A stretch of 64,000 bases of DNA from Marinifilaceae bacterium (lineage in GTDB: Bacteria > Bacteroidota > Bacteroidia > Bacteroidales > Marinifilaceae). Position 1 is the stretch's first letter, and each line of letters opens with the position of its first letter. The translations under genes were made by a program, and so were the position numbers. Of this stretch, positions 1 through 64,000 are shown piece by piece. The notes beneath the pieces are model-generated. The model was not told the origin of the DNA and made no database searches. It was given only the letters and a program-made list of their open reading frames with translations. The stretch is taken from contig JAGBFU010000018.1 of assembly GCA_017936285.1 (NCBI GenBank), positions 1 through 64,000 of the forward strand. Reading direction: 5' to 3'.

Positions 1-2677
1 CTGCCGCTGTAGGAAAACTAAACTCAAATGGCTCTCCATTACGAACTACAACCTTATGGTTCCAGTAACGTGTCGCTTTAGCATCTATTGGATCATTGAT
101 CATCTGATTTAAAGGCACATTATACTTAGGCTTATAAAACTCTACCTCGCCCTGCTTCTGCGGAGCAAAAGGGACTACCGTCTGAATATTGTAGTTATAC
201 TCAATCGGCAGATAGGCATTATTCAAACCTAAATACTCCTCTTTCGACATTCCCATCGGAAGAGCCTCTATAGGAGTATTATTCATTCTGGTCTGCACTC
301 CAATCTTAGCCTTATCATTCAGATTATTTATTACCATCTTTGGAGCCTCACCATTCATTGCACGTCCACTCTGCTCAATATTACGATAACGCTTTATCCA
401 CTCCTCTTCCATTCCCCATATAGACTCAAGGGTTCCATTATAGAAAAAAGTTTTCCGCTCCGAAGGTTTATAATCTTTGGAACTAGAACCAGGAGGAGGC
501 AATGGCTCGCTTGTATAATACATTATACCTCGCTCAACTGCCCACTTTAACTGCTCATAATATCTTGGATTACCATCGGGGCCATAACCAAAAGTCTCAA
601 CTGTTGTATAGCCAAGCAGGAAATTCTGCCTTGCATCATGCTCCCTGAAATCGGTCCAGAACTGCTCTTTTTGTGCTTCGATACTCATTGCACCAACCCT
701 AACCTCGCCAAGGGTTTGAACTTTAGAACCATCTGTAGAAAAGATATAGTCAACTCCATATTTACCATAAAATCCCTCATCTGCCTTACACACTCCTATT
801 GGGGCAAAATGCAACGGATCAAGGAAAATAGGCTCCTCCAAAGTAAGCTCAACATTCGGCTTACCCTTGTTTGACAAAGCCTCTACCACAAAACCGGTAC
901 CCACCTCAAAAGCCATGTCGTGATAGACAAAATGCCCGGAAGAATCTGCAACGGTTTCATATGCACTACCGTCATCACCAATTATCTGAATCTTTGCATT
1001 TGACACCCTATCAGCCCTCTCCCCAATATATGGACGCACAAAACCACTCAACGACTGGCCTCGCTCAATGTAAAACCGGGAATCAGTCACTATTCTGTCA
1101 TTTATAACCTCGGTAACATCAAATCGCTTCCACCCCTGCGTCAGCAAAAGGTTATCCAACGCCAAAGCCGTCTCATTATTATATGCCGTGAAGTAGTACT
1201 CCGGATCTTCAATATAGCCGCTAAGATCTGATGTCAGATTGATATATGCCTCAATTCCCACCGTTGTCGCCAAATGGGTTGTGTGCGCCTCTGACACCAC
1301 GCTTACCGCCAGATCTGCCTCACCAATAGAGTTAAACTCTATTTGCACTTCGCGTTCCTTACGTGGTGTAACCTGATTACCATCACTGATAGTCAGGCTT
1401 TGTTGGGGTTTATGACGATGATACCACATCCTGTTACTATAGACTTTGCCTTGCTTATCAATCAGGGTAAAATTCATAATACCCTCAGGGGCAAAACTAA
1501 AATCCATAGGTTTCCCCATTGTATAAGAGACCGGATATACACCCATTGGCATACCTCTACTATTGATAAATATATATTTATCGGAAAGGTCTGTCCCCTC
1601 ATTAGCAAGAACATTGTAGGTAACGCTCTCGCCATTTTGCGATAACTGCACTGCATAGTGCTCTCCGCTCTCAACCACAGGAATATCTATGCGCTTGGTA
1701 TTACCATCATCCGTCGTCAAGACTGCTATGTACTTCTCATTGGGCGATGCTTCAATGATAAAACTCCCCATACCCAAATGATTCGTCTCGACATTTACAA
1801 CCTTAACTCCTGCAGCGCTCTCTATATATCCTTTAACATGAACAGCCAAACCATCACGTCCAATACTCTTCAAGGCGACCCTCTGCTCCACACCGCAAAT
1901 CATTGCTCCTCCCTCAGGAAAGAATTGAACATCAAAATCGGTCTTGCTCTCAGGCAACTTGAAATAACGCTCAAAACTCCATGGAACATCGTGCGAAAAA
2001 GCAATCCAGATATGATCGGAATTTGGGTCTTCTATTCTTATTTGAGTCTGACCACTATATCCCGTATTAGCCGTCATCATCATCGTATCCGGGGTCTCGC
2101 CCGGAATAAAATAGTTAAATTTTATATGCTGGTACTTCTCGCCAACACTATTCACAAAGTTTATCTTTAACAGGCGCGTCCCCCCTTTATCATTCAGAAC
2201 ATCCATATTGCAACTAACTCCATGATCAAAAGGATTAATTACATAAAAGCGTTTACGGAAAAACATCTCCTCCCCCTGCTCCTGCATCCAATAGGTAAAT
2301 GCACGTACATAGTACTCTCCCTGTGAAAGATTATCAGCCAGGGCAAAATAGCCGTTAAACGAGGAGTCTTGCGTATTATAGGCTATCTTCTCACGCCAAT
2401 ATAAAACTCCCGACCTATCCACAACATCGACATAGATATAACGGCTACAATCAACCTCCTGATTTGTGGTAGCATTAAAAAGGAATCCGCGCAAAAACAT
2501 AGTATCGCCCGGTTGATAACTATCCCTGTCTGTTTGCAGGTATACTTTTTCATTACGAACTGAAGAGACATAGTCAAAGAAACTATTGGCAACATCTGTC
2601 TCAAAACTTTGCGATTTTACACTCTGCACATGGCAAGATGCAACTATTGACACCAACAAACATAACACTCTTTTCAT
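1..2677 (-). CDS. Large MG2-like surface protein, 3' end cut by window edge
   Basis: The frame is open from an ATG at 2677 down to base 1, giving about 892 codons, so the C-terminus lies outside the window. The first 20 residues are hydrophobic with a possible lipobox (VASC), so it is probably exported. Near residue 45 comes a macroglobulin-like MG2 segment (VYLQTDRDSY, then a GDTMF motif), then NPFDH, QFFPEGG, and a LDNLLLTQGW motif. The visible end contains ATRYWNHKV and FPTAA. All of these are shared in order with the 924-residue protein at 15835-18609, whose end suggests only about 30 residues are missing here. The family is common in Bacteroidota, often annotated as carboxypeptidase-regulatory-like or TonB-plug-like proteins of unknown role. 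I infer a cell-envelope protein; the function is not known. Confidence 0.8.
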   Translation of the reverse strand, partial: MKRVLCLLVSIVASCHVQSVKSQSFETDVANSFFDYVSSVRNEKVYLQTDRDSYQPGDTMFLRGFLFNATTNQEVDCSRYIYVDVVDRSGVLYWREKIAYNTQDSSFNGYFALADNLSQGEYYVRAFTYWMQEQGEEMFFRKRFYVINPFDHGVSCNMDVLNDKGGTRLLKINFVNSVGEKYQHIKFNYFIPGETPDTMMMTANTGYSGQTQIRIEDPNSDHIWIAFSHDVPWSFERYFKLPESKTDFDVQFFPEGGAMICGVEQRVALKSIGRDGLAVHVKGYIESAAGVKVVNVETNHLGMGSFIIEASPNEKYIAVLTTDDGNTKRIDIPVVESGEHYAVQLSQNGESVTYNVLANEGTDLSDKYIFINSRGMPMGVYPVSYTMGKPMDFSFAPEGIMNFTLIDKQGKVYSNRMWYHRHKPQQSLTISDGNQVTPRKEREVQIEFNSIGEADLAVSVVSEAHTTHLATTVGIEAYINLTSDLSGYIEDPEYYFTAYNNETALALDNLLLTQGWKRFDVTEVINDRIVTDSRFYIERGQSLSGFVRPYIGERADRVSNAKIQIIGDDGSAYETVADSSGHFVYHDMAFEVGTGFVVEALSNKGKPNVELTLEEPIFLDPLHFAPIGVCKADEGFYGKYGVDYIFSTDGSKVQTLGEVRVGAMSIEAQKEQFWTDFREHDARQNFLLGYTTVETFGYGPDGNPRYYEQLKWAVERGIMYYTSEPLPPPGSSSKDYKPSERKTFFYNGTLESIWGMEEEWIKRYRNIEQSGRAMNGEAPKMVINNLNDKAKIGVQTRMNNTPIEALPMGMSKEEYLGLNNAYLPIEYNYNIQTVVPFAPQKQGEVEFYKPKYNVPLNQMINDPIDAKATRYWNHKVVVRNGEPFEFSFPTAA

Positions 2678-2707
2678 AACAGACACTATTTTATTGTATT
2701 AACTCTT

Positions 2708-2738
2708 GCAATTTACAAATAATACTCATTTATTCAAA
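2708..2738 (-). promoter_or_regulatory. Promoter for the truncated MG2-like gene (variant -7 box)
   Basis: On the minus strand TTTG (2738-2735) is followed after 19 bases by TAAATTGC (2715-2708). The -33 box and the spacing are canonical for Bacteroidota, but the -7 box lacks one T of TAnnTTTG. The predicted transcript starts about 25 bases before the ATG at 2677. The rest of 2678-2850 is AT-rich with nothing else recognisable. Confidence 0.45.
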
Positions 2739-2844
2739 GCTTATTGCAATAAAAAATTAGTTTTTAATTATTTTTAACCAAAAATCGCCACATCAACTAT
2801 TAGAATCTTGATATAAATTTAAAACATATTCTTAGCCTGTCACT

Positions 2845-2889
2845 TAAAAAAGATTACCCCCAAAAGTTTTGTGCAACTTTTGGGGGTAA
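2845..2889 (-). terminator. Intrinsic terminator after purU
   Basis: A perfect 15-bp inverted repeat (arms 2854-2868 and 2875-2889, loop of 6) sits 20 bases beyond the purU stop. Read on the minus strand it is followed by a run of six T. This is a classical rho-independent terminator. Confidence 0.9.
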
Positions 2890-2908
2890 TAGTATGCTAC
2901 TGATATTT

Positions 2909-3763
2909 CTATCCGAAAATCACTGTCTTGTTTTTATAAACAAGAACTTTTCTATCTATATGGTTCAATACACCGCGCGAAAGCACTATCTTTTCCAAAT
3001 CCTTTCCCTTATCAACCAAATCAGTTACTGTATCCTTATGAGTTATTCTACACACATCCTGCTCGATAATAGGACCTGCATCCAACTCATTGGTAACATA
3101 ATGACATGTTGCTCCAATAATTTTCACTCCTCTGTCATAGGCAGCCTGATATGGACGAGCTCCAACAAAAGCCGGTAAGAATGAGTGGTGAATATTGATA
3201 ATCTTGTTCGGATAATGCTCAATCATTTCAGGCGAGATAACCTGCATATATCTTGCTAAAACAATAAAATCAACACCGTACTCCTGCAGCAAAGCCATCT
3301 CTTTTGCCTCTTGTTCTGCTTTATTCTCCTTTGTTATAGGGAAGACATAGTAGGGAATACCAAACATCTCTGCCACATGCTGCATATCAGGGTGGTTACT
3401 TATTATCAGAGGAATCTCAACATTCCACTCTCCTGCAGTATATCTTGCTAACATATCATACAGGCAATGTGACATCTTCGAGACAAAAATCGCCATTTTG
3501 GGCTTATAATCAGAGAAGTAGATTTTAAACCTCATATCATACTTCTGTGCATAAAGCGTACAAAAATACTCTTCAAGCTTATTCTTGGGAATCAAGAACT
3601 CATCCAACTCCCACTCCACTCGCATAAAAAATATTTGCTCTGAATAATCTACATGCTGATCAAGATATACAATATTACCCTTATTTACGGTAATAAAATT
3701 TGTTATATCAGTAATAATACCCTGTTTATCAGGGCAGTGCAACAACATTATAGCTCTACTCAT
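2909..3763 (-). CDS. purU: Formyltetrahydrofolate deformylase PurU
   Basis: The enzyme hydrolyses 10-formyl-tetrahydrofolate to formate and tetrahydrofolate, balancing the one-carbon pool and supplying formate for purine synthesis. The 284 residues are the usual length. Residues 1-80 form the ACT regulatory domain (starting LLHCPDKQGIITDIT), and about 88-270 form the formyltransferase domain. The catalytic triad is visible as Asn190 and His192 (INIHHSFLPAF) and Asp228 (ELDAGPII). It has its own terminator and is separated by 113 bases from the upstream gene, with no clear promoter box in that gap. Confidence 0.95.
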   Translation of the reverse strand: MSRAIMLLHCPDKQGIITDITNFITVNKGNIVYLDQHVDYSEQIFFMRVEWELDEFLIPKNKLEEYFCTLYAQKYDMRFKIYFSDYKPKMAIFVSKMSHCLYDMLARYTAGEWNVEIPLIISNHPDMQHVAEMFGIPYYVFPITKENKAEQEAKEMALLQEYGVDFIVLARYMQVISPEMIEHYPNKIINIHHSFLPAFVGARPYQAAYDRGVKIIGATCHYVTNELDAGPIIEQDVCRITHKDTVTDLVDKGKDLEKIVLSRGVLNHIDRKVLVYKNKTVIFG

Positions 3764-3876
3764 ATTTAGAATTTGTTTAAGAATCTGTTTTAATTTTACC
3801 TACTATCGTATATACTAACGAAAAACATCGCAAGTTACTATATAATAGTCAAAAAAACAAAAAGAATTGCATCACA

Positions 3877-5334
3877 TTAACACTTCCCAAGTTTATTTAA
3901 CAAACAAAGCAATACACGCCAAATTCCATCAACACTCTCAAGCTCCACAGATTCATTAATAGAGTTTATATCCAGAATTCTAGGGCCTATAGATATTATA
4001 TCAGTCCCACAGAATTTTCGTTCCAAGTAGCCACACTCAAGAGCGAAATGCATTGTCATCAACTCCGGCTCTATCTGCAAAACATCAACAAATGCCTCCT
4101 TACATTTATCAACAAGTTCTGAATCCACACCAACACTCCACGCAGGAGCATCCATCAGCACCTCGACTGAAGCGCCTGCCTCTTCTGCAATTTCACGAAT
4201 CTGAGCAGCTATTTTCAATACATCATCGGTATGAGCAGTACGGGCATAATCAAGCAACACAAACTGATCCTCCTCTGTCCTTAAAACTCCGATATTATTT
4301 GACGACACAACAGTTCCAGGCATCTCTTTATCCTTTGCTGTTACGCCAAACGGCAAGGAATTCAACAGATTATACAGCGCATCAGAACAACGTTTTGATA
4401 TAACATTCACAGGAGTCTCAATCGCAACAAGCGACATATCAACCTCGGGATCACTCTCTGAAAATCTGGCCTTCATCGCCTCACGATACTCACTGAACAT
4501 CTTCTCGAAAATAGCAGCACTCCCCATCTCCATGCCGAAAACTGCATCGACATTGGCCGGGATAGTATTCGATGCCTCTCCGCCTGAAATAGAACAGAGA
4601 CACAAATCTCCGATACGCACATTGCACGCATGCAGAAACTCACCTGCAATTTTCAACGCATTTGAGCGTCCGCGGCTAATATCAATCCCTGAGTGTCCGC
4701 TAATGCCACCAAACACCTTAAAATCATAAAATTTATAATTTTGAGGCGAGGCTTCGCTGCTATATGGCAAAACAATCTTTTGCAGATATGCAGCTGCCGA
4801 CGCAACCGTTATTTTATCGTAATCCTCAGAATCAAGATTTATTATTCGTCGTCCACTTATAAAATTTGAGTCAAGTTTGGCCACACCGGTCATTCCCTCC
4901 TCCTTATTTGTAGTGAATAGACACTCCAGATTGGGGTGGGCTATTGTATCAGAATCCAGAATTGCGAGCATCATACATACTCCTATCCCACTATCAGCTC
5001 CCATTGAGGTCCCCTGGGAATATAGCCAACCATCCTTTACATAGGTCTCAATCCGATCCTCCGAAGGGTTATAGATTTTACCTTTCGCAGCCAGACAAAC
5101 CATATCGATATTGGATTGCAACACGATGCCCGGAGCTGATTCACACCCTTTAGTAGCCCCTTTTCTAATGACAACACACCCCTCACCATCAACATTATAT
5201 TCCAAACCGCGCATCTTGGCAAACTTTACAAGAAAGTTTGTCGCCTTCACCTCATTACGTGACGGGCGCGGAATGCGATTCAGTTCCTTAAACAATCGGA
5301 ACACTACATCTACCGAGGTATTATTGCCACTCAT
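3877..5334 (-). CDS. PepD-like M20 family protein, metal-site His residues replaced
   Basis: This matches aminoacyl-histidine dipeptidase (PepD, family M20) over its full 485 residues. I chose the ATG at 5334; the frame extends only to a TTG at 5340, inside the nitroreductase stop region. Conserved features include GADSG (metal-bridging Asp), KEEGM (catalytic Glu), NLDSED, SGHSG and LECG. Two metal-ligand histidines are changed: the HxDMV motif reads NIDMV (Asn75, codon 5110-5112), and the final HSPDE motif reads NSINE (Asn457, codon 3964-3966). Family knowledge says both His bind the metal pair, so activity is doubtful or altered. It is the last gene of the aroK-nitroreductase cluster, 2 bases after the nitroreductase stop. 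It could be a divergent active peptidase or a pseudoenzyme. Confidence 0.85.
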   Translation of the reverse strand: MSGNNTSVDVVFRLFKELNRIPRPSRNEVKATNFLVKFAKMRGLEYNVDGEGCVVIRKGATKGCESAPGIVLQSNIDMVCLAAKGKIYNPSEDRIETYVKDGWLYSQGTSMGADSGIGVCMMLAILDSDTIAHPNLECLFTTNKEEGMTGVAKLDSNFISGRRIINLDSEDYDKITVASAAAYLQKIVLPYSSEASPQNYKFYDFKVFGGISGHSGIDISRGRSNALKIAGEFLHACNVRIGDLCLCSISGGEASNTIPANVDAVFGMEMGSAAIFEKMFSEYREAMKARFSESDPEVDMSLVAIETPVNVISKRCSDALYNLLNSLPFGVTAKDKEMPGTVVSSNNIGVLRTEEDQFVLLDYARTAHTDDVLKIAAQIREIAEEAGASVEVLMDAPAWSVGVDSELVDKCKEAFVDVLQIEPELMTMHFALECGYLERKFCGTDIISIGPRILDINSINESVELESVDGIWRVLLCLLNKLGKC

Positions 5335-5336
5335 AA

Positions 5337-5837
5337 TCAATACTTTTCGTTATGAATCTTTGTAATATCATATTTATCCATAGGCACAAATGGCTTTGCA
5401 GGATATCCAATCGGCACTACACATAAAGACAAAATATTATCAGGTAAGTTTAGATATCTCTTACACACATCCATTCTATCTTCATAGGGATAGGTTGCAG
5501 TCCATACAGCACCAAGACCCATATTCTCGGCTGCCAACAGCAAATTCTGCGTCGCTGCCGAACAATCGACATACCAGTATGCTGATTTCTCTGCATCTCC
5601 ACAAATTACAATTGCAACAGAGGCTTGTGTCAGCATTTTTGCATAAGGCAACTCCTGTGCCATAGAATCGAGAACGGCCCTGTCACGAACAACTACAAAC
5701 TCCCACGGACGCACATTCTTTCCGGTAGGCGCAGCCATTGCCGCTCGCAACAGTGTCACAATCTGCTCATCACTCACCTGCTGATCGCTATATTTACGAA
5801 CACTCTTTCTACTTAAAATGCAATCTAATGTATCCAT
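5337..5837 (-). CDS. Nitroreductase family protein
   Basis: A 166-residue protein of the FMN-binding nitroreductase family. The start SRKSVRKY with MAAPTGKNVRPWEF is the typical flavin-phosphate-binding N-terminus, and AAENMGLGAVW followed by PIGYPAKP forms the C-terminal half. Such proteins use NAD(P)H to reduce nitro groups or quinones; the natural substrate cannot be told from sequence. It lies 2 bases after the aroK stop and 2 bases before the PepD-like ATG, so the three genes are probably co-transcribed. Length and motifs look complete. Confidence 0.9.
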   Translation of the reverse strand: MDTLDCILSRKSVRKYSDQQVSDEQIVTLLRAAMAAPTGKNVRPWEFVVVRDRAVLDSMAQELPYAKMLTQASVAIVICGDAEKSAYWYVDCSAATQNLLLAAENMGLGAVWTATYPYEDRMDVCKRYLNLPDNILSLCVVPIGYPAKPFVPMDKYDITKIHNEKY

Positions 5838-5839
5838 CT

Positions 5840-6310
5840 CTACTCATCTTCATTAATAACCTGTTCTTTCGCCATTCTATAATACGGCAATCGCTCTGCC
5901 AGATGTTTCTCCACATAGGCACGAAGTTCATCATCATTAAGTTTGGCAACTAACGGACGTTTCCACTTTCCTCGAATCAGTCGAGCAACAATAGTATCTA
6001 TTGATGGATTCAAAAATATCGTTACCCCCTGACTGTTCATATACTCCATATTGTCATTAAAACAGGGAGTTCCTCCACCACAACTCAATATAAAATCGCC
6101 ATACAATTCACACAACTCATGCAGATAACGACTCTCTAATTTTCGGAAATACTCCTCGCCATTATCCCTAAAAATCTCGCTTATTGTTCTGTGTTCACGC
6201 TCCTCTATATACCTGTCCAGATCAAAGAAACGCACCCCCTCATCCGCTGCCAATATTCTGCCGTAGCGACTCTTACCGCTCGCCATGTAGCCTACAAGAA
6301 ATCTCTTCAT
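5840..6310 (-). CDS. aroK: Shikimate kinase
   Basis: It phosphorylates shikimate at the 3-OH with ATP, on the way to chorismate and aromatic amino acids. Visible are a Walker A loop (GYMASGKSR), the DLD shikimate-binding motif, the FRKLES segment with its conserved Arg, a GGG loop, the lid arginine in KRPL and the ERLPYY arginine. At 156 residues it is slightly short for the family. The ATG at 6310 overlaps the parC stop by one base (TGATG); a GTG one codon upstream is in frame but less likely. Confidence 0.92.
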   Translation of the reverse strand: MKRFLVGYMASGKSRYGRILAADEGVRFFDLDRYIEEREHRTISEIFRDNGEEYFRKLESRYLHELCELYGDFILSCGGGTPCFNDNMEYMNSQGVTIFLNPSIDTIVARLIRGKWKRPLVAKLNDDELRAYVEKHLAERLPYYRMAKEQVINEDE

Positions 6311-8928
6311 CACTCCTCTCTATTTAAATCTTCAATATCGAAAAGCGACATCTGAGTCTCACCCACCTCGTCAACGCAATCATCCGCTTCATCGCCATCT
6401 GTCTGATCTATAACCTCGTCATCCTCTGGCAGAACCACCGATTCAAGTTGAGTTATCCTATCCACAACATAACTTGTCAATCGCTTACCCTTGGCTCGGA
6501 ACGACTTATCTCCTATAAACTCCTCTGCGACTATCAACTCTGGAGCCCTTCCTTCGTTCTTGCCACCAAACAATATCTCAAAACGAGGACGTTTATCCCC
6601 TGACAAGTAGATCAATTTTGCTCCCTCGCCTATAAATGACAAAACCTTTGCCGTCGGCTCAAAACGGAAACGCTTGATATAGTAGTATTGTTGCTCCTCA
6701 TCATAAAGAACGGCAGTCCATATCTTCTCAGAATCAAACTTTTCGAACAACAGATAACCCTCTTCATAATGATTGGTCAAATCAAAGTTCGTTGTATAGA
6801 AAGTTCCATTTTTGTTGACTGCAAGAATCATATCCTCGCCCTGGAACTCTCCAATAAACAAGCCTCGCTCATCGGAATTCAGACGCATAATATCGGTATC
6901 AATCCATATCTTTCTTCCTCCAAGAGTCGATACTCCCTTCTGAGCAATACTTATCTTATGAACATCCAGTTTAGTCACCTGATTTCCAAGCGACGCTCTT
7001 CCCTTGATTGTTAACTTGGCAAAATCGTATGTCTGGAACAACTTTTTCAAGTTGGTTGTAGCTTTATACGCAACCTTAACCTGCTCAGCCTCACCATTGG
7101 GGTTTGCAGTAAAATATAACACTTTAGAGCCCTTTGTCCCCTTGGTTAGGTTATACTCCTTATCCCTTGTAACTCCTGTAACAAAGAAACGCTTTGCATA
7201 AGTTGTTCCCTGTCTGCCATCCCGATATATAACATTATAGATGGTTCTCTTATCATTCTTCTTAAAGACGGCAACATGAATTACGTCCGTACCCACAGAA
7301 ATCTTATCGGCAACTTTTGTAATCCAATAGGTTCCATCCTTACGGAATATTATTATCTCGTCAATATCTGAACAATCGCACACATATTCGTCACGTTTCA
7401 ATGCTGTACCAATAAAACCATCCTGACGATTAATATAGAGTTTCTCATTTGCAAGCACCACTTTCGACGCCTCTATATTCTCGAAATTACGAATCTCGGT
7501 CTTTCTTTCGCGTCCTGTGCCATACATTTTCTTGATTCTCTCATAATACTTTATTGAGTAGGCTATGATATGGGCAATATTATACTTTATCTGCTTCATC
7601 TCATCCTCCATACCCTTGATATACCTATCCGCCTCGTCTGAACTGAATCGGAATATTCGCTTCATCTTAATCTCGAAAAGTTTACGGATATCGTCATCAG
7701 TCACCTCACGTATAAAATCCACGACAAAAGGTTCCAGACGCTTACGGACATGAGGAATTACGCTCTCTACCGATACTCCCTCCTCATACTCCTTATCCTT
7801 GTATATCCTCTGCTCAATAAAAATTCTTTCAAGATTTGCATAGTGCCACTCCTCCTGCAATTCATTCAATTGAATTTCCAGCTCTAACTTCAGAAGTCGA
7901 ACCGTCTCATCGGTTGAGCGACGCAGAATATCTGAAACCCCCAGAAACACAGGCTTCTCATTATCGATTACGCACGAGTTTGGCGAAATGGACATCTCAC
8001 AATCGGTAAAGGCATATAGAGCGTCGATAGTCTTGTCAGATGAAACTCCTGGCGCCAACTGCAAAATAATCTCAGCCTCGGCAGCTGTATTATCATCGAT
8101 ATGCTTAATCTTGATTTTACCCTTATCATTAGCCTTTTGGATACTATCTATCAACGCCTGGGTAGTCCTTCCAAACGGCACCTCTACTATCTTCAATGTC
8201 TTGGTATCGACCTTCTCAATCTTGGCACGAACACGCACCACTCCGCCACGCAGACCATCATTATATCTGCTAACATCAATAGCTCCACCTGTAGGGAAAT
8301 CCGGATAAAGTTCAAACTCCTCACCCCTAAGATATGCAATACAACCATCCAGCAACTCATTAAAATTATGCGGCAATATCTTTGAAGCCAAGCCGACTGC
8401 AATTCCCTCAACCCCCTGGGCCAATAATAATGGGAACTTTACCGGCAAAGTTATAGGCTCCTGCTTACGGCCATCATACGAAGCTTTCCACTGTGTAGTT
8501 TTATTATTGAATGCAACATCAAGCGCAAATTTTGACAAACGAGCTTCAATATATCGAGGAGCTGCAGCCTCATCGCCCGTCAAAATATTTCCCCAGTTTC
8601 CCTGACACTCCACGAGCAGATCCTTTTGTCCAAGCTGCACAAGAGCATCACCAATCGAGGCATCTCCATGAGGATGGAACTGCATGGTAGAACCAATAAT
8701 ATTGGCAACTTTATTAAAACGACCATCATCCAAAGTCTTCATCACATGCAATATGCGACGCTGAACGGGCTTCAGGCCATCGTTGATATATGGCACTGCT
8801 CGCTCAAGAATAACATATGAAGCGTAATCCAGGAACCACTTTTCAAACATCCCCGATATACGTTTGATAGAGCGCATCTTACCGCCCTCCTCATCCTTTG
8901 TCTCCTCAACTACTATATCTTCTGCCAT
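6310..8928 (-). CDS. parC: DNA topoisomerase IV subunit A
   Basis: This is the strand-cutting and rejoining subunit of the type IIA enzyme that unlinks daughter chromosomes. It has 872 residues. The winged-helix region holds the active-site Tyr126 in AAPRYIEAR, and the quinolone-resistance region contains HPHGDASIGDAL with no obvious resistance change. The C-terminal beta-pinwheel domain ends in an acidic tail. It is separated by only 9 bases from parE upstream. The pairing with parE, which has the short ParE-type architecture, argues for topoisomerase IV rather than gyrase. Confidence 0.95.
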   Translation of the reverse strand: MAEDIVVEETKDEEGGKMRSIKRISGMFEKWFLDYASYVILERAVPYINDGLKPVQRRILHVMKTLDDGRFNKVANIIGSTMQFHPHGDASIGDALVQLGQKDLLVECQGNWGNILTGDEAAAPRYIEARLSKFALDVAFNNKTTQWKASYDGRKQEPITLPVKFPLLLAQGVEGIAVGLASKILPHNFNELLDGCIAYLRGEEFELYPDFPTGGAIDVSRYNDGLRGGVVRVRAKIEKVDTKTLKIVEVPFGRTTQALIDSIQKANDKGKIKIKHIDDNTAAEAEIILQLAPGVSSDKTIDALYAFTDCEMSISPNSCVIDNEKPVFLGVSDILRRSTDETVRLLKLELEIQLNELQEEWHYANLERIFIEQRIYKDKEYEEGVSVESVIPHVRKRLEPFVVDFIREVTDDDIRKLFEIKMKRIFRFSSDEADRYIKGMEDEMKQIKYNIAHIIAYSIKYYERIKKMYGTGRERKTEIRNFENIEASKVVLANEKLYINRQDGFIGTALKRDEYVCDCSDIDEIIIFRKDGTYWITKVADKISVGTDVIHVAVFKKNDKRTIYNVIYRDGRQGTTYAKRFFVTGVTRDKEYNLTKGTKGSKVLYFTANPNGEAEQVKVAYKATTNLKKLFQTYDFAKLTIKGRASLGNQVTKLDVHKISIAQKGVSTLGGRKIWIDTDIMRLNSDERGLFIGEFQGEDMILAVNKNGTFYTTNFDLTNHYEEGYLLFEKFDSEKIWTAVLYDEEQQYYYIKRFRFEPTAKVLSFIGEGAKLIYLSGDKRPRFEILFGGKNEGRAPELIVAEEFIGDKSFRAKGKRLTSYVVDRITQLESVVLPEDDEVIDQTDGDEADDCVDEVGETQMSLFDIEDLNREE

Positions 8929-8937
8929 AATTATATA

Positions 8938-10803
8938 TTATCGAAGCTCATCCTCTTCTATATACAGATTGTTTATAATAAAATCCTGACGCTCAGGGGT
9001 ATTTTTACCCATATAATACTCCAATATATCGTCATACGCCTCTCCCTTGCTCAGACGTACAGGTTCTAAACGAATATCCTTACCTATAAAACCGCGGAAC
9101 TCATCAGGATTAATCTCACCCAATCCCTTAAATCGTGTTATTTCCGGGCGAGGTCCCAAAGCTTTAATCGCCTCTTCACGTTCATTGTCAGAATAACAAT
9201 ACCTTGTAACTTTCTTATTCCTGACTCGGAAGAGCGGCGTTTGCAATATATATACATGTCCGGTTCTTATCAGATCAGGGAAAAATTGCAAAAAGAAGGT
9301 AAGAAGTAATAATCTGATATGCATTCCGTCAACATCGGCATCCGTAGCAATAATAACCTTATTGTAACGTAATCCCTCAAGTCCGTCCTCAATATTCAAT
9401 GCAGCCTGAAGCATATTAAACTCCTCATTCTCATAGACAACCTTCTTGGTTTGCCCATAGGAGTTATAAGGCTTACCACGCAAACTGAATACTGCCTGGG
9501 TATTTACATCACGCGACTTGGTTATAGAGCCACTTGCAGAGTTACCCTCTGTAATAAAAATCGAAGACTCATTCGCCAACTCATTCTTAGTATTATAATG
9601 GACCCTGCAGTCACGCAACTTCTTATTTACAAAACTAACCTGTTTTGCCCTTTCACGAGCCAGTTTCTGCACTCCACTCATCGCTTTGCGCTCACGCTCG
9701 GTATCCTGAATCTTTTTCAGCAAGACCTCTGCAACCTCGGGATTTCTATGAAGATAATTATCCAACTCTCTGGCCACAAAATCCATAATAAAATTGCGCA
9801 CAGTTGGAGTGGTTGTTGTCTCCTGCTCCTCAGGCTTTACCGGAGCCATATACTTAGATCCCAATTTTGTCTTAGTCTGTGACTCAAACACCGGCTCCTG
9901 CACTCGAATACTTATTGCACCTATCACCGAAGTTCTGATATCCGACATATCAAAATCCTTCTTATAGAACTCCTTGATAGTCTTAGCTATTGCCTCACGA
10001 AATGCTGTTTGATGAGTTCCACCAAGTGTTGTATGCTGACCATTCACAAAAGAGTAATAGGTCTCGCCATAATGTTTTCCATGAGTCAACGCCAACTCTA
10101 TATCATGCCCCTTTAAATAGATAATCGGATACAATCCCTCTTCATCCATCGTCTCTGAAAGCAAATCGTACAATCCATGGCGCGAGACAAACTTTTGACC
10201 ATTGAAATTCATTGTCAAGCCCGAATTCAGATAAGCATAGTTGCGCATCATTGTTTCAAGATACTCGACCATAAAACGATACTTCAAAAAAATCTCCTTA
10301 TCTGCAACAAATGTTACACGAGTCCCGTTAGGCTCAGTTGTTTGCTCTATCTCACGCTCCTCAACCAAAACTCCACGACAAAAACGGGCATACTTCGTCT
10401 CTCCGTCACGGAACGATTGTATTTCAAAACTCTCACTGAGCGCATTTACAGCCTTGATACCTACTCCATTCAAACCAACCGATTTCTGGAATACCGATGA
10501 GTCATACTTTCCTCCCGTATTCATTTTAGATGAGACATCCACCACCTTACCCAAAGGAATTCCACGACCAAAATCACGCACTGTAACCATACGCTCTTCA
10601 ACAGAGACACGAATCTCTTTACCGGCTCCCATTGCATACTCATCTATTGAATTATCGACAACCTCCTTCACCAAAATATAGATTCCGTCGTCAGGGGCTG
10701 AGCCATCGCCCAATTTACCTATATACATTCCGGGGCGGATACGTATATGTTCCGCCCACTCCAAAGTTCGTATTGAATCCTCTGTATAGTTATTTTGCTC
10801 CAT
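8938..10803 (-). CDS. parE: DNA topoisomerase IV subunit B
   Basis: The ATPase subunit of topoisomerase IV. An in-frame TTG at 10857 gives 639 residues, but the ATG at 10803 gives 621 residues and starts a normal ParE N-terminus, so I use it. Visible are the GHKL ATPase motifs ([19 protein letters not shown]), the transducer region, and the TOPRIM domain with the DADVDG metal motif. The usual EGDSA signature reads EGNSA; its catalytic Glu is intact. The C-terminus ([15 protein letters not shown]) is complete. The pseudogene upstream ends 54 bases before the ATG, so parE may be transcribed through it. Confidence 0.94.
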
Positions 10804-10857
10804 AGAAATACGATTATTGGGGTAAAGGTAATAAATTTTTCCTTTTTTCTCGTCCAA

Positions 10858-11578
10858 TTATCGTATTATCTTAGAAAAATGAATCGGAGTCCCGTCAGAA
10901 GTATATCCCTCTACTACTATTGTATATGAATCCCCACCTGCTGCTCTTGGGAAAACAACATTAAAAATTTCATCCTCCCCAAATCGAACTCTCGGATTCC
11001 AATATCGTGTAGCCATTTCATCAACCAAAACGCGTCTCTCTTCCGGCACCGCTTCATACTCCGGTTGATAAAACTCCACAAACTCACTCAATTGAGGAGC
11101 CAAAGGAACTATTATTTTTTTATATACACCCCACAGAATGCCCATAATCCAAATGATATGACATCGTCTTTGCAGCTTCATCACCAAACATATATGCAGT
11201 ATCTCCAAAACATTTCTCCTTATTTAGCGCTGCTACAATATTTACATCATCCAAATCAACTCTATATGTTCTCAAAACAATTTGTTTTACATTAATCAAT
11301 CTCTTTGCCGGAATCAAAGTATCATAACAGCCAGAACAAGAAATAAAAAAATCATTACTTAATTCTCTATATGATACATCAAATTTAAACATCCCATTTG
11401 CACTTGTCGACATACCCATTCTTGTATTATTGAGAGCGACATACACATTAGGCAAAGGCTTACCCCGGACATCATCAACCACCTGACATGATATAACAAA
11501 ACTCTCCTGCCCCAATCCGACAAAAAACGCAAACAGGAACAAGAGAGTTAAAAGAATATATCTACATAAATAACTCAT
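10858..11578 (-). pseudogene. Frameshifted small MG2-family relative (regulatory-like domain plus YWNP end)
   Basis: The ATG at 11578 opens a signal peptide and a carboxypeptidase-regulatory-like beta domain (CQVVDDVRGKPLPNVYVAL). This frame stops at 11120. The next frame continues without a gap in family features: VPLAPQ, EFYQPEY, ATRYWNPRV and FPRAAGG, which match the C-termini of the proteins at 1-2677 and 15835-18609. Removing one G from the four-G run (minus strand, 11129-11132) joins the frames cleanly into about 239 residues. So this is a miniature family member lacking the MG2 core and broken by one extra base, either by mutation or by a sequence error. Confidence 0.75.
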
Positions 11579-11601
11579 CGCTATTATTTTAGTATCCGAT
11601 T

Positions 11602-11633
11602 GCAAGATACAAATAAATTTCAATAATAGCAAT
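11602..11633 (-). promoter_or_regulatory. Possible promoter of the frameshifted gene
   Basis: On the minus strand ATTG, 20 bases, then TATCTTGC (11609-11602). The spacing is right and the -7 box is one T short of consensus, the same variant seen upstream of ssb and of the truncated gene at 1-2677. The leader would be about 20 bases. Confidence 0.35.
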
Positions 11634-11685
11634 CTTTACTTAGAAAAAAAACTAAAAAACAGCAATTTCAAACAAATAGAAAATA

Positions 11686-12423
11686 TCAATGATCAAAACT
11701 ATTAGGAGCGCCGATATAGCGAATCTCCTTAAAACCATAAGAATGAATCGAACCATCAAGATGAACAAGTTGCAAACGTCCAAAATCATCAATACCATGA
11801 ACAGACGCCCGAAACTCTCCAGTCCCATCCCTCCATTCATACACACCTTCTCCGCGATAAAGATGCAAAATAAATTCAGAACGAAGCAAATTAAAATCCT
11901 TCACACAATCCAAACGCCTATCTATTGCTTTGACCAATTTACGCAACTCCAAACGGACATCATATTGCACTCCCGTCAATTGAATTAATGAGACCGGATT
12001 GGGAGCATCAGAAAAAAAACGCTCTTGATTAACATTCAAACCAATTCCGCACAAAGAACGCGACAAAGTCGCTCCGGATAAAGAGTGCTCTATTAGAATT
12101 CCCGCTATTTTTCTGTCTCCTACATATATATCATTAGGCCACTTCACTTTACAATCAGGAACATACTGCGACACATAATCAAAACATCCTAAAGCAACAG
12201 CCATCGATATTGCAAATTGCCGCTCAACAGCAACCCCCAAATCACCAAGCACCATTGTCATGGCAATGTTTTTTCCGGGCTCACACTCCCATTTATTTGT
12301 ACCGCAACCTCGCCCGGCACTCTGATGTAACGTAAAGAGGACACTACCGGAAACAAAATCGCCCGAAGCTGCAACACTATTTGTTGATGCAGCCTCGGGC
12401 AACTCTATATAATTAAAAATCAT
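11686..12423 (-). CDS. birA: Biotin--[acetyl-CoA-carboxylase] ligase
   Basis: It attaches biotin through biotinyl-AMP to the biotin carrier domain of carboxylases. The 245 residues are the class I form: the N-terminal DNA-binding domain of E. coli BirA is absent, so it should not act as a repressor. Motifs seen are the biotin/ATP loop QSAGRGCGTNKW, KWPNDIYV and KIAGILIE, then a small C-terminal domain. The start ATG overlaps the stop of the DJ-1 gene in an ATGA arrangement, so the two are translationally coupled. Confidence 0.92.
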   Translation of the reverse strand: MIFNYIELPEAASTNSVAASGDFVSGSVLFTLHQSAGRGCGTNKWECEPGKNIAMTMVLGDLGVAVERQFAISMAVALGCFDYVSQYVPDCKVKWPNDIYVGDRKIAGILIEHSLSGATLSRSLCGIGLNVNQERFFSDAPNPVSLIQLTGVQYDVRLELRKLVKAIDRRLDCVKDFNLLRSEFILHLYRGEGVYEWRDGTGEFRASVHGIDDFGRLQLVHLDGSIHSYGFKEIRYIGAPNSFDH

Positions 12424-12968
12424 ATCAACATCCCCTCTGCAACCTGCTCGGCATGTTCAGGCGAAGCAATCTGCGCCAAAAGAGTCAAAGCAAAGTCAAC
12501 TGCAAAACCGGGTCCCTGAGCAGTTGTTATACGACCATCAATTACCACTCCCTCATCAACCATATCGCCATTAACAGCCATAGATTCAAATCCGGGATAG
12601 CAAGTCATCTGCATCTTCTCTTCACATTGCAACTTACTCAAAACAAGTGCGGGAGCTGCGCAAATTGCACCGATACGTTTACCATCATCAAAATGGCGTT
12701 GCATAATCTGCATCAAAGCCTCACACTCTGCCAAATTCTTAGCTCCCGGCATTCCCCCGGGGAATACCAACAACAAAGCATCAGTTGCATCAATATCATT
12801 TAATAGTGCATCAGCCTGAATTGTTACACCATGAGAACTGGTAACACTCAAAGTATCACTAATTGATACCATCACAATCTCCTGTTCCGCTCTACGGAAA
12901 ACATCCACAACCGAAAGGGCCTCCAAATCCTCGAAACCATCGGCCATAAAGATATATGTTCTACTCAT
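12420..12968 (-). CDS. DJ-1/PfpI family protein
   Basis: A 182-residue DJ-1/ThiJ/PfpI protein of the YajL type. The nucleophile-elbow cysteine is in GAICAAP, and the partner glutamate is in DGFEDLE near the N-terminus. Members act as glyoxalases, deglycases or chaperones; which applies here cannot be read from sequence. It overlaps birA by 4 bases and lies 27 bases downstream of lepB, in the dapB-lepB-birA run. Confidence 0.88.
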   Translation of the reverse strand: MSRTYIFMADGFEDLEALSVVDVFRRAEQEIVMVSISDTLSVTSSHGVTIQADALLNDIDATDALLLVFPGGMPGAKNLAECEALMQIMQRHFDDGKRIGAICAAPALVLSKLQCEEKMQMTCYPGFESMAVNGDMVDEGVVIDGRITTAQGPGFAVDFALTLLAQIASPEHAEQVAEGMLI

Positions 12969-12995
12969 AATATATGGGTATTAAGGTATTAATAA

Positions 12996-14354
12996 TTACA
13001 ACTTATCTGCTCCTTTAAATAATCTATTCCAACGAACAGCCTTAAGGAAAGAATTATCCTTATCAAGCGAGAACCAAACTATCCACGCCTTTCCAACAAC
13101 GTGATCCTCAGGCACAAATCCCCAAAAACGAGAATCTGCCGAACCATGGCGATTATCTCCCATCATCCAATAGTAATCCATTTTGAACGTATAGGAATCC
13201 GCAGGTTGCCCATTGATATAAATAACATCACCCTTTATTGACAATTCATTTCCCTCATAGACATCAATAATTCTTTCATACAGCACAACATTCTGTGTTG
13301 TAAGTTTCACTGTTTCACCCTTTTTGGGAATATACAGAGGACCGAAATTATCTGTTGACCATGGATATTTTGTTACATCAAATGGAAATACCTCGGGCGA
13401 GGGTTCATTCAAAACCACTCTCTCAACACTCAGAACATTGGTAAATCCCTTCAATTTCTCAACCATCTCCCCTGTTAATGGCAAATTATAAAGATTTGCA
13501 GAATTTCCTGCCATATCATCGTACGAAATCCCCATCTCCTTTAAACGCATTTTGTTTAACGGAGTTCCATTAGTCTTCACTATGTAGTTATACTGCATAT
13601 TTTCGGGATTCTCGGCCACCTGACCATTAACATACAATACTCCACCAACATAACTCAATGTATCACCAGGTAAACCTACACATCGTTTAATGTAATGTTC
13701 ACGCTTATCTATAGGTCTGGAGATTACCTCGGCACGTTCATGAATCATATTACGAGCCTCATTCAATGAAATATCATAGTAATCAGCCAAGCCTCGCATT
13801 TGCGCATAGTAATCGGGATTCTCGGCTCCCACGATGACTGTATCTCCTGTCGGGAAATTAAATACCACTATATCATTCCGTTCAACATCGCCAAGGCCTG
13901 CAATCCTTTTATAAGGCCACTTGATTAACTCGGAATATGATTTCGCTGATTTTGTAAAGGGCATTGTATTATGAACAAAGGGCATTGCAATAGGGGTATT
14001 GGGAATCTTTGGCCCATACGCCACCTTACTCACAAACAGATAATCACCCACCATCATCGACTTCTCCATTGATGAGGTTGGAATTGTGTATGCCTCAAAG
14101 AGAAAGATTCTGATAATAGTTGTAACAATAACCGCAAATATCACAGCATCAATCCATTCAACAGTCTTTGACTGTCTATAAACCCCACGTTTTTTCCAAA
14201 AAGTCCAGTTAACCTTTTTGGTAATATACCAATCAAAAATTACAGGCAACAAAATCAGCATCAACCAACTCTGAGCCCAAAGAGCCCAAAGCAGGTACAA
14301 CAAGGTCACTATCGAGAACTTAATCCACGCTTTAGGCTTAACACGTTTCAGCAT
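12996..14354 (-). CDS. lepB: Signal peptidase I
   Basis: It cleaves signal peptides of exported proteins at the outer face of the inner membrane. Residues 10-45 contain two hydrophobic segments, and another spans about 68-86. The catalytic Ser95 is in PTSSMEKSM, and the general-base Lys223 is in YIKRCVGLPGD. The C-terminal box GDNRHGSADSR is intact. At 452 residues it is the long Bacteroidota form, with an insertion between the Ser and Lys boxes. It lies 12 bases after dapB. Confidence 0.95.
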   Translation of the reverse strand: MLKRVKPKAWIKFSIVTLLYLLWALWAQSWLMLILLPVIFDWYITKKVNWTFWKKRGVYRQSKTVEWIDAVIFAVIVTTIIRIFLFEAYTIPTSSMEKSMMVGDYLFVSKVAYGPKIPNTPIAMPFVHNTMPFTKSAKSYSELIKWPYKRIAGLGDVERNDIVVFNFPTGDTVIVGAENPDYYAQMRGLADYYDISLNEARNMIHERAEVISRPIDKREHYIKRCVGLPGDTLSYVGGVLYVNGQVAENPENMQYNYIVKTNGTPLNKMRLKEMGISYDDMAGNSANLYNLPLTGEMVEKLKGFTNVLSVERVVLNEPSPEVFPFDVTKYPWSTDNFGPLYIPKKGETVKLTTQNVVLYERIIDVYEGNELSIKGDVIYINGQPADSYTFKMDYYWMMGDNRHGSADSRFWGFVPEDHVVGKAWIVWFSLDKDNSFLKAVRWNRLFKGADKL

Positions 14355-14366
14355 AACTCTACTACA

Positions 14367-15089
14367 TTAAAATTTCAACAAATCCTCCATTGAATATACT
14401 CCGCATTTGCCTACCATAAATTTGGCAGCAGCAACAGCTCCTTTGGCAAATCCCTCGCGGGAATATGCAGAGTGCTCAATCGAGATCTCGTCAACGCCCG
14501 ACTTATATGTCACCTTATGAATACCGGGCACCTCTCCTATACGATGAGCAACAATTGGAAGTTCCTTTGACGATGCCTCATAGTCATCAACCAATTTCCA
14601 ACTCTCATAGCCATCATTATTCTCCAATATACCCTCTGCTATTGTTATGGCAGTACCACTGGGCGCATCCAATTTATGAATATGGTGAGTCTCCTCGAGT
14701 AATATTCCATATTCTTTGAATTGCGACATAACCTTGGCCAAATATCTGTTTAAGTGAAAGAATAGATTCACACCGATACTGTAATTTGAAGCATAGAAGA
14801 AAGCGCCCTTCTTCTCATTACAATATTGTATAACCTCGTTCCAACGCTCCAACCACCCCGTAGTTCCCGAAACTACCGGTACTCCGCAATCAAAACACCA
14901 CTTATAGTTATCCACAGCTACTTTGGGCATTGAGAACTCAATTGCAACATCTGCCCTCTTTAACTCCTCGTCTGTTACAATATCACGATTATCTATATCA
15001 ACTTTCAGAACAACTTCGTCCCCCTGCTCCTCTAAAATTTTGGCAATCAACTGCCCCATTTTACCGTATCCCAATAATGCTACTTTCAT
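14367..15089 (-). CDS. dapB: 4-hydroxy-tetrahydrodipicolinate reductase
   Basis: It catalyses the NAD(P)H-dependent reduction in the diaminopimelate/lysine pathway, needed for peptidoglycan. The Rossmann motif is GYGKMG at residues 7-12; GTTGW and the signature HHIHKLDAPSGTA contain the catalytic His and Lys. At 240 residues it is the shorter form common in Bacteroidota. It is the first gene of the long minus-strand run and has a TATCTTTG box 36 bases upstream. Confidence 0.95.
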   Translation of the reverse strand: MKVALLGYGKMGQLIAKILEEQGDEVVLKVDIDNRDIVTDEELKRADVAIEFSMPKVAVDNYKWCFDCGVPVVSGTTGWLERWNEVIQYCNEKKGAFFYASNYSIGVNLFFHLNRYLAKVMSQFKEYGILLEETHHIHKLDAPSGTAITIAEGILENNDGYESWKLVDDYEASSKELPIVAHRIGEVPGIHKVTYKSGVDEISIEHSAYSREGFAKGAVAAAKFMVGKCGVYSMEDLLKF

Positions 15090-15124
15090 ATCTCTTTATA
15101 CTGTCACTATTTGTACTTGAATCA

Positions 15125-15132
15125 CAAAGATA
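15125..15132 (-). promoter_or_regulatory. -7 box of the dapB promoter
   Basis: TATCTTTG on the minus strand, an exact match to the Bacteroidota -7 consensus. No exact TTTG is present at the right distance upstream. It probably drives dapB-lepB and perhaps the whole downstream run. Confidence 0.65.
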
Positions 15133-15159
15133 GATATAAATAAAAAAAATTCATAGATA

Positions 15160-15191
15160 TTTGCAGAATAAAGATAGGTTATTTAAATTTG
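15160..15191 (+). promoter_or_regulatory. Promoter for the lipoprotein and MG2-like pair
   Basis: TTTG (15160-15163), 20 bases, TAAATTTG (15184-15191): a full match to the Bacteroidota promoter. The transcript should start near 15198, about 47 bases before the ATG at 15245. It is divergent from the dapB promoter. Confidence 0.75.
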
Positions 15192-15244
15192 TTAGCACAA
15201 ATTAACACTAAGATACCACATCAAATCAACTAATAAAACACAAT

Positions 15245-15811
15245 ATGATTAAGCGATTCACATTACTCATGGTATTAATCGGGATGATAATATCATGCAC
15301 AAACGAGACCATTGAAAACGATTTACAATCGATGGAACTAGAAAAAGGAGCCAGCTCTCGAGCAATAAAGACTGGCTTAGTATATTATCACAACATGCCA
15401 TACTATATTGATGGTCCCTATACAAACACCAAAACAGTCACTCACCCATTACTAACTAGCACTGAATATCCTGGAAATTGTACATTAACATGTTCTATAA
15501 CGTATGATTACTACAGAACCTATGCGGGAGTAAGTGTTTCTGGCATATACATTGGTATTGCGGGCGGAGAAATCAGAAACGTAACAACTCGTTTCACAAA
15601 CAACACAAATGGGACTTTCTATCTACTATGGCAAAACCAAGGGACTCGGGCATTTTATACTTCGAGCGATATTGACCCAATTATGCAACCACAAAGAAAT
15701 ATATATATGCAATTTCTTGGTCAAATTGTGGGTCAGACCCAGTTCTTTGGACTTCCAGAAGACACCCCTAAGCCTATCAATTCAAGTGCTGTAATAAGCG
15801 TTATGCCATAA
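15245..15811 (+). CDS. Small lipoprotein of unknown function
   Basis: I do not recognise the family. The 188 residues start with a lipoprotein signal (LIGMIISC, Cys18), so the mature protein should be anchored in the envelope. The rest is rich in Thr, Tyr, Asn and Gly with alternating hydrophobic residues, suggesting an all-beta fold. Only 23 bases separate it from the MG2-like gene downstream and the promoter lies before this gene, so the two are probably expressed together and may work together. Confidence 0.7.
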   Translation: MIKRFTLLMVLIGMIISCTNETIENDLQSMELEKGASSRAIKTGLVYYHNMPYYIDGPYTNTKTVTHPLLTSTEYPGNCTLTCSITYDYYRTYAGVSVSGIYIGIAGGEIRNVTTRFTNNTNGTFYLLWQNQGTRAFYTSSDIDPIMQPQRNIYMQFLGQIVGQTQFFGLPEDTPKPINSSAVISVMP

Positions 15812-15834
15812 TACTGAAAATTTAACCTAAAACA

Positions 15835-18609
15835 ATGAAAGCAGGAGCATTACATATCATAATCATATTGATTTTGGTGATGTGTAGTGTGCCCTGCTCT
15901 TATGCTCAGAAGCGAAATAAAAGGGAGAAGGATAATGAACAAACCGAACAATTAGAGAGATGCAAACTCCCCCCAATAGTTACATTTGAAGATAAAGTAC
16001 AACTACTATTCGAACATTATAACAAAAACTCGCTCTCAGAAAAACTATATCTCCACACCGACAAAGAGAGCTGTATTGTGGGCGATACTATTTGGTTCGC
16101 CGGTTACCTGACTTCAGCCAAGACAAACATGCCGGCCGATATCAGCAGATTCATATACGTTGAACTAATCGACCGAACCGACTCAATATACCGTCAGGAG
16201 CAGATTCTATGCTCGGACAGCACATTCAGATTCGCCGGATATATGCCCATCGCTGAAGATTTACGACAGGGCGAATACTATTTGCGAGCATTTACCTATT
16301 GGCAACAAAACTATCCCGATAATTTTATATTTTCAAAACGCATTCGGATAGTCAATCCCTTTGACCATCGCATCAAAGCCAATATAAAAGTCGAAAGAGA
16401 ATCCGAAGAGAGACGCGTACTGAGCATAACCTTTCGAAACCATCTGGACGAGATATATCACCACGCAGAGTTCCAATACTGCATTCCATCGCCCAACGAA
16501 GAGCCTGAAATCACAACAATGAATACAGGCTACAATGGTCGTGCCAGAATACCTGTCAACAACCCACATGCAGATAAAATATGGATAAAATTCACATACA
16601 ACACAAATTGGGATTTTGAAGGATATGAAGATATTCCCGGAGCCACCCCATATTACACTATGCAGTTCTTTCCCGAGGGCGGAGATATGATTGGAAATAC
16701 CATTCAACGCATCGCCTTTACCGCACAGGGGAGCGATGGCAAAGGTGTTGCTGTTTCCGGAGATATATACGACAACAATAACCAACACATAACAACATTT
16801 AAGAGCAACACCTATGGCATTGGAAGCGTTTTATTCTCCAATGAGCAAAACAAAGTGTATTATGCCATTGCAAGGGATAGTCGTGGCACTGAGAGACGTT
16901 TCGAACTGCCTAAGCCCCAAAATGATAAATATGCACTACAACTGACATCAAACAAAGAGCAGGTTATATACGATATTCTTTGCAGTGATTCCTTAAAAAA
17001 TAGTATTCAGGGGATGTATGTTATTGTAATATCAAGAGGAGTTCCGTTACTTATTTTCAATGCAAAAGAGAAGATTTCACAAAAACTCAACTTTGCATCT
17101 GCCCCCGAGGGAGTTATCCAATTTGTATTGTGCGACTATGCCGGAAATATCCATAGCGAACGACTTTGGTATCATAAAGTTCCACACGCCACTACACTTA
17201 ATATAAGTTACGACAAAAAAGAGTTAAACAAATTTGAGCGGAACGATATTCCCATATCAATACGTTATAAAAACTACGACACCATACCTTTCTATGCATC
17301 GCTATCAGTTATAAATATCGGACAGGCTGATATAGATTATTTGGCAGGTGGCATCGAGGCATACCAACTGCTGACCAGCGACATTGGCAAAGATATAGAA
17401 AAACCGGGCTACTACTTGTCGCAAAACTCTCCACAACGCAATTATGAATTGGACAACCTGCTTTTAGTCCACGGCTGGAGCCGTTACGACACCGAGGCAA
17501 TCATGACCAACAACTGGATCCCGAACAAAAACGATTACTATGTTGAACGAGGACAATTTATCAGTGGCAGAGTCACCAACGTAATTGGCAAGAAGGGAGT
17601 TCGCTCCGATGTAGTCATTATGGGTAGTAATGGTTCATTCAGTAAAGTTGAAACTGATAAAGATGGCTACTTTATTGCCAACGACATCTATTTTGAGAAA
17701 GATACCCGTTTTGATGTTCAGGCAAGCAGTAAAGATGGGGCAACCAACATTGAATTACAGATAGACCGAGTGATATTCAAAGATTTGACTTATAAATTCC
17801 CCTATTATCACAGCCAACCAGACAAAGAGTTTTACAAGAGACATAGCAAAGATTACATCTATGGCATTGCCGGTGACAAAATCAAAACATTGGGAGATGT
17901 CAGGGTAACAAGCTATGTGCGTCTTACGGAAGAGCAACAGCTACTGGCAGAACTGGAGGAGCAGGCTCGCGAAAATTTCCACATGGGATTTACCAACATT
18001 AAAACATGGGGCAACCATGTTACCGCCATGGGTGTTGATGGAGCCATGCTGCCTGGAATAGAAGGAAACAATTTCAGTGCAGGGATATTCAATAACGGAC
18101 GACGTTTTGGAATAAAACACTCATACATAGATTATCGAAAATTGGTTGAGAGCTGGAAGAAAGAGTTGCTAGAAATGGAGGTAAATAGTCCTAAACAACA
18201 CTTCGATATTGAAAACGAAAATGCTTTTCTTCCTGTAGGAAGTTATGCACAAGTATTTAATCCATTTACCTCAATCCATAATATGGAGATATCTATTGTG
18301 CCTATGGTCGATAATACTGTAACTCCAACAAAGAGCATCATATGGAATAAACAGAGTTTCATTCCTATCGCTCCACAACAAAAAAGAGAGTTTTACAAAC
18401 CTGCATATAAAAACATATCCGATATGCAATATGAAAAGCTTGACGAAGTTATTACACGCTATTGGGATCCACTTATAGAGCTTCACAACGGCAATAGTTA
18501 CAACTTTACATTCCCGGCAGCAATAGGAGGTGAAAACAAAAAGTATGCAATTGTTATTGATGGAATATCATCGACCGGAGAGCCATTACACGAAATTGTG
18601 AATTTATAA
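15835..18609 (+). CDS. Large MG2-like surface protein
   Basis: A 924-residue exported protein with a signal peptide ending near Ala24 (CSYAQ). An MG2 macroglobulin-like segment starts near residue 65 (LYLHTDKES, GDTIWFAGYL) and is followed by NPFDH near 177, QFFPEGGDMIG near 280, LDNLLLVHGW near 540, a carboxypeptidase-regulatory-like beta domain near 575-640, and a C-terminal VITRYWDP and FPAAIGG segment. The same order is seen in the truncated gene at 1-2677. Relatives are frequent in Bacteroidota genomes; their function is unknown, although the domains suggest a secreted or surface binding role. It sits behind the lipoprotein gene at 15245. Confidence 0.82.
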   Translation: MKAGALHIIIILILVMCSVPCSYAQKRNKREKDNEQTEQLERCKLPPIVTFEDKVQLLFEHYNKNSLSEKLYLHTDKESCIVGDTIWFAGYLTSAKTNMPADISRFIYVELIDRTDSIYRQEQILCSDSTFRFAGYMPIAEDLRQGEYYLRAFTYWQQNYPDNFIFSKRIRIVNPFDHRIKANIKVERESEERRVLSITFRNHLDEIYHHAEFQYCIPSPNEEPEITTMNTGYNGRARIPVNNPHADKIWIKFTYNTNWDFEGYEDIPGATPYYTMQFFPEGGDMIGNTIQRIAFTAQGSDGKGVAVSGDIYDNNNQHITTFKSNTYGIGSVLFSNEQNKVYYAIARDSRGTERRFELPKPQNDKYALQLTSNKEQVIYDILCSDSLKNSIQGMYVIVISRGVPLLIFNAKEKISQKLNFASAPEGVIQFVLCDYAGNIHSERLWYHKVPHATTLNISYDKKELNKFERNDIPISIRYKNYDTIPFYASLSVINIGQADIDYLAGGIEAYQLLTSDIGKDIEKPGYYLSQNSPQRNYELDNLLLVHGWSRYDTEAIMTNNWIPNKNDYYVERGQFISGRVTNVIGKKGVRSDVVIMGSNGSFSKVETDKDGYFIANDIYFEKDTRFDVQASSKDGATNIELQIDRVIFKDLTYKFPYYHSQPDKEFYKRHSKDYIYGIAGDKIKTLGDVRVTSYVRLTEEQQLLAELEEQARENFHMGFTNIKTWGNHVTAMGVDGAMLPGIEGNNFSAGIFNNGRRFGIKHSYIDYRKLVESWKKELLEMEVNSPKQHFDIENENAFLPVGSYAQVFNPFTSIHNMEISIVPMVDNTVTPTKSIIWNKQSFIPIAPQQKREFYKPAYKNISDMQYEKLDEVITRYWDPLIELHNGNSYNFTFPAAIGGENKKYAIVIDGISSTGEPLHEIVNL

Positions 18610-18615
18610 AAGAAT

Positions 18616-18642
18616 AAAAAAGACCGGCTCAGAAAGCCGGTC
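18616..18642 (-). terminator. Terminator of the thrS-infC-rpmI-rplT operon
   Basis: An 8-bp GC-rich inverted repeat (GACCGGCT, loop 5, AGCCGGTC at 18622-18642). On the minus strand it is followed by six T. It lies between the convergent ends of the MG2-like gene and rplT, and the T-tract shows it serves rplT. Confidence 0.88.
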
Positions 18643-18686
18643 ATAAGTATAAAGGTCTCTGTAAGTTTTAATTCTAATTAATTCTC

Positions 18687-19040
18687 TTAAGCTTGCTCTT
18701 TTACCTTAGCGATAATAGCAGCAAAAGCCTCTGGCTGGTTCATAGCCAAATCAGCAAGAACCTTACGATTCATACCGATATCCATCTTGTGAACCAATCC
18801 CATAAATTGAGAGTAAGACATTCCCTCCATTCTCACTGCAGCGTTGATTCTTTGAATCCACAATGCACGGAACTCGGATTTCTTTTTACGTCTGTCACGG
18901 AATGCGTATGTTAATCCCTTCTCATAGGTATTTTTCGCAACGGTCCAGACATTTGATCTTGAACCAAAGTATCCTCTGGTCTCTTTTAAAACCTTTTTTC
19001 TACGGGCTCTTGAAGCCACCGCGTTTTTTGCTCTTGGCAT
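18687..19040 (-). CDS. rplT: 50S ribosomal protein L20
   Basis: The 117-residue L20 is needed early in assembly of the large subunit. The basic N-terminus ([16 protein letters not shown]) and the LWIQRINAA segment are typical. It is the last gene of thrS-infC-rpmI-rplT, 87 bases after rpmI. Confidence 0.97.
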
Positions 19041-19127
19041 AATTCTTCGTTTTTTTGAATGAAAGCGCCGTTTCTCAACGAACTTAATACTCTCATCCGG
19101 GTTAATAAATTAAGTTAGTTGAACCAA

Positions 19128-19322
19128 TTACATGCACAACATTGCTCTTACAGAAGCTACGTTATCTCCGTGAACGGTTGCTGAGTTGGTAAGATTTCTC
19201 TTTTGCTTTGTAGTTTTCTTAGTCAAAATGTGACTTTTGAAAGCGTGTTTTCTTTTAAATTTACCAGTAGCGGTAATAGCAAAACGCTTTTTAGCGCTAC
19301 TTACGGTCTTCATTTTTGGCAT
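19128..19322 (-). CDS. rpmI: 50S ribosomal protein L35
   Basis: The 64-residue L35 starts [14 protein letters not shown] and has the basic [12 protein letters not shown] segment. It is in its usual place between infC and rplT. The 106-base gap before it contains a short palindrome (GCGACA, one base, TGTCGC at 19360-19372), which could fold in the operon mRNA. Confidence 0.96.
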
Positions 19323-19428
19323 CTTCTCTTCAATTTAGATTGTTAATATATACTTACAGGCGACATTGTCGCTCAGACCTTCTTTGAATCTGTTTATATT
19401 TTATTGTTAATAAATTTTAAACAGTTTC

Positions 19429-19974
19429 TTATTTCTTTGGAGTCAACATTACGAACATCTTCTTACCCTCAAGTCTCGGCTCAGACTCCAATTTTCCATA
19501 GTCTTCCAAAGCCTCAACAAAACGGGTCAACAAATCTGTTCCCTGATCCTTAAACAAAATTGAACGTCCTTTGAAGAATACATAGGCACGCACTTTTGCA
19601 CCCTCTTGCAGGAATTCCTGAGCATGCATCACCTTGAAATTGAAATCGTGATCATCAGTCTGCTGTCCGAAACGTATCTCCTTTACAACCACCTTTACGC
19701 TCTTAGCCTTTATCTCCTTCTGTTTCTTCTTCAATTGATAAAGGAACTTGCTATAGTCAATTATTCGACATACCGGGGGATTTGCATTGGGCGATATTTC
19801 AACCAAATCCAACCCCATCTCATCGGCCATGGCCAATGCCTGACGCAAAGGGTAAACTGCTGATTCAATATCATCACCTACCACACGAACCTGGGTAGCA
19901 TGAATCATTTCATTAATTCTGTGTTGTGGCTCTTTTCCCACTTGATTGTTGCGGCCTTTGTTAAACTCCACCAT
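19429..19974 (-). CDS. infC: Translation initiation factor IF-3
   Basis: It binds the 30S subunit, checks start codon pairing and keeps subunits apart. The N-terminal domain includes HRINEMI and VRVVGDD, and the C-terminal domain includes [14 protein letters not shown]. The 181 residues are complete. The start is the ATG at 19974, not the unusual AUU used in enterobacteria. It lies 33 bases after thrS. Confidence 0.96.
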
Positions 19975-20007
19975 TCTTTTTTGCTAATTAAACCTCCTTA
20001 CTATATT

Positions 20008-21960
20008 TTAAAAACTATACAAACTTCTTGTTTGAGCATCAACCTCATCGCTTATCAACTTGATAAACTCGTTTACACTCATTGCTCCTTTATCTCCCTC
20101 TCCCTGACGACGAACAGATACACTGTTTGCAGCAGCCTCATTCTCGCCTACGATAAGCATATACGGAATCTTTTTCAACTCGTTATCACGAATCTTTCTT
20201 CCAATCTTCTCGTTACGATCGTCAACAGAGACTCTTACATCAGCCATATTCATGACATTGGCAATCTGGTGAGCGTACTCATTGTACTTCTCACTGATTG
20301 GCAATATTATTGCCTGCTCAGGGGTCAACCACAATGGGAACTTACCTCCTGTATGCTCGATAAGCACGGCAACAAAACGCTCCATACTTCCAAAAGGGGC
20401 ACGGTGAATCATTACCGGCCTGTGCTTCAGGTTATCTGCACCGGTGTACTCCAAACCGAAACGCTCAGGCAGGTTATAGTCTACCTGGATTGTTCCCAAT
20501 TGCCATTTACGACCTATTGCATCCTTAATCATGAAGTCCAACTTAGGACCATAGAATGCAGCCTCGCCATACTCAACAACAGTCTTCAATCCCTTCTCCT
20601 CAGCAGCCTCGATAATGGCACGCTCTGCACGTTCCCAGTTCTCATCGCTACCGATATATTTCTCGGTATTGTTCGGGTCACGCAGTGATACCTGTGCTGT
20701 AAACTCAGAGAAGTTCAAAGCCTTGAAGATGATAAAGATAATGTCAATAACCTTTTTGAACTCATCCTTAATCTGCTCAGGCATACAGAACAAGTGAGCA
20801 TCATCCTGAGTAAATCCACGTACACGTGTCAATCCATGCAACTCTCCACTCTGCTCATAACGATACACAGTTCCAAACTCTGCAAAACGGATTGGAAGAT
20901 CCTTGTATGAACGTGGTTTTGTCTTATATATCTCACAGTGGTGAGGACAGTTCATTGGTTTTAGCATAAACTCCTCTCCCTCTTGTGGAGTGGTGATTAC
21001 CTGGAAGCTATCTTTACCATACTTCTGGTAGTGACCAGAGGTTTTATAAAGGTTCACATTTCCAATATGAGGAGTAATTACCTGCTGATAGCCATACTGC
21101 TTCTGAACTTTACGCAAGAAGGTCTCAAGACGATCACGCAACATGGTTCCCTTTGGCAACCACAATGGCAATCCCTGACCCACATTAGTCGAGAATGCAA
21201 AAAGCTCCATCTCTTTACCAATCTTACGGTGGTCGCGCTTTTTAGCCTCCTCCATAACAGCAATCCAGTCTGTGAGCATCTGCTGTTTTGGGAATGAGAT
21301 TCCGTAAATACGGGTAAGCATCTTGTTGTGCTCATCTCCACGCCAATATGCACCGGCAAGGCTGGTCAGTTTGATAGCCTTGATATACGATGTATCCGGC
21401 AAGTGAGGTCCGCGGCACAAATCGGTAAATGTACCATTTTTGTAGTATGTAATTGTACCATCCTCCAGATCATTGATCAACTCAACCTTGTAAGTCTCAT
21501 TGATAGAACCGAAATGCTCTAAAGCATCGCACTTTGGAACATCGATACGCACCATCTGCTCCTTTTGACGAGCCAGCTCCAACATCTTAGCACCAATCAC
21601 ATCCAAATCCTTATCGGTAAGCACCACACCCTCGCCCGGATCCACATCATAGTAGAATCCATTCTCAATAGCTGGTCCGATACCAAATTTTGTATTTGGA
21701 TACAACTGCTGCAAAGCCTCTGCCAACAAGTGTGCCGAGGTGTGCCAGAAAGTGTGACGGCCCTCCTCGTCATCCCAGGTATAAAACTTTATCTCTGCAT
21801 CATTATTTATGGGGCGTGTCAAATCCCAGGTCTCGCCATTAACAGAAACCGACAACGCCTCTTTCGCCAATTTATTGCTGATTGCCTTTGCAATCTCTAA
21901 TCCTGTAACTCCGCTCTCAAACTCACGGATATTACCATCGGGAAACTTAATATTCACCAT
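20008..21960 (-). CDS. thrS: Threonine--tRNA ligase
   Basis: It charges tRNA-Thr. The frame opens at 22023, but a TACCTTTG promoter box at 21986-21993 lies inside that extension, so the start is the ATG at 21960 (650 residues, starting MVNIKFPDG). Domains run TGS, editing ([11 protein letters not shown] with the zinc-type HxxxH), class II catalytic core ([27 protein letters not shown]) and anticodon-binding domain. It leads the thrS-infC-rpmI-rplT operon. Three threonine tRNA genes are found elsewhere in the window. Confidence 0.96.
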
Positions 21961-21985
21961 AATTTGTCTTTTACAAACCGAATTG

Positions 21986-21993
21986 CAAAGGTA
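21986..21993 (-). promoter_or_regulatory. -7 box of the thrS promoter
   Basis: TACCTTTG on the minus strand, 25 bases before the chosen ATG; no good -33 TTTG. It fixes the thrS start at 21960. No T-box-like leader fits in the short transcript leader. Confidence 0.6.
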
Positions 21994-22036
21994 ACTATTT
22001 TTTTCATTTGTAGTATCTTTCACCCCAATTTTATAC

Positions 22037-22044
22037 TAATTTTG
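22037..22044 (+). promoter_or_regulatory. -7 box of the folC promoter
   Basis: TAATTTTG on the plus strand, 29 bases before the folC ATG; no TTTG at the expected -33 position. Divergent from the thrS promoter. Confidence 0.45.
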
Positions 22045-22073
22045 TCGCTATATTTAAAAAGTAAGCTAAAGTA

Positions 22074-23357
22074 ATGGACTATTCACAAACTACAGAGTGG
22101 CTATTCTCGCAACTCCCGATGTATCAGAGGGAAGGAAAAACAGCATATAAAGCCGACCTGGAGAACTCTACTATTCTGGATTCCAGATTCGGCCATCCAC
22201 ACAGAAAATATAAAACCATTCATGTTGCCGGAACCAACGGTAAAGGATCAGTTTCGCACATGCTGGCATCAATTTTTCAGCAGGCAGGCTATAAAACAGG
22301 TCTGTACACCTCGCCCCATCTGAAAGATTTTCGCGAAAGAATAAAGATTAACGGTCGGGAGATTCCCGAAGAGTACGTTACCGGTTTTGTATGCAAGAAT
22401 CGAGAGTTCTTTGAAAACCTCCATCCATCTTTTTTTGAGATGACATCGACAATGGCATTCTGCTGGTTTGCAGATGAAAATGTGGACATTGCAATCATTG
22501 AGGTAGGTTTGGGCGGACGCCTTGACTCTACAAACGTAATTACGCCCGAACTATCAATAATAACCAATATTTCACTCGACCACACTGCCCTGCTCGGCAC
22601 TACTTTGGAACAGATTGCAACCGAAAAGGCCGGCATCATCAAACAGGGTGTCCCTGTTGTCGTTGGAAGTTACAATCCCCGATACGCCCACATCCTTACC
22701 GAGACCGCTATAGGCGAGGCCTCGCCCATAACCTTTGCATCACAAAACTGGAGCAACCTTTCATATGGAGAGACAACTACCTATACACGCCATAATACCG
22801 ACTCCCTAACAGAGCGATACAAGGATATACAATGCGAACTCAAGGGAGGGTATCAAATCGAAAATATTGCAACCGTATTGGAGGCAATTCACACACTGAA
22901 AGAGCGAGGATTTACTTTCAGCGAAAACAATGTGATTCAAGGCATTGCTAATGTTGTAACAAACACACGTCTGATGGGACGCTGGCAAATTCTAAAGCAA
23001 AAGCCCTACACTGTTTGCGACACCGGACACAACCCGGGAGCCTTTGAACATCTGGTAAAGCAGATGAGCGCACATACACACGAAAAGCTCAGAATCGTAA
23101 TAGGAATGGTAAGTGATAAAGATATCGAAACGGTCATATCCATGTTACCGAAAGATGCACTTTACTACTTCTGTAAACCATCCATCAAAAGGGCTATGGA
23201 CGAGGTCTCTCTGATGGATATAGGAAAGAGACATAATCTTACCGGCAATGCATACCCCACAGTCCAGGAGGCATACACTGCCGCCATGAACGAGGCCTCG
23301 CCAAATGATATGATCTATATTGGAGGCAGTACATTTGTAGTCGCCGAGGTATTGTAA
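22074..23357 (+). CDS. folC: Folylpolyglutamate/dihydrofolate synthase
   Basis: It adds glutamate to dihydropteroate and to reduced folates, using ATP. The P-loop is GTNGKGSVSH near residue 56. The omega-loop region (TSPHLKDFRERI) and EVGLGGRLDSTN are present, as is the C-terminal Mur-ligase domain with DTGHNPGAFEHL. The 427 residues are full length. Only 22 bases separate it from the transporter gene downstream. Confidence 0.95.
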   Translation: MDYSQTTEWLFSQLPMYQREGKTAYKADLENSTILDSRFGHPHRKYKTIHVAGTNGKGSVSHMLASIFQQAGYKTGLYTSPHLKDFRERIKINGREIPEEYVTGFVCKNREFFENLHPSFFEMTSTMAFCWFADENVDIAIIEVGLGGRLDSTNVITPELSIITNISLDHTALLGTTLEQIATEKAGIIKQGVPVVVGSYNPRYAHILTETAIGEASPITFASQNWSNLSYGETTTYTRHNTDSLTERYKDIQCELKGGYQIENIATVLEAIHTLKERGFTFSENNVIQGIANVVTNTRLMGRWQILKQKPYTVCDTGHNPGAFEHLVKQMSAHTHEKLRIVIGMVSDKDIETVISMLPKDALYYFCKPSIKRAMDEVSLMDIGKRHNLTGNAYPTVQEAYTAAMNEASPNDMIYIGGSTFVVAEVL

Positions 23358-23379
23358 ATCAACAATTAAACTTTTAACT

Positions 23380-24279
23380 ATGTGGGTTATACCGGCATTT
23401 ATCTCAGCCGCACTTTTAGGTTTGTACGATGTATCAAAGAAGCACTCTCTGAATGGGAATGCGGTGATTCCTGTGCTATTTTTAAATGTACTGTTTTGTT
23501 GCATATTGTTTGTCCCATTGATTATCCTGTCATATAACACCGACACCCTTCAAGGCACAATCTTCCAGGCACCACCGGTAAAATGGAGCGACCAGCCATA
23601 CCTGATTGCCAAGGCCATAATTGTATTATCATCGTGGATAACAGCCTATTTTGCCATAAAACACCTTCCTATCACTTTAACATCGCCCATCAAGGCGACA
23701 CAACCTCTGGTTACTTTGGTAACTGCCATGATAATCTTCGGGGAGCGACTTAACGGATGGCAATGGTGCGGTGTTTTACTTGGATTGAGCTCAATATACC
23801 TGCTCTCGGTATCGGGCAAAAAGGATGGCATCAACTTTAAGAGCAACAAATGGGTATGGCTGATGATTCTTTCAGTTTTAACCGGATCTGCAAGCGGACT
23901 ATACGACAAATACCTGATTCAATATGCTGAAATCGACAAAATCACCACTCAGGTATGGTACAACTTTTACCAATTGATAATTATGGGTATCATGTTACTA
24001 TTTCTGTGGTATCCCAAACGTAAACAGAGCACTCCGTTTCACTGGAGCTGGTCTATTCCACTTATAAGCATTTTCCTTACCGCCGCCGACTTTGTTTACT
24101 TTTACGCACTCTCGGAGGGGGGTATGATATCTATTGTTTCCCTCATCCGCCGAAGCAGCGTAATTGTCTCATTCACGGCAGGAGCCATACTCTTCAAAGA
24201 GAAAAACCTAAAGACAAAGATTATCGATTTACTTCTGATACTGCTCGGAATGGTACTGATATATTTTGGTACAGAATAG
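23380..24279 (+). CDS. EamA/DMT family transporter
   Basis: A 299-residue inner-membrane protein with about ten predicted hydrophobic helices arranged as two repeats, as in the drug/metabolite transporter superfamily. The first repeat contains SPIKATQPLVTLVTA and the second contains a matching segment near LIRRSSVIVSFTAG. The substrate cannot be inferred. It follows folC by 22 bases and probably shares its transcript. Confidence 0.85.
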   Translation: MWVIPAFISAALLGLYDVSKKHSLNGNAVIPVLFLNVLFCCILFVPLIILSYNTDTLQGTIFQAPPVKWSDQPYLIAKAIIVLSSWITAYFAIKHLPITLTSPIKATQPLVTLVTAMIIFGERLNGWQWCGVLLGLSSIYLLSVSGKKDGINFKSNKWVWLMILSVLTGSASGLYDKYLIQYAEIDKITTQVWYNFYQLIIMGIMLLFLWYPKRKQSTPFHWSWSIPLISIFLTAADFVYFYALSEGGMISIVSLIRRSSVIVSFTAGAILFKEKNLKTKIIDLLLILLGMVLIYFGTE

Positions 24280-24361
24280 CTAAAGCTGAATAAATGGTTT
24301 TGGAGTGTAAAAATATTTCCCAAATAATTATGAAATAAATTTCAAACAGAGGCTAAATTGC

Positions 24362-24369
24362 TATCTTTG
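24362..24369 (+). promoter_or_regulatory. -7 box for the DUF6057 gene
   Basis: TATCTTTG, an exact -7 match, 30 bases before the ATG at 24400. Its position inside a longer open frame from a TTG at 24358 shows the true start is 24400. Confidence 0.6.
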
Positions 24370-24399
24370 TACCTTATTATTAAAGAACAAATAACTAAT

Positions 24400-26259
24400 A
24401 TGAAAAGATACATAAAAAAAGCGACACCGGTTGCCATATTCGCAACAATATGGGCCGTACTCTTCTTCTGCGGAAGATATATGCTATACCTTCAGGAGCA
24501 GATGCAACTATTCCAGAACGAATGGAACTACTTCATTGACAACTGTCAGTACAATGCAGGATTTGCCCAAATGGTAAGCGAATTCTTTGTACAATTTTAC
24601 CATTTGCCATGGTTAGGCACTATGTTGATAGCATTTGTTATCACTATTACCATATACGCATTTAAAAGCATCCTGATAAAGGCCGGCGCAACAAAAGGTA
24701 TTATGCCAATGGCCACTACGCCTGCTATTCCACTGATATACTCACTTATAACCAGCGAATGCACATTCAGCATGATTCAGTTTGCCATTGCTATCTGGGG
24801 CAGTGCGCTAATTGTACAAATCCCTTCGAAGTGGAGAACAGTTGTAACCACAGTAACCGCTCCATTTCTATTCTGGCTATGCGGAGCTCCGGCTATTCTG
24901 TTACCGCTATTTACAATTATCATTGCAATAAACGAGAAGTGCACATTCAAAAACATTGCAATAAATATAATTCCATTAATCGCTTATCTGATATTTGGAT
25001 ACATCGGAATAAGAGTTGGGTTTATTGGCTCTTTTGACCATTTCCTGAACCACACATTGCATAAGATGACACTGAAGACTCTACGCGACCCACAACCCAT
25101 GGTTATGGTTGGCTGGAGCTCTGCTATCATTATTGTAACACTTATTCCTATTTTAAAGAGAGTCAGATTCTCTGAGGAACAATGGTTCAATTATGCTTCA
25201 CAGCTTATAATCCTCCTGATTATGGGAGCTGTTGTATGGTGTGGTCCCGACAAAACCTACACCACCGGAGTAACAATCAAAGAGTACAATCTATGGGGTA
25301 AACTTCACTATCTGTACACTCAGGGCCGTTACCAGGAGTTATTAGATATGTACCAGGAGAGTGCACCCAAAGGAATTATTGAGAGTAACTATATAAATCT
25401 TGCACTCTACCGCGAGGGGCGCCTTCTTGACGACTTTTTCAAATACTCTCCGGTAGGTCACACATCTCTATTAACCCGTTGGGCAGACGCGCCATTCCCA
25501 ATAGCGTTCCTATGGGGAGAGGTAAACAGCGAGATGGGATACATTGCCAAATCGGGACAGACCGCATATGAGGGAAATGTTTTAAGTGGTCCGCGCGGCT
25601 CATCAATGTTTACTAAGATTCTTGTTGAGAGCGAGATCATTATGCGTAACTATAAAGTGGCAGAGAAATACATTACAGCTCTCGAAAACACAATATTCTA
25701 CAAAGAGTGGGCAACAGCACAACGTGCATTCCTGAGCGATCAAGCTGTTGCTCAGAATGAATACTACTCTTCTAAACGCAAATGTATAATGAAGGGCAAT
25801 CAGGTAATGGCTCTAACCGATGAATTGAAGTTGATGCAAGCCATAATCCGAACAAACCCAAAACATAAATCCACATTCAACTTTGCTTCACTTATGACAC
25901 TTTCAGCAGGTGTTATACCGGCATTCCGCGAGGTAATAACAAGCGGAGTGGAGAGTAGGAATTTCATGCCACCATACCACAAAACCATACAAGAGGGTAT
26001 TGTAGCTGCATATAACCAATATCCGGTATTCTGGAATTTCTACAAAGTCAACACCTCTACTCAGAATGACTATAAAGAGTTTGCCGAGGCTCTTAAAACA
26101 CGCAATGCAAACCCGATGAGTACAAATGCAATAATCTCCAAGAACCAACATCGATACTGGTTCTACATAGAGACACTTAAACAGAGAGTAGAACAACAAC
26201 AAAAACAGGGCCAGTCCACCATGGAAAACCTTCCACAGAGTGAGCGTCCAAATAACTAA
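24400..26259 (+). CDS. DUF6057 family membrane protein
   Basis: A 619-residue protein with a membrane N-terminal half (about ten hydrophobic segments up to about residue 285) and a soluble alpha-helical C-terminal half with repeat-like features (LHYLYTQGRYQELLDMY, MRNYKVAEKYITALEN), perhaps TPR-like. I recognise it as DUF6057, which in Bacteroidales is followed by a PD40/TolB-like lipoprotein, as here 23 bases downstream. The function is unknown. The soluble half may face the periplasm and contact the neighbour's product. Confidence 0.75.
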   Translation: MKRYIKKATPVAIFATIWAVLFFCGRYMLYLQEQMQLFQNEWNYFIDNCQYNAGFAQMVSEFFVQFYHLPWLGTMLIAFVITITIYAFKSILIKAGATKGIMPMATTPAIPLIYSLITSECTFSMIQFAIAIWGSALIVQIPSKWRTVVTTVTAPFLFWLCGAPAILLPLFTIIIAINEKCTFKNIAINIIPLIAYLIFGYIGIRVGFIGSFDHFLNHTLHKMTLKTLRDPQPMVMVGWSSAIIIVTLIPILKRVRFSEEQWFNYASQLIILLIMGAVVWCGPDKTYTTGVTIKEYNLWGKLHYLYTQGRYQELLDMYQESAPKGIIESNYINLALYREGRLLDDFFKYSPVGHTSLLTRWADAPFPIAFLWGEVNSEMGYIAKSGQTAYEGNVLSGPRGSSMFTKILVESEIIMRNYKVAEKYITALENTIFYKEWATAQRAFLSDQAVAQNEYYSSKRKCIMKGNQVMALTDELKLMQAIIRTNPKHKSTFNFASLMTLSAGVIPAFREVITSGVESRNFMPPYHKTIQEGIVAAYNQYPVFWNFYKVNTSTQNDYKEFAEALKTRNANPMSTNAIISKNQHRYWFYIETLKQRVEQQQKQGQSTMENLPQSERPNN

Positions 26260-26282
26260 TCAAAACACTGTATAATTCAGAT

Positions 26283-27782
26283 ATGAAAAGAGGATATATA
26301 AACCGAATCGTGTTTGGAGCAACCATACTACTATTTATAGCTGCTTGCTCCAATAGCCATGAGATAAAGAGTGAAATCAATCGTACGTGTGCCATATACC
26401 CAAATTACATGGGATCAACAGTGCCATACAATATCGCTCCCCTAAATATGTACACCGATAGTATCCGAGAGGGTTTTGTAATGGTCACCGCCAAACACTC
26501 CGACCAAATTCTATACTTTAAAATCAAAAACAACACCGTAAAGTTTACTCCGAACAAATGGCGCAACCTGTTGGAGGCAAACAAGGGACACCAGATACAG
26601 TTTACTTTTGTAAACAGCAAGGGCGAAGCCTATCGTCCTTTTATTATCAAGGTGGCAGAAGAGCCTATAGACAAATATGTTGCATATCGTCTGATAGAAC
26701 CGGGTTTCCAGCACTGGAGCGAAATGGGACTATACCAACGAGACCTTGAGAGTTTTAAACAAAGTGCAATCATAGAGAATAAAAATACCAACTACTCTTG
26801 TATGAATTGTCACTCTTTTGGAAACAGAGACCCACAAAATATGCTGTTTCACATTCGCAGCACTGAGTATGCCGGAACATACGTATGGGTTAATGGTGTG
26901 ATGGAGAAACTCAATACAAAAACTCCACAAACCATATCTGCTTTGGTTTACCCATCATGGCACCCAACCAATCGCTACATAGCCTTCTCTGTAAACGACA
27001 CCAAACAGACCTTCTATGTTAATAATCCCGACAAGATTGAGGTATTTGACTATAAATCAGACGTAGTCGTATATGATGTTGAGAAGCATGAAATGGTAAC
27101 AGCTCCACAACTCTTCAGTAAAGCTTCATTTGAAACTTTCCCAACATTTTCGGCAGATGGTAAAACACTATACTTCTGTAGTGCCGACTCAACCAGAATG
27201 CCACACAATCTGGAGCAGGTAAAGTATGCACTATGTGCCATTGAATTTAACCCTGAAACTCGCGAGTTCGGGAACAGAGTTGACACATTGTATAAGTCAG
27301 AGACATCAAGTGCTACCCTTCCAAGAGTATCTCCTGATGGGAAATACCTACTGTTTACTGTTGGAAACTATGGAAACTTCCATATTTGGCACAAAAGTTC
27401 AAATTTATGGCTGTACGATATAAATACCGGAGAGTGTGAGAATGCCCGTCGATGGAATAGCATGGATGTTGAAAGCTACCACTCATGGAGTAGCAACAGC
27501 CGATGGGTAGTATTCAGTACCCGACGCGACGATAATCTGCATACCCGCCTGTTTATAGGATATATCAGCGCAGATGGGACTATGGGACGTCCTTTTATGT
27601 TACCTCAAGAGGATCCTATGCACAACAAGCGTTTGATGAAATCGTACAATATTCCCGAATTCGTTAATGGTAAAATTGATGAAAAGGGGTATGAGGTTCG
27701 CAATGCTACCTCGGCAATTGATTTGAAATTTGCAACCGATATACCTACGGATATGACCAGCGGAGCGTCGGTAAAGAAGTAG
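26283..27782 (+). CDS. TolB-like propeller lipoprotein with one CxxCH heme motif
   Basis: A 499-residue lipoprotein: the lipobox LFIAAC puts the lipid on Cys22. One CMNCH motif at residues 173-177 is a c-type heme attachment site. The second half has repeated PD40/WD40-like blades (YPSWHPTNRYIAFS, FPTFSADGKTLYF, PRVSPDGKYLLF, HSWSSNSRWVVFS). The likely picture is a periplasmic or outer-membrane propeller carrying one heme. It is the second gene of the pair with the DUF6057 protein and is followed by a terminator. The heme itself is inferred from the motif only. Confidence 0.78.
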   Translation: MKRGYINRIVFGATILLFIAACSNSHEIKSEINRTCAIYPNYMGSTVPYNIAPLNMYTDSIREGFVMVTAKHSDQILYFKIKNNTVKFTPNKWRNLLEANKGHQIQFTFVNSKGEAYRPFIIKVAEEPIDKYVAYRLIEPGFQHWSEMGLYQRDLESFKQSAIIENKNTNYSCMNCHSFGNRDPQNMLFHIRSTEYAGTYVWVNGVMEKLNTKTPQTISALVYPSWHPTNRYIAFSVNDTKQTFYVNNPDKIEVFDYKSDVVVYDVEKHEMVTAPQLFSKASFETFPTFSADGKTLYFCSADSTRMPHNLEQVKYALCAIEFNPETREFGNRVDTLYKSETSSATLPRVSPDGKYLLFTVGNYGNFHIWHKSSNLWLYDINTGECENARRWNSMDVESYHSWSSNSRWVVFSTRRDDNLHTRLFIGYISADGTMGRPFMLPQEDPMHNKRLMKSYNIPEFVNGKIDEKGYEVRNATSAIDLKFATDIPTDMTSGASVKK

Positions 27783-27792
27783 GGACAAAAAC

Positions 27793-27820
27793 AAAGAGTT
27801 TCGCCATTGCGAAACTCTTT
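27793..27820. terminator. Bidirectional terminator
   Basis: A perfect 12-bp inverted repeat with a 4-base loop (AAAGAGTTTCGC and its complement). It is followed by ATTTTT on the plus strand, and by TTTGTTTTT on the minus strand. It sits between two convergent genes and can serve both. Confidence 0.88.
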
Positions 27821-27846
27821 ATTTTTATCACCGATCACCTCACAAC

Positions 27847-28950
27847 TTATTTATAAGCAATACATTCAACCTCGATAAGCCATCCCGGACGACATACCGG
27901 CGCCCATGTAATTACCATTGGAATATCGGGGAAACGAATATCAAATATTCCCTTGACAGCATCATAATCTGCTATGTCACGAATATAGACAATCATCTGC
28001 GCAATATCCTCCTCTCCGGCTCCTGCCTCAGAGAGAAGCGCATCAACATTATCCATCATACGCTCAATCTGTCCATCAATATCTCCGGGAGCAACAATAG
28101 CACCTCTGCTATCTATACTTGCTGTTCCACTGATAAGGATCTGAGTTCTGTCATCGAAATGGAGAGCAGTTCCACGCTCAAAGGTAACTCCATATAGACT
28201 GGTCGGACTTAAATTGTCATAGGCATACAGATACTGTATATCCTTATCCTTTAACCCCTCAACCGCATACGCATCCATACATACAAGATTCTCGTGTCGC
28301 TCACACACTCCATTGATACCAGTACTTGCTATGTAATGAGTGTTATTTGTCAACCCCCACTCCTCAAACAGATCCTTACGAGCACGAACAACTCCGCCAT
28401 AATTGATATCAACGTCACGGACAAAAATCCATGTACGCATACAATTCTGCTCAACAGACATATCTTTATGCTTTAACATCTCGTTATACTCACGAAATAT
28501 CTGCGACATCTGCTGTTGAGAATCAGCCTTGGCTGACATAAATGAGGTATCAAAACGATAGGTATGACGTCTTGTCTTAACCACTCCATCATCACAACTC
28601 AGGCCACTGCCTTTCATTAACCAAACCCACATCACAGCTTTACTGCCATCAAGCGGAGGCTGCTGGATTATTGAAACTGCTGCATCGCCGGATGTGCTTA
28701 CCAACTTCCTTTGGGCAGCTATATCAGACAGAAAATAACGCTTAAAGACTGGCTTATAATCATCCATCTCTTCGGCATCTAGAATAATTTTCAATCCCTC
28801 ATCCAAGACAGAAAGAGTCTTCTCAATAGAGAGACATTTATCCAAAGGCTCTATCATCAAATGGCACTCCGACACTCCCGCCGTAACCTCGAACATCGAT
28901 GATTTAGCTAAAAATCCTATTTCGTTATCTGAATATTCTCCGTGTTTCAT
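27847..28950 (-). CDS. Two-domain Rid (YjgF/UK114) family protein
   Basis: The 367-residue protein ends in a RidA-like domain (about 250-367) with APVCRPGWLIEVECIA, the position of the Rid arginine. The N-terminal part is a related fold with RTWIFVRDVD near 190. The arrangement resembles the chorismatase (FkbO/Hyg5) side of the superfamily and Bacteroides proteins annotated only as Rid family. The reaction is not known: it may be imine hydrolysis or a chorismate-type lyase activity. It is monocistronic, with a good promoter. Confidence 0.7.
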   Translation of the reverse strand: MKHGEYSDNEIGFLAKSSMFEVTAGVSECHLMIEPLDKCLSIEKTLSVLDEGLKIILDAEEMDDYKPVFKRYFLSDIAAQRKLVSTSGDAAVSIIQQPPLDGSKAVMWVWLMKGSGLSCDDGVVKTRRHTYRFDTSFMSAKADSQQQMSQIFREYNEMLKHKDMSVEQNCMRTWIFVRDVDINYGGVVRARKDLFEEWGLTNNTHYIASTGINGVCERHENLVCMDAYAVEGLKDKDIQYLYAYDNLSPTSLYGVTFERGTALHFDDRTQILISGTASIDSRGAIVAPGDIDGQIERMMDNVDALLSEAGAGEEDIAQMIVYIRDIADYDAVKGIFDIRFPDIPMVITWAPVCRPGWLIEVECIAYK

Positions 28951-28957
28951 AGTCGCG

Positions 28958-28989
28958 CAAAGGTACGAAAAAAGCTCTATCTTACCAAA
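28958..28989 (-). promoter_or_regulatory. Promoter of the Rid family gene
   Basis: Minus-strand TTTG (28989-28986), 20 bases, TACCTTTG (28965-28958). The -7 box ends only 7 bases before the ATG at 28950, so the transcript may be leaderless or nearly so. Confidence 0.75.
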
Positions 28990-29021
28990 AAAAAGAGCCT
29001 ATATAAAATAGCGTTAATCCA

Positions 29022-29052
29022 TTTGTTATCAACATAACAAACACTATCTTTG
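29022..29052 (+). promoter_or_regulatory. Promoter of the DUF2027-Smr gene
   Basis: TTTG (29022-29025), 19 bases, TATCTTTG (29045-29052). Canonical Bacteroidota promoter, divergent from the Rid gene promoter; leader about 32 bases. Confidence 0.78.
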
Positions 29053-29089
29053 TAATAAGAAAAAGTATCAGTTAATATATAACATTATC

Positions 29090-30160
29090 ATGCAGATCAG
29101 AATTGGCGACGAGGTAAGTTTTTTAAGCGAAAAACTTGATGGTAAGGTAACAAGCATTATCGATGCAAATACTGTTAATGTCTATTGTGATATATATGGA
29201 TTTGAAATTCCAGCATCCGTAAATGACTTGGTAGTTACAAAGAGTACCCTGGATTTGGATTCCAGCTCTCAAAGCAGGCATTCCCCCAATGGAGCCCCTA
29301 TCAATACTCAGGCTACAAATAGCATATGGATTGCCCTACTGCCGGATAACTATGCTGATTTGCAACACTCCCGCTTCGACCTATATTTGATCAATGATAC
29401 CAAAGAGACTATCCTTTATACTATAGCCGCCAACAATGGCGAAGTATATAATGCCCTATCGGCAGGTAACATCAATCCCGAAACCTCGCTACAACTTGGC
29501 ACATATACTCTCAAAGAGATTGAGGCTAAGCTCAAGACAATTGTTGTGCAGTGTCTGATATATAAAAAACGTAGTGAAGAGTGGGCTGCTCCAATACAAC
29601 TCGAAGTTAAGCTCTCAGCAACATCTCTTTGTAAATCCGGAGCATATCGCGAAAGCAGATACCTGAAAGGCAAAGCATTTATCCGTGAAATAAAGGAGGA
29701 GGAGATAGGTGAAAAGATATACAGAATCAAAGAGCAGATTGAACAGGAGAGAGACGATTACTCTGCAAATGATATTAAAATTGTTCCGGATAAACGTCTG
29801 CTTAAAGAGTTAAACACCAAAATGAATCAAGACCGTAAATCTCATAGCGGCATAAAAGAGCAGAAGGAGTTGAATCCCAACATTATTGAGGTTGATTTGC
29901 ATGCAAATGCCCTGCTTGAAACCACTGCCGGTATGGATAGTGGTGCTATACTGGAGTTTCAGATGGAGGTATTTGTAAAAACCATGGAAAAATACAAACT
30001 CCGCAAAGGGCAAAAGATTGTATTCATCCATGGTAAGGGCGAAGGCATATTGCGCCAACGCATCATGTGGTTGCTTCAAACCACCTATAAACGCCATAAC
30101 CACCAAGATGCCTCATTCAAGCAGTATGGTTTCGGTGCAACAATGGTAACTATACGTTAA
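29090..30160 (+). CDS. DUF2027 domain protein with C-terminal Smr domain
   Basis: The 356 residues start with a small beta domain (GDEVSFLSEKLDGKVTSI), continue through the DUF2027 region to about 200, a charged linker, and an Smr domain at about 265-356 (IIEVDLHANALL and FIHGKGEGILRQRI). Smr domains are found in MutS2 and act as nucleases or RNA-binding modules; here there is no MutS part. It is a standard Bacteroidota protein of undefined role. Its stop shares the bases TTAA with the stop of trxB on the other strand. Confidence 0.85.
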   Translation: MQIRIGDEVSFLSEKLDGKVTSIIDANTVNVYCDIYGFEIPASVNDLVVTKSTLDLDSSSQSRHSPNGAPINTQATNSIWIALLPDNYADLQHSRFDLYLINDTKETILYTIAANNGEVYNALSAGNINPETSLQLGTYTLKEIEAKLKTIVVQCLIYKKRSEEWAAPIQLEVKLSATSLCKSGAYRESRYLKGKAFIREIKEEEIGEKIYRIKEQIEQERDDYSANDIKIVPDKRLLKELNTKMNQDRKSHSGIKEQKELNPNIIEVDLHANALLETTAGMDSGAILEFQMEVFVKTMEKYKLRKGQKIVFIHGKGEGILRQRIMWLLQTTYKRHNHQDASFKQYGFGATMVTIR

Positions 30161-31101
30161 TCATTTAATGAAGCCAGATAACGTTCAGCGTCAAGAGCAG
30201 CACGACAACCTGCAGCTGCCGATGTGATTCCCTGACGATAAACAGGATCCATCACATCACCTGCAGCAAATACTCCGGGAACATTTGTCAACGAGGTCTT
30301 TCCCTCGGTAATGATGTATCCCTGCTCATCAACATTGATATATTTGCTGAAGACCTCTGAATTTGGATGGTGACCAATTGCAAGGAAGAATCCATCAATT
30401 GCAATCTCGCTCTCAGACTGCTCCTCTGTACCCTTCTTGTGTACCAGTTTTGCACCAGTCAAGCCTGAATCATCGCCCAACAAATCCAATGTCTGAGTCT
30501 CAAACAAAATCTCGATATTTGGAGTTTTGAATACTCTGTCCTGTGAAGCCTTTGAAGCTCTTAAAACGTTTCTACGAACAATCAGATATACCTTCTCTGC
30601 CAATCCAGCCAAATAGGTAGCCTCCTCACAAGCGGTATCACCACCACCAACGACAGCCACCTTCTTGCCACGATAGAAGAAACCGTCACAAGTAGCACAT
30701 GCGCTTACTCCCATTCCACGGAACTTCTCCTCGCCCGGCAACCCCAAATACTTCGCAGTTGCGCCTGTAGCAATAATCACGCTATCTGCCTCTATCTCAG
30801 TGGATTCATCAACAGTAACCTTAAGTGGGTGCACCGAGAAATCAACAGATGTAACCACTCCGAAACGCATCTCAGTTCCCAAACGCTCTGCTTGAGCACG
30901 CAAATCTTCCATCAACTGTGGTCCCTGAACTCCGTTAGGATATCCCGGAAAATTCTCAACCTCAGTAGTAATAGTCAATTGACCACCCATCTGCAAACCT
31001 GTATAAAGCACAGGATTCATATTCGCACGAGAGGCATAAATTGCCGCTGTATAACCTGCAGGTCCTGAACCTACAATCAAACATTTAATGTGTTCTGCCA
31101 T
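30157..31101 (-). CDS. trxB: Thioredoxin-disulfide reductase
   Basis: It uses NADPH and FAD to reduce thioredoxin. The frame extends to 31194, but a complete promoter at 31135-31166 lies inside that extension, so the ATG at 31101 (MAEHIKCLIVGSG) is the start, giving 314 residues. FAD motif GSGPAGYTAAIY, redox-active CATC (in SACATCDGFF), NADPH motif GGGDTACEEA and C-terminal AAGDVMDPVYRQ are all present. The XRE gene is divergent from it. Confidence 0.96.
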   Translation of the reverse strand: MAEHIKCLIVGSGPAGYTAAIYASRANMNPVLYTGLQMGGQLTITTEVENFPGYPNGVQGPQLMEDLRAQAERLGTEMRFGVVTSVDFSVHPLKVTVDESTEIEADSVIIATGATAKYLGLPGEEKFRGMGVSACATCDGFFYRGKKVAVVGGGDTACEEATYLAGLAEKVYLIVRRNVLRASKASQDRVFKTPNIEILFETQTLDLLGDDSGLTGAKLVHKKGTEEQSESEIAIDGFFLAIGHHPNSEVFSKYINVDEQGYIITEGKTSLTNVPGVFAAGDVMDPVYRQGITSAAAGCRAALDAERYLASLND

Positions 31102-31134
31102 ATTATTTAAATTCATTATTTTCATTACCGGAGG

Positions 31135-31166
31135 CAAAGATAGTGCAAGGCAAACAGAAACACAAA
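31135..31166 (-). promoter_or_regulatory. trxB promoter
   Basis: Minus-strand TTTG (31166-31163), 20 bases, TATCTTTG (31142-31135). Exact match in boxes and spacing; leader about 27 bases. Confidence 0.85.
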
Positions 31167-31184
31167 TATATTTGAATAAGAATT

Positions 31185-31214
31185 TATGGTTCAACTATTA
31201 TAGATTGAACCATA
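31185..31214. promoter_or_regulatory. Inverted repeat, candidate operator
   Basis: TATGGTTCAA and TTGAACCATA form a perfect 10-bp inverted repeat with a 10-base spacer, centred about 60 bases upstream of the trxB start of transcription. A further TTGAACCA half-site lies at 31423-31430, just before the XRE regulator gene. No T-tract follows, so a terminator is unlikely. The rest of 31215-31422 is AT-rich without other clear signals. Confidence 0.4.
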
Positions 31215-31422
31215 TTGCATACGGGGACAAACAATACGCATCTACACCATTCAATAATGTTACATCAAAACAACCATCAAATTTAAACCACTATACATCA
31301 ACACCTTACTACACGCAATAGCATATTATTATTAACTATTTATATCACATTTCAATTATTTTATTACATTAGATTTAAGATTCAATACAAAAATAGGGCA
31401 AGAAACAACCATTTTTACCGCA

Positions 31423-31430
31423 TTGAACCA
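31423..31430. promoter_or_regulatory. TTGAACCA half-site before the XRE gene
   Basis: It repeats the arm of the inverted repeat at 31185-31214 and ends 15 bases before the ATG at 31446. It would overlap the translation start region or promoter, a good place for autorepression. It could be chance for an 8-base word. Confidence 0.3.
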
Positions 31431-31445
31431 CATTTAAGCCATTTT

Positions 31446-31853
31446 ATGAGAACTATGGAGGAGAATTTCGCATACCGTTTAAAAGAGATACTCGCAATGC
31501 GTGAGCTAAGTTGTTATAAACTTGCCAAAATGAGTCATGTCTCCAAAGGAACACTTTCAAACTATATTAATGGAAAAATCATTGCCCCTGATTTAATGGT
31601 TATAAGCAAAATATGTATTGTCCTGAAAATCTCCCCACACTGGTTGCTCCATGGTTCAGGTCTGCAAACATTATGTGAATCAGACATTCGATATATGCGA
31701 TATAAAACCAAAAAACGGGTAACACGTCAGGAGATTGAGCGAGTTCGAAACGCACTAAACAAGCTGTTCGATGATTTGTTACTACTCATTGAAGAGAGTT
31801 CGGCAATGGAGGAGTTTATCAGAAAAAACACTCCTGAGATTACTCAAAAGTAG
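31446..31853 (+). CDS. XRE-type helix-turn-helix regulator
   Basis: A 135-residue protein. Residues about 10-70 are a Cro/C1-type helix-turn-helix domain (YKLAKMSHVSKGTLSNYING, then SPHWLLHGSG). The remainder is a charged helix likely used for dimerisation. An alternative ATG lies at 31455. It is divergent from trxB and 26 bases before the methyltransferase gene, which has its own promoter box overlapping the intergenic gap. What it senses is unknown. Confidence 0.82.
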   Translation: MRTMEENFAYRLKEILAMRELSCYKLAKMSHVSKGTLSNYINGKIIAPDLMVISKICIVLKISPHWLLHGSGLQTLCESDIRYMRYKTKKRVTRQEIERVRNALNKLFDDLLLLIEESSAMEEFIRKNTPEITQK

Positions 31854-31864
31854 GAGTAAAGCAC

Positions 31865-31872
31865 TATCTTTG
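31865..31872 (+). promoter_or_regulatory. -7 box abutting the methyltransferase start codon
   Basis: TATCTTTG ends 7 bases before the ATG at 31880. With the usual distance from -7 box to start of transcription, the mRNA would begin at or within a base or two of the ATG. No TTTG is visible at -33. Confidence 0.5.
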
Positions 31873-31879
31873 CACCACT

Positions 31880-33052
31880 ATGAGTATCAAGGAGACATAT
31901 CGTTTTGCAAAGGAATATCAGGATAGTGACACTGACAAATTGCTTTTAAAAAGTAAAAACTATCCCGAGGTCGATATGCGGCGTGCTGTTATGCAAATTC
32001 TGTCAAGACGTGCTGTCAAAGAGAAGCTACCAACATGGTATTGCAACAATGAGATACGTTACCCATCCAAACTATCTACCGAGCAATGCTCATCCGAGAT
32101 TACTGCGAAATACAAAGCCTCGCTTATTACTGGAACAACTCTGTCCGATTTAACAGGGGGGCTTGGAGTTGATTGCTGGGCCTTCTCCATGAAAGCAAAA
32201 CAGGTTAAATACTACGAGCGATATGAGGAGTATTGCTCCGCAGCAGAGCACAACTTTAAGGCTCTTGGATGCATGAACATTACCATCCATAATTGCGACT
32301 TCCGCGACATCATAGATTCCATTAATGCCGATACTATATATATCGACCCTGCCCGTCGGGGCGAGAATTCACAACGTCTTTTCTCTCTGCAGGAGTATGA
32401 ACCCAACGTTGTTGAACTGAAAAATACACTACTGGATGCTTCATCCCTGTTGATTATCAAGGTCTCTCCCATGGCAGATATAACCGCAATATGCCAGGAG
32501 ATTCCGGAAATTTTCGAAATTGATATTGTTTCGGTAAAGAATGAGTGCAAAGAGCTGCTTCTGCTTGCCCATAAAGGTATCGCTGACGACTTAAAAGTCG
32601 TTACATTAAATTTTGATGGCAATAGAGAGCAAAGAGTTGAGTTTATGCGCTCTACCGAGGGAGAGCTGACAAACGACTATGCAAAAGAGATAGAAGAATA
32701 TCTATACGAACCCAATAGCTCTGTTATGAAAAGCGGATACTTTAAGAGTATAAGCTCTATTTTCGGAGTCAAGCCTATTGGTCGCAACAGCCATCTGTTT
32801 ACCTCCGGGAACAGGGTTGAGAACTTCCCGGGAAGAGTTTTTCGCATAAAAAGGGTCATAGATTTCTCTTCAAAGTGGCTTAAGGGTGCAAAAAAGGAGT
32901 TTTCCAAGGCAAATATAGCAGTAAGAAACTTTCCACTTTCTGTGGCAGAAATCAGAAAGGCGACAAAAATAGGAGACGGTGGAGATGTATATCTCTTTGC
33001 AACCACCATTAATCCGGGGAAAAAAGTAATAATCGAGTGTTGTAAAGAGTAA
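31880..33052 (+). CDS. THUMP-like domain class I SAM methyltransferase
   Basis: A 390-residue protein. The SAM-binding loop is DLTGGLGVD near residue 90, the acidic ribose contact is YYERYEEYC, and the catalytic-type motif is YIDPARRGEN near 152. The C-terminal 100 residues correspond to the THUMP-like domain annotated in Bacteroidota homologues. An RNA substrate is likely but not shown. It follows the XRE gene and precedes the channel-like gene by 49 bases. Confidence 0.82.
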   Translation: MSIKETYRFAKEYQDSDTDKLLLKSKNYPEVDMRRAVMQILSRRAVKEKLPTWYCNNEIRYPSKLSTEQCSSEITAKYKASLITGTTLSDLTGGLGVDCWAFSMKAKQVKYYERYEEYCSAAEHNFKALGCMNITIHNCDFRDIIDSINADTIYIDPARRGENSQRLFSLQEYEPNVVELKNTLLDASSLLIIKVSPMADITAICQEIPEIFEIDIVSVKNECKELLLLAHKGIADDLKVVTLNFDGNREQRVEFMRSTEGELTNDYAKEIEEYLYEPNSSVMKSGYFKSISSIFGVKPIGRNSHLFTSGNRVENFPGRVFRIKRVIDFSSKWLKGAKKEFSKANIAVRNFPLSVAEIRKATKIGDGGDVYLFATTINPGKKVIIECCKE

Positions 33053-33101
33053 CAATAGTTTCTGAATATCGTATTATGTGTTAAACAAAACAGCACACGA
33101 T

Positions 33102-33782
33102 ATGAAACATACAGAATCAGAAGAGTTATCACACAAGCAATTTGTCAACACTATTGTTATTTTCGCAAGCATAGCCTTAATTATCCAGATATCAATTGAC
33201 ACCTTCACCCCCATGCTTCTATCCGAGAGTTTCATCAGAAACTTTCAACTTGTTATCTGTGCAATATTTTTATATATGCTTATCTACGAGATGAAAACCT
33301 CGAAAGAGCCACAAAGATATTTCTGGATTCATTTACCGCTCTTTATCATATCAATCCCATTCCTTACCATTATACAATGGTTCGGCATTAATATTGAGCA
33401 TGAGTTACACCTGTTCTTCTATACTATCCCGGCTATCCGTGGAATAGTTGCACTTTTCCTTATTGTCAAGTGGTTGGTTCCGCAAAAGAATCTATCACTA
33501 CTTATCGCCTACTCATCAACTCTTATTTTGACAACATACTATGGAAGCCTGATATTTTACCAGGCAGAATTGGGTATGAATCCGCAAATAAAAAACTATT
33601 GGGATGCACTTTTCGGATGGGCTCTTATGAATACAACAACAGTAGGTGCTCCAATATTTGCCGTCACAAAAACAGGGCAATTCCTTGCAGTCATCCTATC
33701 AGGTGGCGGCATGCTGTTCTTCCCTATTTTCACAAGCTATATTGTAACAAAATATCAGGATAGCCACAAAGAGAGTAATTAA
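33102..33782 (+). CDS. Potassium-channel-like membrane protein with TVGAP filter
   Basis: The ATG at 33102 gives 226 residues; a GTG at 33078 would add eight. Five hydrophobic segments precede a pore-helix-like stretch (NYWDALFGWALM), then TTTVGAP and a last helix (FLAVILSGGGMLFF). This is the S5-pore-S6 pattern of voltage-gated-like potassium channels; the residues after the filter (AVTKTGQFLAV) also align with the usual PVT..G segment. The filter core TVGYGD is replaced by TVGAPI (bases 33636-33656), so ordinary K+ selectivity is doubtful. The fourth helix lacks a regular arginine ladder. It is followed by a shared terminator. Confidence 0.65.
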   Translation: MKHTESEELSHKQFVNTIVIFASIALIIQISIDTFTPMLLSESFIRNFQLVICAIFLYMLIYEMKTSKEPQRYFWIHLPLFIISIPFLTIIQWFGINIEHELHLFFYTIPAIRGIVALFLIVKWLVPQKNLSLLIAYSSTLILTTYYGSLIFYQAELGMNPQIKNYWDALFGWALMNTTTVGAPIFAVTKTGQFLAVILSGGGMLFFPIFTSYIVTKYQDSHKESN

Positions 33783-33789
33783 TAAAAAA

Positions 33790-33810
33790 GTAGGGGCATT
33801 ATGCCCCTAC
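33790..33810 (-). terminator. Terminator of the dsbD-like gene
   Basis: GTAGGGGC, 5-base loop, GCCCCTAC, followed on the minus strand by six T. It lies 28 bases beyond the stop at 33838. The opposite strand has no T-run. Confidence 0.88.
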
Positions 33811-33837
33811 AAATATCTATAACAGTGTTGAAAAATA

Positions 33838-35934
33838 TCAATTCGCAGCCTTGTACTTCTCAACTCCGGCCTTCAGGAACTCAACGAAAGCATCGGCATC
33901 CAGATTATATCCACGAGCCGGCATCATAACGTACGGACGAAGATTCTCCTCTTCACCATGGCGGCTGTTCAAAAGGATATAATTTGGCTGTGCATTAGAG
34001 TCGAAGTTATTAATCTGGAAATCAGCATTCTTCTTTCCAAGTGTATTCTTCAACTTACCATCCTTGCCTGTGTATTGCTCTGCCTCAGGAAGCTCTGTCT
34101 TGTCATCGACATACAATGCACAAATGATATAGTCGTTTGTCAAAATCTCTATTACTCGGGGATCTGACCAAACGCTCTGCTCCATCTCACGACAGTTGAC
34201 ACATCCATGTCCTGTAAAATCAAGGAACAGAGGCTTATTCTCGGCCTTGGCAACACGCAAAGCCTGCTCGTAATCGAAGTATCCCTCCAAACCGTGAGCC
34301 AAGTGCAGGAAGTTTGCATACTTAGGCTCCTCACGCTGCTGAACTGTTGAAGATATTGCAGAACCGCGCAATGAACGAACATTCTCGCGAACAATTCTGT
34401 TAATATCGAAGTCGATAGTCTCTTGTGGTGGCAAATATCCTGCCAATGCCTTCAATGGAGCACCGAACATTCCAGGAACCATATATACAACAAATGTAAA
34501 TACGACAATCACTAACGAGATTCTCAAAATACCCAATGGTTTCTCACAGTAGTCTGCATCATCGTGTTGCAATTTGAATTTACCCAACAAATAGAGACCA
34601 ATCAACGAGAATACCACAATCCAGATAGCGATATAGATCTCACGATCAAGAATTCCCAAATGGTATGTCTGGTCGATTACCATCAGGAACTTGAATCCCA
34701 ATGCAATCTCAATGAATCCCAATACAACCTTAACTGAGTTCAACCAACCTCCAGACTTTGGAAGTGATGACAACTTAGATGGGAAGAAAGCAAAGAATCC
34801 AAATGGAAGTGCTACCGCCAATGAGAATCCAAACATTCCGATAATCGGACGCAATACTGAACCACGAGCTGCCTCAACCAAAATAGTACCTACAATTGGA
34901 GCGGTACAAGAGAACGACACCAATACCAATGTAAATGCCATAAAGAAAGCACCGATGTAACCTCCCTTATCTGCTTGCGCATCTGTCTTATTTACCATCC
35001 ATGATGGCAATACAATCTCGAACGCACCAAGGAATGACGCTGCAAAGATCATAAAGATTACAAAGAAGAACAAGTTAGGTACCCAGTTTGTACTCAACCA
35101 GTTTGTGAAATCAGCTCCCAGCAAGAATGAGATAATCAATCCGATTACTGTATAAATGAAGATAATAGAAAAGGCATAGAAAAGCGCTTTCATCTTAGCC
35201 TTCTTTTTATCCGCATCACTATGCATAAAGAACGATACTGTCATAGGAATCATCGGGAATACGCATGGCATAATAACTGCAGCCAAACCTCCAGCGAATG
35301 CTAACCAGAAGAAAACCCACAAAGAGTCCTCTTTCTCCTCTGTAGCAGGCTCAACCTCTGCCTCAGCAACAACAGCAGGAGCAACTGGCTCAGCAACACT
35401 CTCACTCTGTGGAGCAACTTGCTCCTTTACAGGCTCAGTTGCCTTCTTAGGCTCCTCTTTCTTTGGTGCATCTTTTTTGGCAGGAGCAACAACCTTGCGC
35501 TCAACAGGAAGTGAGAAATCATAGCTTCCCATTATACATGAACCGCCATCCTGACACAATTGATAATCAACACATCCAGCGATAGCCTTTGCAGCATCGT
35601 CTGTAAACTTAACTGTCTGGGTAATTGTAAAGTTACCCTCAAATGACCATACATCAACCTCAAAGATGTCATCATAAGCCTTATGAGGCTCCGGAGCCTC
35701 CACTGCCTTATCAACTCCCTCAACGCCCTTGTTATAGGTGATTGATGTAGCCATTGGACCACCAACAGGTGTGTTCATTGAGTACACATGCCATCCTGCA
35801 GGTATACTACACTTAAACTCTACCTTGTAATTTCCATCCTTCAATGGAGTTACACTGCTCTTCCAAGCAGCCTCTTGTGCATTCAGTGCAATACCGAACA
35901 GGCACAAAAGAGATACGATTAATAATTTTTTCAT
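33838..35934 (-). CDS. DsbD-type thiol:disulfide reductase
   Basis: It passes reducing power from cytoplasmic thioredoxin across the inner membrane to periplasmic thiols. The 698 residues have a signal peptide (cleavage near ALNAQ), an N-terminal immunoglobulin-like domain with Cys in YQLCQDGGSC, a Pro/Ala/Glu/Lys-rich linker at about 150-205, eight or so helices with the membrane cysteines in MPCVFPM and SFSCTAP, and a C-terminal thioredoxin-like domain with GCVNC. It stands alone between rng and a convergent gene; trxB elsewhere in the window would supply electrons through thioredoxin. Confidence 0.9.
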   Translation of the reverse strand: MKKLLIVSLLCLFGIALNAQEAAWKSSVTPLKDGNYKVEFKCSIPAGWHVYSMNTPVGGPMATSITYNKGVEGVDKAVEAPEPHKAYDDIFEVDVWSFEGNFTITQTVKFTDDAAKAIAGCVDYQLCQDGGSCIMGSYDFSLPVERKVVAPAKKDAPKKEEPKKATEPVKEQVAPQSESVAEPVAPAVVAEAEVEPATEEKEDSLWVFFWLAFAGGLAAVIMPCVFPMIPMTVSFFMHSDADKKKAKMKALFYAFSIIFIYTVIGLIISFLLGADFTNWLSTNWVPNLFFFVIFMIFAASFLGAFEIVLPSWMVNKTDAQADKGGYIGAFFMAFTLVLVSFSCTAPIVGTILVEAARGSVLRPIIGMFGFSLAVALPFGFFAFFPSKLSSLPKSGGWLNSVKVVLGFIEIALGFKFLMVIDQTYHLGILDREIYIAIWIVVFSLIGLYLLGKFKLQHDDADYCEKPLGILRISLVIVVFTFVVYMVPGMFGAPLKALAGYLPPQETIDFDINRIVRENVRSLRGSAISSTVQQREEPKYANFLHLAHGLEGYFDYEQALRVAKAENKPLFLDFTGHGCVNCREMEQSVWSDPRVIEILTNDYIICALYVDDKTELPEAEQYTGKDGKLKNTLGKKNADFQINNFDSNAQPNYILLNSRHGEEENLRPYVMMPARGYNLDADAFVEFLKAGVEKYKAAN

Positions 35935-35938
35935 TGGT

Positions 35939-37483
35939 TCATTTATTTAATTCATTCTTATTTTTATCATACAAATGGAACTCATAGATATAGTATGATG
36001 GAACCTCAATGATTGAAATCCATAACTTATATCTGATAGACCATTTCAAACGCAAAGAGTTTAATCCTCTCTTAATATATGAAGCAATAAACGGATGAAG
36101 CTTTAAAGTCACCACCTTTACTCCTCCATCACCGGCAACTCCGGCTATTGCATCCTCAATTTTATCCAGAACGAGGATTGCAGCCTCGGCCTTACCGCTT
36201 CCATGACACACCGGACATTGATCCAAGGTATCAACACTCATCACCGGACGAACACGCTGACGAGTAATCTGCATCAAACCAAATTTACTCAAAGGCAAAA
36301 TGGTATGTTTGGCTCTATCGGTCTCCATAAGGCTTTTCATCTTGTCAAAAACCTTTTGGCGATTTTCGGCCAGATTCATATCGATAAAATCAATAATAAC
36401 TATTCCGCCCATATCACGCAACTGCATCTGACGCGCAACCTCCTCGGCTGCAGCCAGATTCACCTCAAGAGCATTACTCTCCTGATCAGTGCCCAATTTA
36501 GAACGGTTACCGCTATTTACATCAATCACATGGCAAGCCTCGGTGTGTTCAATAATAAGGTATGCTCCATTTTTAAATGATACAGTCTTGCCTAATGATG
36601 ATTTTATCTGTTTGTCAACTCCAAAATGGTCCATAATAGGAATCTCGGGGGCAACATACTTTACAATACTCTCCTTCTCAGGTGCTATTGACCGCAAAAA
36701 GAACTTAATCTCTCTGCTCAATGCTACATCGTTGACATATATATTTTCAAATGAGGGGTTCAAAATATCCCTCAAAAATGCACTTGTTCTATCAATCTCT
36801 CCTAAAATCAACTTTGGTGGTTCAATCTCTCTAAGATTGCGGAACGAGGCCTCAAAACGTTCAACCAACTCTTTAATCTCCTGGTCAAATACAGCCACGC
36901 TCTTCCCCTCTGCAACGGTACGAACAATAATACCATAATTTTTAGGACGTATGCTCTCAATAAGTCTCTTCAGACGTTTTCTTTCGTCATTTGACTTAAT
37001 TTTCTGTGAAACAGAAACTTTATCAGAAAAAGGAATTACTACCAAATTCCTGCCTGCTAAACTCAATTCTGATGTCAATCTCGGCCCCTTTGTCGAAATA
37101 GGCTCTTTCGAAACCTGTACTGCAACCCATTGGCCTTGAGACAATACATCTCCAATCTTTCCCTCTTTTGAAATCTCTTCCTCCAATCGCAACTTGCCTA
37201 CAGGCATACCTTTGCGAGCAAGGCACTGTTTTATGTAGCTATCAAGAGATTTAAACTGAGGGCTCAGATCAAGATAATGAAGAAATGCGTCCTTCTCATA
37301 CCCGACATTGACAAAGGCAGCGTTGAGTCCGGGCAAAATTTTCCTAACCCGACCAAGATAGATATCTCCAACGGCAAACTGCACATTGGTCTTCTCCCTG
37401 GTCAGCTCCACAAGCTTCTTCTCGCGAAGCATCGCGATTACCACCTCGTCAGAGCGGACATCAATAATCAATTCGCTACTCAT
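35939..37483 (-). CDS. rng: Ribonuclease G/E family protein
   Basis: A single-strand-specific endoribonuclease for rRNA and mRNA processing. The 514 residues contain the S1 domain (VGDIYLGRVRKILPGLNAAFV), the catalytic region with DVNSGN and IIDFIDM aspartates, and the zinc-link CPVCHGSG near 410. The C-terminal scaffold region of RNase E is missing, so it is the RNase G type. Its stop lies 4 bases before the dsbD-like ATG. Confidence 0.93.
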   Translation of the reverse strand: MSSELIIDVRSDEVVIAMLREKKLVELTREKTNVQFAVGDIYLGRVRKILPGLNAAFVNVGYEKDAFLHYLDLSPQFKSLDSYIKQCLARKGMPVGKLRLEEEISKEGKIGDVLSQGQWVAVQVSKEPISTKGPRLTSELSLAGRNLVVIPFSDKVSVSQKIKSNDERKRLKRLIESIRPKNYGIIVRTVAEGKSVAVFDQEIKELVERFEASFRNLREIEPPKLILGEIDRTSAFLRDILNPSFENIYVNDVALSREIKFFLRSIAPEKESIVKYVAPEIPIMDHFGVDKQIKSSLGKTVSFKNGAYLIIEHTEACHVIDVNSGNRSKLGTDQESNALEVNLAAAEEVARQMQLRDMGGIVIIDFIDMNLAENRQKVFDKMKSLMETDRAKHTILPLSKFGLMQITRQRVRPVMSVDTLDQCPVCHGSGKAEAAILVLDKIEDAIAGVAGDGGVKVVTLKLHPFIASYIKRGLNSLRLKWSIRYKLWISIIEVPSYYIYEFHLYDKNKNELNK

Positions 37484-37547
37484 TCAATCTTTCCCTCAAT
37501 TAGAAGCTGTTAAAATTTATTTCGAAAATGCTATCCGTTATTGCAAA

Positions 37548-37580
37548 ACAATCCTTATGGCATTAAGCCGTAAGGATTGT
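37548..37580 (-). terminator. Terminator of the HU-COX24 unit
   Basis: ACAATCCTTA, inner GGC/GCC and a 5-base loop, then TAAGGATTGT. Read on the minus strand it is followed by TTTTGC, a modest T-tract. It lies 30 bases beyond the stop of the small basic gene. Confidence 0.7.
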
Positions 37581-37609
37581 TGTAACATTTGACACAATAA
37601 TGGAAAACA

Positions 37610-37702
37610 TTACTTTCTTGTTTTGTGACGATTCTTTCTTAGTCTCTTTTTACGCTTGTGCGTTGCCATTTTATGTCTCTTTCTCTTCTTTCCGCTAGGC
37701 AT
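37610..37702 (-). CDS. 30-residue AURKAIP1/COX24-like basic protein
   Basis: A tiny gene. The 30 residues start MPSGKKRKRHKM and are more than half Lys, Arg and His. They match the AURKAIP1/COX24 (DUF1713) family, whose mitochondrial members are the small-subunit ribosomal protein mS38; Bacteroidota homologues are annotated with this domain. A ribosomal role is therefore likely but not proven here. It starts 15 bases after HU and, unlike nearly every gene in this window, has a strong Shine-Dalgarno sequence. Confidence 0.85.
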   Translation of the reverse strand: MPSGKKRKRHKMATHKRKKRLRKNRHKTRK

Positions 37703-37705
37703 AAT

Positions 37706-37715
37706 CTCCTCCTTT
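37706..37715 (-). promoter_or_regulatory. Strong Shine-Dalgarno sequence of the COX24-like gene
   Basis: AAAGGAGGAG, then ATT and the ATG. The GGAGG core is 5 bases from the start codon. Bacteroidota ribosomes generally do not use such sequences, so its presence may mark special translational control. Confidence 0.8.
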
Positions 37716-37717
37716 CT

Positions 37718-38002
37718 TTATTTTACATTATCTTTAACCTTTACAACGAAGCTCTTTGAAGGCTTGAATGATGGAATGTTGTGTGCAGGGATTTTAATAG
37801 TCTCGTTCTTTGAGATATTTCTTGCAGTCTTCTCAGCTCTCTGCTTTACTACAAAACTACCAAATCCTCTCAAGTAAACATTTGAACCATCAACAATAGA
37901 TGATTTGATTACATCCATAAATGCCTCAACCACTGTTTGAACAGCCACCTTCTCAATTCCGGTGTTTTTTGAGATCTCGTTTACGATATCTGCTTTTGTC
38001 AT
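37718..38002 (-). CDS. HU family DNA-binding protein
   Basis: A 94-residue histone-like protein starting MTKADIVNEISKNTGI at the ATG 38002; the frame extends to a TTG at 38026, which is unlikely. The DNA-binding arm is seen in LRGFGSFVVKQRAEKTARN and the IPAHNIPSFKPSK segment. It bends and compacts DNA as a dimer. It probably shares its transcript with the COX24-like gene. Confidence 0.94.
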   Translation of the reverse strand: MTKADIVNEISKNTGIEKVAVQTVVEAFMDVIKSSIVDGSNVYLRGFGSFVVKQRAEKTARNISKNETIKIPAHNIPSFKPSKSFVVKVKDNVK

Positions 38003-38060
38003 TTTGTTTAAATATTTAGTATTCAATAAATTATTCGAAAACGCTATATTTTTCGGACTG

Positions 38061-38068
38061 CAAATATA
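38061..38068 (-). promoter_or_regulatory. -7 box of the HU promoter
   Basis: TATATTTG on the minus strand, 58 bases before the HU ATG. A TTTG occurs upstream but only 12 bases away, too close for a standard -33 box. Confidence 0.5.
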
Positions 38069-38206
38069 AGGCTTTTATTGCAAACAGAAAAAAGTTATTG
38101 ACCATTTTTTCAAAAAAAATCTTTTTTGGCAAAAATCGGCCATATAATCACCACTTTATTCGATAATTCTTAATATATTCGCCTATTGAAATAAACTTGC
38201 TCGGCT

Positions 38207-38238
38207 ATTGTATACATAATAAATATTATGTAAATTGC
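38207..38238 (+). promoter_or_regulatory. Possible ssb promoter (variant boxes)
   Basis: ATTG, 20 bases, TAAATTGC. The -7 box lacks one T and the -33 box has ATTG for TTTG; the spacing is right. Leader about 22 bases. Confidence 0.35.
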
Positions 38239-38265
38239 AGCCGAATTAGTTTAATTTATATCATT

Positions 38266-38694
38266 ATGGTAAACAAAGTTATTTTAATTGGAAACGTAGG
38301 TGCAGATCCCGAGGTTAGATTCCTGGAGGGAGGCACAGCAGTTGCAAACATTCGACTTGCAACAACCGAAACATTCAATCGCAATGGCGAGAAGAGCGAG
38401 CAGACAGAGTGGCACAACATTGTTCTGTGGCGAGGGCTCGCTGAGATTGCAGAGAAGTATGTAAAAAAAGGTATGAAACTCTATATCGAGGGGCGCCTCA
38501 GAACAAGACAGTGGGAGGACAAGGACCATATCAAGCGCTACACTACCGAAATCTATGCCGATAATATGCAGATGTTAAGCCGCGTAGATAGTGGCAATAG
38601 TAATGACGCAAACACAATAACAAAGGTCTCAACCACTAAAGCCCCTGTAGAGAAGGTTGATCCGGATATTCAGGATGATGATTTGCCATTTTAA
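38266..38694 (+). CDS. ssb: Single-stranded DNA-binding protein
   Basis: A 142-residue SSB. The OB fold starts MVNKVILIGNVGADPEVR and contains RTRQWEDKD. The flexible acidic tail ends DDDLPF, the standard tip that binds replication and repair partners. The frame extends upstream to 38197, but the ATG at 38266 begins the conserved domain. gldE follows 34 bases later. Confidence 0.95.
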   Translation: MVNKVILIGNVGADPEVRFLEGGTAVANIRLATTETFNRNGEKSEQTEWHNIVLWRGLAEIAEKYVKKGMKLYIEGRLRTRQWEDKDHIKRYTTEIYADNMQMLSRVDSGNSNDANTITKVSTTKAPVEKVDPDIQDDDLPF

Positions 38695-38728
38695 TTCAGA
38701 AGTTGTTTAAAATTTATTTCTAGATTAA

Positions 38729-40009
38729 ATGGAGGCCCAAAGTATCACGATTATTACAGAGATAGCCTTTACGATTATTATGGTTATTCTGCTACTCTGC
38801 TCGGCAATGTTCTCGGGCTCAGAGGTAGCATTCTTTGCACTCACACCAAAACAGATTGAGAAATTACGTGAGGAGGGCGAGGAGTACTGTATCAAATTAA
38901 TTAACCAGCCTGAGAGGTTGCTGGCAACCATCCTTATATCTAACAATTTTGCCAATGTTGGAATTGTAACCCTATCAACATATCTGGTTAACAAACTGAT
39001 TACATCGGACAATCAAATTGTAGTCTTTTTGATTCAGGTTGTACTTGTCACATTCCTTATATTGCTCTTTGGCGAGATACTACCTAAACTTTTCGCCAAT
39101 AAGGCAAGGGTAAAGATGGCAAAATTAGCAGCGCGCCCGATATATGCACTGATGGTTCTCTTCAGCCCGATAGCATCAATCCTTATAAAGTCGACATCGC
39201 TGATAAGCAATCGTCTGAAAAGCAAACAGGTTTTATCAATGGACGAATTTTCAAAGGCGATTGAGCTTACAGAAAAGCAGGAGATAGACCAGGAGAAAGA
39301 GTTACTTGAAGGTATAGTCAGATATGCTTCAAAAAACACCTCCGACATCTTTACGCCACGAATAGATATTGTTGCATTAGAAAAAGATAGTGACTTTAAT
39401 CAGGTCAAGGCACGGATTATTGAGAGTGGATATTCAAGAATGCCGGTCTATGAAGAGAACCTTGACTCTATATGCGGGATTCTGTACGTAAAGGATTTGT
39501 TACCTCACCTGAAAAAAAGTGATTACAATTGGGCTCAGAATGTTAGACCAGCCTACTTTGTACCCGAGAATAAAAAAATCAACACCCTTCTTGAGGAGTT
39601 CCAGAAGAAAAAGGTACATATGGCAATAGTTGTAGATGAGTATGGCGGGACGTCCGGAATTGTAACAATGGAGGATATACTTGAAGAGATACTTGGCGAG
39701 ATAAACGACGAGTATGACGAGACCGACAGCGACTACACCCGGACAAAAAATAATGGCTACATATTCCGTGCAGCCACACTTCTGAACGATTTCGAGAAGA
39801 TTGTCGGCATTGAACACGATGAATTGGAAGAGATATGTGGCGAGGCAGAAACGTTGGCCGGACTGATTCTTGAGATAAAAGGCGAGATGCCAAAGCAGGG
39901 TGAATCTGTCATTTATGGAAAACACAAATTCACCGTTACCGAGGCAAACAATCGCCGTATTGCAAAGATCAAGTACGAATCTCTTACTCCATCAACGAAA
40001 CTCCATTGA
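38729..40009 (+). CDS. gldE: GldE-like CNNM/CBS domain membrane protein
   Basis: A 426-residue protein with a CNNM/DUF21 membrane domain (about 1-185, four hydrophobic segments, FSGSEVAFFAL), two CBS domains (DIFTPRIDIV and MAIVVDEYGGTSGIVTMED) and a C-terminal CorC/HlyC domain. Relatives transport or sense divalent cations. In Bacteroidota the homologue beside ssb is named GldE, a gliding-motility-associated protein, although many carriers do not glide. Its last 26 bases overlap the convergent phosphatase-like gene. Confidence 0.85.
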   Translation: MEAQSITIITEIAFTIIMVILLLCSAMFSGSEVAFFALTPKQIEKLREEGEEYCIKLINQPERLLATILISNNFANVGIVTLSTYLVNKLITSDNQIVVFLIQVVLVTFLILLFGEILPKLFANKARVKMAKLAARPIYALMVLFSPIASILIKSTSLISNRLKSKQVLSMDEFSKAIELTEKQEIDQEKELLEGIVRYASKNTSDIFTPRIDIVALEKDSDFNQVKARIIESGYSRMPVYEENLDSICGILYVKDLLPHLKKSDYNWAQNVRPAYFVPENKKINTLLEEFQKKKVHMAIVVDEYGGTSGIVTMEDILEEILGEINDEYDETDSDYTRTKNNGYIFRAATLLNDFEKIVGIEHDELEEICGEAETLAGLILEIKGEMPKQGESVIYGKHKFTVTEANNRRIAKIKYESLTPSTKLH

Positions 40010-41483
40010 TATTGTAAGGCAGAGATAAATTTACAATTCTACAAATAGTAGGGAAGATGTCTATCATACTACAGGCACTCTTCCCTATTTTTTCGCTACC
40101 CACCCCATACACATAGAGTGGGACGAAACGACACTTGCTGTATCTGCAGTAGTTGTCCTCACGCTCCTGCATACCCGGGATCCACGACTGCTCCAGAGCA
40201 AACATTATATCGCCACTACGTTTCGGATAGAAACTTCGGCTTATCAACAACTCGGTACCCTGACTAATTGATGCAGATGCCAGCTCGGTTGATGTTATCA
40301 CCTTTGCCACACCTTCGAAATTGACCAGAAAGTCGGCAACTGTACGCTGAAAATCTCCCAATACCAACCTATTCTTTTGGATAAGCTCCCTATTCAGATA
40401 GATCTGTCCGGAATCAAAACTCAATACCCACTCACCATCTCCATAGAGCAGTTTCAGATACGATTTTAAAAGAGCTACAGCTCGATATATACTGAAATAA
40501 TCTCCCTTTAATCTGTATTGTGCCAAATCTATTGGCAACATCTCACGCCCCTCAGATATGGTCATAAAGAGAGTGTACCCCTCCTCGCCACAACGGCTAT
40601 CCAGCTCTTTTAAAAGGCTCTCTATAGATTTATCCATTCTCAGAACCAAATCTTTAAACTCCGGAGAGTTTATGGCAAAGTCACGGTTCATATAATCAAG
40701 CGACGAGAGGGTTATCATCAACAGATCTGGCTCACGATCCTCGCCCAGACGCTCCTTTCGCATAACCTGAATTGCACTGTTAATAACGATATCATTTGCG
40801 TGAGGAATTGCATTTACTATCTGATACCCACGATACTGATTTCTGAGATTCGACAAGTTGTAGTAGAATTCCCGTTTTCCCCACGAAGGCAACCAACCGA
40901 TATTGACAATCGAGTCAACATTTAATTTTACATTCCAACTATCCAGCCACTGCGGCACCCCGGCATTATACTTCGACGACACAATCTTGCCACTCTTCTC
41001 ATCAAACCAGAAGCAGTTGTTTGCATAGGTTCCACCCGCCATAAGTGCATCTTCTGCTCTCATGGCTACCGAATATGCCCGCGAAAAGGAATTTGCCATT
41101 CTCATATATGCAGCGATATTCAATACTTTAAGCTGTTCCGGTGTTGAATCCTTTGAGATGTTAGGTAATCTGCCATTTTTGAGTCTGTCATACCACTCAT
41201 GTGAAACAATTCCATGCTCAGACGGATAGGTACCTGTATAGATTGTAGCCTGATCCGTACCACACTGCGAATACATATATCCATAATCGGCACGAAGCTC
41301 TTTTGCTCCTCTCATCAAGCGCTTAAAGCCACCATCTCCCAGCTCATAATCATACATTCTCACCCACTCGGGATAAAAATTGGCCAAAGTTATACCAACT
41401 ACCATTCTGGGCTTATCTCCTGCTTTCACATTGCCACACACAAAGACAAGTGAAACAAAAAGCACCAACACTACTCTTATCAT
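39984..41483 (-). CDS. Alkaline-phosphatase-fold protein without metal ligands
   Basis: A 499-residue exported protein (signal peptide ending near AGDKP) aligned to PafA-type alkaline phosphatases (TIYTGTYPSEHGIV, SLDYMNRDF, LRMDKSIESLLKELD). By alignment from memory to PafA, the nucleophile Thr is Cys74, the first metal Asp is Ala34, the His of DYVGH is Arg267, and the Asp-His of TADHG is Ser310-Glu311. Only Asp263 of these ligands remains. It therefore looks catalytically inactive as a phosphatase, perhaps kept for binding. It is the last gene after ligA and clpC and starts 1 base beyond the clpC region. Confidence 0.8.
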   Translation of the reverse strand: MIRVVLVLFVSLVFVCGNVKAGDKPRMVVGITLANFYPEWVRMYDYELGDGGFKRLMRGAKELRADYGYMYSQCGTDQATIYTGTYPSEHGIVSHEWYDRLKNGRLPNISKDSTPEQLKVLNIAAYMRMANSFSRAYSVAMRAEDALMAGGTYANNCFWFDEKSGKIVSSKYNAGVPQWLDSWNVKLNVDSIVNIGWLPSWGKREFYYNLSNLRNQYRGYQIVNAIPHANDIVINSAIQVMRKERLGEDREPDLLMITLSSLDYMNRDFAINSPEFKDLVLRMDKSIESLLKELDSRCGEEGYTLFMTISEGREMLPIDLAQYRLKGDYFSIYRAVALLKSYLKLLYGDGEWVLSFDSGQIYLNRELIQKNRLVLGDFQRTVADFLVNFEGVAKVITSTELASASISQGTELLISRSFYPKRSGDIMFALEQSWIPGMQEREDNYCRYSKCRFVPLYVYGVGSEKIGKSACSMIDIFPTICRIVNLSLPYNINGVSLME

Positions 41484-41484
41484 A

Positions 41485-41850
41485 TCAATTACTCTCCTCT
41501 ATATACTCTATTTTTAATCTGTCACCGGCAGAATCCACTCCTATCTTCAGAGACTTACCGGCAATGATGTTCCCACGCAATATTTGCTCCGATACCTCAT
41601 CCTCAAAATAGCGCTGAACGGCACGTTTCAACGGACGGGCTCCATACTCTGAGCTATACGATTTAGCAGCCAAGAATTTGTATGCCTCCTCAGAGATTTC
41701 TACACGACAACCATACTCCTCAATACGTAGGATAGCCTTCTGCATCTCAAGTCTTAAAATGGTCATCAAATCCTCTCGATGCAGGGAGTTAAAGAATACA
41801 ACATCGTCTATTCTGTTTAAAAATTCAGGAGAAAAGGTACTCCTCAAAGC
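41485..41850 (-). pseudogene. clpC: C-terminal remainder of ClpC after an in-frame TAG
   Basis: After the TAG at 41853-41851 the same frame continues without a shift as ALRSTFSPEFLNRIDD and ends at 41485, about 121 residues. This is the small subdomain of the second AAA+ module, including the sensor-2 arginine in GARPLKRAVQ. The only near start is a TTG at 41847. Without readthrough or a separate start this part is not made. Confidence 0.75.
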
Positions 41851-44019
41851 CTACTTCACTATCGATTCACTCCGTTTCTCATCAATAGCAGCACTATCTG
41901 CAGTAGTAAAACCTACTGCCCTTCCATACTCTTTTACCTGGCGCGAACCGATATTCGATGTCATTATTATTATTGTGTTTCTGAAATCTACAATACGACC
42001 AAAACTATCAGTCAATCGTCCGTCATCAAGAAGTTGCAACAGAATATTGAATACATCTGCGTGAGCTTTCTCAATCTCATCAAGTAACACCACACTGTAT
42101 GGTTTACGAAGCACCCTCTCCGTTAATTGGCCACCCTCATCATAGCCGACATATCCCGGAGGTGCACCCACCAGACGGCTCACAGCAAACTTCTCCATAT
42201 ACTCGCTCATATCGATTCTTATTAATGCATCCTGAGAATCAAAGAGCTGAATAGCAAGTTCTTTGGCCAATTGAGTTTTACCAACTCCTGTAGGGCCAAG
42301 AAAGATAAACGAGCCGATTGGTCTGTTTGGATCCTTCATGCCGGTTCTATTGCGCATAATGGCACGAACTACACTATCAATCGCCTGTTTCTGACCAATT
42401 ATCACTCTCTCCAACTCTGAGCGCATATTCAAAATCTTGGTTCCTTCGCTACTTGCAATTCTGGAGATTGGGATACCGGTCATCAAAGCAACAACCTCGT
42501 CAACTGCCGCTTCATCAACAACCACCTTATTATCCTCCAATCTGTGTTGCCAGGCCTCGCGAGCCGCCTCAATACCTTTTAAAAGTTCGCGTTCCTCATC
42601 TCTGAGCGAGGCTGCATACTCAAATCTCTGCTCTCTGACTGCCACCCTCTTCTTCTCAGTAACATCGTGAAGTCGGAGTTCCATTGACTCTATCTCAAAA
42701 GGGAGGGTTACATTATCCAAATGCGCCCGTGCCCCTGCTTCATCCATAGCATCAATTGCCTTATCCGGTAGAGACCTGTCTGTAATATAGCGGGTTGTCA
42801 ACTTAACACACGCCTCAAGTGCAGCATCTGTATATATTACATGATGATGCTCCTCATACTTCGATTTGATATTTCTTAAAATATTCAGAGTCTCGTCATA
42901 ATTAGGAGCTTCAACTATTATCTTCTGGAAACGACGCTCTAAAGCACCATCCTTCTCGATTGTCTTACGGTACTCATCTATTGTTGTCGCTCCGATACAC
43001 TGAATGGTACCACGAGCCAAAGCAGGCTTCAAAATATTAGCCGCATCAAGACTTCCCTGCGACCCTCCTGCCCCAATAATGGTATGAATCTCATCAATAA
43101 AAAGAATCACATCCTTTCTCGATGACAACTCCTTTATCAACTCCTTCATTCGCTCCTCAAACTGCCCCCTATATTTAGTTCCGGCGACGAGCGATGCCAT
43201 ATCGAGCGATATAATACGCTTCTCATGCAAAACACACGATACCTGTTTATTGACAATTTTCAGAGCCAACCCCTCGGCAATAGCAGACTTGCCTACACCC
43301 GGCTCACCAATCAGAATGGGATTATTCTTTTTTCTTCGACTCAAAATCTGAACCAAACGCTCAATCTCGCTTTCACGACCGACTATCGGATCCAATTTCC
43401 CCTCAAGAGCAGCCTTGGTAATATCCACTCCATAATTCTCCAAAAGTGATCCGCTTACACTTCGTTCCTCGTCTGTTGCCCCCTCACTCTCGCCCATATC
43501 CTTATCAAAATGATCAAAATCATCAGAGGCCTGTGGCGAAAACAACTCCCTTGCATCTGATTCCAGTTCATTAAGCAAAGACTCCTTAAAAGCATTATAA
43601 GTTACACCCATTGAAGCAAGTTGCTCACATATATGCAAGGCATCATAATACAAAAGTGCCAACATAATATGAGTCTCATCAACCTCATCCTGTCCCAACT
43701 TCCAGGCCTCTTCATGAACCTTCCTCAACACCGATGCAGTAGCAATAGTAGGAGGCAAATCATTCAGAGATGGAGTTGTACGCACTCCTATAAAGTTCTC
43801 ATCCTTAATATTCTCAGCTATATAATTACGTACAATACTCGACAAATCGGATAGTTTGACGCCCATTGAGGACATCTGTTTTGCAACAACCGACTCCTCA
43901 AGCTCAATCATACCCAACAGCAAATGCTCCGGATACAACTTTGAACATCCCGTCTCCATTGCTATCTTGCCGGCTCTGGCAATTATCTCACGTATTCTGT
44001 TTCTCTTCTCCTGCGACAT
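41851..44019 (-). CDS. clpC: ClpC-type AAA+ ATPase, cut short by an in-frame TAG
   Basis: An unfoldase of the Clp/Hsp100 group. The 722 residues contain the two N-terminal repeats (1-145), the first AAA+ module with GEPGVGKSA and FIDEIHT, a middle coiled segment (about 420-460), and the second module with GPTGVGKTQ and LLDEIEKAH. Translation stops at TAG (41853-41851) after SIVK, though homology runs on in the same frame for about 120 residues. A single CAG-to-TAG change explains it. Other genes here end in TAG, so the codon is a normal stop. The gene lies between ligA and the phosphatase-like gene. Confidence 0.82.
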
Positions 44020-44028
44020 CTTAAATCA

Positions 44029-46155
<2,127 letters not shown>

Positions 46156-46201
46156 TTACAACTCTCACTCTGCTTACAATAGTTTCTACAATTCTCATTG
46201 A

Positions 46202-46209
46202 CAAAGGTA
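46202..46209 (-). promoter_or_regulatory. -7 box of the ligA promoter
   Basis: TACCTTTG on the minus strand, 49 bases before the ligA ATG; no TTTG at the expected -33 position. Confidence 0.55.
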
Positions 46210-46256
46210 ATGCAAATTGGATTTTATTTGTTTATTTTGTGTTATAATCTTTACCT

Positions 46257-49061
46257 ATGAAAACAAAAGTAACACTAATAATCATATCCATATTCGTTGC
46301 TTTCTCTGTAAAAGCACAATTCTACAACTATGGTCAGGATCGAGCATCAATCAGGTGGAATCAATACAGGATGAAGAACTATCGTCTCATCTATCCATAC
46401 TCCTACACCGAAAATGCAAAACAGGTACTACACTACATGGAGTGGCTCAACTCACACAAAAGCTCAATCAATATTACCCCCAAAAATATGGCAGTAGTCC
46501 TGCATAGCGAAGGAGGAGTATCAAATGGAATGGTAACGTGGGCACCTCGGGTAACCAACCTATACACTCTGCCTCAACAAACGCCTCACGACTACTGGCT
46601 ACTCCACCTTACCGCACATGAGTACCGTCACACAGAACAAATGGCCAAGGTCAACCAACACTTTACCAAAGTATTATACTACATCTTCGGCGATATAGCC
46701 CCGGTTGTAGCCATTGGAGCCTACGTACCTACATGGTATCTTGAAGGCGATGCAGTTACCTTTGAAACAAGTATAGGAAATATCGGGCGAGGTCGCGATC
46801 CCGAATTCCTTAACTATCTAAAAGCCCAGGTACTGGAGAAAGGAATCTACTCATACAACAAGGCCACACTGGGCTCATACACCGACTACATACCAAATCA
46901 CTACGTATTAGGCTACTACCTATGTGCAACAGGAAGAGTTAAATACGGGAATAACCTGTGGAGCGATGCCCTGACACGGGTAGCAAAACGCCCTTATGGC
47001 ATAACTCCATTCAACAGAGCCCTGAAACTTGGAACAGAGAAACGTCACACCCGCAAAACTCTTTATGAAGAGACTCTGAATGCTTTATACAAAGAGTGGA
47101 GTAAAGAGAGCGTTAAAAATCCTGCTGATACATCCATAATAATAACAACCAATCAATACTATACCAACTACTACTCTCCCATTTTGATAGGCAGCGACTC
47201 AATCATAGCATATAAAAACGGATATGAGGAGAGCGGAGCTATAGTTCTGATTCACAACGGAGAGGAAAAAACAGTAACCAAAACAGGAATTCTATACGAC
47301 AAGAAAATTGCCTTCAACGGAGAAACCATCATATGGGCAGAGTATCTGCCTCACTATCGCTACTCTCATGGAGGTAGAGAGGTTCTATGCAGTTATAATC
47401 TGAAGAGCAATAAATTTACACGCCACAAAAACAATAACAACAGATATGCTCCATTCACAACCCCTGATGGCTGGGGATGTGTCGAGATTCAGCCAAACGG
47501 TAACTCAGACATTGTGCTCCTTGACTATAATATGAATGAAATTACAAGAATTAATGGAGAGTCCGGAGAGCTATACATTCATCCCACAGCGGATAAACAA
47601 CATATATACACCACACTAAACACCATTGAAGGAAATTCAATAGTTAGGATAGAGATTAAAACCCATAAACGGGAGTATATTACCCAACCTATCAACTATA
47701 TGATCGATTACCCTCAAATCATTAACGACACTCTGTACTATGTAGCCTCGTTCAACACCAATAACGCAATATATCGCTATGCAGACGGAAAGAGCGACAT
47801 GGTACTCGAAACAAAATATGGAGTTACCATGCCTGCCATAGATAAAAATAATATCGTTGCGTCAGCCTACACTGCTGATGGATATAAACCCATTTCAGTT
47901 AAGAAAGAGCAATTGAAGGAAATGCCTATAGCCTACTACTCATTCGCTTTAGCCGACTCAATATCAAAACTTGAGAATTTCCCCAAATACACACCTAAGG
48001 TGATTGACACTACAACACTGCAAAACAAACGTTACCACCGGGGCGCACACCTATTCTCAATTCACAGTTGGGGACCGCTATACGCCAATGCCGAGAGTAT
48101 GGATATAAAATTGGGAGCCTCAATATACAGCCAGAACCGTCTCAACACAATGGCAGTGAGTTGTGGTTATCTGAAACTGGAGGGATATGACAGCGGAGTA
48201 TGGCGCATAAATGCTACCTACCGGGGATGGTGGCCAATAATAGGTATCAGCGGAGAGTTTGGGAAAAAAGAGCTACGGGCTACCGACGGATTTACCTACT
48301 ACAATTTTGAACCCCGCTTTAACAAATTGAACAGCTCCATCCAACTCCCCATATCAATATCGAAAAAAGATTGGAGTAGCTCGATTATCCCATATATTGC
48401 ATACAACTTAGAAGGGTACAGTCAGGCAACAAGTCATAGTGATCTACCAATAATGGAACAACCTGTCAGAGTGATACCCAAGAAAATACAATACGTTGAT
48501 GGAGGTATTTCAATCTCCGGTAACAAATTTAAGACCAACCTTGATATACTTCCTAAATATGGATTTAATTTAAGAGTTGGTGGTGCAAAAGAGATTGGAG
48601 ACTATGGCATTGGCGATATGCTATATGCACACCTTCAACTTAATATTCCAGGCATGTTTAAACATCACTCAATAACACTTTATGGTGCGACACAGCAGGC
48701 AAGCAAAAATAACATCAGCGGACATTCACCCCGGATACTTCGTCCTCGTGGTATTACTCTTAAAGGAGCAGACTATACCAGCTTCAGATCGACATACACA
48801 TTGCCTATCTGCTATCCGGAATTGGGAATCGGTTCAATTCTCTACATTAAACGAATATTTGGCTCTCTCTTCTATGATTATGGTACAATATCTCTGCATA
48901 ATCAACATATAAACATTCACTCAGCAGGAGCAGAGTTAAAAGGAGATATAAATCTACTACGTTTAACATACCCATTAAATATAGGTGTAAGGGCAGGATA
49001 CGAAACATTGACCAAATCTCCATTCGCAGAGCTTCTATTCTCTATATCGCTGTCAATATAA
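46257..49061 (+). CDS. Zincin-like protein with propeller and barrel-like C-terminus
   Basis: A 934-residue exported protein, signal peptide cleaved near KAQFY (residue 20). HEYRH at 121-125 is an HExxH zinc motif, and VPTWYLEGDAVTFE at 158-170 supplies a Glu 38 residues later, the gluzincin (peptidase MA-like) arrangement. Residues about 300-560 have repeated beta segments like TolB/WD40 blades. Residues about 620-934 alternate hydrophobic strands and end in an aromatic-poor LLFSISLSI, resembling a surface-antigen-type outer-membrane barrel. I infer an outer-membrane metallopeptidase; no substrate can be named. Confidence 0.7.
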   Translation: MKTKVTLIIISIFVAFSVKAQFYNYGQDRASIRWNQYRMKNYRLIYPYSYTENAKQVLHYMEWLNSHKSSINITPKNMAVVLHSEGGVSNGMVTWAPRVTNLYTLPQQTPHDYWLLHLTAHEYRHTEQMAKVNQHFTKVLYYIFGDIAPVVAIGAYVPTWYLEGDAVTFETSIGNIGRGRDPEFLNYLKAQVLEKGIYSYNKATLGSYTDYIPNHYVLGYYLCATGRVKYGNNLWSDALTRVAKRPYGITPFNRALKLGTEKRHTRKTLYEETLNALYKEWSKESVKNPADTSIIITTNQYYTNYYSPILIGSDSIIAYKNGYEESGAIVLIHNGEEKTVTKTGILYDKKIAFNGETIIWAEYLPHYRYSHGGREVLCSYNLKSNKFTRHKNNNNRYAPFTTPDGWGCVEIQPNGNSDIVLLDYNMNEITRINGESGELYIHPTADKQHIYTTLNTIEGNSIVRIEIKTHKREYITQPINYMIDYPQIINDTLYYVASFNTNNAIYRYADGKSDMVLETKYGVTMPAIDKNNIVASAYTADGYKPISVKKEQLKEMPIAYYSFALADSISKLENFPKYTPKVIDTTTLQNKRYHRGAHLFSIHSWGPLYANAESMDIKLGASIYSQNRLNTMAVSCGYLKLEGYDSGVWRINATYRGWWPIIGISGEFGKKELRATDGFTYYNFEPRFNKLNSSIQLPISISKKDWSSSIIPYIAYNLEGYSQATSHSDLPIMEQPVRVIPKKIQYVDGGISISGNKFKTNLDILPKYGFNLRVGGAKEIGDYGIGDMLYAHLQLNIPGMFKHHSITLYGATQQASKNNISGHSPRILRPRGITLKGADYTSFRSTYTLPICYPELGIGSILYIKRIFGSLFYDYGTISLHNQHINIHSAGAELKGDINLLRLTYPLNIGVRAGYETLTKSPFAELLFSISLSI

Positions 49062-49086
49062 AGAGATTCAGATATATCACAAAATT

Positions 49087-49110
49087 AGGGGTGACCTAAC
49101 GGCCACCCCT
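49087..49110 (-). terminator. Terminator of the SusCD operon
   Basis: AGGGGTG, one mismatch, CC, loop TAAC, GG, CACCCCT; on the minus strand followed by AATTTTG. It lies 44 bases beyond the last lipoprotein gene, between convergent genes. Confidence 0.75.
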
Positions 49111-49153
49111 ATTCGATTATGGTATTAGTAAACTAAATCTATTATCAACGTTA

Positions 49154-51541
49154 TTAGAAGTTTATAGTAATCGGCAACTCTACTCCGTTATACTTAAACT
49201 TAACAACACATGATACGGCTGGAGCCTTAGTAACTACACCCTCAATAAGACCTGCAACCAACTTAGACTTGCTGTACTCAACATAAACAGGATTTGGATA
49301 AGTACCTACGTTACCAGAAGCATCAAAGATGAATCCGTTAACTCCGTAAGTCTTAGCAGAAACCTCAGTACCATCTACGTTAACTCCAACAAACTCAATT
49401 GAACCGTCAGCAATCAAAGATGCTACCTCCTCCTCGTTTACGTACAGAGCATACGCAAGTAGAGAATCAATCTTCTTCTCCTCGAATGGCTCCTCGTCAA
49501 CTGTTACGTCGTAAGAAAGCTCCTTCAACAATGGAGTACCAACATTTACAGTTACATTAACTGTGTAGGTATTCTCTTTACCCTCAGCAGGCTGAGTGTA
49601 AAGCAACTGAAGCTGACCTGAATAGGTTGCACCAACCTCTGCTGTCTCGCTCAATAGAACATTGATCATACCTGTTGTCTCATCAAAGTTCAATGCCATC
49701 AAACCTTCTGTCTTGTATGTAGCATTTCCTGCTGCATCATAGTATGAACCATAACCCTCTCCTGTATATTGGTTAGCGCCAAGAGCAGAAAGGAATGGTG
49801 TACCATCAGCCAACAATGCTCTCCAGATGATACTCTTAGTATCCTCACGTGGTTTTCCCTTATCAGAAGATGTTGACAAGATATAGTAAGCATCCATAGC
49901 TGTAGAGGTCAAACCGAAGCTACTCAACATATCGTTGAAATCAACAGCAACAGCTGCAGTCTCACCATATGGAAGATCGATTGTTATATTCTGTGTTCCA
50001 TCCATAGCAACACCATCGTTTACTGTCAACTGCTTAACAGTTACAGGGCAAACATGCTCACCCCAAACAATATTTACAGTTGCTGTACGCTCAGAAGTTG
50101 CGTCGCTTGTAGTCTTAATTGTAACTGTTGTTCCGTTAACAGTTGCCTCAATCCAATCAGCCTCACAATCAATTGTTGCACCCTCGCGTGAAGTTACAAC
50201 ATAGTACTCAGCAGGGCTCTTTGGGAACTCAAAGTTATCAACATCAATTGAGAATGTTGTAGCCTTTTGAATAACCTTCACCGGAGCTGTCAACACATTG
50301 TCACCATCCTTATAGATAACATCAAGAGTATACTCAAAGTCGTTCAAAGTATTGTTAGTTGTCAACGCTGAGAAAGACAAACCTCCTCCACGAGGACGAT
50401 CAATCTTGAACTTCTCCAAGAACTCTGCTGAAGCAGCATCGGCAGTCTGTGTTCCTAAACGGACCTCGCCCTTATAGGTAATAACCTGCAAGTTTGCTGT
50501 TGAACCCTCAGCATAACCAAGCTCAACGCTCTCAGAACCAAGAGTGATTCCGCTTACCTGATGAACCTTAACAATATTCTCGTCTCCAGTCAATGAAGTA
50601 ACAAGTTTAATATCTGCATCACGAGCATCCTGATTTGGGTTAACGTCGCAAACAATAACAATACCACCTGTATTTGAACGAGAGATTGAGGTAATCCACT
50701 CCGGATACTCACAAGCATCAAGGTCAAGAGGAGCATTAACATTACCAACTCCAGAAGCCATTACAGGACCACCGGTTGCAACTACATTATAAACGTAATC
50801 AGCAGGCTGAGCCATAGTAGTTGTTACTGGCAATTGGTTTACAAGTACTGAACGAGACTTGATTGCACCCTCTCCAGATGTTGCACTGATACGAATCTGA
50901 CCTGAACGACCAGCTTTAGCATCCTCCATATCAGTAATATTCATAGCTACTACATGCAATGTTGTATCATCAACACGGCGAGCATCCTTAATCCAAGACT
51001 TAGCCTTCTCATCAATCTCAACACTCCAATCCAAATACTCTGTCTTAACAACGATATCTTTACAAATTGTATCAGCTGTCAAATCAGTAGCATTAACAGG
51101 ATCAAAAGTAACCAATCCAGGAGTTATGCTAATCTCATCCTTCAAAGTCTGCCAAAAACGGATACCACTATAACTCATAGTTCCGTCATGCAACTCACAA
51201 TAACCTACATAGTAGTATGTAGTTTTTGGATCAAGTTCAGCTACATCAAAGAATGTAGTATCATTTCCGGTAAACTCCTCATTCAAATCATAACCATAAG
51301 TGATAAGGTAGTCAAGATCCTTGGTAATACCATACAATACACCTGCGGTCTTAATCTGAGGATAGTCCTTTTTATTGAACCAAACCTTTACACGTGCAGT
51401 ATTCGGAGTAACGTAGTCAGTAAGAGTTCCTGCACTAACGGTAATCGAATCTGCATTTGTAACCAGCTTATCATCCTCCTCACAAGAGCACATAACTCCT
51501 GCAAGAGATGCAACCATAAGGGTTAAAAATAATTTTCTCAT
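49154..51541 (-). CDS. Multi-domain surface lipoprotein (FN3-like, BACON-like, DUF4859-like)
   Basis: A 795-residue lipoprotein. The lipid Cys is 18 or 20 (GVMCSCEEDD), and the EEDD after it resembles the Bacteroidota signal for surface display. Then a fibronectin-type domain (about 35-130, SAGTLTDYVTPNTARV), three BACON-like beta domains (about 150-245, 250-340 and 435-515), and C-terminal domains of the DUF4859 sort. BACON domains usually bind mucin or glycans. Last gene of the SusCD operon, so it is probably a surface binding protein for the same ligand. Confidence 0.75.
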   Translation of the reverse strand: MRKLFLTLMVASLAGVMCSCEEDDKLVTNADSITVSAGTLTDYVTPNTARVKVWFNKKDYPQIKTAGVLYGITKDLDYLITYGYDLNEEFTGNDTTFFDVAELDPKTTYYYVGYCELHDGTMSYSGIRFWQTLKDEISITPGLVTFDPVNATDLTADTICKDIVVKTEYLDWSVEIDEKAKSWIKDARRVDDTTLHVVAMNITDMEDAKAGRSGQIRISATSGEGAIKSRSVLVNQLPVTTTMAQPADYVYNVVATGGPVMASGVGNVNAPLDLDACEYPEWITSISRSNTGGIVIVCDVNPNQDARDADIKLVTSLTGDENIVKVHQVSGITLGSESVELGYAEGSTANLQVITYKGEVRLGTQTADAASAEFLEKFKIDRPRGGGLSFSALTTNNTLNDFEYTLDVIYKDGDNVLTAPVKVIQKATTFSIDVDNFEFPKSPAEYYVVTSREGATIDCEADWIEATVNGTTVTIKTTSDATSERTATVNIVWGEHVCPVTVKQLTVNDGVAMDGTQNITIDLPYGETAAVAVDFNDMLSSFGLTSTAMDAYYILSTSSDKGKPREDTKSIIWRALLADGTPFLSALGANQYTGEGYGSYYDAAGNATYKTEGLMALNFDETTGMINVLLSETAEVGATYSGQLQLLYTQPAEGKENTYTVNVTVNVGTPLLKELSYDVTVDEEPFEEKKIDSLLAYALYVNEEEVASLIADGSIEFVGVNVDGTEVSAKTYGVNGFIFDASGNVGTYPNPVYVEYSKSKLVAGLIEGVVTKAPAVSCVVKFKYNGVELPITINF

Positions 51542-51568
51542 ATCTTTTTATTTATCTGTATTTGGGTA

Positions 51569-51585
51569 CTCCGCACAAGGCGGAG
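51569..51585 (-). other. Intercistronic hairpin within the lipoprotein operon
   Basis: CTCCGC, 5 bases, GCGGAG, with GT/AC flanks extending the stem past one mismatch. It lies in the 63-base gap between two lipoprotein genes and has no T-tract, so it is more likely an RNA stability or processing element than a terminator. Confidence 0.45.
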
Positions 51586-51604
51586 CACCTGTTATACTGT
51601 AAAA

Positions 51605-52720
51605 TTACAAAATTACAACATTCACCTTAAAGGTAACAGACCAGGTCTTACCCTCCTCATCGGTATATGAGATTCTGTGACATGTTGGATATACTTCACC
51701 TGAAGCAACCTGACCAGGATACTGACCAACTGTAAATGTATTATAAGAGCCACCCTCGAAGAATACACGAGCGTTAGCACCCCAACCTACAACCTCCTGG
51801 TTCGCACCCCACCAACAACCATTGGCATTAGTGTTACTTGCGTGAGTATCACCATCAGCATCAACTCCCTCGAAGATAATCTCCCCGTTATCAAGAGCAG
51901 CTGCGTAAGAATCATCATCTAAACCAAAAGCTCTAACAATGATTGACTCTGCAAATGAGTATGAACCTCCGTCATAACCTGTACTGACTGGAATCTCTAC
52001 AGTAGCCTCCATCTCAACATTGTGAGGACCTGTAATCTTACCCTCTCCGGTGTACTTCATTACAACAGCTCCACAGTTTGTCTCATAAGCCTCACCCTTC
52101 TTAGCATCAGCACTATACTCAATAGAAATAGTTGCGCTGGTAGATTCAAAATCAAGACATGTAATCTCAACATTATAGGTTTCAGACTCTCCAACTGCAG
52201 GTGCAGGCAAATAGATGGTTGCAACACCCTCTGCATCAGCGTATGCAGGATCAATCTCTCCAAGACCTGCATTCAAAACTGTTACGCAAGCACCCTCTAC
52301 AGGAAGTCCATCATCCTTATCGTAGATAGACAATGTAGCTGTATAGATGTACTCCTTCTCAAGCATTGGTTGAGTAAAAGCAACCTCTGCATTCTGTCCC
52401 TCCTTTACAGAGCCAATAGGCATTGTAGTAAGAACTGTTTTATAATCCTCATGCACAAACTGAAGATTTGCTACAGCAAATGGAGCATAGTCAAAGTGAT
52501 AAACAGCCTGACCATTCTCATCGGTAGTGATATTGATATCATAGTGTGTGTCAGAGATATTTACACCTGAAATAGGCTGCTGATTCTCATCAACAACTGT
52601 GATTGTTACGTCTGCACTACCTGCTTTTCTCTCTGTATTGGTATCAAACTCCTCGTGATCTGTAGCACAAGCAACAGTTCCGAAAAGAAGAGCCAATGCA
52701 AAATATTTCAAATTTTTCAT
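51605..52720 (-). CDS. Surface lipoprotein with Ig-like repeats and DUF4859-like end
   Basis: A 371-residue lipoprotein (lipobox GTVAC, Cys18, then ATDHEEFD). Two immunoglobulin-like or carboxypeptidase-regulatory-like domains follow: about 35-115 (VTITVVDENQQPISGVNIS) and 125-205 (DKDDGLPVEGACVTV). The C-terminal domain from about 225 includes NANGCWWGANQEVVGWG and resembles DUF4859. It lies between the DUF5007-like gene and the largest lipoprotein in the operon. Confidence 0.72.
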   Translation of the reverse strand: MKNLKYFALALLFGTVACATDHEEFDTNTERKAGSADVTITVVDENQQPISGVNISDTHYDINITTDENGQAVYHFDYAPFAVANLQFVHEDYKTVLTTMPIGSVKEGQNAEVAFTQPMLEKEYIYTATLSIYDKDDGLPVEGACVTVLNAGLGEIDPAYADAEGVATIYLPAPAVGESETYNVEITCLDFESTSATISIEYSADAKKGEAYETNCGAVVMKYTGEGKITGPHNVEMEATVEIPVSTGYDGGSYSFAESIIVRAFGLDDDSYAAALDNGEIIFEGVDADGDTHASNTNANGCWWGANQEVVGWGANARVFFEGGSYNTFTVGQYPGQVASGEVYPTCHRISYTDEEGKTWSVTFKVNVVIL

Positions 52721-52739
52721 AGTTTAGACTTGTTTAAAA

Positions 52740-54011
52740 TTAATTAACTCGCTTAATAGGTCCTTTGTAAAGCTCTTCACCCTCATTCTCCTCCATTGTA
52801 GATTTAACGGTGAACTCACCCTGCAACTGCAACTCAGCCTTATACATACCTGAACGACCTACTACAAAGTTAGCCAATACTGTAATGTTACAATCGGCAG
52901 TATTTGTATAGTCACGAATTGTATAACGGCAATAGTTTACAGGCTCTTTAATATTAGAAGCCGGGAATGGAGCTACTGGATATGGACAAAGCAGATACTC
53001 ACCACAATAGATTGGAGTCAACCATGGAGTATAAGCATCATATGGTTGCCAGTCAGCCGGGTCAAGTTTTGTACCATTAAAAATAGGACGAATCTCAACC
53101 TGTACAGGCTCGCCTGCAGCATTAACTACATTCTCGTAAGATGCAATAGTATCATACTTGAAGTTGTGGTTACGAACCCAATAGAAAGACTTTCTCTCAG
53201 AATCGGTAAACTTAATCATTACCCAACTGAAATCCTTACGATAGGTCCACTCTCCTGTCTCATTACCCTCAGCATCAACAACCTTCTCCATATACATCTC
53301 ACGTGGAAGAGCCTCTGGATACAAACTGATAACAGAGTCCAATCTGCGATCCAAATCAATCTCATCCTCAGATGTCATAAACTCGTAGTGAGCAAATGGA
53401 GCCGACCAGCTAGGATCACATGATGCACCTGACTTAGTAAACTGAGCGTTAGAAGCATTCTCATCACCACCGGCTCCGGTCTCTGATGCGTTACCATCAA
53501 TAGCTCCGGTTACAAACTGAGTCTGCTTGGTTAGGATGATATTACAAGCATTGTAAATATAACGTGTCTCACGCATATTCTCTGCTACGATATCAATCTC
53601 ATACTCTCCAAGAGGAACTGTCTTGGTTCCTGCACTAAACTCCAAACGTCCACCAACCTCATTAACTCTGAAAATTGGATAATCTTTATATGTATACTTC
53701 TTCTGCAACAACTCAAGAGTTGTATCCTCTCTGATAGATGGAGCTGCCAACCAGTAACAAACTGCTGATTGACCATACCAAGCCTCCTCTGTCATTCCGG
53801 TCTCAACATTTCTAATGTCAAGGAGTTTAACAATAACAGGAGTGGTACTCATATCCAACTCAAGTGCCGCAGAATTTACGGTAGAACCCTGCTCTACATA
53901 GTAGGGGTTCTCAAGGTAATATACGTTCTCACTCATATAACCCTCTTCGATCTCCTCACAAGAGGTAAGAGCAAACGCAACACCTGCCAATGTATAAAAT
54001 AACTTTTTCAT
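52740..54011 (-). CDS. SusCD-associated lipoprotein, DUF5007-like
   Basis: A 423-residue lipoprotein with lipobox ALTSC (Cys18) followed by the acidic EEIEE surface signal. The sequence resembles DUF5007 proteins found with SusC/SusD and fasciclin-like genes in Bacteroidales; I give that name with moderate confidence. No catalytic motif is visible. A Gly/Asn/Ala-rich low-complexity loop lies at about 168-190. It follows the fasciclin-like gene by 18 bases. Confidence 0.65.
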   Translation of the reverse strand: MKKLFYTLAGVAFALTSCEEIEEGYMSENVYYLENPYYVEQGSTVNSAALELDMSTTPVIVKLLDIRNVETGMTEEAWYGQSAVCYWLAAPSIREDTTLELLQKKYTYKDYPIFRVNEVGGRLEFSAGTKTVPLGEYEIDIVAENMRETRYIYNACNIILTKQTQFVTGAIDGNASETGAGGDENASNAQFTKSGASCDPSWSAPFAHYEFMTSEDEIDLDRRLDSVISLYPEALPREMYMEKVVDAEGNETGEWTYRKDFSWVMIKFTDSERKSFYWVRNHNFKYDTIASYENVVNAAGEPVQVEIRPIFNGTKLDPADWQPYDAYTPWLTPIYCGEYLLCPYPVAPFPASNIKEPVNYCRYTIRDYTNTADCNITVLANFVVGRSGMYKAELQLQGEFTVKSTMEENEGEELYKGPIKRVN

Positions 54012-54029
54012 AAATTAACCTCCTAAGTT

Positions 54030-54893
54030 TTATTCTTGAGTTCTTACGTACTCAGGATCGTATGTTGCACCAAACTCAAAGGGATAGTGTCCTGAATCCA
54101 ATACATGCAAAACAGTTCCGTTAGAGATAATATCGGTTGTTCTACATCTAACTGTAATATCACGCTCCGGTCTCTGCTGAGCAAAAGGAATATCACTCCA
54201 ATCCTGAGTAGGATTGTCCAATCCCTCTCCACGAACCTTCACCAAATACAGATACCAAGGTCTGGTTGTAATCTGCAAACCATCACCAGATGAGATAACC
54301 CAGTCAGCTGAATTTGTTGACTCCTGAGTTACAATAGCCATCTTCTGAACAGGAGCAGCTACTTGATACTCCATAGGCTCTATCTGGTTTGCATAGATCA
54401 TACCATCTTTATCAGCAAGATCCTTATTGTTAAGAATTGGCTCATTAAAGATGTACATTCTCATATCATCTGCACTATATGTAGAATACAAGCTATCCAT
54501 ATCCCATGTATAGAAATCGCTCGCTTTATCATAGAAAGTAGTGTAGATAACTGTCTCTCCATCCTCTGCATATTTGGTATAGATAGAGTCTCTATACTTC
54601 TGTACAGAGTCAATTCTATTTCTCAAATATGAGGTTCTACTAGACAAGAACGATCTAACACTAAAATCATTGAAAGCAAAGAAAGTTCCGCAACTATTGA
54701 TCTCCTCCTTTAAACCATAATGATCAATTATTTGGCACAAAGAGTCGAACTCATGGAATCGATTACCCTTCAGGTAATCATAAACCGAATGTTTTGTATA
54801 GTTTGAGTGCACACCTCCATCGTTAAGGTAATCATTTCCACAAGACGAAAGCGCAAACACAGCAACTACAACTGAAAATAATATCTTTTTCAT
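54030..54893 (-). CDS. Fasciclin-like lipoprotein
   Basis: A 287-residue lipoprotein (ATG at 54893; another in-frame ATG is at 54902). Lipobox FALSSC is followed by GNDYLNDGG. Residues about 35-80 look like the first half of a fasciclin domain (SVYDYLKGN, FFAFNDFSVRSFL), and GTVLHVLDSGHYPF near the C-terminus resembles its end, with a long insertion between. Fasciclin domains mediate adhesion or ligand binding. It sits directly after susD in the operon. Confidence 0.72.
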   Translation of the reverse strand: MKKILFSVVVAVFALSSCGNDYLNDGGVHSNYTKHSVYDYLKGNRFHEFDSLCQIIDHYGLKEEINSCGTFFAFNDFSVRSFLSSRTSYLRNRIDSVQKYRDSIYTKYAEDGETVIYTTFYDKASDFYTWDMDSLYSTYSADDMRMYIFNEPILNNKDLADKDGMIYANQIEPMEYQVAAPVQKMAIVTQESTNSADWVISSGDGLQITTRPWYLYLVKVRGEGLDNPTQDWSDIPFAQQRPERDITVRCRTTDIISNGTVLHVLDSGHYPFEFGATYDPEYVRTQE

Positions 54894-54914
54894 ATTATAC
54901 ATACTATTTTATGA

Positions 54915-56420
54915 TTATAGTCTTCCCTGCCAATATGGATTCTGCAATGTAACAATATTGTTAACAAACAAATCCGGATCAACAGGCCAATTATACTTAC
55001 CACGCTCCATCTGAGCAGCTGTTGTATTGGTCAACAATGAGATACCTGTGTTGAAGTAGTAACGACACAAATCGAAATAGCGGTGTCCCTCAAGGAACAA
55101 CTCACGTCCTCTCTCATCACAAATTGCACGTGACAAAGCTGCCTTACCATCGTAACCACCAAGGCCTGAACGACTTCTAATCAAGTTCAAATCCTCAATT
55201 GCAGCTGCAGTATTACCCAACTGAGCGTTAGCCTCTGCTCTCAACAAATAGATTCCTGCCAAACGGAAAAGGATTCTGTTGTTCAAACAGTGCAATCTCT
55301 CATCAACATCCTCCTCAAAATTGTTAAACTTATGACAAACAATTGATCCTGCCGGAGACAATCCAAAGAACTCCTTGAAACGCTCGTCATTCTCCTGATC
55401 ATTAAACAATTTGTCTATCTCTGTCTCTACGAAAACCATAAATGGCTCAGCAGATGCAGAACCCCATGATGTTGAACCCCAATAAGGATAGCAGATAAAG
55501 TTGTGATAAAAATCACTGGTTGAAGAGCTACCTGTTGCAATTGCTCCTGTAGCCTCATCTTTACTGTTATAAGGCATCTGGAAGATAACCTCATCCTGAG
55601 TATTCTCGGTGTATTGCTTTATCTCATCTGTTGGCTCCAATGTATAGATACCTGAAGCAATGATAGAGTCGCAAGCAGATTTACATTTTGCATAGTCACC
55701 ATCCCAAGCAGCCATGTGTGCCAATGTTGCATAAGCTACAGCCTTATTAGCCTTATAGCTCTTGTCTGTTGCAGGAGACTCAGAAGTAGCATAATCCCAA
55801 TCCAAACGATTGATTGCCTCATAAAGATCTCCATAAATCAACTCTGCAACCTCACTTGCCAATGCTCGTGGTGTATATTGAGCACCTACCCAAGAAGATG
55901 GAATCTCGGTAATAAGTGGAACTCCACCCCAAATTCTATACATTGTAAAATAAGAGTATGCACGCAAGAAGTACAACTCACCAATAAGAACCTCTCTACG
56001 AGCAGGATTCTCAAAATCAGCATCGGTATAATCCTCCTGCAAGAATTTCAATGCACGATTCACCTGATTAATAATCTGGTAGAAACTTTGCCAGTTTCTA
56101 TAGGTGTGCATAATTGATGAACTACTCTCTGACTTCTCCAACTGGAACTTACTGATTGAATTCCAATCTGTATTCGGAGTTGAAGAGAATAAGCCGGTAC
56201 CTGTAATATCACCATATACATTATATCGAGCACGCTCTCCTAATGTTTTACGAAGAAGCGCGTATGTTCCTGTAACACCAGCCTCTGCCTGATCCTCAGT
56301 CTTCCAATAGTTCTCCTCAACAGGGAAAGAGTATGGAGTCTGATCAAGGAAGCCGGAACATGCTGTTGCACTTACAGTTACAACTGCAACAGCTGCCATT
56401 AATATATTTTTTATCTTCAT
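54915..56420 (-). CDS. SusD/RagB family nutrient-binding lipoprotein
   Basis: The surface lid lipoprotein that partners the SusC-like channel. I use the ATG at 56420 (501 residues); an in-frame ATG at 56432 is possible. Lipobox SATACSGFLD fits SusD. The N-terminal TPR-like region (YFLRAYSYFTMYRIWGGVPLI) and the C-terminal RSRSGL and FLEGHRYFDLCRY motifs are typical. The ligand is unknown: no glycosidase, lyase or sulfatase is encoded beside it. Confidence 0.93.
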   Translation of the reverse strand: MKIKNILMAAVAVVTVSATACSGFLDQTPYSFPVEENYWKTEDQAEAGVTGTYALLRKTLGERARYNVYGDITGTGLFSSTPNTDWNSISKFQLEKSESSSSIMHTYRNWQSFYQIINQVNRALKFLQEDYTDADFENPARREVLIGELYFLRAYSYFTMYRIWGGVPLITEIPSSWVGAQYTPRALASEVAELIYGDLYEAINRLDWDYATSESPATDKSYKANKAVAYATLAHMAAWDGDYAKCKSACDSIIASGIYTLEPTDEIKQYTENTQDEVIFQMPYNSKDEATGAIATGSSSTSDFYHNFICYPYWGSTSWGSASAEPFMVFVETEIDKLFNDQENDERFKEFFGLSPAGSIVCHKFNNFEEDVDERLHCLNNRILFRLAGIYLLRAEANAQLGNTAAAIEDLNLIRSRSGLGGYDGKAALSRAICDERGRELFLEGHRYFDLCRYYFNTGISLLTNTTAAQMERGKYNWPVDPDLFVNNIVTLQNPYWQGRL

Positions 56421-56437
56421 TGTATTCACCATTTACA

Positions 56438-59400
56438 TTAGAATGTTAACTCAAGACCAAATGTATATTTGTGAGGAAGAGGATACTCATCACCACGTGC
56501 ATATCCACTCTGGTCAACGTTCTCTGGATCTGGAAGAGCCTTAGCCTTAGCCCAAAGCTTTACGTTATCCATATATGAGTACACTCTCAATCTCTGAAGT
56601 TTAATCTTCTGAATCAAAGCGGTCGGGAAGTCATATGACAATGAGATATTCTTAATACGGAAGAATGCTCCATTATCAATGAACAATCCTGATGCGATAT
56701 TATACAAATCGTAGTACTGACCACTCTGAGACCATGGATACAAGGTTGGCAAATCTGCTCTGTCACCCTCCTTTGTCCAGAAGTTCAAACCACCGAAATC
56801 CATAGCTGGTCCAGCCCAGTGACCCCAACGTCCTGCATTTGCCTCAGATCCCCAGTTACCACCGTTCAAACGGTCTGAAAGGAATCCGTTCCAAATCTTA
56901 CGACCTGCAACGTAGTTACAGTACATTGAGAATGAGATGTTCTTCCAACGAAGTTGAGTCTGAATACCTCCAAGAATTGCTGGGTCAGGAGAACCATTAG
57001 CCTTCTTATCATACATATCAATGATATAGTCTCCATTGATATCCTCCATTGCAACACAACCAGGCTCCAACTGGATCAAAGTCTGACTACCATCGTAGTA
57101 CTCGTTCAATCCCCAACCTCCACACATACTCATATACTCACCTGTCAATGGATCAACAGGGATATCCTCGTATGTTGAGTAGATTCCGTGAGCTGTATAG
57201 TTCTTGAACTCATACAATGGACGACCTACTGTCAATGTATAAAGCATCCAAGAAGCACCAGTCTCTACAGAACGGTTGTTGTATGGAAGCTCTTTAATCT
57301 TGTTGTTATTCTTGGCAGCATTGAAATCAATTGTCCACATCCAATCGCTGTTACGTGGCAAAAGATCCAAACTTACTGAGAACTCAATTCCTGAGTTACG
57401 TACAGACACCATGTTATTCTGTGATGTAGAGTAACCGGTTGTAGGAGGCATAGGAACTGAGTAAATCATATTCTCAGAATCACGAATATAGTAATCAGCG
57501 GTTACCATTACTCTCTTGTTCAAGAAGTGAACATCGATACCATAGTTCTGCTGGATTGACTGCTCCCAACCCATCTTCTTAGATGAAACTCGACCACTAT
57601 AGTTATAAGCAACAGTATTCTGACCATTATATATATTGGTATTCTGAGAACCATTGCTGATTGTATTGGTCATTGCTGTATATGTATCATACAAGCCTGC
57701 AGGGTCATTACCTGTTACTCCGTAAGATGCACGGAACTTCAAGAAATCGGTAACGACATTCTCTGGGAACCAAGACTCCTTAGTTGGAATCCAACCTACA
57801 GATACTGATGGGAAGTGTCCCCAACGGTTATCCTTACCGAAACGGCTTGAACCGTCCATACGCCAGTTCAAAGACAACAAATATCTATCCTTGAAATCAT
57901 AGCTTGCACGAGCAAATACAGACAAACGTGAACGCTCCTCAATAAATGAACTTGCACTCAAGTTCTCCTTTGCAATACCTGTAATTGTGTGAATATCGTC
58001 AGATGCTGCATCACGACCACTTGCAGATACTCCATCACGGTAGTTATACTCAGCTCCCTGACCAAGCAACAATGAAACGTTGTGCTTATCATTGAATGAG
58101 TTCAAATACTGAATAAAGTTCTCAACCTCCCATCTGCGAGATGCATTATATCCTGATTGAGCTGTAGAGATTCCATCAGCATTAGAATAAGAAGGAATAA
58201 AGTAGTCAATCTTAGCCTCGTTCAAAGAGTAAGAGTACTGAGTTGTCCACTTCAAGTGCTTAGTAAAGTCAAGCATCAACTGTACTCCGGCAGTGAAGTC
58301 ACGGTTAAGGTTCTTATCCATACGATTCTCTCCCTTTCCTGAGAAAGCAAAGATATCCTCCTCTGTCAAGTAACAGAATGATGATGGCATACCCCATGGG
58401 GTAAATACGTTCAAGTTACCATTACTCTTGGCACGACGAGTCTCATTGTAACGAAGGTTGGCAACAATATTCATCCACTTGTATGGAGCCAATGTCAAGT
58501 TCAATGACAATACGTTACGATTGAAGTCTGTTCCAATCATAGTTCCCTGCTCATCATACATGTTGTATGACAAACGGTAACCCATCTTCTCAATACGCTG
58601 AGAAACTGATACATCATAGTTCTGAACTCGAGCACTTCTATAGATAAGTTTCTGCCAGTCTGTATTGTTATTGAAAGCAGGGTTCAAAGAGTCAAGTACC
58701 CAATATGAGATACCATTTGTGTAGTTTGAGAATGGAGCTTTCCACTGATTTCCCTCATATCCGAAATACTCACCAACCAAGTTAATCTTTGAATCACGCT
58801 CAGCCTTACCAACACTGATAGGACGCAATGTAGGACGATCTGATACTCCGTAGTACGCATTGATACGAATCTGAGGTCTGTTACCCTTAGGAGTCTTGGT
58901 CTTAATCAAGATAACTCCGTTAGCAGCACGAGCTCCGTAAATAGCAGAAGCAGAAGCATCCTTCAATACGTCGATAGACTCAATATCGTTAGGGTTGATA
59001 CCTGCAATTGGGTTTGTACTTGTCAAATCGATAGCACCAAGGTCATTCTCATCCATAATGATTCCGTCAATAACGTACAATGGTGTTGAACGAGCATTCT
59101 GAGAAGCAATATTGGTGTTACCACGCAATGTTACGATACCCTTAGATCCTGGCTCTCCAGAGATGTTCATGATGTTCAATCCGGCAACTTTACCTTGCAA
59201 AGCCATCTCGACAGATGGAACCGGAATGTTCTCCAACTTCTCAGAGGTTACAGAAGATACCGCAGCAGTAGCCTTCTCACGAGTAATTGACTGGTAACCG
59301 ATTACGACTACATCCTCAATCTGTTGTGTGTCCTCCTCCATTGTACAGTTAATGGTTGTCTTACCAGCAATCTGAACAACTTTGTCTTTCAATCCCATAA

Positions 59401-59671
59401 ATTTGAATGTCAAGCTACCATTAGCAGGAGCATTGATTGTATAGTTACCGTCAATATCTGTTCCGGTACCTACTGTTGTTCCTGTAACAATAACGTTAAC
59501 ACCAGGAAGTGGCTGACCTAACACGTCAACTACAGTTCCTGACACTTTCACAAACTCCTCCTCCTGCGCATGTGCGATGCTGGGCAACAAAATGGCCAAT
59601 GCCACAATTGCCATACGGCACCAACTGCGCAATGCTTTGGAAGTTTTCGCAATTGTCATGTTTTTTTCCAT
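56438..59671 (-). CDS. SusC/RagA family TonB-linked outer-membrane receptor
   Basis: A 1077-residue TonB-dependent importer. A signal peptide ends near AHAQE (residue 36). A carboxypeptidase-regulatory-like domain follows (about 42-130, VSGTVVDVLGQPLPGVNV), then the SusC-type motif EDVVVIGY, the plug (about 140-260, LYVIDGIIMDENDL, SIDVLKDASASAIYGARAANGVI), and a 22-strand-type barrel ending in FGLELTF. It starts a six-gene operon with susD and four lipoproteins. Complete by length and motifs. Confidence 0.95.
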   Translation of the reverse strand: MEKNMTIAKTSKALRSWCRMAIVALAILLPSIAHAQEEEFVKVSGTVVDVLGQPLPGVNVIVTGTTVGTGTDIDGNYTINAPANGSLTFKFMGLKDKVVQIAGKTTINCTMEEDTQQIEDVVVIGYQSITREKATAAVSSVTSEKLENIPVPSVEMALQGKVAGLNIMNISGEPGSKGIVTLRGNTNIASQNARSTPLYVIDGIIMDENDLGAIDLTSTNPIAGINPNDIESIDVLKDASASAIYGARAANGVILIKTKTPKGNRPQIRINAYYGVSDRPTLRPISVGKAERDSKINLVGEYFGYEGNQWKAPFSNYTNGISYWVLDSLNPAFNNNTDWQKLIYRSARVQNYDVSVSQRIEKMGYRLSYNMYDEQGTMIGTDFNRNVLSLNLTLAPYKWMNIVANLRYNETRRAKSNGNLNVFTPWGMPSSFCYLTEEDIFAFSGKGENRMDKNLNRDFTAGVQLMLDFTKHLKWTTQYSYSLNEAKIDYFIPSYSNADGISTAQSGYNASRRWEVENFIQYLNSFNDKHNVSLLLGQGAEYNYRDGVSASGRDAASDDIHTITGIAKENLSASSFIEERSRLSVFARASYDFKDRYLLSLNWRMDGSSRFGKDNRWGHFPSVSVGWIPTKESWFPENVVTDFLKFRASYGVTGNDPAGLYDTYTAMTNTISNGSQNTNIYNGQNTVAYNYSGRVSSKKMGWEQSIQQNYGIDVHFLNKRVMVTADYYIRDSENMIYSVPMPPTTGYSTSQNNMVSVRNSGIEFSVSLDLLPRNSDWMWTIDFNAAKNNNKIKELPYNNRSVETGASWMLYTLTVGRPLYEFKNYTAHGIYSTYEDIPVDPLTGEYMSMCGGWGLNEYYDGSQTLIQLEPGCVAMEDINGDYIIDMYDKKANGSPDPAILGGIQTQLRWKNISFSMYCNYVAGRKIWNGFLSDRLNGGNWGSEANAGRWGHWAGPAMDFGGLNFWTKEGDRADLPTLYPWSQSGQYYDLYNIASGLFIDNGAFFRIKNISLSYDFPTALIQKIKLQRLRVYSYMDNVKLWAKAKALPDPENVDQSGYARGDEYPLPHKYTFGLELTF

Positions 59672-60095
59672 AAATTGAATTTGTTTTTAAATCATAGACT
59701 TATCTCTATTTTTTGTTTGTTTTTAAATTTTATTGCCCTGATCCCTTGGAAAAGGCGCAATGTTGTTTCTCTTGTTTTTGTTTTTTTGATTTCTGTTTTT
59801 CTTGTTGTTTTTTTTAATTGTTAATACTTACTTTATTTCGACTTTTTCTTTTTCTACCATAATTTCCAACCTTAGCAAAGGAATATTTTAACATTTATAC
59901 CTCTGTCCATCGGCCAAAAAACGCATTTTTCACACTTAGCGACGCTACATCTCATCATTTTTACCTGCATTATCACAACGAACACAAGCAAAAATGCAAT
60001 TTTTCAATCTTTTGTCTTACAGAAGATTGCACGGGAGCAAACGTTTCCGAAAACTCAAGACAATACACCCATCCCTAAGTATGCACACGACAAAG
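59672..60095 (-). other. Long untranslated leader of the susC operon
   Basis: The predicted transcript start near 60089 leaves about 415 bases before the susC ATG. The last 130 bases are almost pure A with some C and G on the mRNA strand. A short open frame of ten codons (MVEKEKVEIK) starts near 59860. I see no recognised riboswitch or terminator in it. Such length suggests post-transcriptional control, but no element is identified. Confidence 0.4.
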
Positions 60096-60127
60096 CAAAT
60101 ATAATACTTATATGTTAAAAATACAAA
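60096..60127 (-). promoter_or_regulatory. Promoter of the susC operon
   Basis: Minus-strand TTTG (60127-60124), 20 bases, TATATTTG (60103-60096): a full match to the Bacteroidota promoter, lying between the tRNA terminator and susC. Confidence 0.75.
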
Positions 60128-60193
60128 AAGATTAAGGATAAATTTAAATTTTAACAATTGGAGATTAAAAAGAAAAATTGACAGATGTAAAAC

Positions 60194-60221
60194 AAAAAAA
60201 AAAGACAGCCTCACGGCCATC
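60194..60221 (-). terminator. Terminator of the SRP RNA-tRNA cluster
   Basis: A 7-bp stem including two G-U pairs (60204-60210 with 60215-60221, loop of 4), followed on the minus strand by a run of ten T. Confidence 0.85.
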
Positions 60222-60227
60222 TTCCTG

Positions 60228-60299
<72 letters not shown>

Positions 60300-60306
60300 A
60301 TTTCTG

Positions 60307-60379
60307 AGCCTCTTGTCGGGTTCGAACCAACGACCTCGAGATTACAAATCACGCGCTCTACCAACTGAGCTAAAGAGGC
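60307..60379 (-). tRNA. tRNA-Thr(UGU), copy 1
   Basis: Minus-strand cloverleaf: acceptor GCCTCTT/AAGAGGC, anticodon loop TTTGTAA (anticodon TGT, Thr), T loop TTCGAAC. The anticodon stem CGTGA/TCTCG has a central T-T mismatch. Discriminator T, no encoded CCA. Identical to the copy at 60400-60472. Confidence 0.94.
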
Positions 60380-60399
60380 AAGAATATATATAAAAACGG

Positions 60400-60472
60400 A
60401 GCCTCTTGTCGGGTTCGAACCAACGACCTCGAGATTACAAATCACGCGCTCTACCAACTGAGCTAAAGAGGC
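60400..60472 (-). tRNA. tRNA-Thr(UGU), copy 2
   Basis: An exact duplicate of the neighbouring tRNA-Thr(UGU), including the T-T mismatch in the anticodon stem. It is the tRNA closest to the SRP RNA gene; 20 bases separate the two copies. Confidence 0.94.
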
Positions 60473-60485
60473 AATTTTTCAAAGA

Positions 60486-60588
60486 AAAGGGTAAGCGAAC
60501 TATATCGCACCGCTACAACCATCTACCCTTGCTACCTTCCGATCCTGGGGGAGTTCAACAGGAGCTGGTCGTATAGGACTTACCCGGG
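60486..60588 (-). ncRNA. ffs: Signal recognition particle 4.5S-type RNA
   Basis: About 100 bases on the minus strand containing the SRP signature GGAAGGTAGCA, with the apical hairpin around CTCCCCCAGGATCGG. The ends pair (GGGTAAG near 60585 with CTTACCC near 60489), giving one long hairpin as in bacterial small SRP RNA. The RNA binds Ffh and directs membrane proteins to the Sec translocon. Ends are estimated. A standard promoter lies directly upstream and three tRNA-Thr genes follow on the same strand. Confidence 0.88.
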
Positions 60589-60590
60589 CA

Positions 60591-60622
60591 CAAAGGTACA
60601 AAAAAGTTTATAACCACCAAAG
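60591..60622 (-). promoter_or_regulatory. Promoter of the SRP RNA-tRNA cluster
   Basis: Minus-strand TTTG (60622-60619), 20 bases, TACCTTTG (60598-60591). Exact match; predicted start near 60586, at the first paired base of the RNA. Confidence 0.85.
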
Positions 60623-60722
60623 AATATCAAGAAAATTTATCAATATTTTTTTTCGTTATATTTTGAAACCTTTTTATCTCAATTTCAGTATAAGAAACAT
60701 GAACATTTAACGCACTGAAATT

Positions 60723-61259
60723 ATGGCTATTGCACACAGCTTCATAAATCAAAGAAGCGAAAGTATCGAAATTGAAAAGAGTAAGGCATTATGCAATTTC
60801 AAGCAATATTTATACGCAGAAGATTTCAAAAGTGCCTTTGAAGCGGCTAAAAAAGAGCTTAATTTTGACAAAATCTATCTTTTGGTTGTAAAAAACGACC
60901 AAAAATTATCCACATTTCCCGACAGAAACAGAGAGATTGATGGGAAAGTACAGCCATACATTCCGGAATTCTATTCACAACTTGCAGAAAACGGCTTTAT
61001 ACATATAACAAGCAACGATATTGAGACTCAGGAGCTGTATGATATAATGAAGAGAGATGATATTCAAGAATTCTATCTTTACCCTATTTATAGTTCGTTT
61101 GAGGCATTAACCTTTATATGCTGCGCACGACGTGGAGCAAACACCAATCTCACAGTCCATCTGTACGAGACATCAACAATTAACTATATGTCAATTTTGA
61201 TTGGCGAAACGATTGACAGAATCAATTACCGTTCAATGCGACAACAGTCATTCGCCTGA
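60723..61259 (+). CDS. Conserved-looking protein of unknown function
   Basis: I do not recognise this 178-residue protein. It has no signal peptide or membrane segment. The pattern of alternating strands and helices (KIYLLVVKND, EFYLYPIYSSFEALTFICC, YMSILIGETID) would fit a small alpha/beta sensory-type fold such as GAF, but that is a guess. Codon use looks like its neighbours. Its final 34 bases overlap the end of the convergent exonuclease gene. The upstream gap (60599-60722) holds only the SRP RNA promoter and AT-rich DNA. Confidence 0.7.
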   Translation: MAIAHSFINQRSESIEIEKSKALCNFKQYLYAEDFKSAFEAAKKELNFDKIYLLVVKNDQKLSTFPDRNREIDGKVQPYIPEFYSQLAENGFIHITSNDIETQELYDIMKRDDIQEFYLYPIYSSFEALTFICCARRGANTNLTVHLYETSTINYMSILIGETIDRINYRSMRQQSFA

Positions 61260-61822
61260 ATAAGTTTATTATATAATCTTACCGCACCCCAGGCGTCGGT
61301 TGCGGCATATGCTATTTGAGCAGGAGTCAATTCATCTGCAGCCCAGTTAGTGATTCTCTGTCTTTTAGAGATATGAACTCCAAAAACAATTGCCATCAAT
61401 TTGGCAAAAGATTTATCCGCTATACCGTATTTTGAAACAATACTCTGTAAATCGACAAAAGAGCGGGGAGTAAATTTTGAAAGTCTCTTCAAACCCTGCA
61501 AATCATCATGAATCCCTACTCCTACCTTAATTATATTCGGAGTCTCCAGTAGATTTTTTATTATATCAGAAAAGTGAACTTTGTTTAAACGAATCTGTAC
61601 AACATAGTTTTCCGATGCCAACTGAAGCAGTGAAATCGGATAGAGTACCCCCTTTTTAAATGCCGGGCGAGTCTCTGTATCAAATCCAATAACCTCACTT
61701 TTCAATAGAGGTCTAAGCGCATCCTCCAACTCCTCTTCACGCTCTACAACTACAACCTCTCCCTCATATACCGCCAGTGGCAGCTCAGCAATCTCCTCCT
61801 TTGTAATTGTTGATCTATACAT
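61226..61822 (-). CDS. DEDDy-type 3'-5' exonuclease
   Basis: A 198-residue RNase D/WRN-like exonuclease domain. GFDTET supplies the first acidic pair, GVGIHDDLQGL the next Asp, and YAATDAW the Tyr/Asp of the DEDDy motif. There is no helicase or HRDC domain. The ATG at 61822 is preferred over a GTG one codon upstream that overlaps the previous stop. It follows the DUF5063 gene by 2 bases. Confidence 0.9.
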   Translation of the reverse strand: MYRSTITKEEIAELPLAVYEGEVVVVEREEELEDALRPLLKSEVIGFDTETRPAFKKGVLYPISLLQLASENYVVQIRLNKVHFSDIIKNLLETPNIIKVGVGIHDDLQGLKRLSKFTPRSFVDLQSIVSKYGIADKSFAKLMAIVFGVHISKRQRITNWAADELTPAQIAYAATDAWGAVRLYNKLIQANDCCRIER

Positions 61823-61824
61823 CA

Positions 61825-62427
61825 CTAATACTCCTCCTCTATTCCATACTCCTCTTCCAATTCATCAAAGCCATACTCATCATCCGAATCATCCGAAGAT
61901 GAATCAAATGCCATGGAGTTACATTTTGCCAGATGAATAGCACGCAATACCTCGGCACACGCCTTACCCCAATAGAGATCAAAATTATTGTTCAAATTCC
62001 ATATAGCCTCGCCCATCACCGCATCAACGCCACTTTTGTATGAGTGAACAAAATTTTTCAGATCCTGATAAATATCCGAGATTTTTTCAGAAATAGTATG
62101 AACCACCGGCTCTTCATGAAAGCCATCTACATCGTCAAATATCTCAAGATAGTCATCATACTCCCCCATCTTGCTCTTTATCAATGCAAACAGCGTATTG
62201 TACTCATCCTCAGTTACCGCATCTTCGCACATACCCTCCTCATCACTATCTATCACAGGCAACATAGTACCTTTGAGATAGATAAGGGGAATAAACTTTT
62301 GAAGTTTACCAACAAACTCTTCACGGCTTATTTTGGCAGAGGTAGTCAAAAACAGCAAAAACTCTTTAGCTACGGTTACAAACTCAACAACCGATGCTGA
62401 ATATACTTTATCGTGCAAACTCTCCAT
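61825..62427 (-). CDS. DUF5063 family protein
   Basis: A 200-residue acidic cytoplasmic protein with helical character (about 1-165) and a highly acidic tail rich in Ser, Asp and Glu. I recognise it as DUF5063, which in Bacteroidales commonly precedes the 3'-5' exonuclease gene, as here. Function unknown; coupling suggests a shared role in nucleic-acid metabolism. Confidence 0.75.
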   Translation of the reverse strand: MESLHDKVYSASVVEFVTVAKEFLLFLTTSAKISREEFVGKLQKFIPLIYLKGTMLPVIDSDEEGMCEDAVTEDEYNTLFALIKSKMGEYDDYLEIFDDVDGFHEEPVVHTISEKISDIYQDLKNFVHSYKSGVDAVMGEAIWNLNNNFDLYWGKACAEVLRAIHLAKCNSMAFDSSSDDSDDEYGFDELEEEYGIEEEY

Positions 62428-62439
62428 CCTATTTCTGCA

Positions 62440-63051
62440 TTAGAAGGTACCCATTCCCTGACGAATAATTTCGGGCTCATCGTCAGAGCAGTCAACTACG
62501 GTCGACGGCTCATCATTTCCATAACCGCCATCTATAACTACTTCAACAAGTTTTTCATACTTTTCAAATATCAGTTCCGGATCAGTGGTGTACTCAGTTT
62601 CACCACCATCAGATTTGACTGATGTTGTCAACAACGGATTTCCCAACTCTTCAACTATTGCCTGAACTATTCTGTTATCAGGAATTCTTATTCCTATTGT
62701 CTTTCTCAACCCCTCAATTGAAGATGGAAGAGATTTGGCTGCGGGCAATATAAAGGTAAAAGGACCCGGTAAAGTACGTTTCATAAACTTAAACACCTTG
62801 TCGCCAATCTTTGTATATTTCCCGGCCATACTTATATCCGAACAAATAATCGAAAAGAGAGCTCGTTCAGGTTTTATACCTTTCAATGACGCCACTCTCT
62901 GTATTGCCTTAGGTTGCATTATATCACATCCAATAGCATAGACGGTATCGGTAGGATAAATTATCACCCCTCCCCGTCTCAACTCATCAACTATCTTACG
63001 CACCTCATTAATGTCGGTGTGATCTTCATATAATTTAATAAATCTGCCCAT
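62440..63051 (-). CDS. L-threonylcarbamoyladenylate synthase (Sua5/YrdC family)
   Basis: It makes the threonylcarbamoyl-AMP used to form t6A on tRNAs reading ANN codons, including threonine tRNAs. The 203 residues have the YrdC signature: IIYPTDTVYAIGCD, KGIKPERAL, LPGPFTFILPA and the RIPDNRI loop. It has only the YrdC domain, without the extra Sua5 domain. The promoter 18 bases upstream is divergent from that of the DUF4861 gene. Confidence 0.92.
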   Translation of the reverse strand: MGRFIKLYEDHTDINEVRKIVDELRRGGVIIYPTDTVYAIGCDIMQPKAIQRVASLKGIKPERALFSIICSDISMAGKYTKIGDKVFKFMKRTLPGPFTFILPAAKSLPSSIEGLRKTIGIRIPDNRIVQAIVEELGNPLLTTSVKSDGGETEYTTDPELIFEKYEKLVEVVIDGGYGNDEPSTVVDCSDDEPEIIRQGMGTF

Positions 63052-63068
63052 ACTTTACAAATGATGGA

Positions 63069-63101
63069 CAAAGGTAGTGAAAATTTATCTACCTTTGCAA
63101 A
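63069..63101 (-). promoter_or_regulatory. Promoter of the YrdC-family gene
   Basis: Minus-strand TTTG (63101-63098), 21 bases, TACCTTTG (63076-63069). Its -33 box touches the opposing -7 box on the plus strand. Confidence 0.65.
63090..63097 (+). promoter_or_regulatory. -7 box of the DUF4861 gene promoter
   Basis: TACCTTTG on the plus strand, mirrored by the opposing box 13 bases away. No TTTG at -33. The leader would be about 12 bases. Confidence 0.55.
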
Positions 63102-63114
63102 AAAGATATAGATG

Positions 63115-64000
63115 ATGAAAAAAATCGCTACCACTATTGTTATAACACTCTTAGCATCAATTGCTACAACTGCTCAGATACATGGTATTTATTCAATGGG
63201 TGAGGTTGCAATTTCGGAACTTCCACTAGAGTTACGCAACAAGAAGCAACTGATAGCCATTGACAAATGGGGTGATACTATTGTAACACAGAGTACCTAT
63301 GACGGTAAGGTTATATTCCCCATACTGAAATCAAAAAGCAACTCATTTATTATCGCCTCAAGCGACAAAGTTGCCGATACTGCTGTGTGCGGGGCTCATT
63401 ACCCGGAACGTCTTGACGATATCGCATGGGAGAACAATCTTGCCGCATACAGAGCCTATGGGCCTGCCCTGCAAAGAAGTGGAGAGCGGGCATTCGGATA
63501 TGACGTATGGACAAAAAGAGAGCCTCGACCAATTGTTAAAGAGCGATATTTCAACCACTTGCACAAGAATATATCATATCACACAGACCATGGAAACGGA
63601 ATGGATGTTTACGCAGTAGGAGCCTCTCTTGGATGTGGCACTGCTGCCCTCTACATTGACAGCACAATTGTATATCCATACTGTTGGAGTGAATACAAGA
63701 TATTGGATAACGGTCCTTGGCGTTTCACTGTCGAATTACGATACAACCCTACAGAGGTTAACGAACAGAGCGTCACTGAAGTAAGAACCATAACTCTGGA
63801 CTACGGCACTTATCTTAACAAAACCATCGTCAGATTCGAAGAGTTAGAAGAGAATAGGAAAATTGCTGCAGGGATAGTTGTACACAGCTCTAATCCTGAT
63901 GGATACTATTTTGATAAACAAGGAATTATAACCGTAGAAGACTCCACACAAAGCCAAGGAAACGGAGCCATATATGTCGGTTTGGTAAAGAGTGAGGGAT
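63115..64000 (+). CDS. DUF4861-like exported protein, 3' end cut by window edge
   Basis: Open from ATG 63115 (or ATG 63112) to the window end, 295 residues so far. A signal peptide ends near TTAQIHG. The segments SYHTDHGNGMDVYAVG, LGCGTAALY and NGPWRFTVEL match what I know of DUF4861 proteins, which occur with carbohydrate-use genes in Bacteroidota. No catalytic assignment is possible. Downstream context is missing. Confidence 0.68.
   Translation, partial: MKKIATTIVITLLASIATTAQIHGIYSMGEVAISELPLELRNKKQLIAIDKWGDTIVTQSTYDGKVIFPILKSKSNSFIIASSDKVADTAVCGAHYPERLDDIAWENNLAAYRAYGPALQRSGERAFGYDVWTKREPRPIVKERYFNHLHKNISYHTDHGNGMDVYAVGASLGCGTAALYIDSTIVYPYCWSEYKILDNGPWRFTVELRYNPTEVNEQSVTEVRTITLDYGTYLNKTIVRFEELEENRKIAAGIVVHSSNPDGYYFDKQGIITVEDSTQSQGNGAIYVGLVKSEG

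Follow-up and report, generated by a model that had tools for sequence, protein, structure and literature searches.

The glutamate decarboxylase (GAD) system of Bacteroides has been described as a set of four genes, for GAD, a glutaminase, an antiporter and a potassium channel, all of which co-occurred in 90% of the 961 genomes surveyed by Otaru et al. 2021 (PMC8082179). Next to the gad genes, Pennacchietti et al. 2018 (PMC6250119) also noted a putative voltage-gated K+ channel, mostly in Bacteroidetes and including Odoribacter splanchnicus; they termed it K+-selective and stated that no report had ever given it a clear role in acid resistance. In B. thetaiotaomicron, where the channel is named BT2572 (PMC10434189), the layout is gadB(+), glsA(+), channel(−), gadC(+), and the four genes decreased together in co-culture in a 2020 study (PMC7568257). 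The association between channel and GAD is already published under the name of a K+ channel, and what we add here is the missing signature. The accessible passages of PMC8082179, PMC6250119 and PMC7568257 contain no mention of the filter, and the term "selectivity filter" occurs in the available text of PMC6250119 only in the title of a reference. Among the titles and abstract openings retrieved on GAD-linked potassium or cation channels, none mentions a filter change, and a literature search with the filter strings returned titles and abstract openings with nothing on channels.

Described channels with other filters provide the second point of comparison. Cyclic nucleotide-gated (CNG) channels have the filter T-I-G-E and non-selective permeation (PMC12375067; PMC6091977), the two-site filter of NaK is non-selective (PMC9822992), and Derebe et al. 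(as cited in PMC3895005) regard four contiguous sites as essential if a channel is to select K+.

The window analyzed here is a stretch of 64,000 nucleotides from a Marinifilaceae bacterium. The gene under study (P0001; pos. 33102–33782, + strand, stop included), identified by ORF reading and family alignment, encodes a predicted short-filter channel of six transmembrane segments (6TM) and 226 aa, with an ATG start and an intact ORF containing no internal stops. Searches with P0001 alone revealed weak homology: E was 9.9 for Pfam Ion_trans_2 and 2e-4, far under the model cut-off, for NCBIfam NF040645 (hyperpolarization-activated K+ channel), and, among PDB sequences, 4.6e-5 for Lmo2059 and ~1e-3 for KcsA; a scan of the genome contigs with P0001 as sole query gave no match. 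In contrast, the family profile matched full-length Kv2.1 at 5.4e-14 with S1–S6 aligned, and at E 0.01 Ion_trans_2 was matched by 51/52 family members and Ion_trans by 28/52, P0001 itself matching neither. Homology to K+ channels is thus weak from P0001 alone but clear from the family.

Alignment to K+ channels showed that TVGYGD-I is replaced by TVG-AP-I, in which YGD is swapped for two residues. The resulting shortened filter T-V-G-A-P-I (residues 180–185; pos. 33639–33656, + strand) takes the place of T-V-G-Y-G-D-I and is one residue shorter; with T179 included, the stretch T-T-V-G-A-P-I covers pos. 33636–33656. We take the lost residues to be Tyr78, Gly79 and Asp80 in KcsA numbering. An earlier reading made from the sequence alone (hereafter the sequence-only reading) had placed a change from TVGYGD to TVGAPI at pos. 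33636–33656; the altered filter was confirmed there, but the change is larger than had been described, since Tyr is also lost and one residue is deleted. Judging from these alignments, P0001 is a putative channel of a known kind, with the K+ signature lost and a filter one residue too short. The pore of CNGA1, when aligned with the family, displayed the identical gap, i.e., a filter one residue shorter than TVGYGD.

The family set comprised 52 different proteins, complete or partial, with scores of >160 bits against profile A1, drawn from 59 relatives, 393 genomes of the order (Bacteroidales) and 14 further loci; the 13 lower-scoring rows of the same set were canonical TVGYGD proteins, fragments or oddities. 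The short filter was present in 52/52 members and the T-x-G-Y/F-G-D signature in 0/52, whereas Y/FGD was retained in 32/32 canonical relatives in the tree described below. T179, T180 and G182 are invariant (52/52), as are G192 and G203. Position 183 is S in 31 members, C in 14 and A in 7, and position 185 is I in 45, V in 6 and L in 1; position 184 is N in 26 and one of seven other residues (eight in all) in the rest, with P in 3/52. The sequence-only reading had raised the fixation of TVGAP across Bacteroidales, which was not observed: the commonest form is TTVGSN(I/V), AP is a minority form, and what is fixed across the family is the short length together with T-T-x-G-(S/C/A)-x-(I/V/L). The same reading had allowed that homologues might carry random residues here, but because position 183 accepts only S/C/A, position 185 accepts only I/V/L (n = 52) and T179, T180 and G182 do not vary, the site is constrained, not random.

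NG86 dN/dS was ~0.05 for the pair L007/L008 and 0.08 for L039/L046, low values that indicate purifying selection on the family genes; L001/L002 gave ~0.08 with saturated dS, and L041/L044 gave no dS estimate. A chance motif was ruled out by the invariant positions and this selection. A sequencing or assembly error was likewise ruled out, because the nearest relative (L002; 74–76% identity to P0001), encoded by a second genome of this genus, also has TVGAPI, and the same deletion is found in 52 proteins.

In a quick tree calculated with the filter columns removed (89 rows: 52 short-filter, 32 canonical and 5 other; L076 and L085, which are each split in two, were left out, as were two duplicates, L078 and L079), all 52 short-filter rows were on one side of a single branch with support of 100, and L013 was the canonical row nearest to this clade. 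Two rows with the same short length, L077 (494–1252, + strand) and L097, were classed as other, together with three more odd rows. They form a separate 6TM pair with YG-less short filters (SMGTENWP and TTIGSDFWP, respectively, the latter within TTIGSDFWPQT in the L097 ORF) and cluster with each other (99), apart from the short-filter clade, so short filters arose more than once in Bacteroidota. By this tree, one origin applies to the 52-member family, with short filters arising at least twice in the set. Other relatives deviated in different ways: L072 (91–837, + strand) and L074 (452–1231, − strand) have T-F-S-Y for T-V-G-Y and other odd residues, being altered but not shortened, and L091 has LGMDYCSPPIS at the filter position, without TVGYGD.

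A sample of the phylum contained any match in 71/395 genomes, and among the 30 loci read, short-clade members came only from Bacteroidales. Three more short-filter records bear the names Bacteroides, Parabacteroides and Phocaeicola, genera that all belong to Bacteroidales; the filter reads TTVGSNI in the proteins from P. distasonis and B. finegoldii. The short-filter family is therefore Bacteroidales in all members found so far in the phylum sample and the genomes of the order. Four genomes of one family, f26 (G059, G172, G267 and G407), each contain two short-filter paralogues (L054/L059, L062/L063, L061/L066 and L055/L065) that fall into two subclades, none of them beside GadC. A short filter, TTVGAAIFP, was also found near the end of an IMG/VR contig classed as viral (L109), possibly in host flanking DNA. 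L110, L111 and L112 come from TSDC17.2-1.1 strains, in circular records that are large and labelled "plasmid" but contain housekeeping genes (bioD, uvrA) and look like mislabelled chromosome pieces.

An AF2 monomer model of P0001 based on the 52-row alignment (mean pLDDT 87.6, pTM 0.80) contained six helices and one pore loop; the names S1–S6 follow helix order in this model, and all positions are on the + strand. S1 (residues 4–35; pos. 33111–33206) and S2 (residues 42–66; pos. 33225–33299) are followed by a short helix (residues 70–76) and by S3 (residues 78–94; pos. 33333–33383), which is broken at P86, invariant in the 52 members, into helices 78–83 and 87–94. The S4-like helix (residues 100–125; pos. 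33399–33476) has few basic residues, among them R113, which is invariant in the 52, and is separated by three residues only from S5 (residues 129–156; pos. 33486–33569), which ends at the invariant E156. The pore helix (residues 166–179; pos. 33597–33638) and its loop lie between S5 and S6 (residues 190–223; pos. 33669–33770), and the pore superposes on that of KcsA with an rmsd of 2.3 Å over 98 residues at 26% identity. The pore of the K+-channel superfamily that had been recognized from the sequence is thereby supported, and the re-entrant loop on which that recognition depended is present in the model. Each chain has one pore helix and one filter, i.e., a single pore loop in place of the pair that defines two-pore-domain K+ channels, the product name under which the protein has been published.

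Whole-chain structural alignment gave Slo2.2 (Z 15.3), HCN1 (14.6) and SthK (14.5) as the best among the matches listed; CNG channels were not among the 50 structural matches listed, which excludes nothing. Slo2.2 is presumably non-domain-swapped. The same architecture has been described for SthK, HCN1 and TAX-4 (PMC6093708). The number of K and R residues in S4 was 1–3 in the 52 short-filter members versus 4–7 in the 32 canonical relatives, without overlap. Repeated basic residues in S4, the hallmark of voltage-gated K+ channels, are thus absent from the short-filter family, which, having lost most of its S4 charge, is unlikely to be gated by voltage in the classical manner. P0001 ends 3 residues past S6 and therefore has no cytoplasmic ligand domain.

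The family shares its 6TM organization, the filter one residue shorter than TVGYGD and the alignment gap with CNG channels (CNGA1, TAX-4). CNG channels, however, have a C-linker and a CNBD, neither of which is found in P0001, and carry Glu after T-x-G, whereas position 183 in the family is S/C/A in 52/52, so the outer site would differ. NaK and NaK2CNG resemble the family in their bacterial K+-channel fold, and have the reduced number of filter sites and the non-selectivity that are predicted for it, but the NaK filter (TVGDGN) is of full length, unlike that of the family, and NaK2CNG is a chimera made by engineering and does not occur in nature. Canonical prokaryotic 6TM K+ channels (KvAP-, SthK- and MVP-like) share the fold, pore helix and flanks, in line with the weak NF040645 match; in contrast to the short-filter family, the canonical relatives read here have TVGYGD and a charged S4.

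Among the 393 genomes of the order, 48 matched, of which 34 were counted as short-filter carriers (E 2.1e-49 or better) and 14 had weaker matches only; the carriers contain 39 copies in 13 families and 18 genera. Gene families were named on one locus, L015 (GadC TIGR03813 2.9e-234, GadB TIGR01788 2.8e-191 and glutaminase NF009020 8e-137), and the neighbours at the other loci were grouped with these by BLAST. GadC was above cut-off in 29/393 genomes, comprising 21/34 channel carriers versus 8/359 non-carriers (raw counts, with kinship ignored), and GadB was found in 39/393 genomes, 22 of them with the channel. At the genus level, 13 genera had both channel and GadC, 5 the channel only, 1 GadC only and 188 neither. 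GadC was located within 1.6 kb of 14/39 channel copies, across 6/13 families and in varied gene orders; 25/39 copies, some on short contigs, were not within this distance. That the channel always accompanies GAD was ruled out, GadC being under cut-off in 13/34 channel genomes.

In the Odoribacter, Butyricimonas and Sanguibacteroides loci (L015–L018, L020–L022), the channel gene is downstream of gadC and glsA and shares their strand, and in loci of four other families (L036, L039, L050, L056) it is located between these two genes and points the other way. The gadB-glsA-channel-gadC layout of B. thetaiotaomicron matches that of L039 and L050, and by this comparison BT2572 probably belongs to the same family; the B. 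thetaiotaomicron-type channel is published as a K+ channel, whereas the K+ signature is missing from the family members read here and each chain of P0001 has a single pore loop. In P. distasonis, the TTVGSNI channel adjoins an annotated GadC. In B. finegoldii (L110), the TTVGSNI channel is beside an L-lactate permease, not gad genes, and is annotated as "potassium channel family protein".

The window copy is not beside gadC, glsA or gadB; it is flanked by ORF 31880–33052 and ORF 33838–35934 on the other strand, an order kept in a locus of the same genus (L014). Six of ten genomes of the window family had GadB and GadC over the cut-offs, with each GadC ~1.6 kb or less from the channel, and neither gene was found in the window genome, its genus mate (82–83% complete), G013 or G018 (99%). 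It seems that gadB and gadC have disappeared from the window genus and that the channel has stayed; as the two genomes of this genus without these genes are ~82% complete, the role of the channel in this genus is less certain. The window genome keeps a Pfam glutaminase (3.8e-102; L108, G000:C46:2249–3097), with neither GadB nor GadC found. Positions 183–184 are SN in 11/14 GAD-linked copies and 6/25 unlinked copies (raw counts, with kinship ignored), which suggests that GAD linkage holds the filter near SN while orphan copies drift, the AP of the window being an orphan form. A conserved family, a deletion as well as a substitution, and a link to an acid-resistance system all go beyond the sequence-only reading.

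We give roughly even odds to the proposal that these proteins are Bacteroidales channels with six transmembrane segments and one pore loop per chain, whose shortened, weakly selective or non-selective Na+/K+ filter provides a charge shunt for the GAD/GadC cycle. By analogy the channel would be a tetramer, with YGD of each filter replaced by the two-residue S/C/A-x pair. With the Tyr78 and Gly79 rings gone, fewer than four contiguous ion sites would be left, as in CNG channels and NaK2CNG, so that selectivity between Na+ and K+ would be weak or absent. The opening stimulus may be acid pH, and the family at large would act with the glutaminase/glutamate decarboxylase/GadC acid-resistance system. 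GadC exports more positive charge (as GABA+) than it imports, which would make the membrane hyperpolarized; Na+ or K+ entry through the channel would return charge and sustain the GABA cycle as an electrical shunt, and a Na+-permeable pore would let charge flow inward across a broader span of voltages than one that passes K+. In the window genus without gadB and gadC, the role of the channel may have shifted. The logic of such a shunt has been set out for ClC in E. coli (PMC10394335), likewise proposed to serve amino-acid decarboxylation cycles. ClC is an anion exchanger of unrelated fold whose genes coexist with the short-filter channel. A role of the channel as substitute for missing ClC was not supported: ClC was found in 36/37 genomes, 28/29 with the channel and 8/8 with GadC but no channel, the sole miss being G045 (61% complete).

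The published annotation assumes instead a K+-selective channel that supplies K+ for GadC and pH balance despite its short filter. Retention of TTVG, of a pore helix resembling that of Kv channels and of the VT that follows the filter is consistent with this, as are the K+-channel label in the literature and the statement that K+ entry helps GadC (PMC6250119, PMC8082179). We nevertheless regard it as unlikely, given that the Y/FGD kept by all 32 canonical tree rows is absent from 52/52 members and that CNG channels and NaK2CNG, whose filters have this length, do not select among cations. Loss of both the filter signature and the gating charges would also fit release from channel function, i.e., a non-conducting pseudo-channel serving as sensor or partner subunit; the five invariant residues (T179, T180, G182, G192 and G203) and the restriction of position 183 to S/C/A look like a working pore under selection, and make this reading improbable. 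Slightly less probable still is a selective path for another ion tied to glutamine metabolism (Na+, glutaminase-derived NH4+ or H+), which the ammonium released by the neighbouring glutaminase and the frequency of polar residues at 183 (S/C) and of N/D/E at 184 would suit, but for which a fixed acidic ring of the Nav/Cav type is missing, position 184 varying among eight residues.

A weakly selective or non-selective cation shunt would have consequences for how the GABA system is understood, because GABA output of gut Bacteroides has been linked to these four genes, one of which has been labelled K+-selective in the literature, yet belongs to a family without the signature. Somewhat short of an even chance, in our estimate, is the broader view that the "potassium channel" of the Bacteroidales GABA system is not a K+ channel, and that a natural filter of CNG length passes both Na+ and K+ as the cation charge return for GABA export. 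If the pore is non-selective, the family would offer a natural bacterial model of a CNG-type filter that is only ~225 residues long and free of any ligand domain, a purpose for which the engineered NaK2CNG has been used, and models of charge balance in GABA export would have to replace K+ entry by the entry of cations in general. If this is true, membrane-potential balancing in the Bacteroidales GAD system would run on cations.

What the first reader, a model, noticed from the sequence alone, without database searches (positions are those of the whole stretch)
39984..41483. Secreted alkaline-phosphatase-fold protein stripped of its catalytic and metal residues
The fold-defining motifs are kept (TIYTGTYPSEHGIV, DYMNRDF, RMDKSIESLLKELD), but by alignment to PafA the nucleophile Thr is Cys, the first metal Asp is Ala, the DYxGH His is Arg, and the Asp-His pair of TADHG is Ser-Glu. 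The frame is intact over 499 residues with a signal peptide, so it seems selected. It may be a periplasmic binding or scaffolding pseudoenzyme, encoded after ligA and clpC.
Basis: partly seen in the sequence, partly recalled or inferred. Interest (0 to 1): 0.62.

Follow-up and report, generated by a model that had tools for sequence, protein, structure and literature searches.

The report
Retired phosphatase kept as periplasmic scaffold
The gene encodes a secreted protein with the fold of an alkaline phosphatase but almost none of its catalytic residues, and it belongs to a whole lineage of such 'retired enzymes' that gut and marine Bacteroidales keep under strong selection, apparently for a new non-catalytic job.

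Summary
The ORF at 39984-41483 (-) is intact (499 aa) and aligns full-length with PafA. Of ten PafA catalytic or metal residues it keeps one (D305).

It is not an oddity of this genome. Orthologues occur in 58 of 59 genomes of the family, all 17 genera, with the key replacements nearly fixed (H309 to R 41/44, H353 to E/Q 44/44, R164 to E/D 43/44). The Thr to Cys change is private to the window.

Across Bacteroidales there is a PafA-derived clade: 98 of 105 sampled members have lost catalytic residues, in 84 different combinations, and 7 are intact. All 50 sequences outside the clade are intact.

Close pairs of degraded members mostly show dN/dS of about 0.02-0.09, so this is not decay. Catalytic columns lose about 2.8 bits of conservation while the insertion domain (residues 328-434) gains 0.6. 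The intact clade members already carry that domain's motif.

Best reading: a periplasmic pseudoenzyme (scaffold or binding protein) working through its insertion domain. No partner is known. In ten other families the gene sits directly behind lnb, usually before secA, hinting at envelope biogenesis. A type IX secretion role is not supported. I found no description of the lineage; one earlier PafA survey filtered such sequences out.

The parts
39984..41483 (-). Pseudo-alkaline-phosphatase gene, 499 aa, PafA-derived Bacteroidales lineage
41421..41483 (-). Residues 1-21, probable type I signal peptide (VKA-GD cleavage)
   Evidence: read from sequence; low-confidence end in the model
41382..41384 (-). 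A34, place of PafA metal ligand D38
41262..41264 (-). C74, place of PafA nucleophile T79
41199..41201 (-). H95, place of PafA N100
41052..41060 (-). R142 and E144, places of PafA K162 and R164
40683..40697 (-). D263 (D305 kept) and R267 (place of metal ligand H309)
40551..40556 (-). S310-E311, place of the metal pair D352-H353
40182..40502 (-). Insertion domain, residues 328-434 (PafA about 370-475), newly conserved in the lineage: FxxxxxxxLLxxYLxxxYGxGxWxxxYxxxQxYLNxxLI ... W434
41485..44019 (-). clpC, upstream neighbour, with an in-frame TAG at 41851-41853
44029..46152 (-). ligA, upstream of clpC
38729..40009 (+). gldE-like CNNM/CBS/CorC_HlyC gene, convergent; its 3' end overlaps the pseudo-AP gene by 26 bases

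Best explanation
The gene encodes a periplasmic pseudoenzyme. Shown here: it descends from a PafA-type alkaline phosphatase, has lost both metal sites, the nucleophile and the phosphate-binding Lys/Arg, and its orthologues are under strong purifying selection. Also shown: within this Bacteroidales lineage the insertion domain between the second and third metal-ligand motifs (residues 328-434) became strongly conserved, and lineage members that are still catalytically intact already carry it. Inferred: the ancestor was bifunctional, a phosphatase plus a second role carried by the insertion domain; once the second role dominated, the active site was free to be lost, and each family filled the old pocket in its own way (in the window's family perhaps with salt bridges, R at 309, E/Q at 353, E at 164). 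Inferred: the protein now acts as a scaffold or binding partner in the cell envelope, perhaps in lipoprotein or export biogenesis.
For: Full-length homology and confident column mapping; AlphaFold model of the window protein pLDDT 88.6, pTM 0.88. Orthologue in 58 of 59 family genomes. Replacements nearly fixed in the family. Order-wide clade with 98 degraded and 7 intact of 105 sampled; 50 of 50 outside sequences intact. dN/dS mostly 0.02-0.09 among close degraded pairs, no weaker than intact pairs at 0.04-0.19. Catalytic columns fall from 4.32 bits to 0.65-2.6, residues 24-327 change by -0.37, residues 328-434 rise by +0.61; 0 of 485 circular shifts of the segment reach this, and the 7 intact clade members carry the motif. 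lnb directly upstream in 11 loci from ten other families, secA downstream in 9 of them.
Against: No partner, ligand or phenotype is known. The newly conserved residues are mostly hydrophobic and could simply be the core of the domain; without coordinates I could not tell surface from core. The window gene is not beside lnb or secA (its lnb is on another contig). About 38% of Bacteroidales genomes have no match, so the role is dispensable at that level.
Confidence: 0.6

Rival explanations
1. The old pocket is still the functional site, but as a metal-free ligand-binding site (for example a phospho-ligand or lipid sensor) rather than a catalytic one.
For: Within the window's family the replacements are nearly uniform: N/R at 162, E/D at 164, R at 309, E/Q at 353, which suggests selection on the pocket in that family.
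Against: Across the lineage the pocket columns are among the least conserved (0.65-2.6 bits) with 84 distinct combinations in 98 sequences, while the insertion domain is conserved. Family-level uniformity could be shared descent or structural salt bridges.
Confidence: 0.2
2. It is an enzyme with a different or reduced site (single metal, or metal-free), so the label pseudoenzyme is wrong.
For: Some relatives keep part of a metal site: 4 of 98 keep D38, T/S79, D352 and H353 and 2 of 98 keep D305, H309 and H486; 30 of 98 keep a loose version of the second metal site. Single-metal members of the superfamily exist (sulfatases; own knowledge).
Against: The window protein keeps none of the second-site residues and one of three first-site ligands. 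91 of 98 lost both K162 and R164. 66 of 98 have neither site even loosely.
Confidence: 0.15
3. The gene is a decaying remnant of pafA, open by chance.
For: The catalytic residues are gone and their columns are variable.
Against: Open in all full-length family copies, present in 58 of 59 genomes, dN/dS mostly 0.02-0.09 in close pairs, insertion domain more conserved than in the enzymes.
Confidence: 0.02
4. It is a component of the type IX secretion system or gliding machinery, as the neighbouring gldE and gldD might suggest.
For: In many families it lies near sfp-gldD-gldE.
Against: Eleven genomes with the gene lack SprA, including the window's own, and about 107 genomes have SprA without the gene. 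The gld neighbours are convergent, not co-transcribed.
Confidence: 0.03

Closest known systems
PafA, phosphate-irrepressible alkaline phosphatase of Elizabethkingia meningoseptica (PDB 5tj3; NCBIfam NF042991)
   Same: Same fold and domain order, secreted, full-length alignment, structural motifs TGxxPxxHGI and RxDxxI kept
   Different: One of ten catalytic or metal residues left; 268 bits against the family cut-off of 650; insertion domain conserved to a different motif
Intact in-clade Bacteroidales PafA-like enzymes (L101-L105, L107, L112)
   Same: Same clade in the FastTree tree, same insertion-domain motif
   Different: All ten catalytic residues present
Porphyromonas gingivalis PGN_1457, listed as 'probable alkaline phosphatase' next to PGN_1458 SecA (PMC3764172)
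   Same: Consistent with the AP-secA gene order seen in related families
   Different: Its sequence was not examined here; the identification rests on locus-tag adjacency alone
PhoK/SPAP-type alkaline phosphatase (3q3q, 5xwi)
   Same: More distant superfamily relative, E 8e-17
   Different: Active enzyme; weaker match than PafA

Membership tests
Alkaline phosphatase superfamily fold (Pfam PF01663) | Sequence match above the curated cut-off | tested here: met
   82.6 bits against 23
Alkaline phosphatase superfamily fold (Pfam PF01663) | Predicted structure superposes on a member | not testable with these tools
PafA enzyme family (NCBIfam equivalog NF042991) | Score above the curated cut-off of 650 bits | tested here: not met
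   268.4 bits
PafA enzyme family (NCBIfam equivalog NF042991) | Catalytic set D38 T79 N100 K162 R164 D305 H309 D352 H353 H486 | tested here: not met
   Only D305 kept
PafA enzyme family (NCBIfam equivalog NF042991) | Zinc binding and phosphatase activity | not testable with these tools
   Needs purified protein
Pseudoenzyme | Homologue of an enzyme with essential residues replaced | tested here: met
Pseudoenzyme | Maintained by selection | tested here: met
   dN/dS mostly 0.02-0.09 in relatives, 58 of 59 family genomes; not computable for the window gene itself
Pseudoenzyme | Lack of activity measured | not testable with these tools
   Needs an assay
Type IX secretion component | Occurs with the SprA translocon | tested here: not met
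   11 genomes with the gene lack SprA; about 107 have SprA without it

The most novel reading that the evidence does not exclude
A Bacteroidales-wide envelope-biogenesis factor evolved from a bifunctional alkaline phosphatase: the insertion domain gained a second role first, catalysis was then lost, and the present protein assists lipoprotein maturation or export (lnb-AP-secA order in ten families).
Probability: 0.25. Interest if true: 0.75.

Novelty: new variant of a known kind. Interest (0 to 1): 0.55.

Why it matters
It offers a natural series in one bacterial order from intact enzyme, through partly decayed forms, to fully stripped pseudoenzyme, with a measurable shift of constraint from active site to an accessory domain. 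That makes the order of events in pseudoenzyme evolution testable. It also cautions annotation: homology-based counts of PafA-type phosphatases in gut and marine Bacteroidales would include many proteins that cannot be phosphatases. One published survey removed sequences with mutated key residues before analysis (PMC8812569) and did not follow them up.

Tried and rejected
Viral contigs: no relative. Type IX secretion link: contradicted by distribution. Many independent losses of catalysis: I first read the tree this way, but holding all degraded members as one clade is not rejected (p-AU 0.399), so one loss followed by divergent drift remains possible; the best quick tree needs three changes. 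Misalignment of the active site: excluded by separate profile-profile alignment. Pseudogene: rejected by dN/dS. Amber recoding as an explanation of the clpC stop: not supported, 5 of 34 non-overlapping long ORFs end in TAG. Literature: no paper found on inactive PafA-like proteins; locus-tag searches gave only the PGN_1457 table entry; the paper describing Lnb is not in the library.

Full report
Observation. The ORF at 39984-41483 (-) is intact, 499 aa, with a probable signal peptide. It matches PF01663 and aligns over nearly its whole length with PafA, PDB 5tj3, E 1.7e-38. NCBIfam's PafA model gives 268 bits against a cut-off of 650. Mapping the ten PafA catalytic and metal residues by MAFFT and by separate profile-profile alignment leaves D305 alone. 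D38, T79, N100, K162, R164, H309, D352, H353 and H486 are replaced or absent. The H486 segment is loosely aligned and different alignments put N or Y there, but it contains no histidine. The residue numbering follows my knowledge of the PafA literature and is checked against the 5tj3 and 5too (T79S) chain sequences.

The family. Searching whole genomes found an orthologue in 58 of 59 genomes and 17 of 17 genera of the window's family; named relatives are Odoribacter, Butyricimonas, Culturomica, Marinifilum, Labilibaculum and Ancylomarina. Some of these genomes also hold a separate intact PafA-like gene (L046-L050). In 44 family sequences K162 is N or R in all, R164 is E or D in 43, H309 is R in 41, H353 is E or Q in all. 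D38 and D352 are kept in the Marinifilum-type branch and lost in the window's branch.

The order. About 61% of Bacteroidales genomes have a match to the family profile (182 of 296 at E 1e-8; a few of these may be canonical PafA), while 15 of 296 exceed the PafA cut-off. I extracted about 65 order-wide and 40 phylum-wide homologues. In a FastTree tree with the catalytic columns removed, a Bacteroidales clade (support 0.947) holds 105 sampled sequences, 98 degraded and 7 intact; all 50 sequences outside it, including every one from outside the order, have the full set. The sample was drawn by similarity to the window's family, so these are not population frequencies. The 98 show 84 different ten-residue combinations; 91 lost both K162 and R164; 66 have neither metal site even loosely. 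Whether catalysis was lost once or several times is open: the best quick tree needs three changes but a single loss is not rejected (p-AU 0.399).

Selection. NG86 dN/dS for close pairs of degraded members is mostly 0.02-0.09, with four more distant pairs at 0.12-0.22; intact pairs give 0.04-0.19. Pairs with saturated dS were not used. The window gene has no close enough relative for its own estimate.

Where the constraint went. Comparing 52 non-redundant degraded members with 34 non-redundant sequences outside the clade, the catalytic columns drop from 4.32 bits to 0.65-2.6, residues 24-327 change by -0.37, the C-terminal part by -0.55, and residues 328-434 rise by +0.61. None of 485 circular shifts of that segment gives as large a contrast. 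The segment was chosen after seeing the conserved columns, so the shift test describes the size of the effect and is not a formal test. The motif (LLxxYLxxxYGxGxW ... QxYLNxxLI) is complete or nearly so in the seven intact clade members, so its conservation does not depend on loss of catalysis. Some outside sequences (L168) have a partial version.

Context. In the window's branch the order is ligA-clpC-AP with convergent gldE; in Marinifilum and relatives ychF-AP with convergent sfp-gldD-gldE; in eleven loci from ten other families lnb-AP, nine of them followed by secA. lnb encodes the Bacteroidota lipoprotein N-acyltransferase (identity from Pfam names, and PMC13103446). P. gingivalis PGN_1457, listed as probable alkaline phosphatase beside SecA PGN_1458 (PMC3764172), fits that order, but I did not examine its sequence. 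SprA distribution argues against a type IX secretion role.

Interpretation. Shown: homology, residue loss, maintenance, and the shift of constraint. Inferred: loss of activity, a bifunctional ancestor, and a scaffold or binding role through the insertion domain. Speculative: a link to lipoprotein maturation or export.

Novelty. Pseudoenzymes are a known kind and PafA is a known family. I found no account of this lineage in the open papers searched, and one PafA survey states that sequences with mutations at key residues were removed. Subscription papers were not searchable.

Noticed in passing
window 41851-41853 (-): In-frame TAG in clpC that splits it after residue 722; the same-genus copy (L072) reads through as one 835-aa frame. 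TAG ends 5 of 34 long window ORFs, so it is probably a nonsense mutation or an assembly error. A second Clp ATPase homologue lies at G000:C61:8233-10761.
   Followed up: partly
L141, L143, L144, L146, L151, L152, L154-L158: The degraded AP gene lies directly behind lnb (lipoprotein N-acyltransferase), and in nine of the eleven loci before secA, sometimes with overlapping or nearly overlapping frames.
   Followed up: partly
window 39984-40009: The 3' ends of the pseudo-AP gene and the convergent gldE-like gene overlap by 26 bases.
   Followed up: no
window 60227-60472 (-): Three tandem tRNA-Thr genes, two with anticodon TGT and one with GGT.
   Followed up: no
L109, L110, L122, L123, L125, L137: Degraded clade members that keep one metal site nearly whole; candidates for single-metal intermediates.
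   Followed up: no
window 8938-8940 (-): A TAA separates two long same-frame open stretches (639 and 875 codons); not examined further.
   Followed up: no
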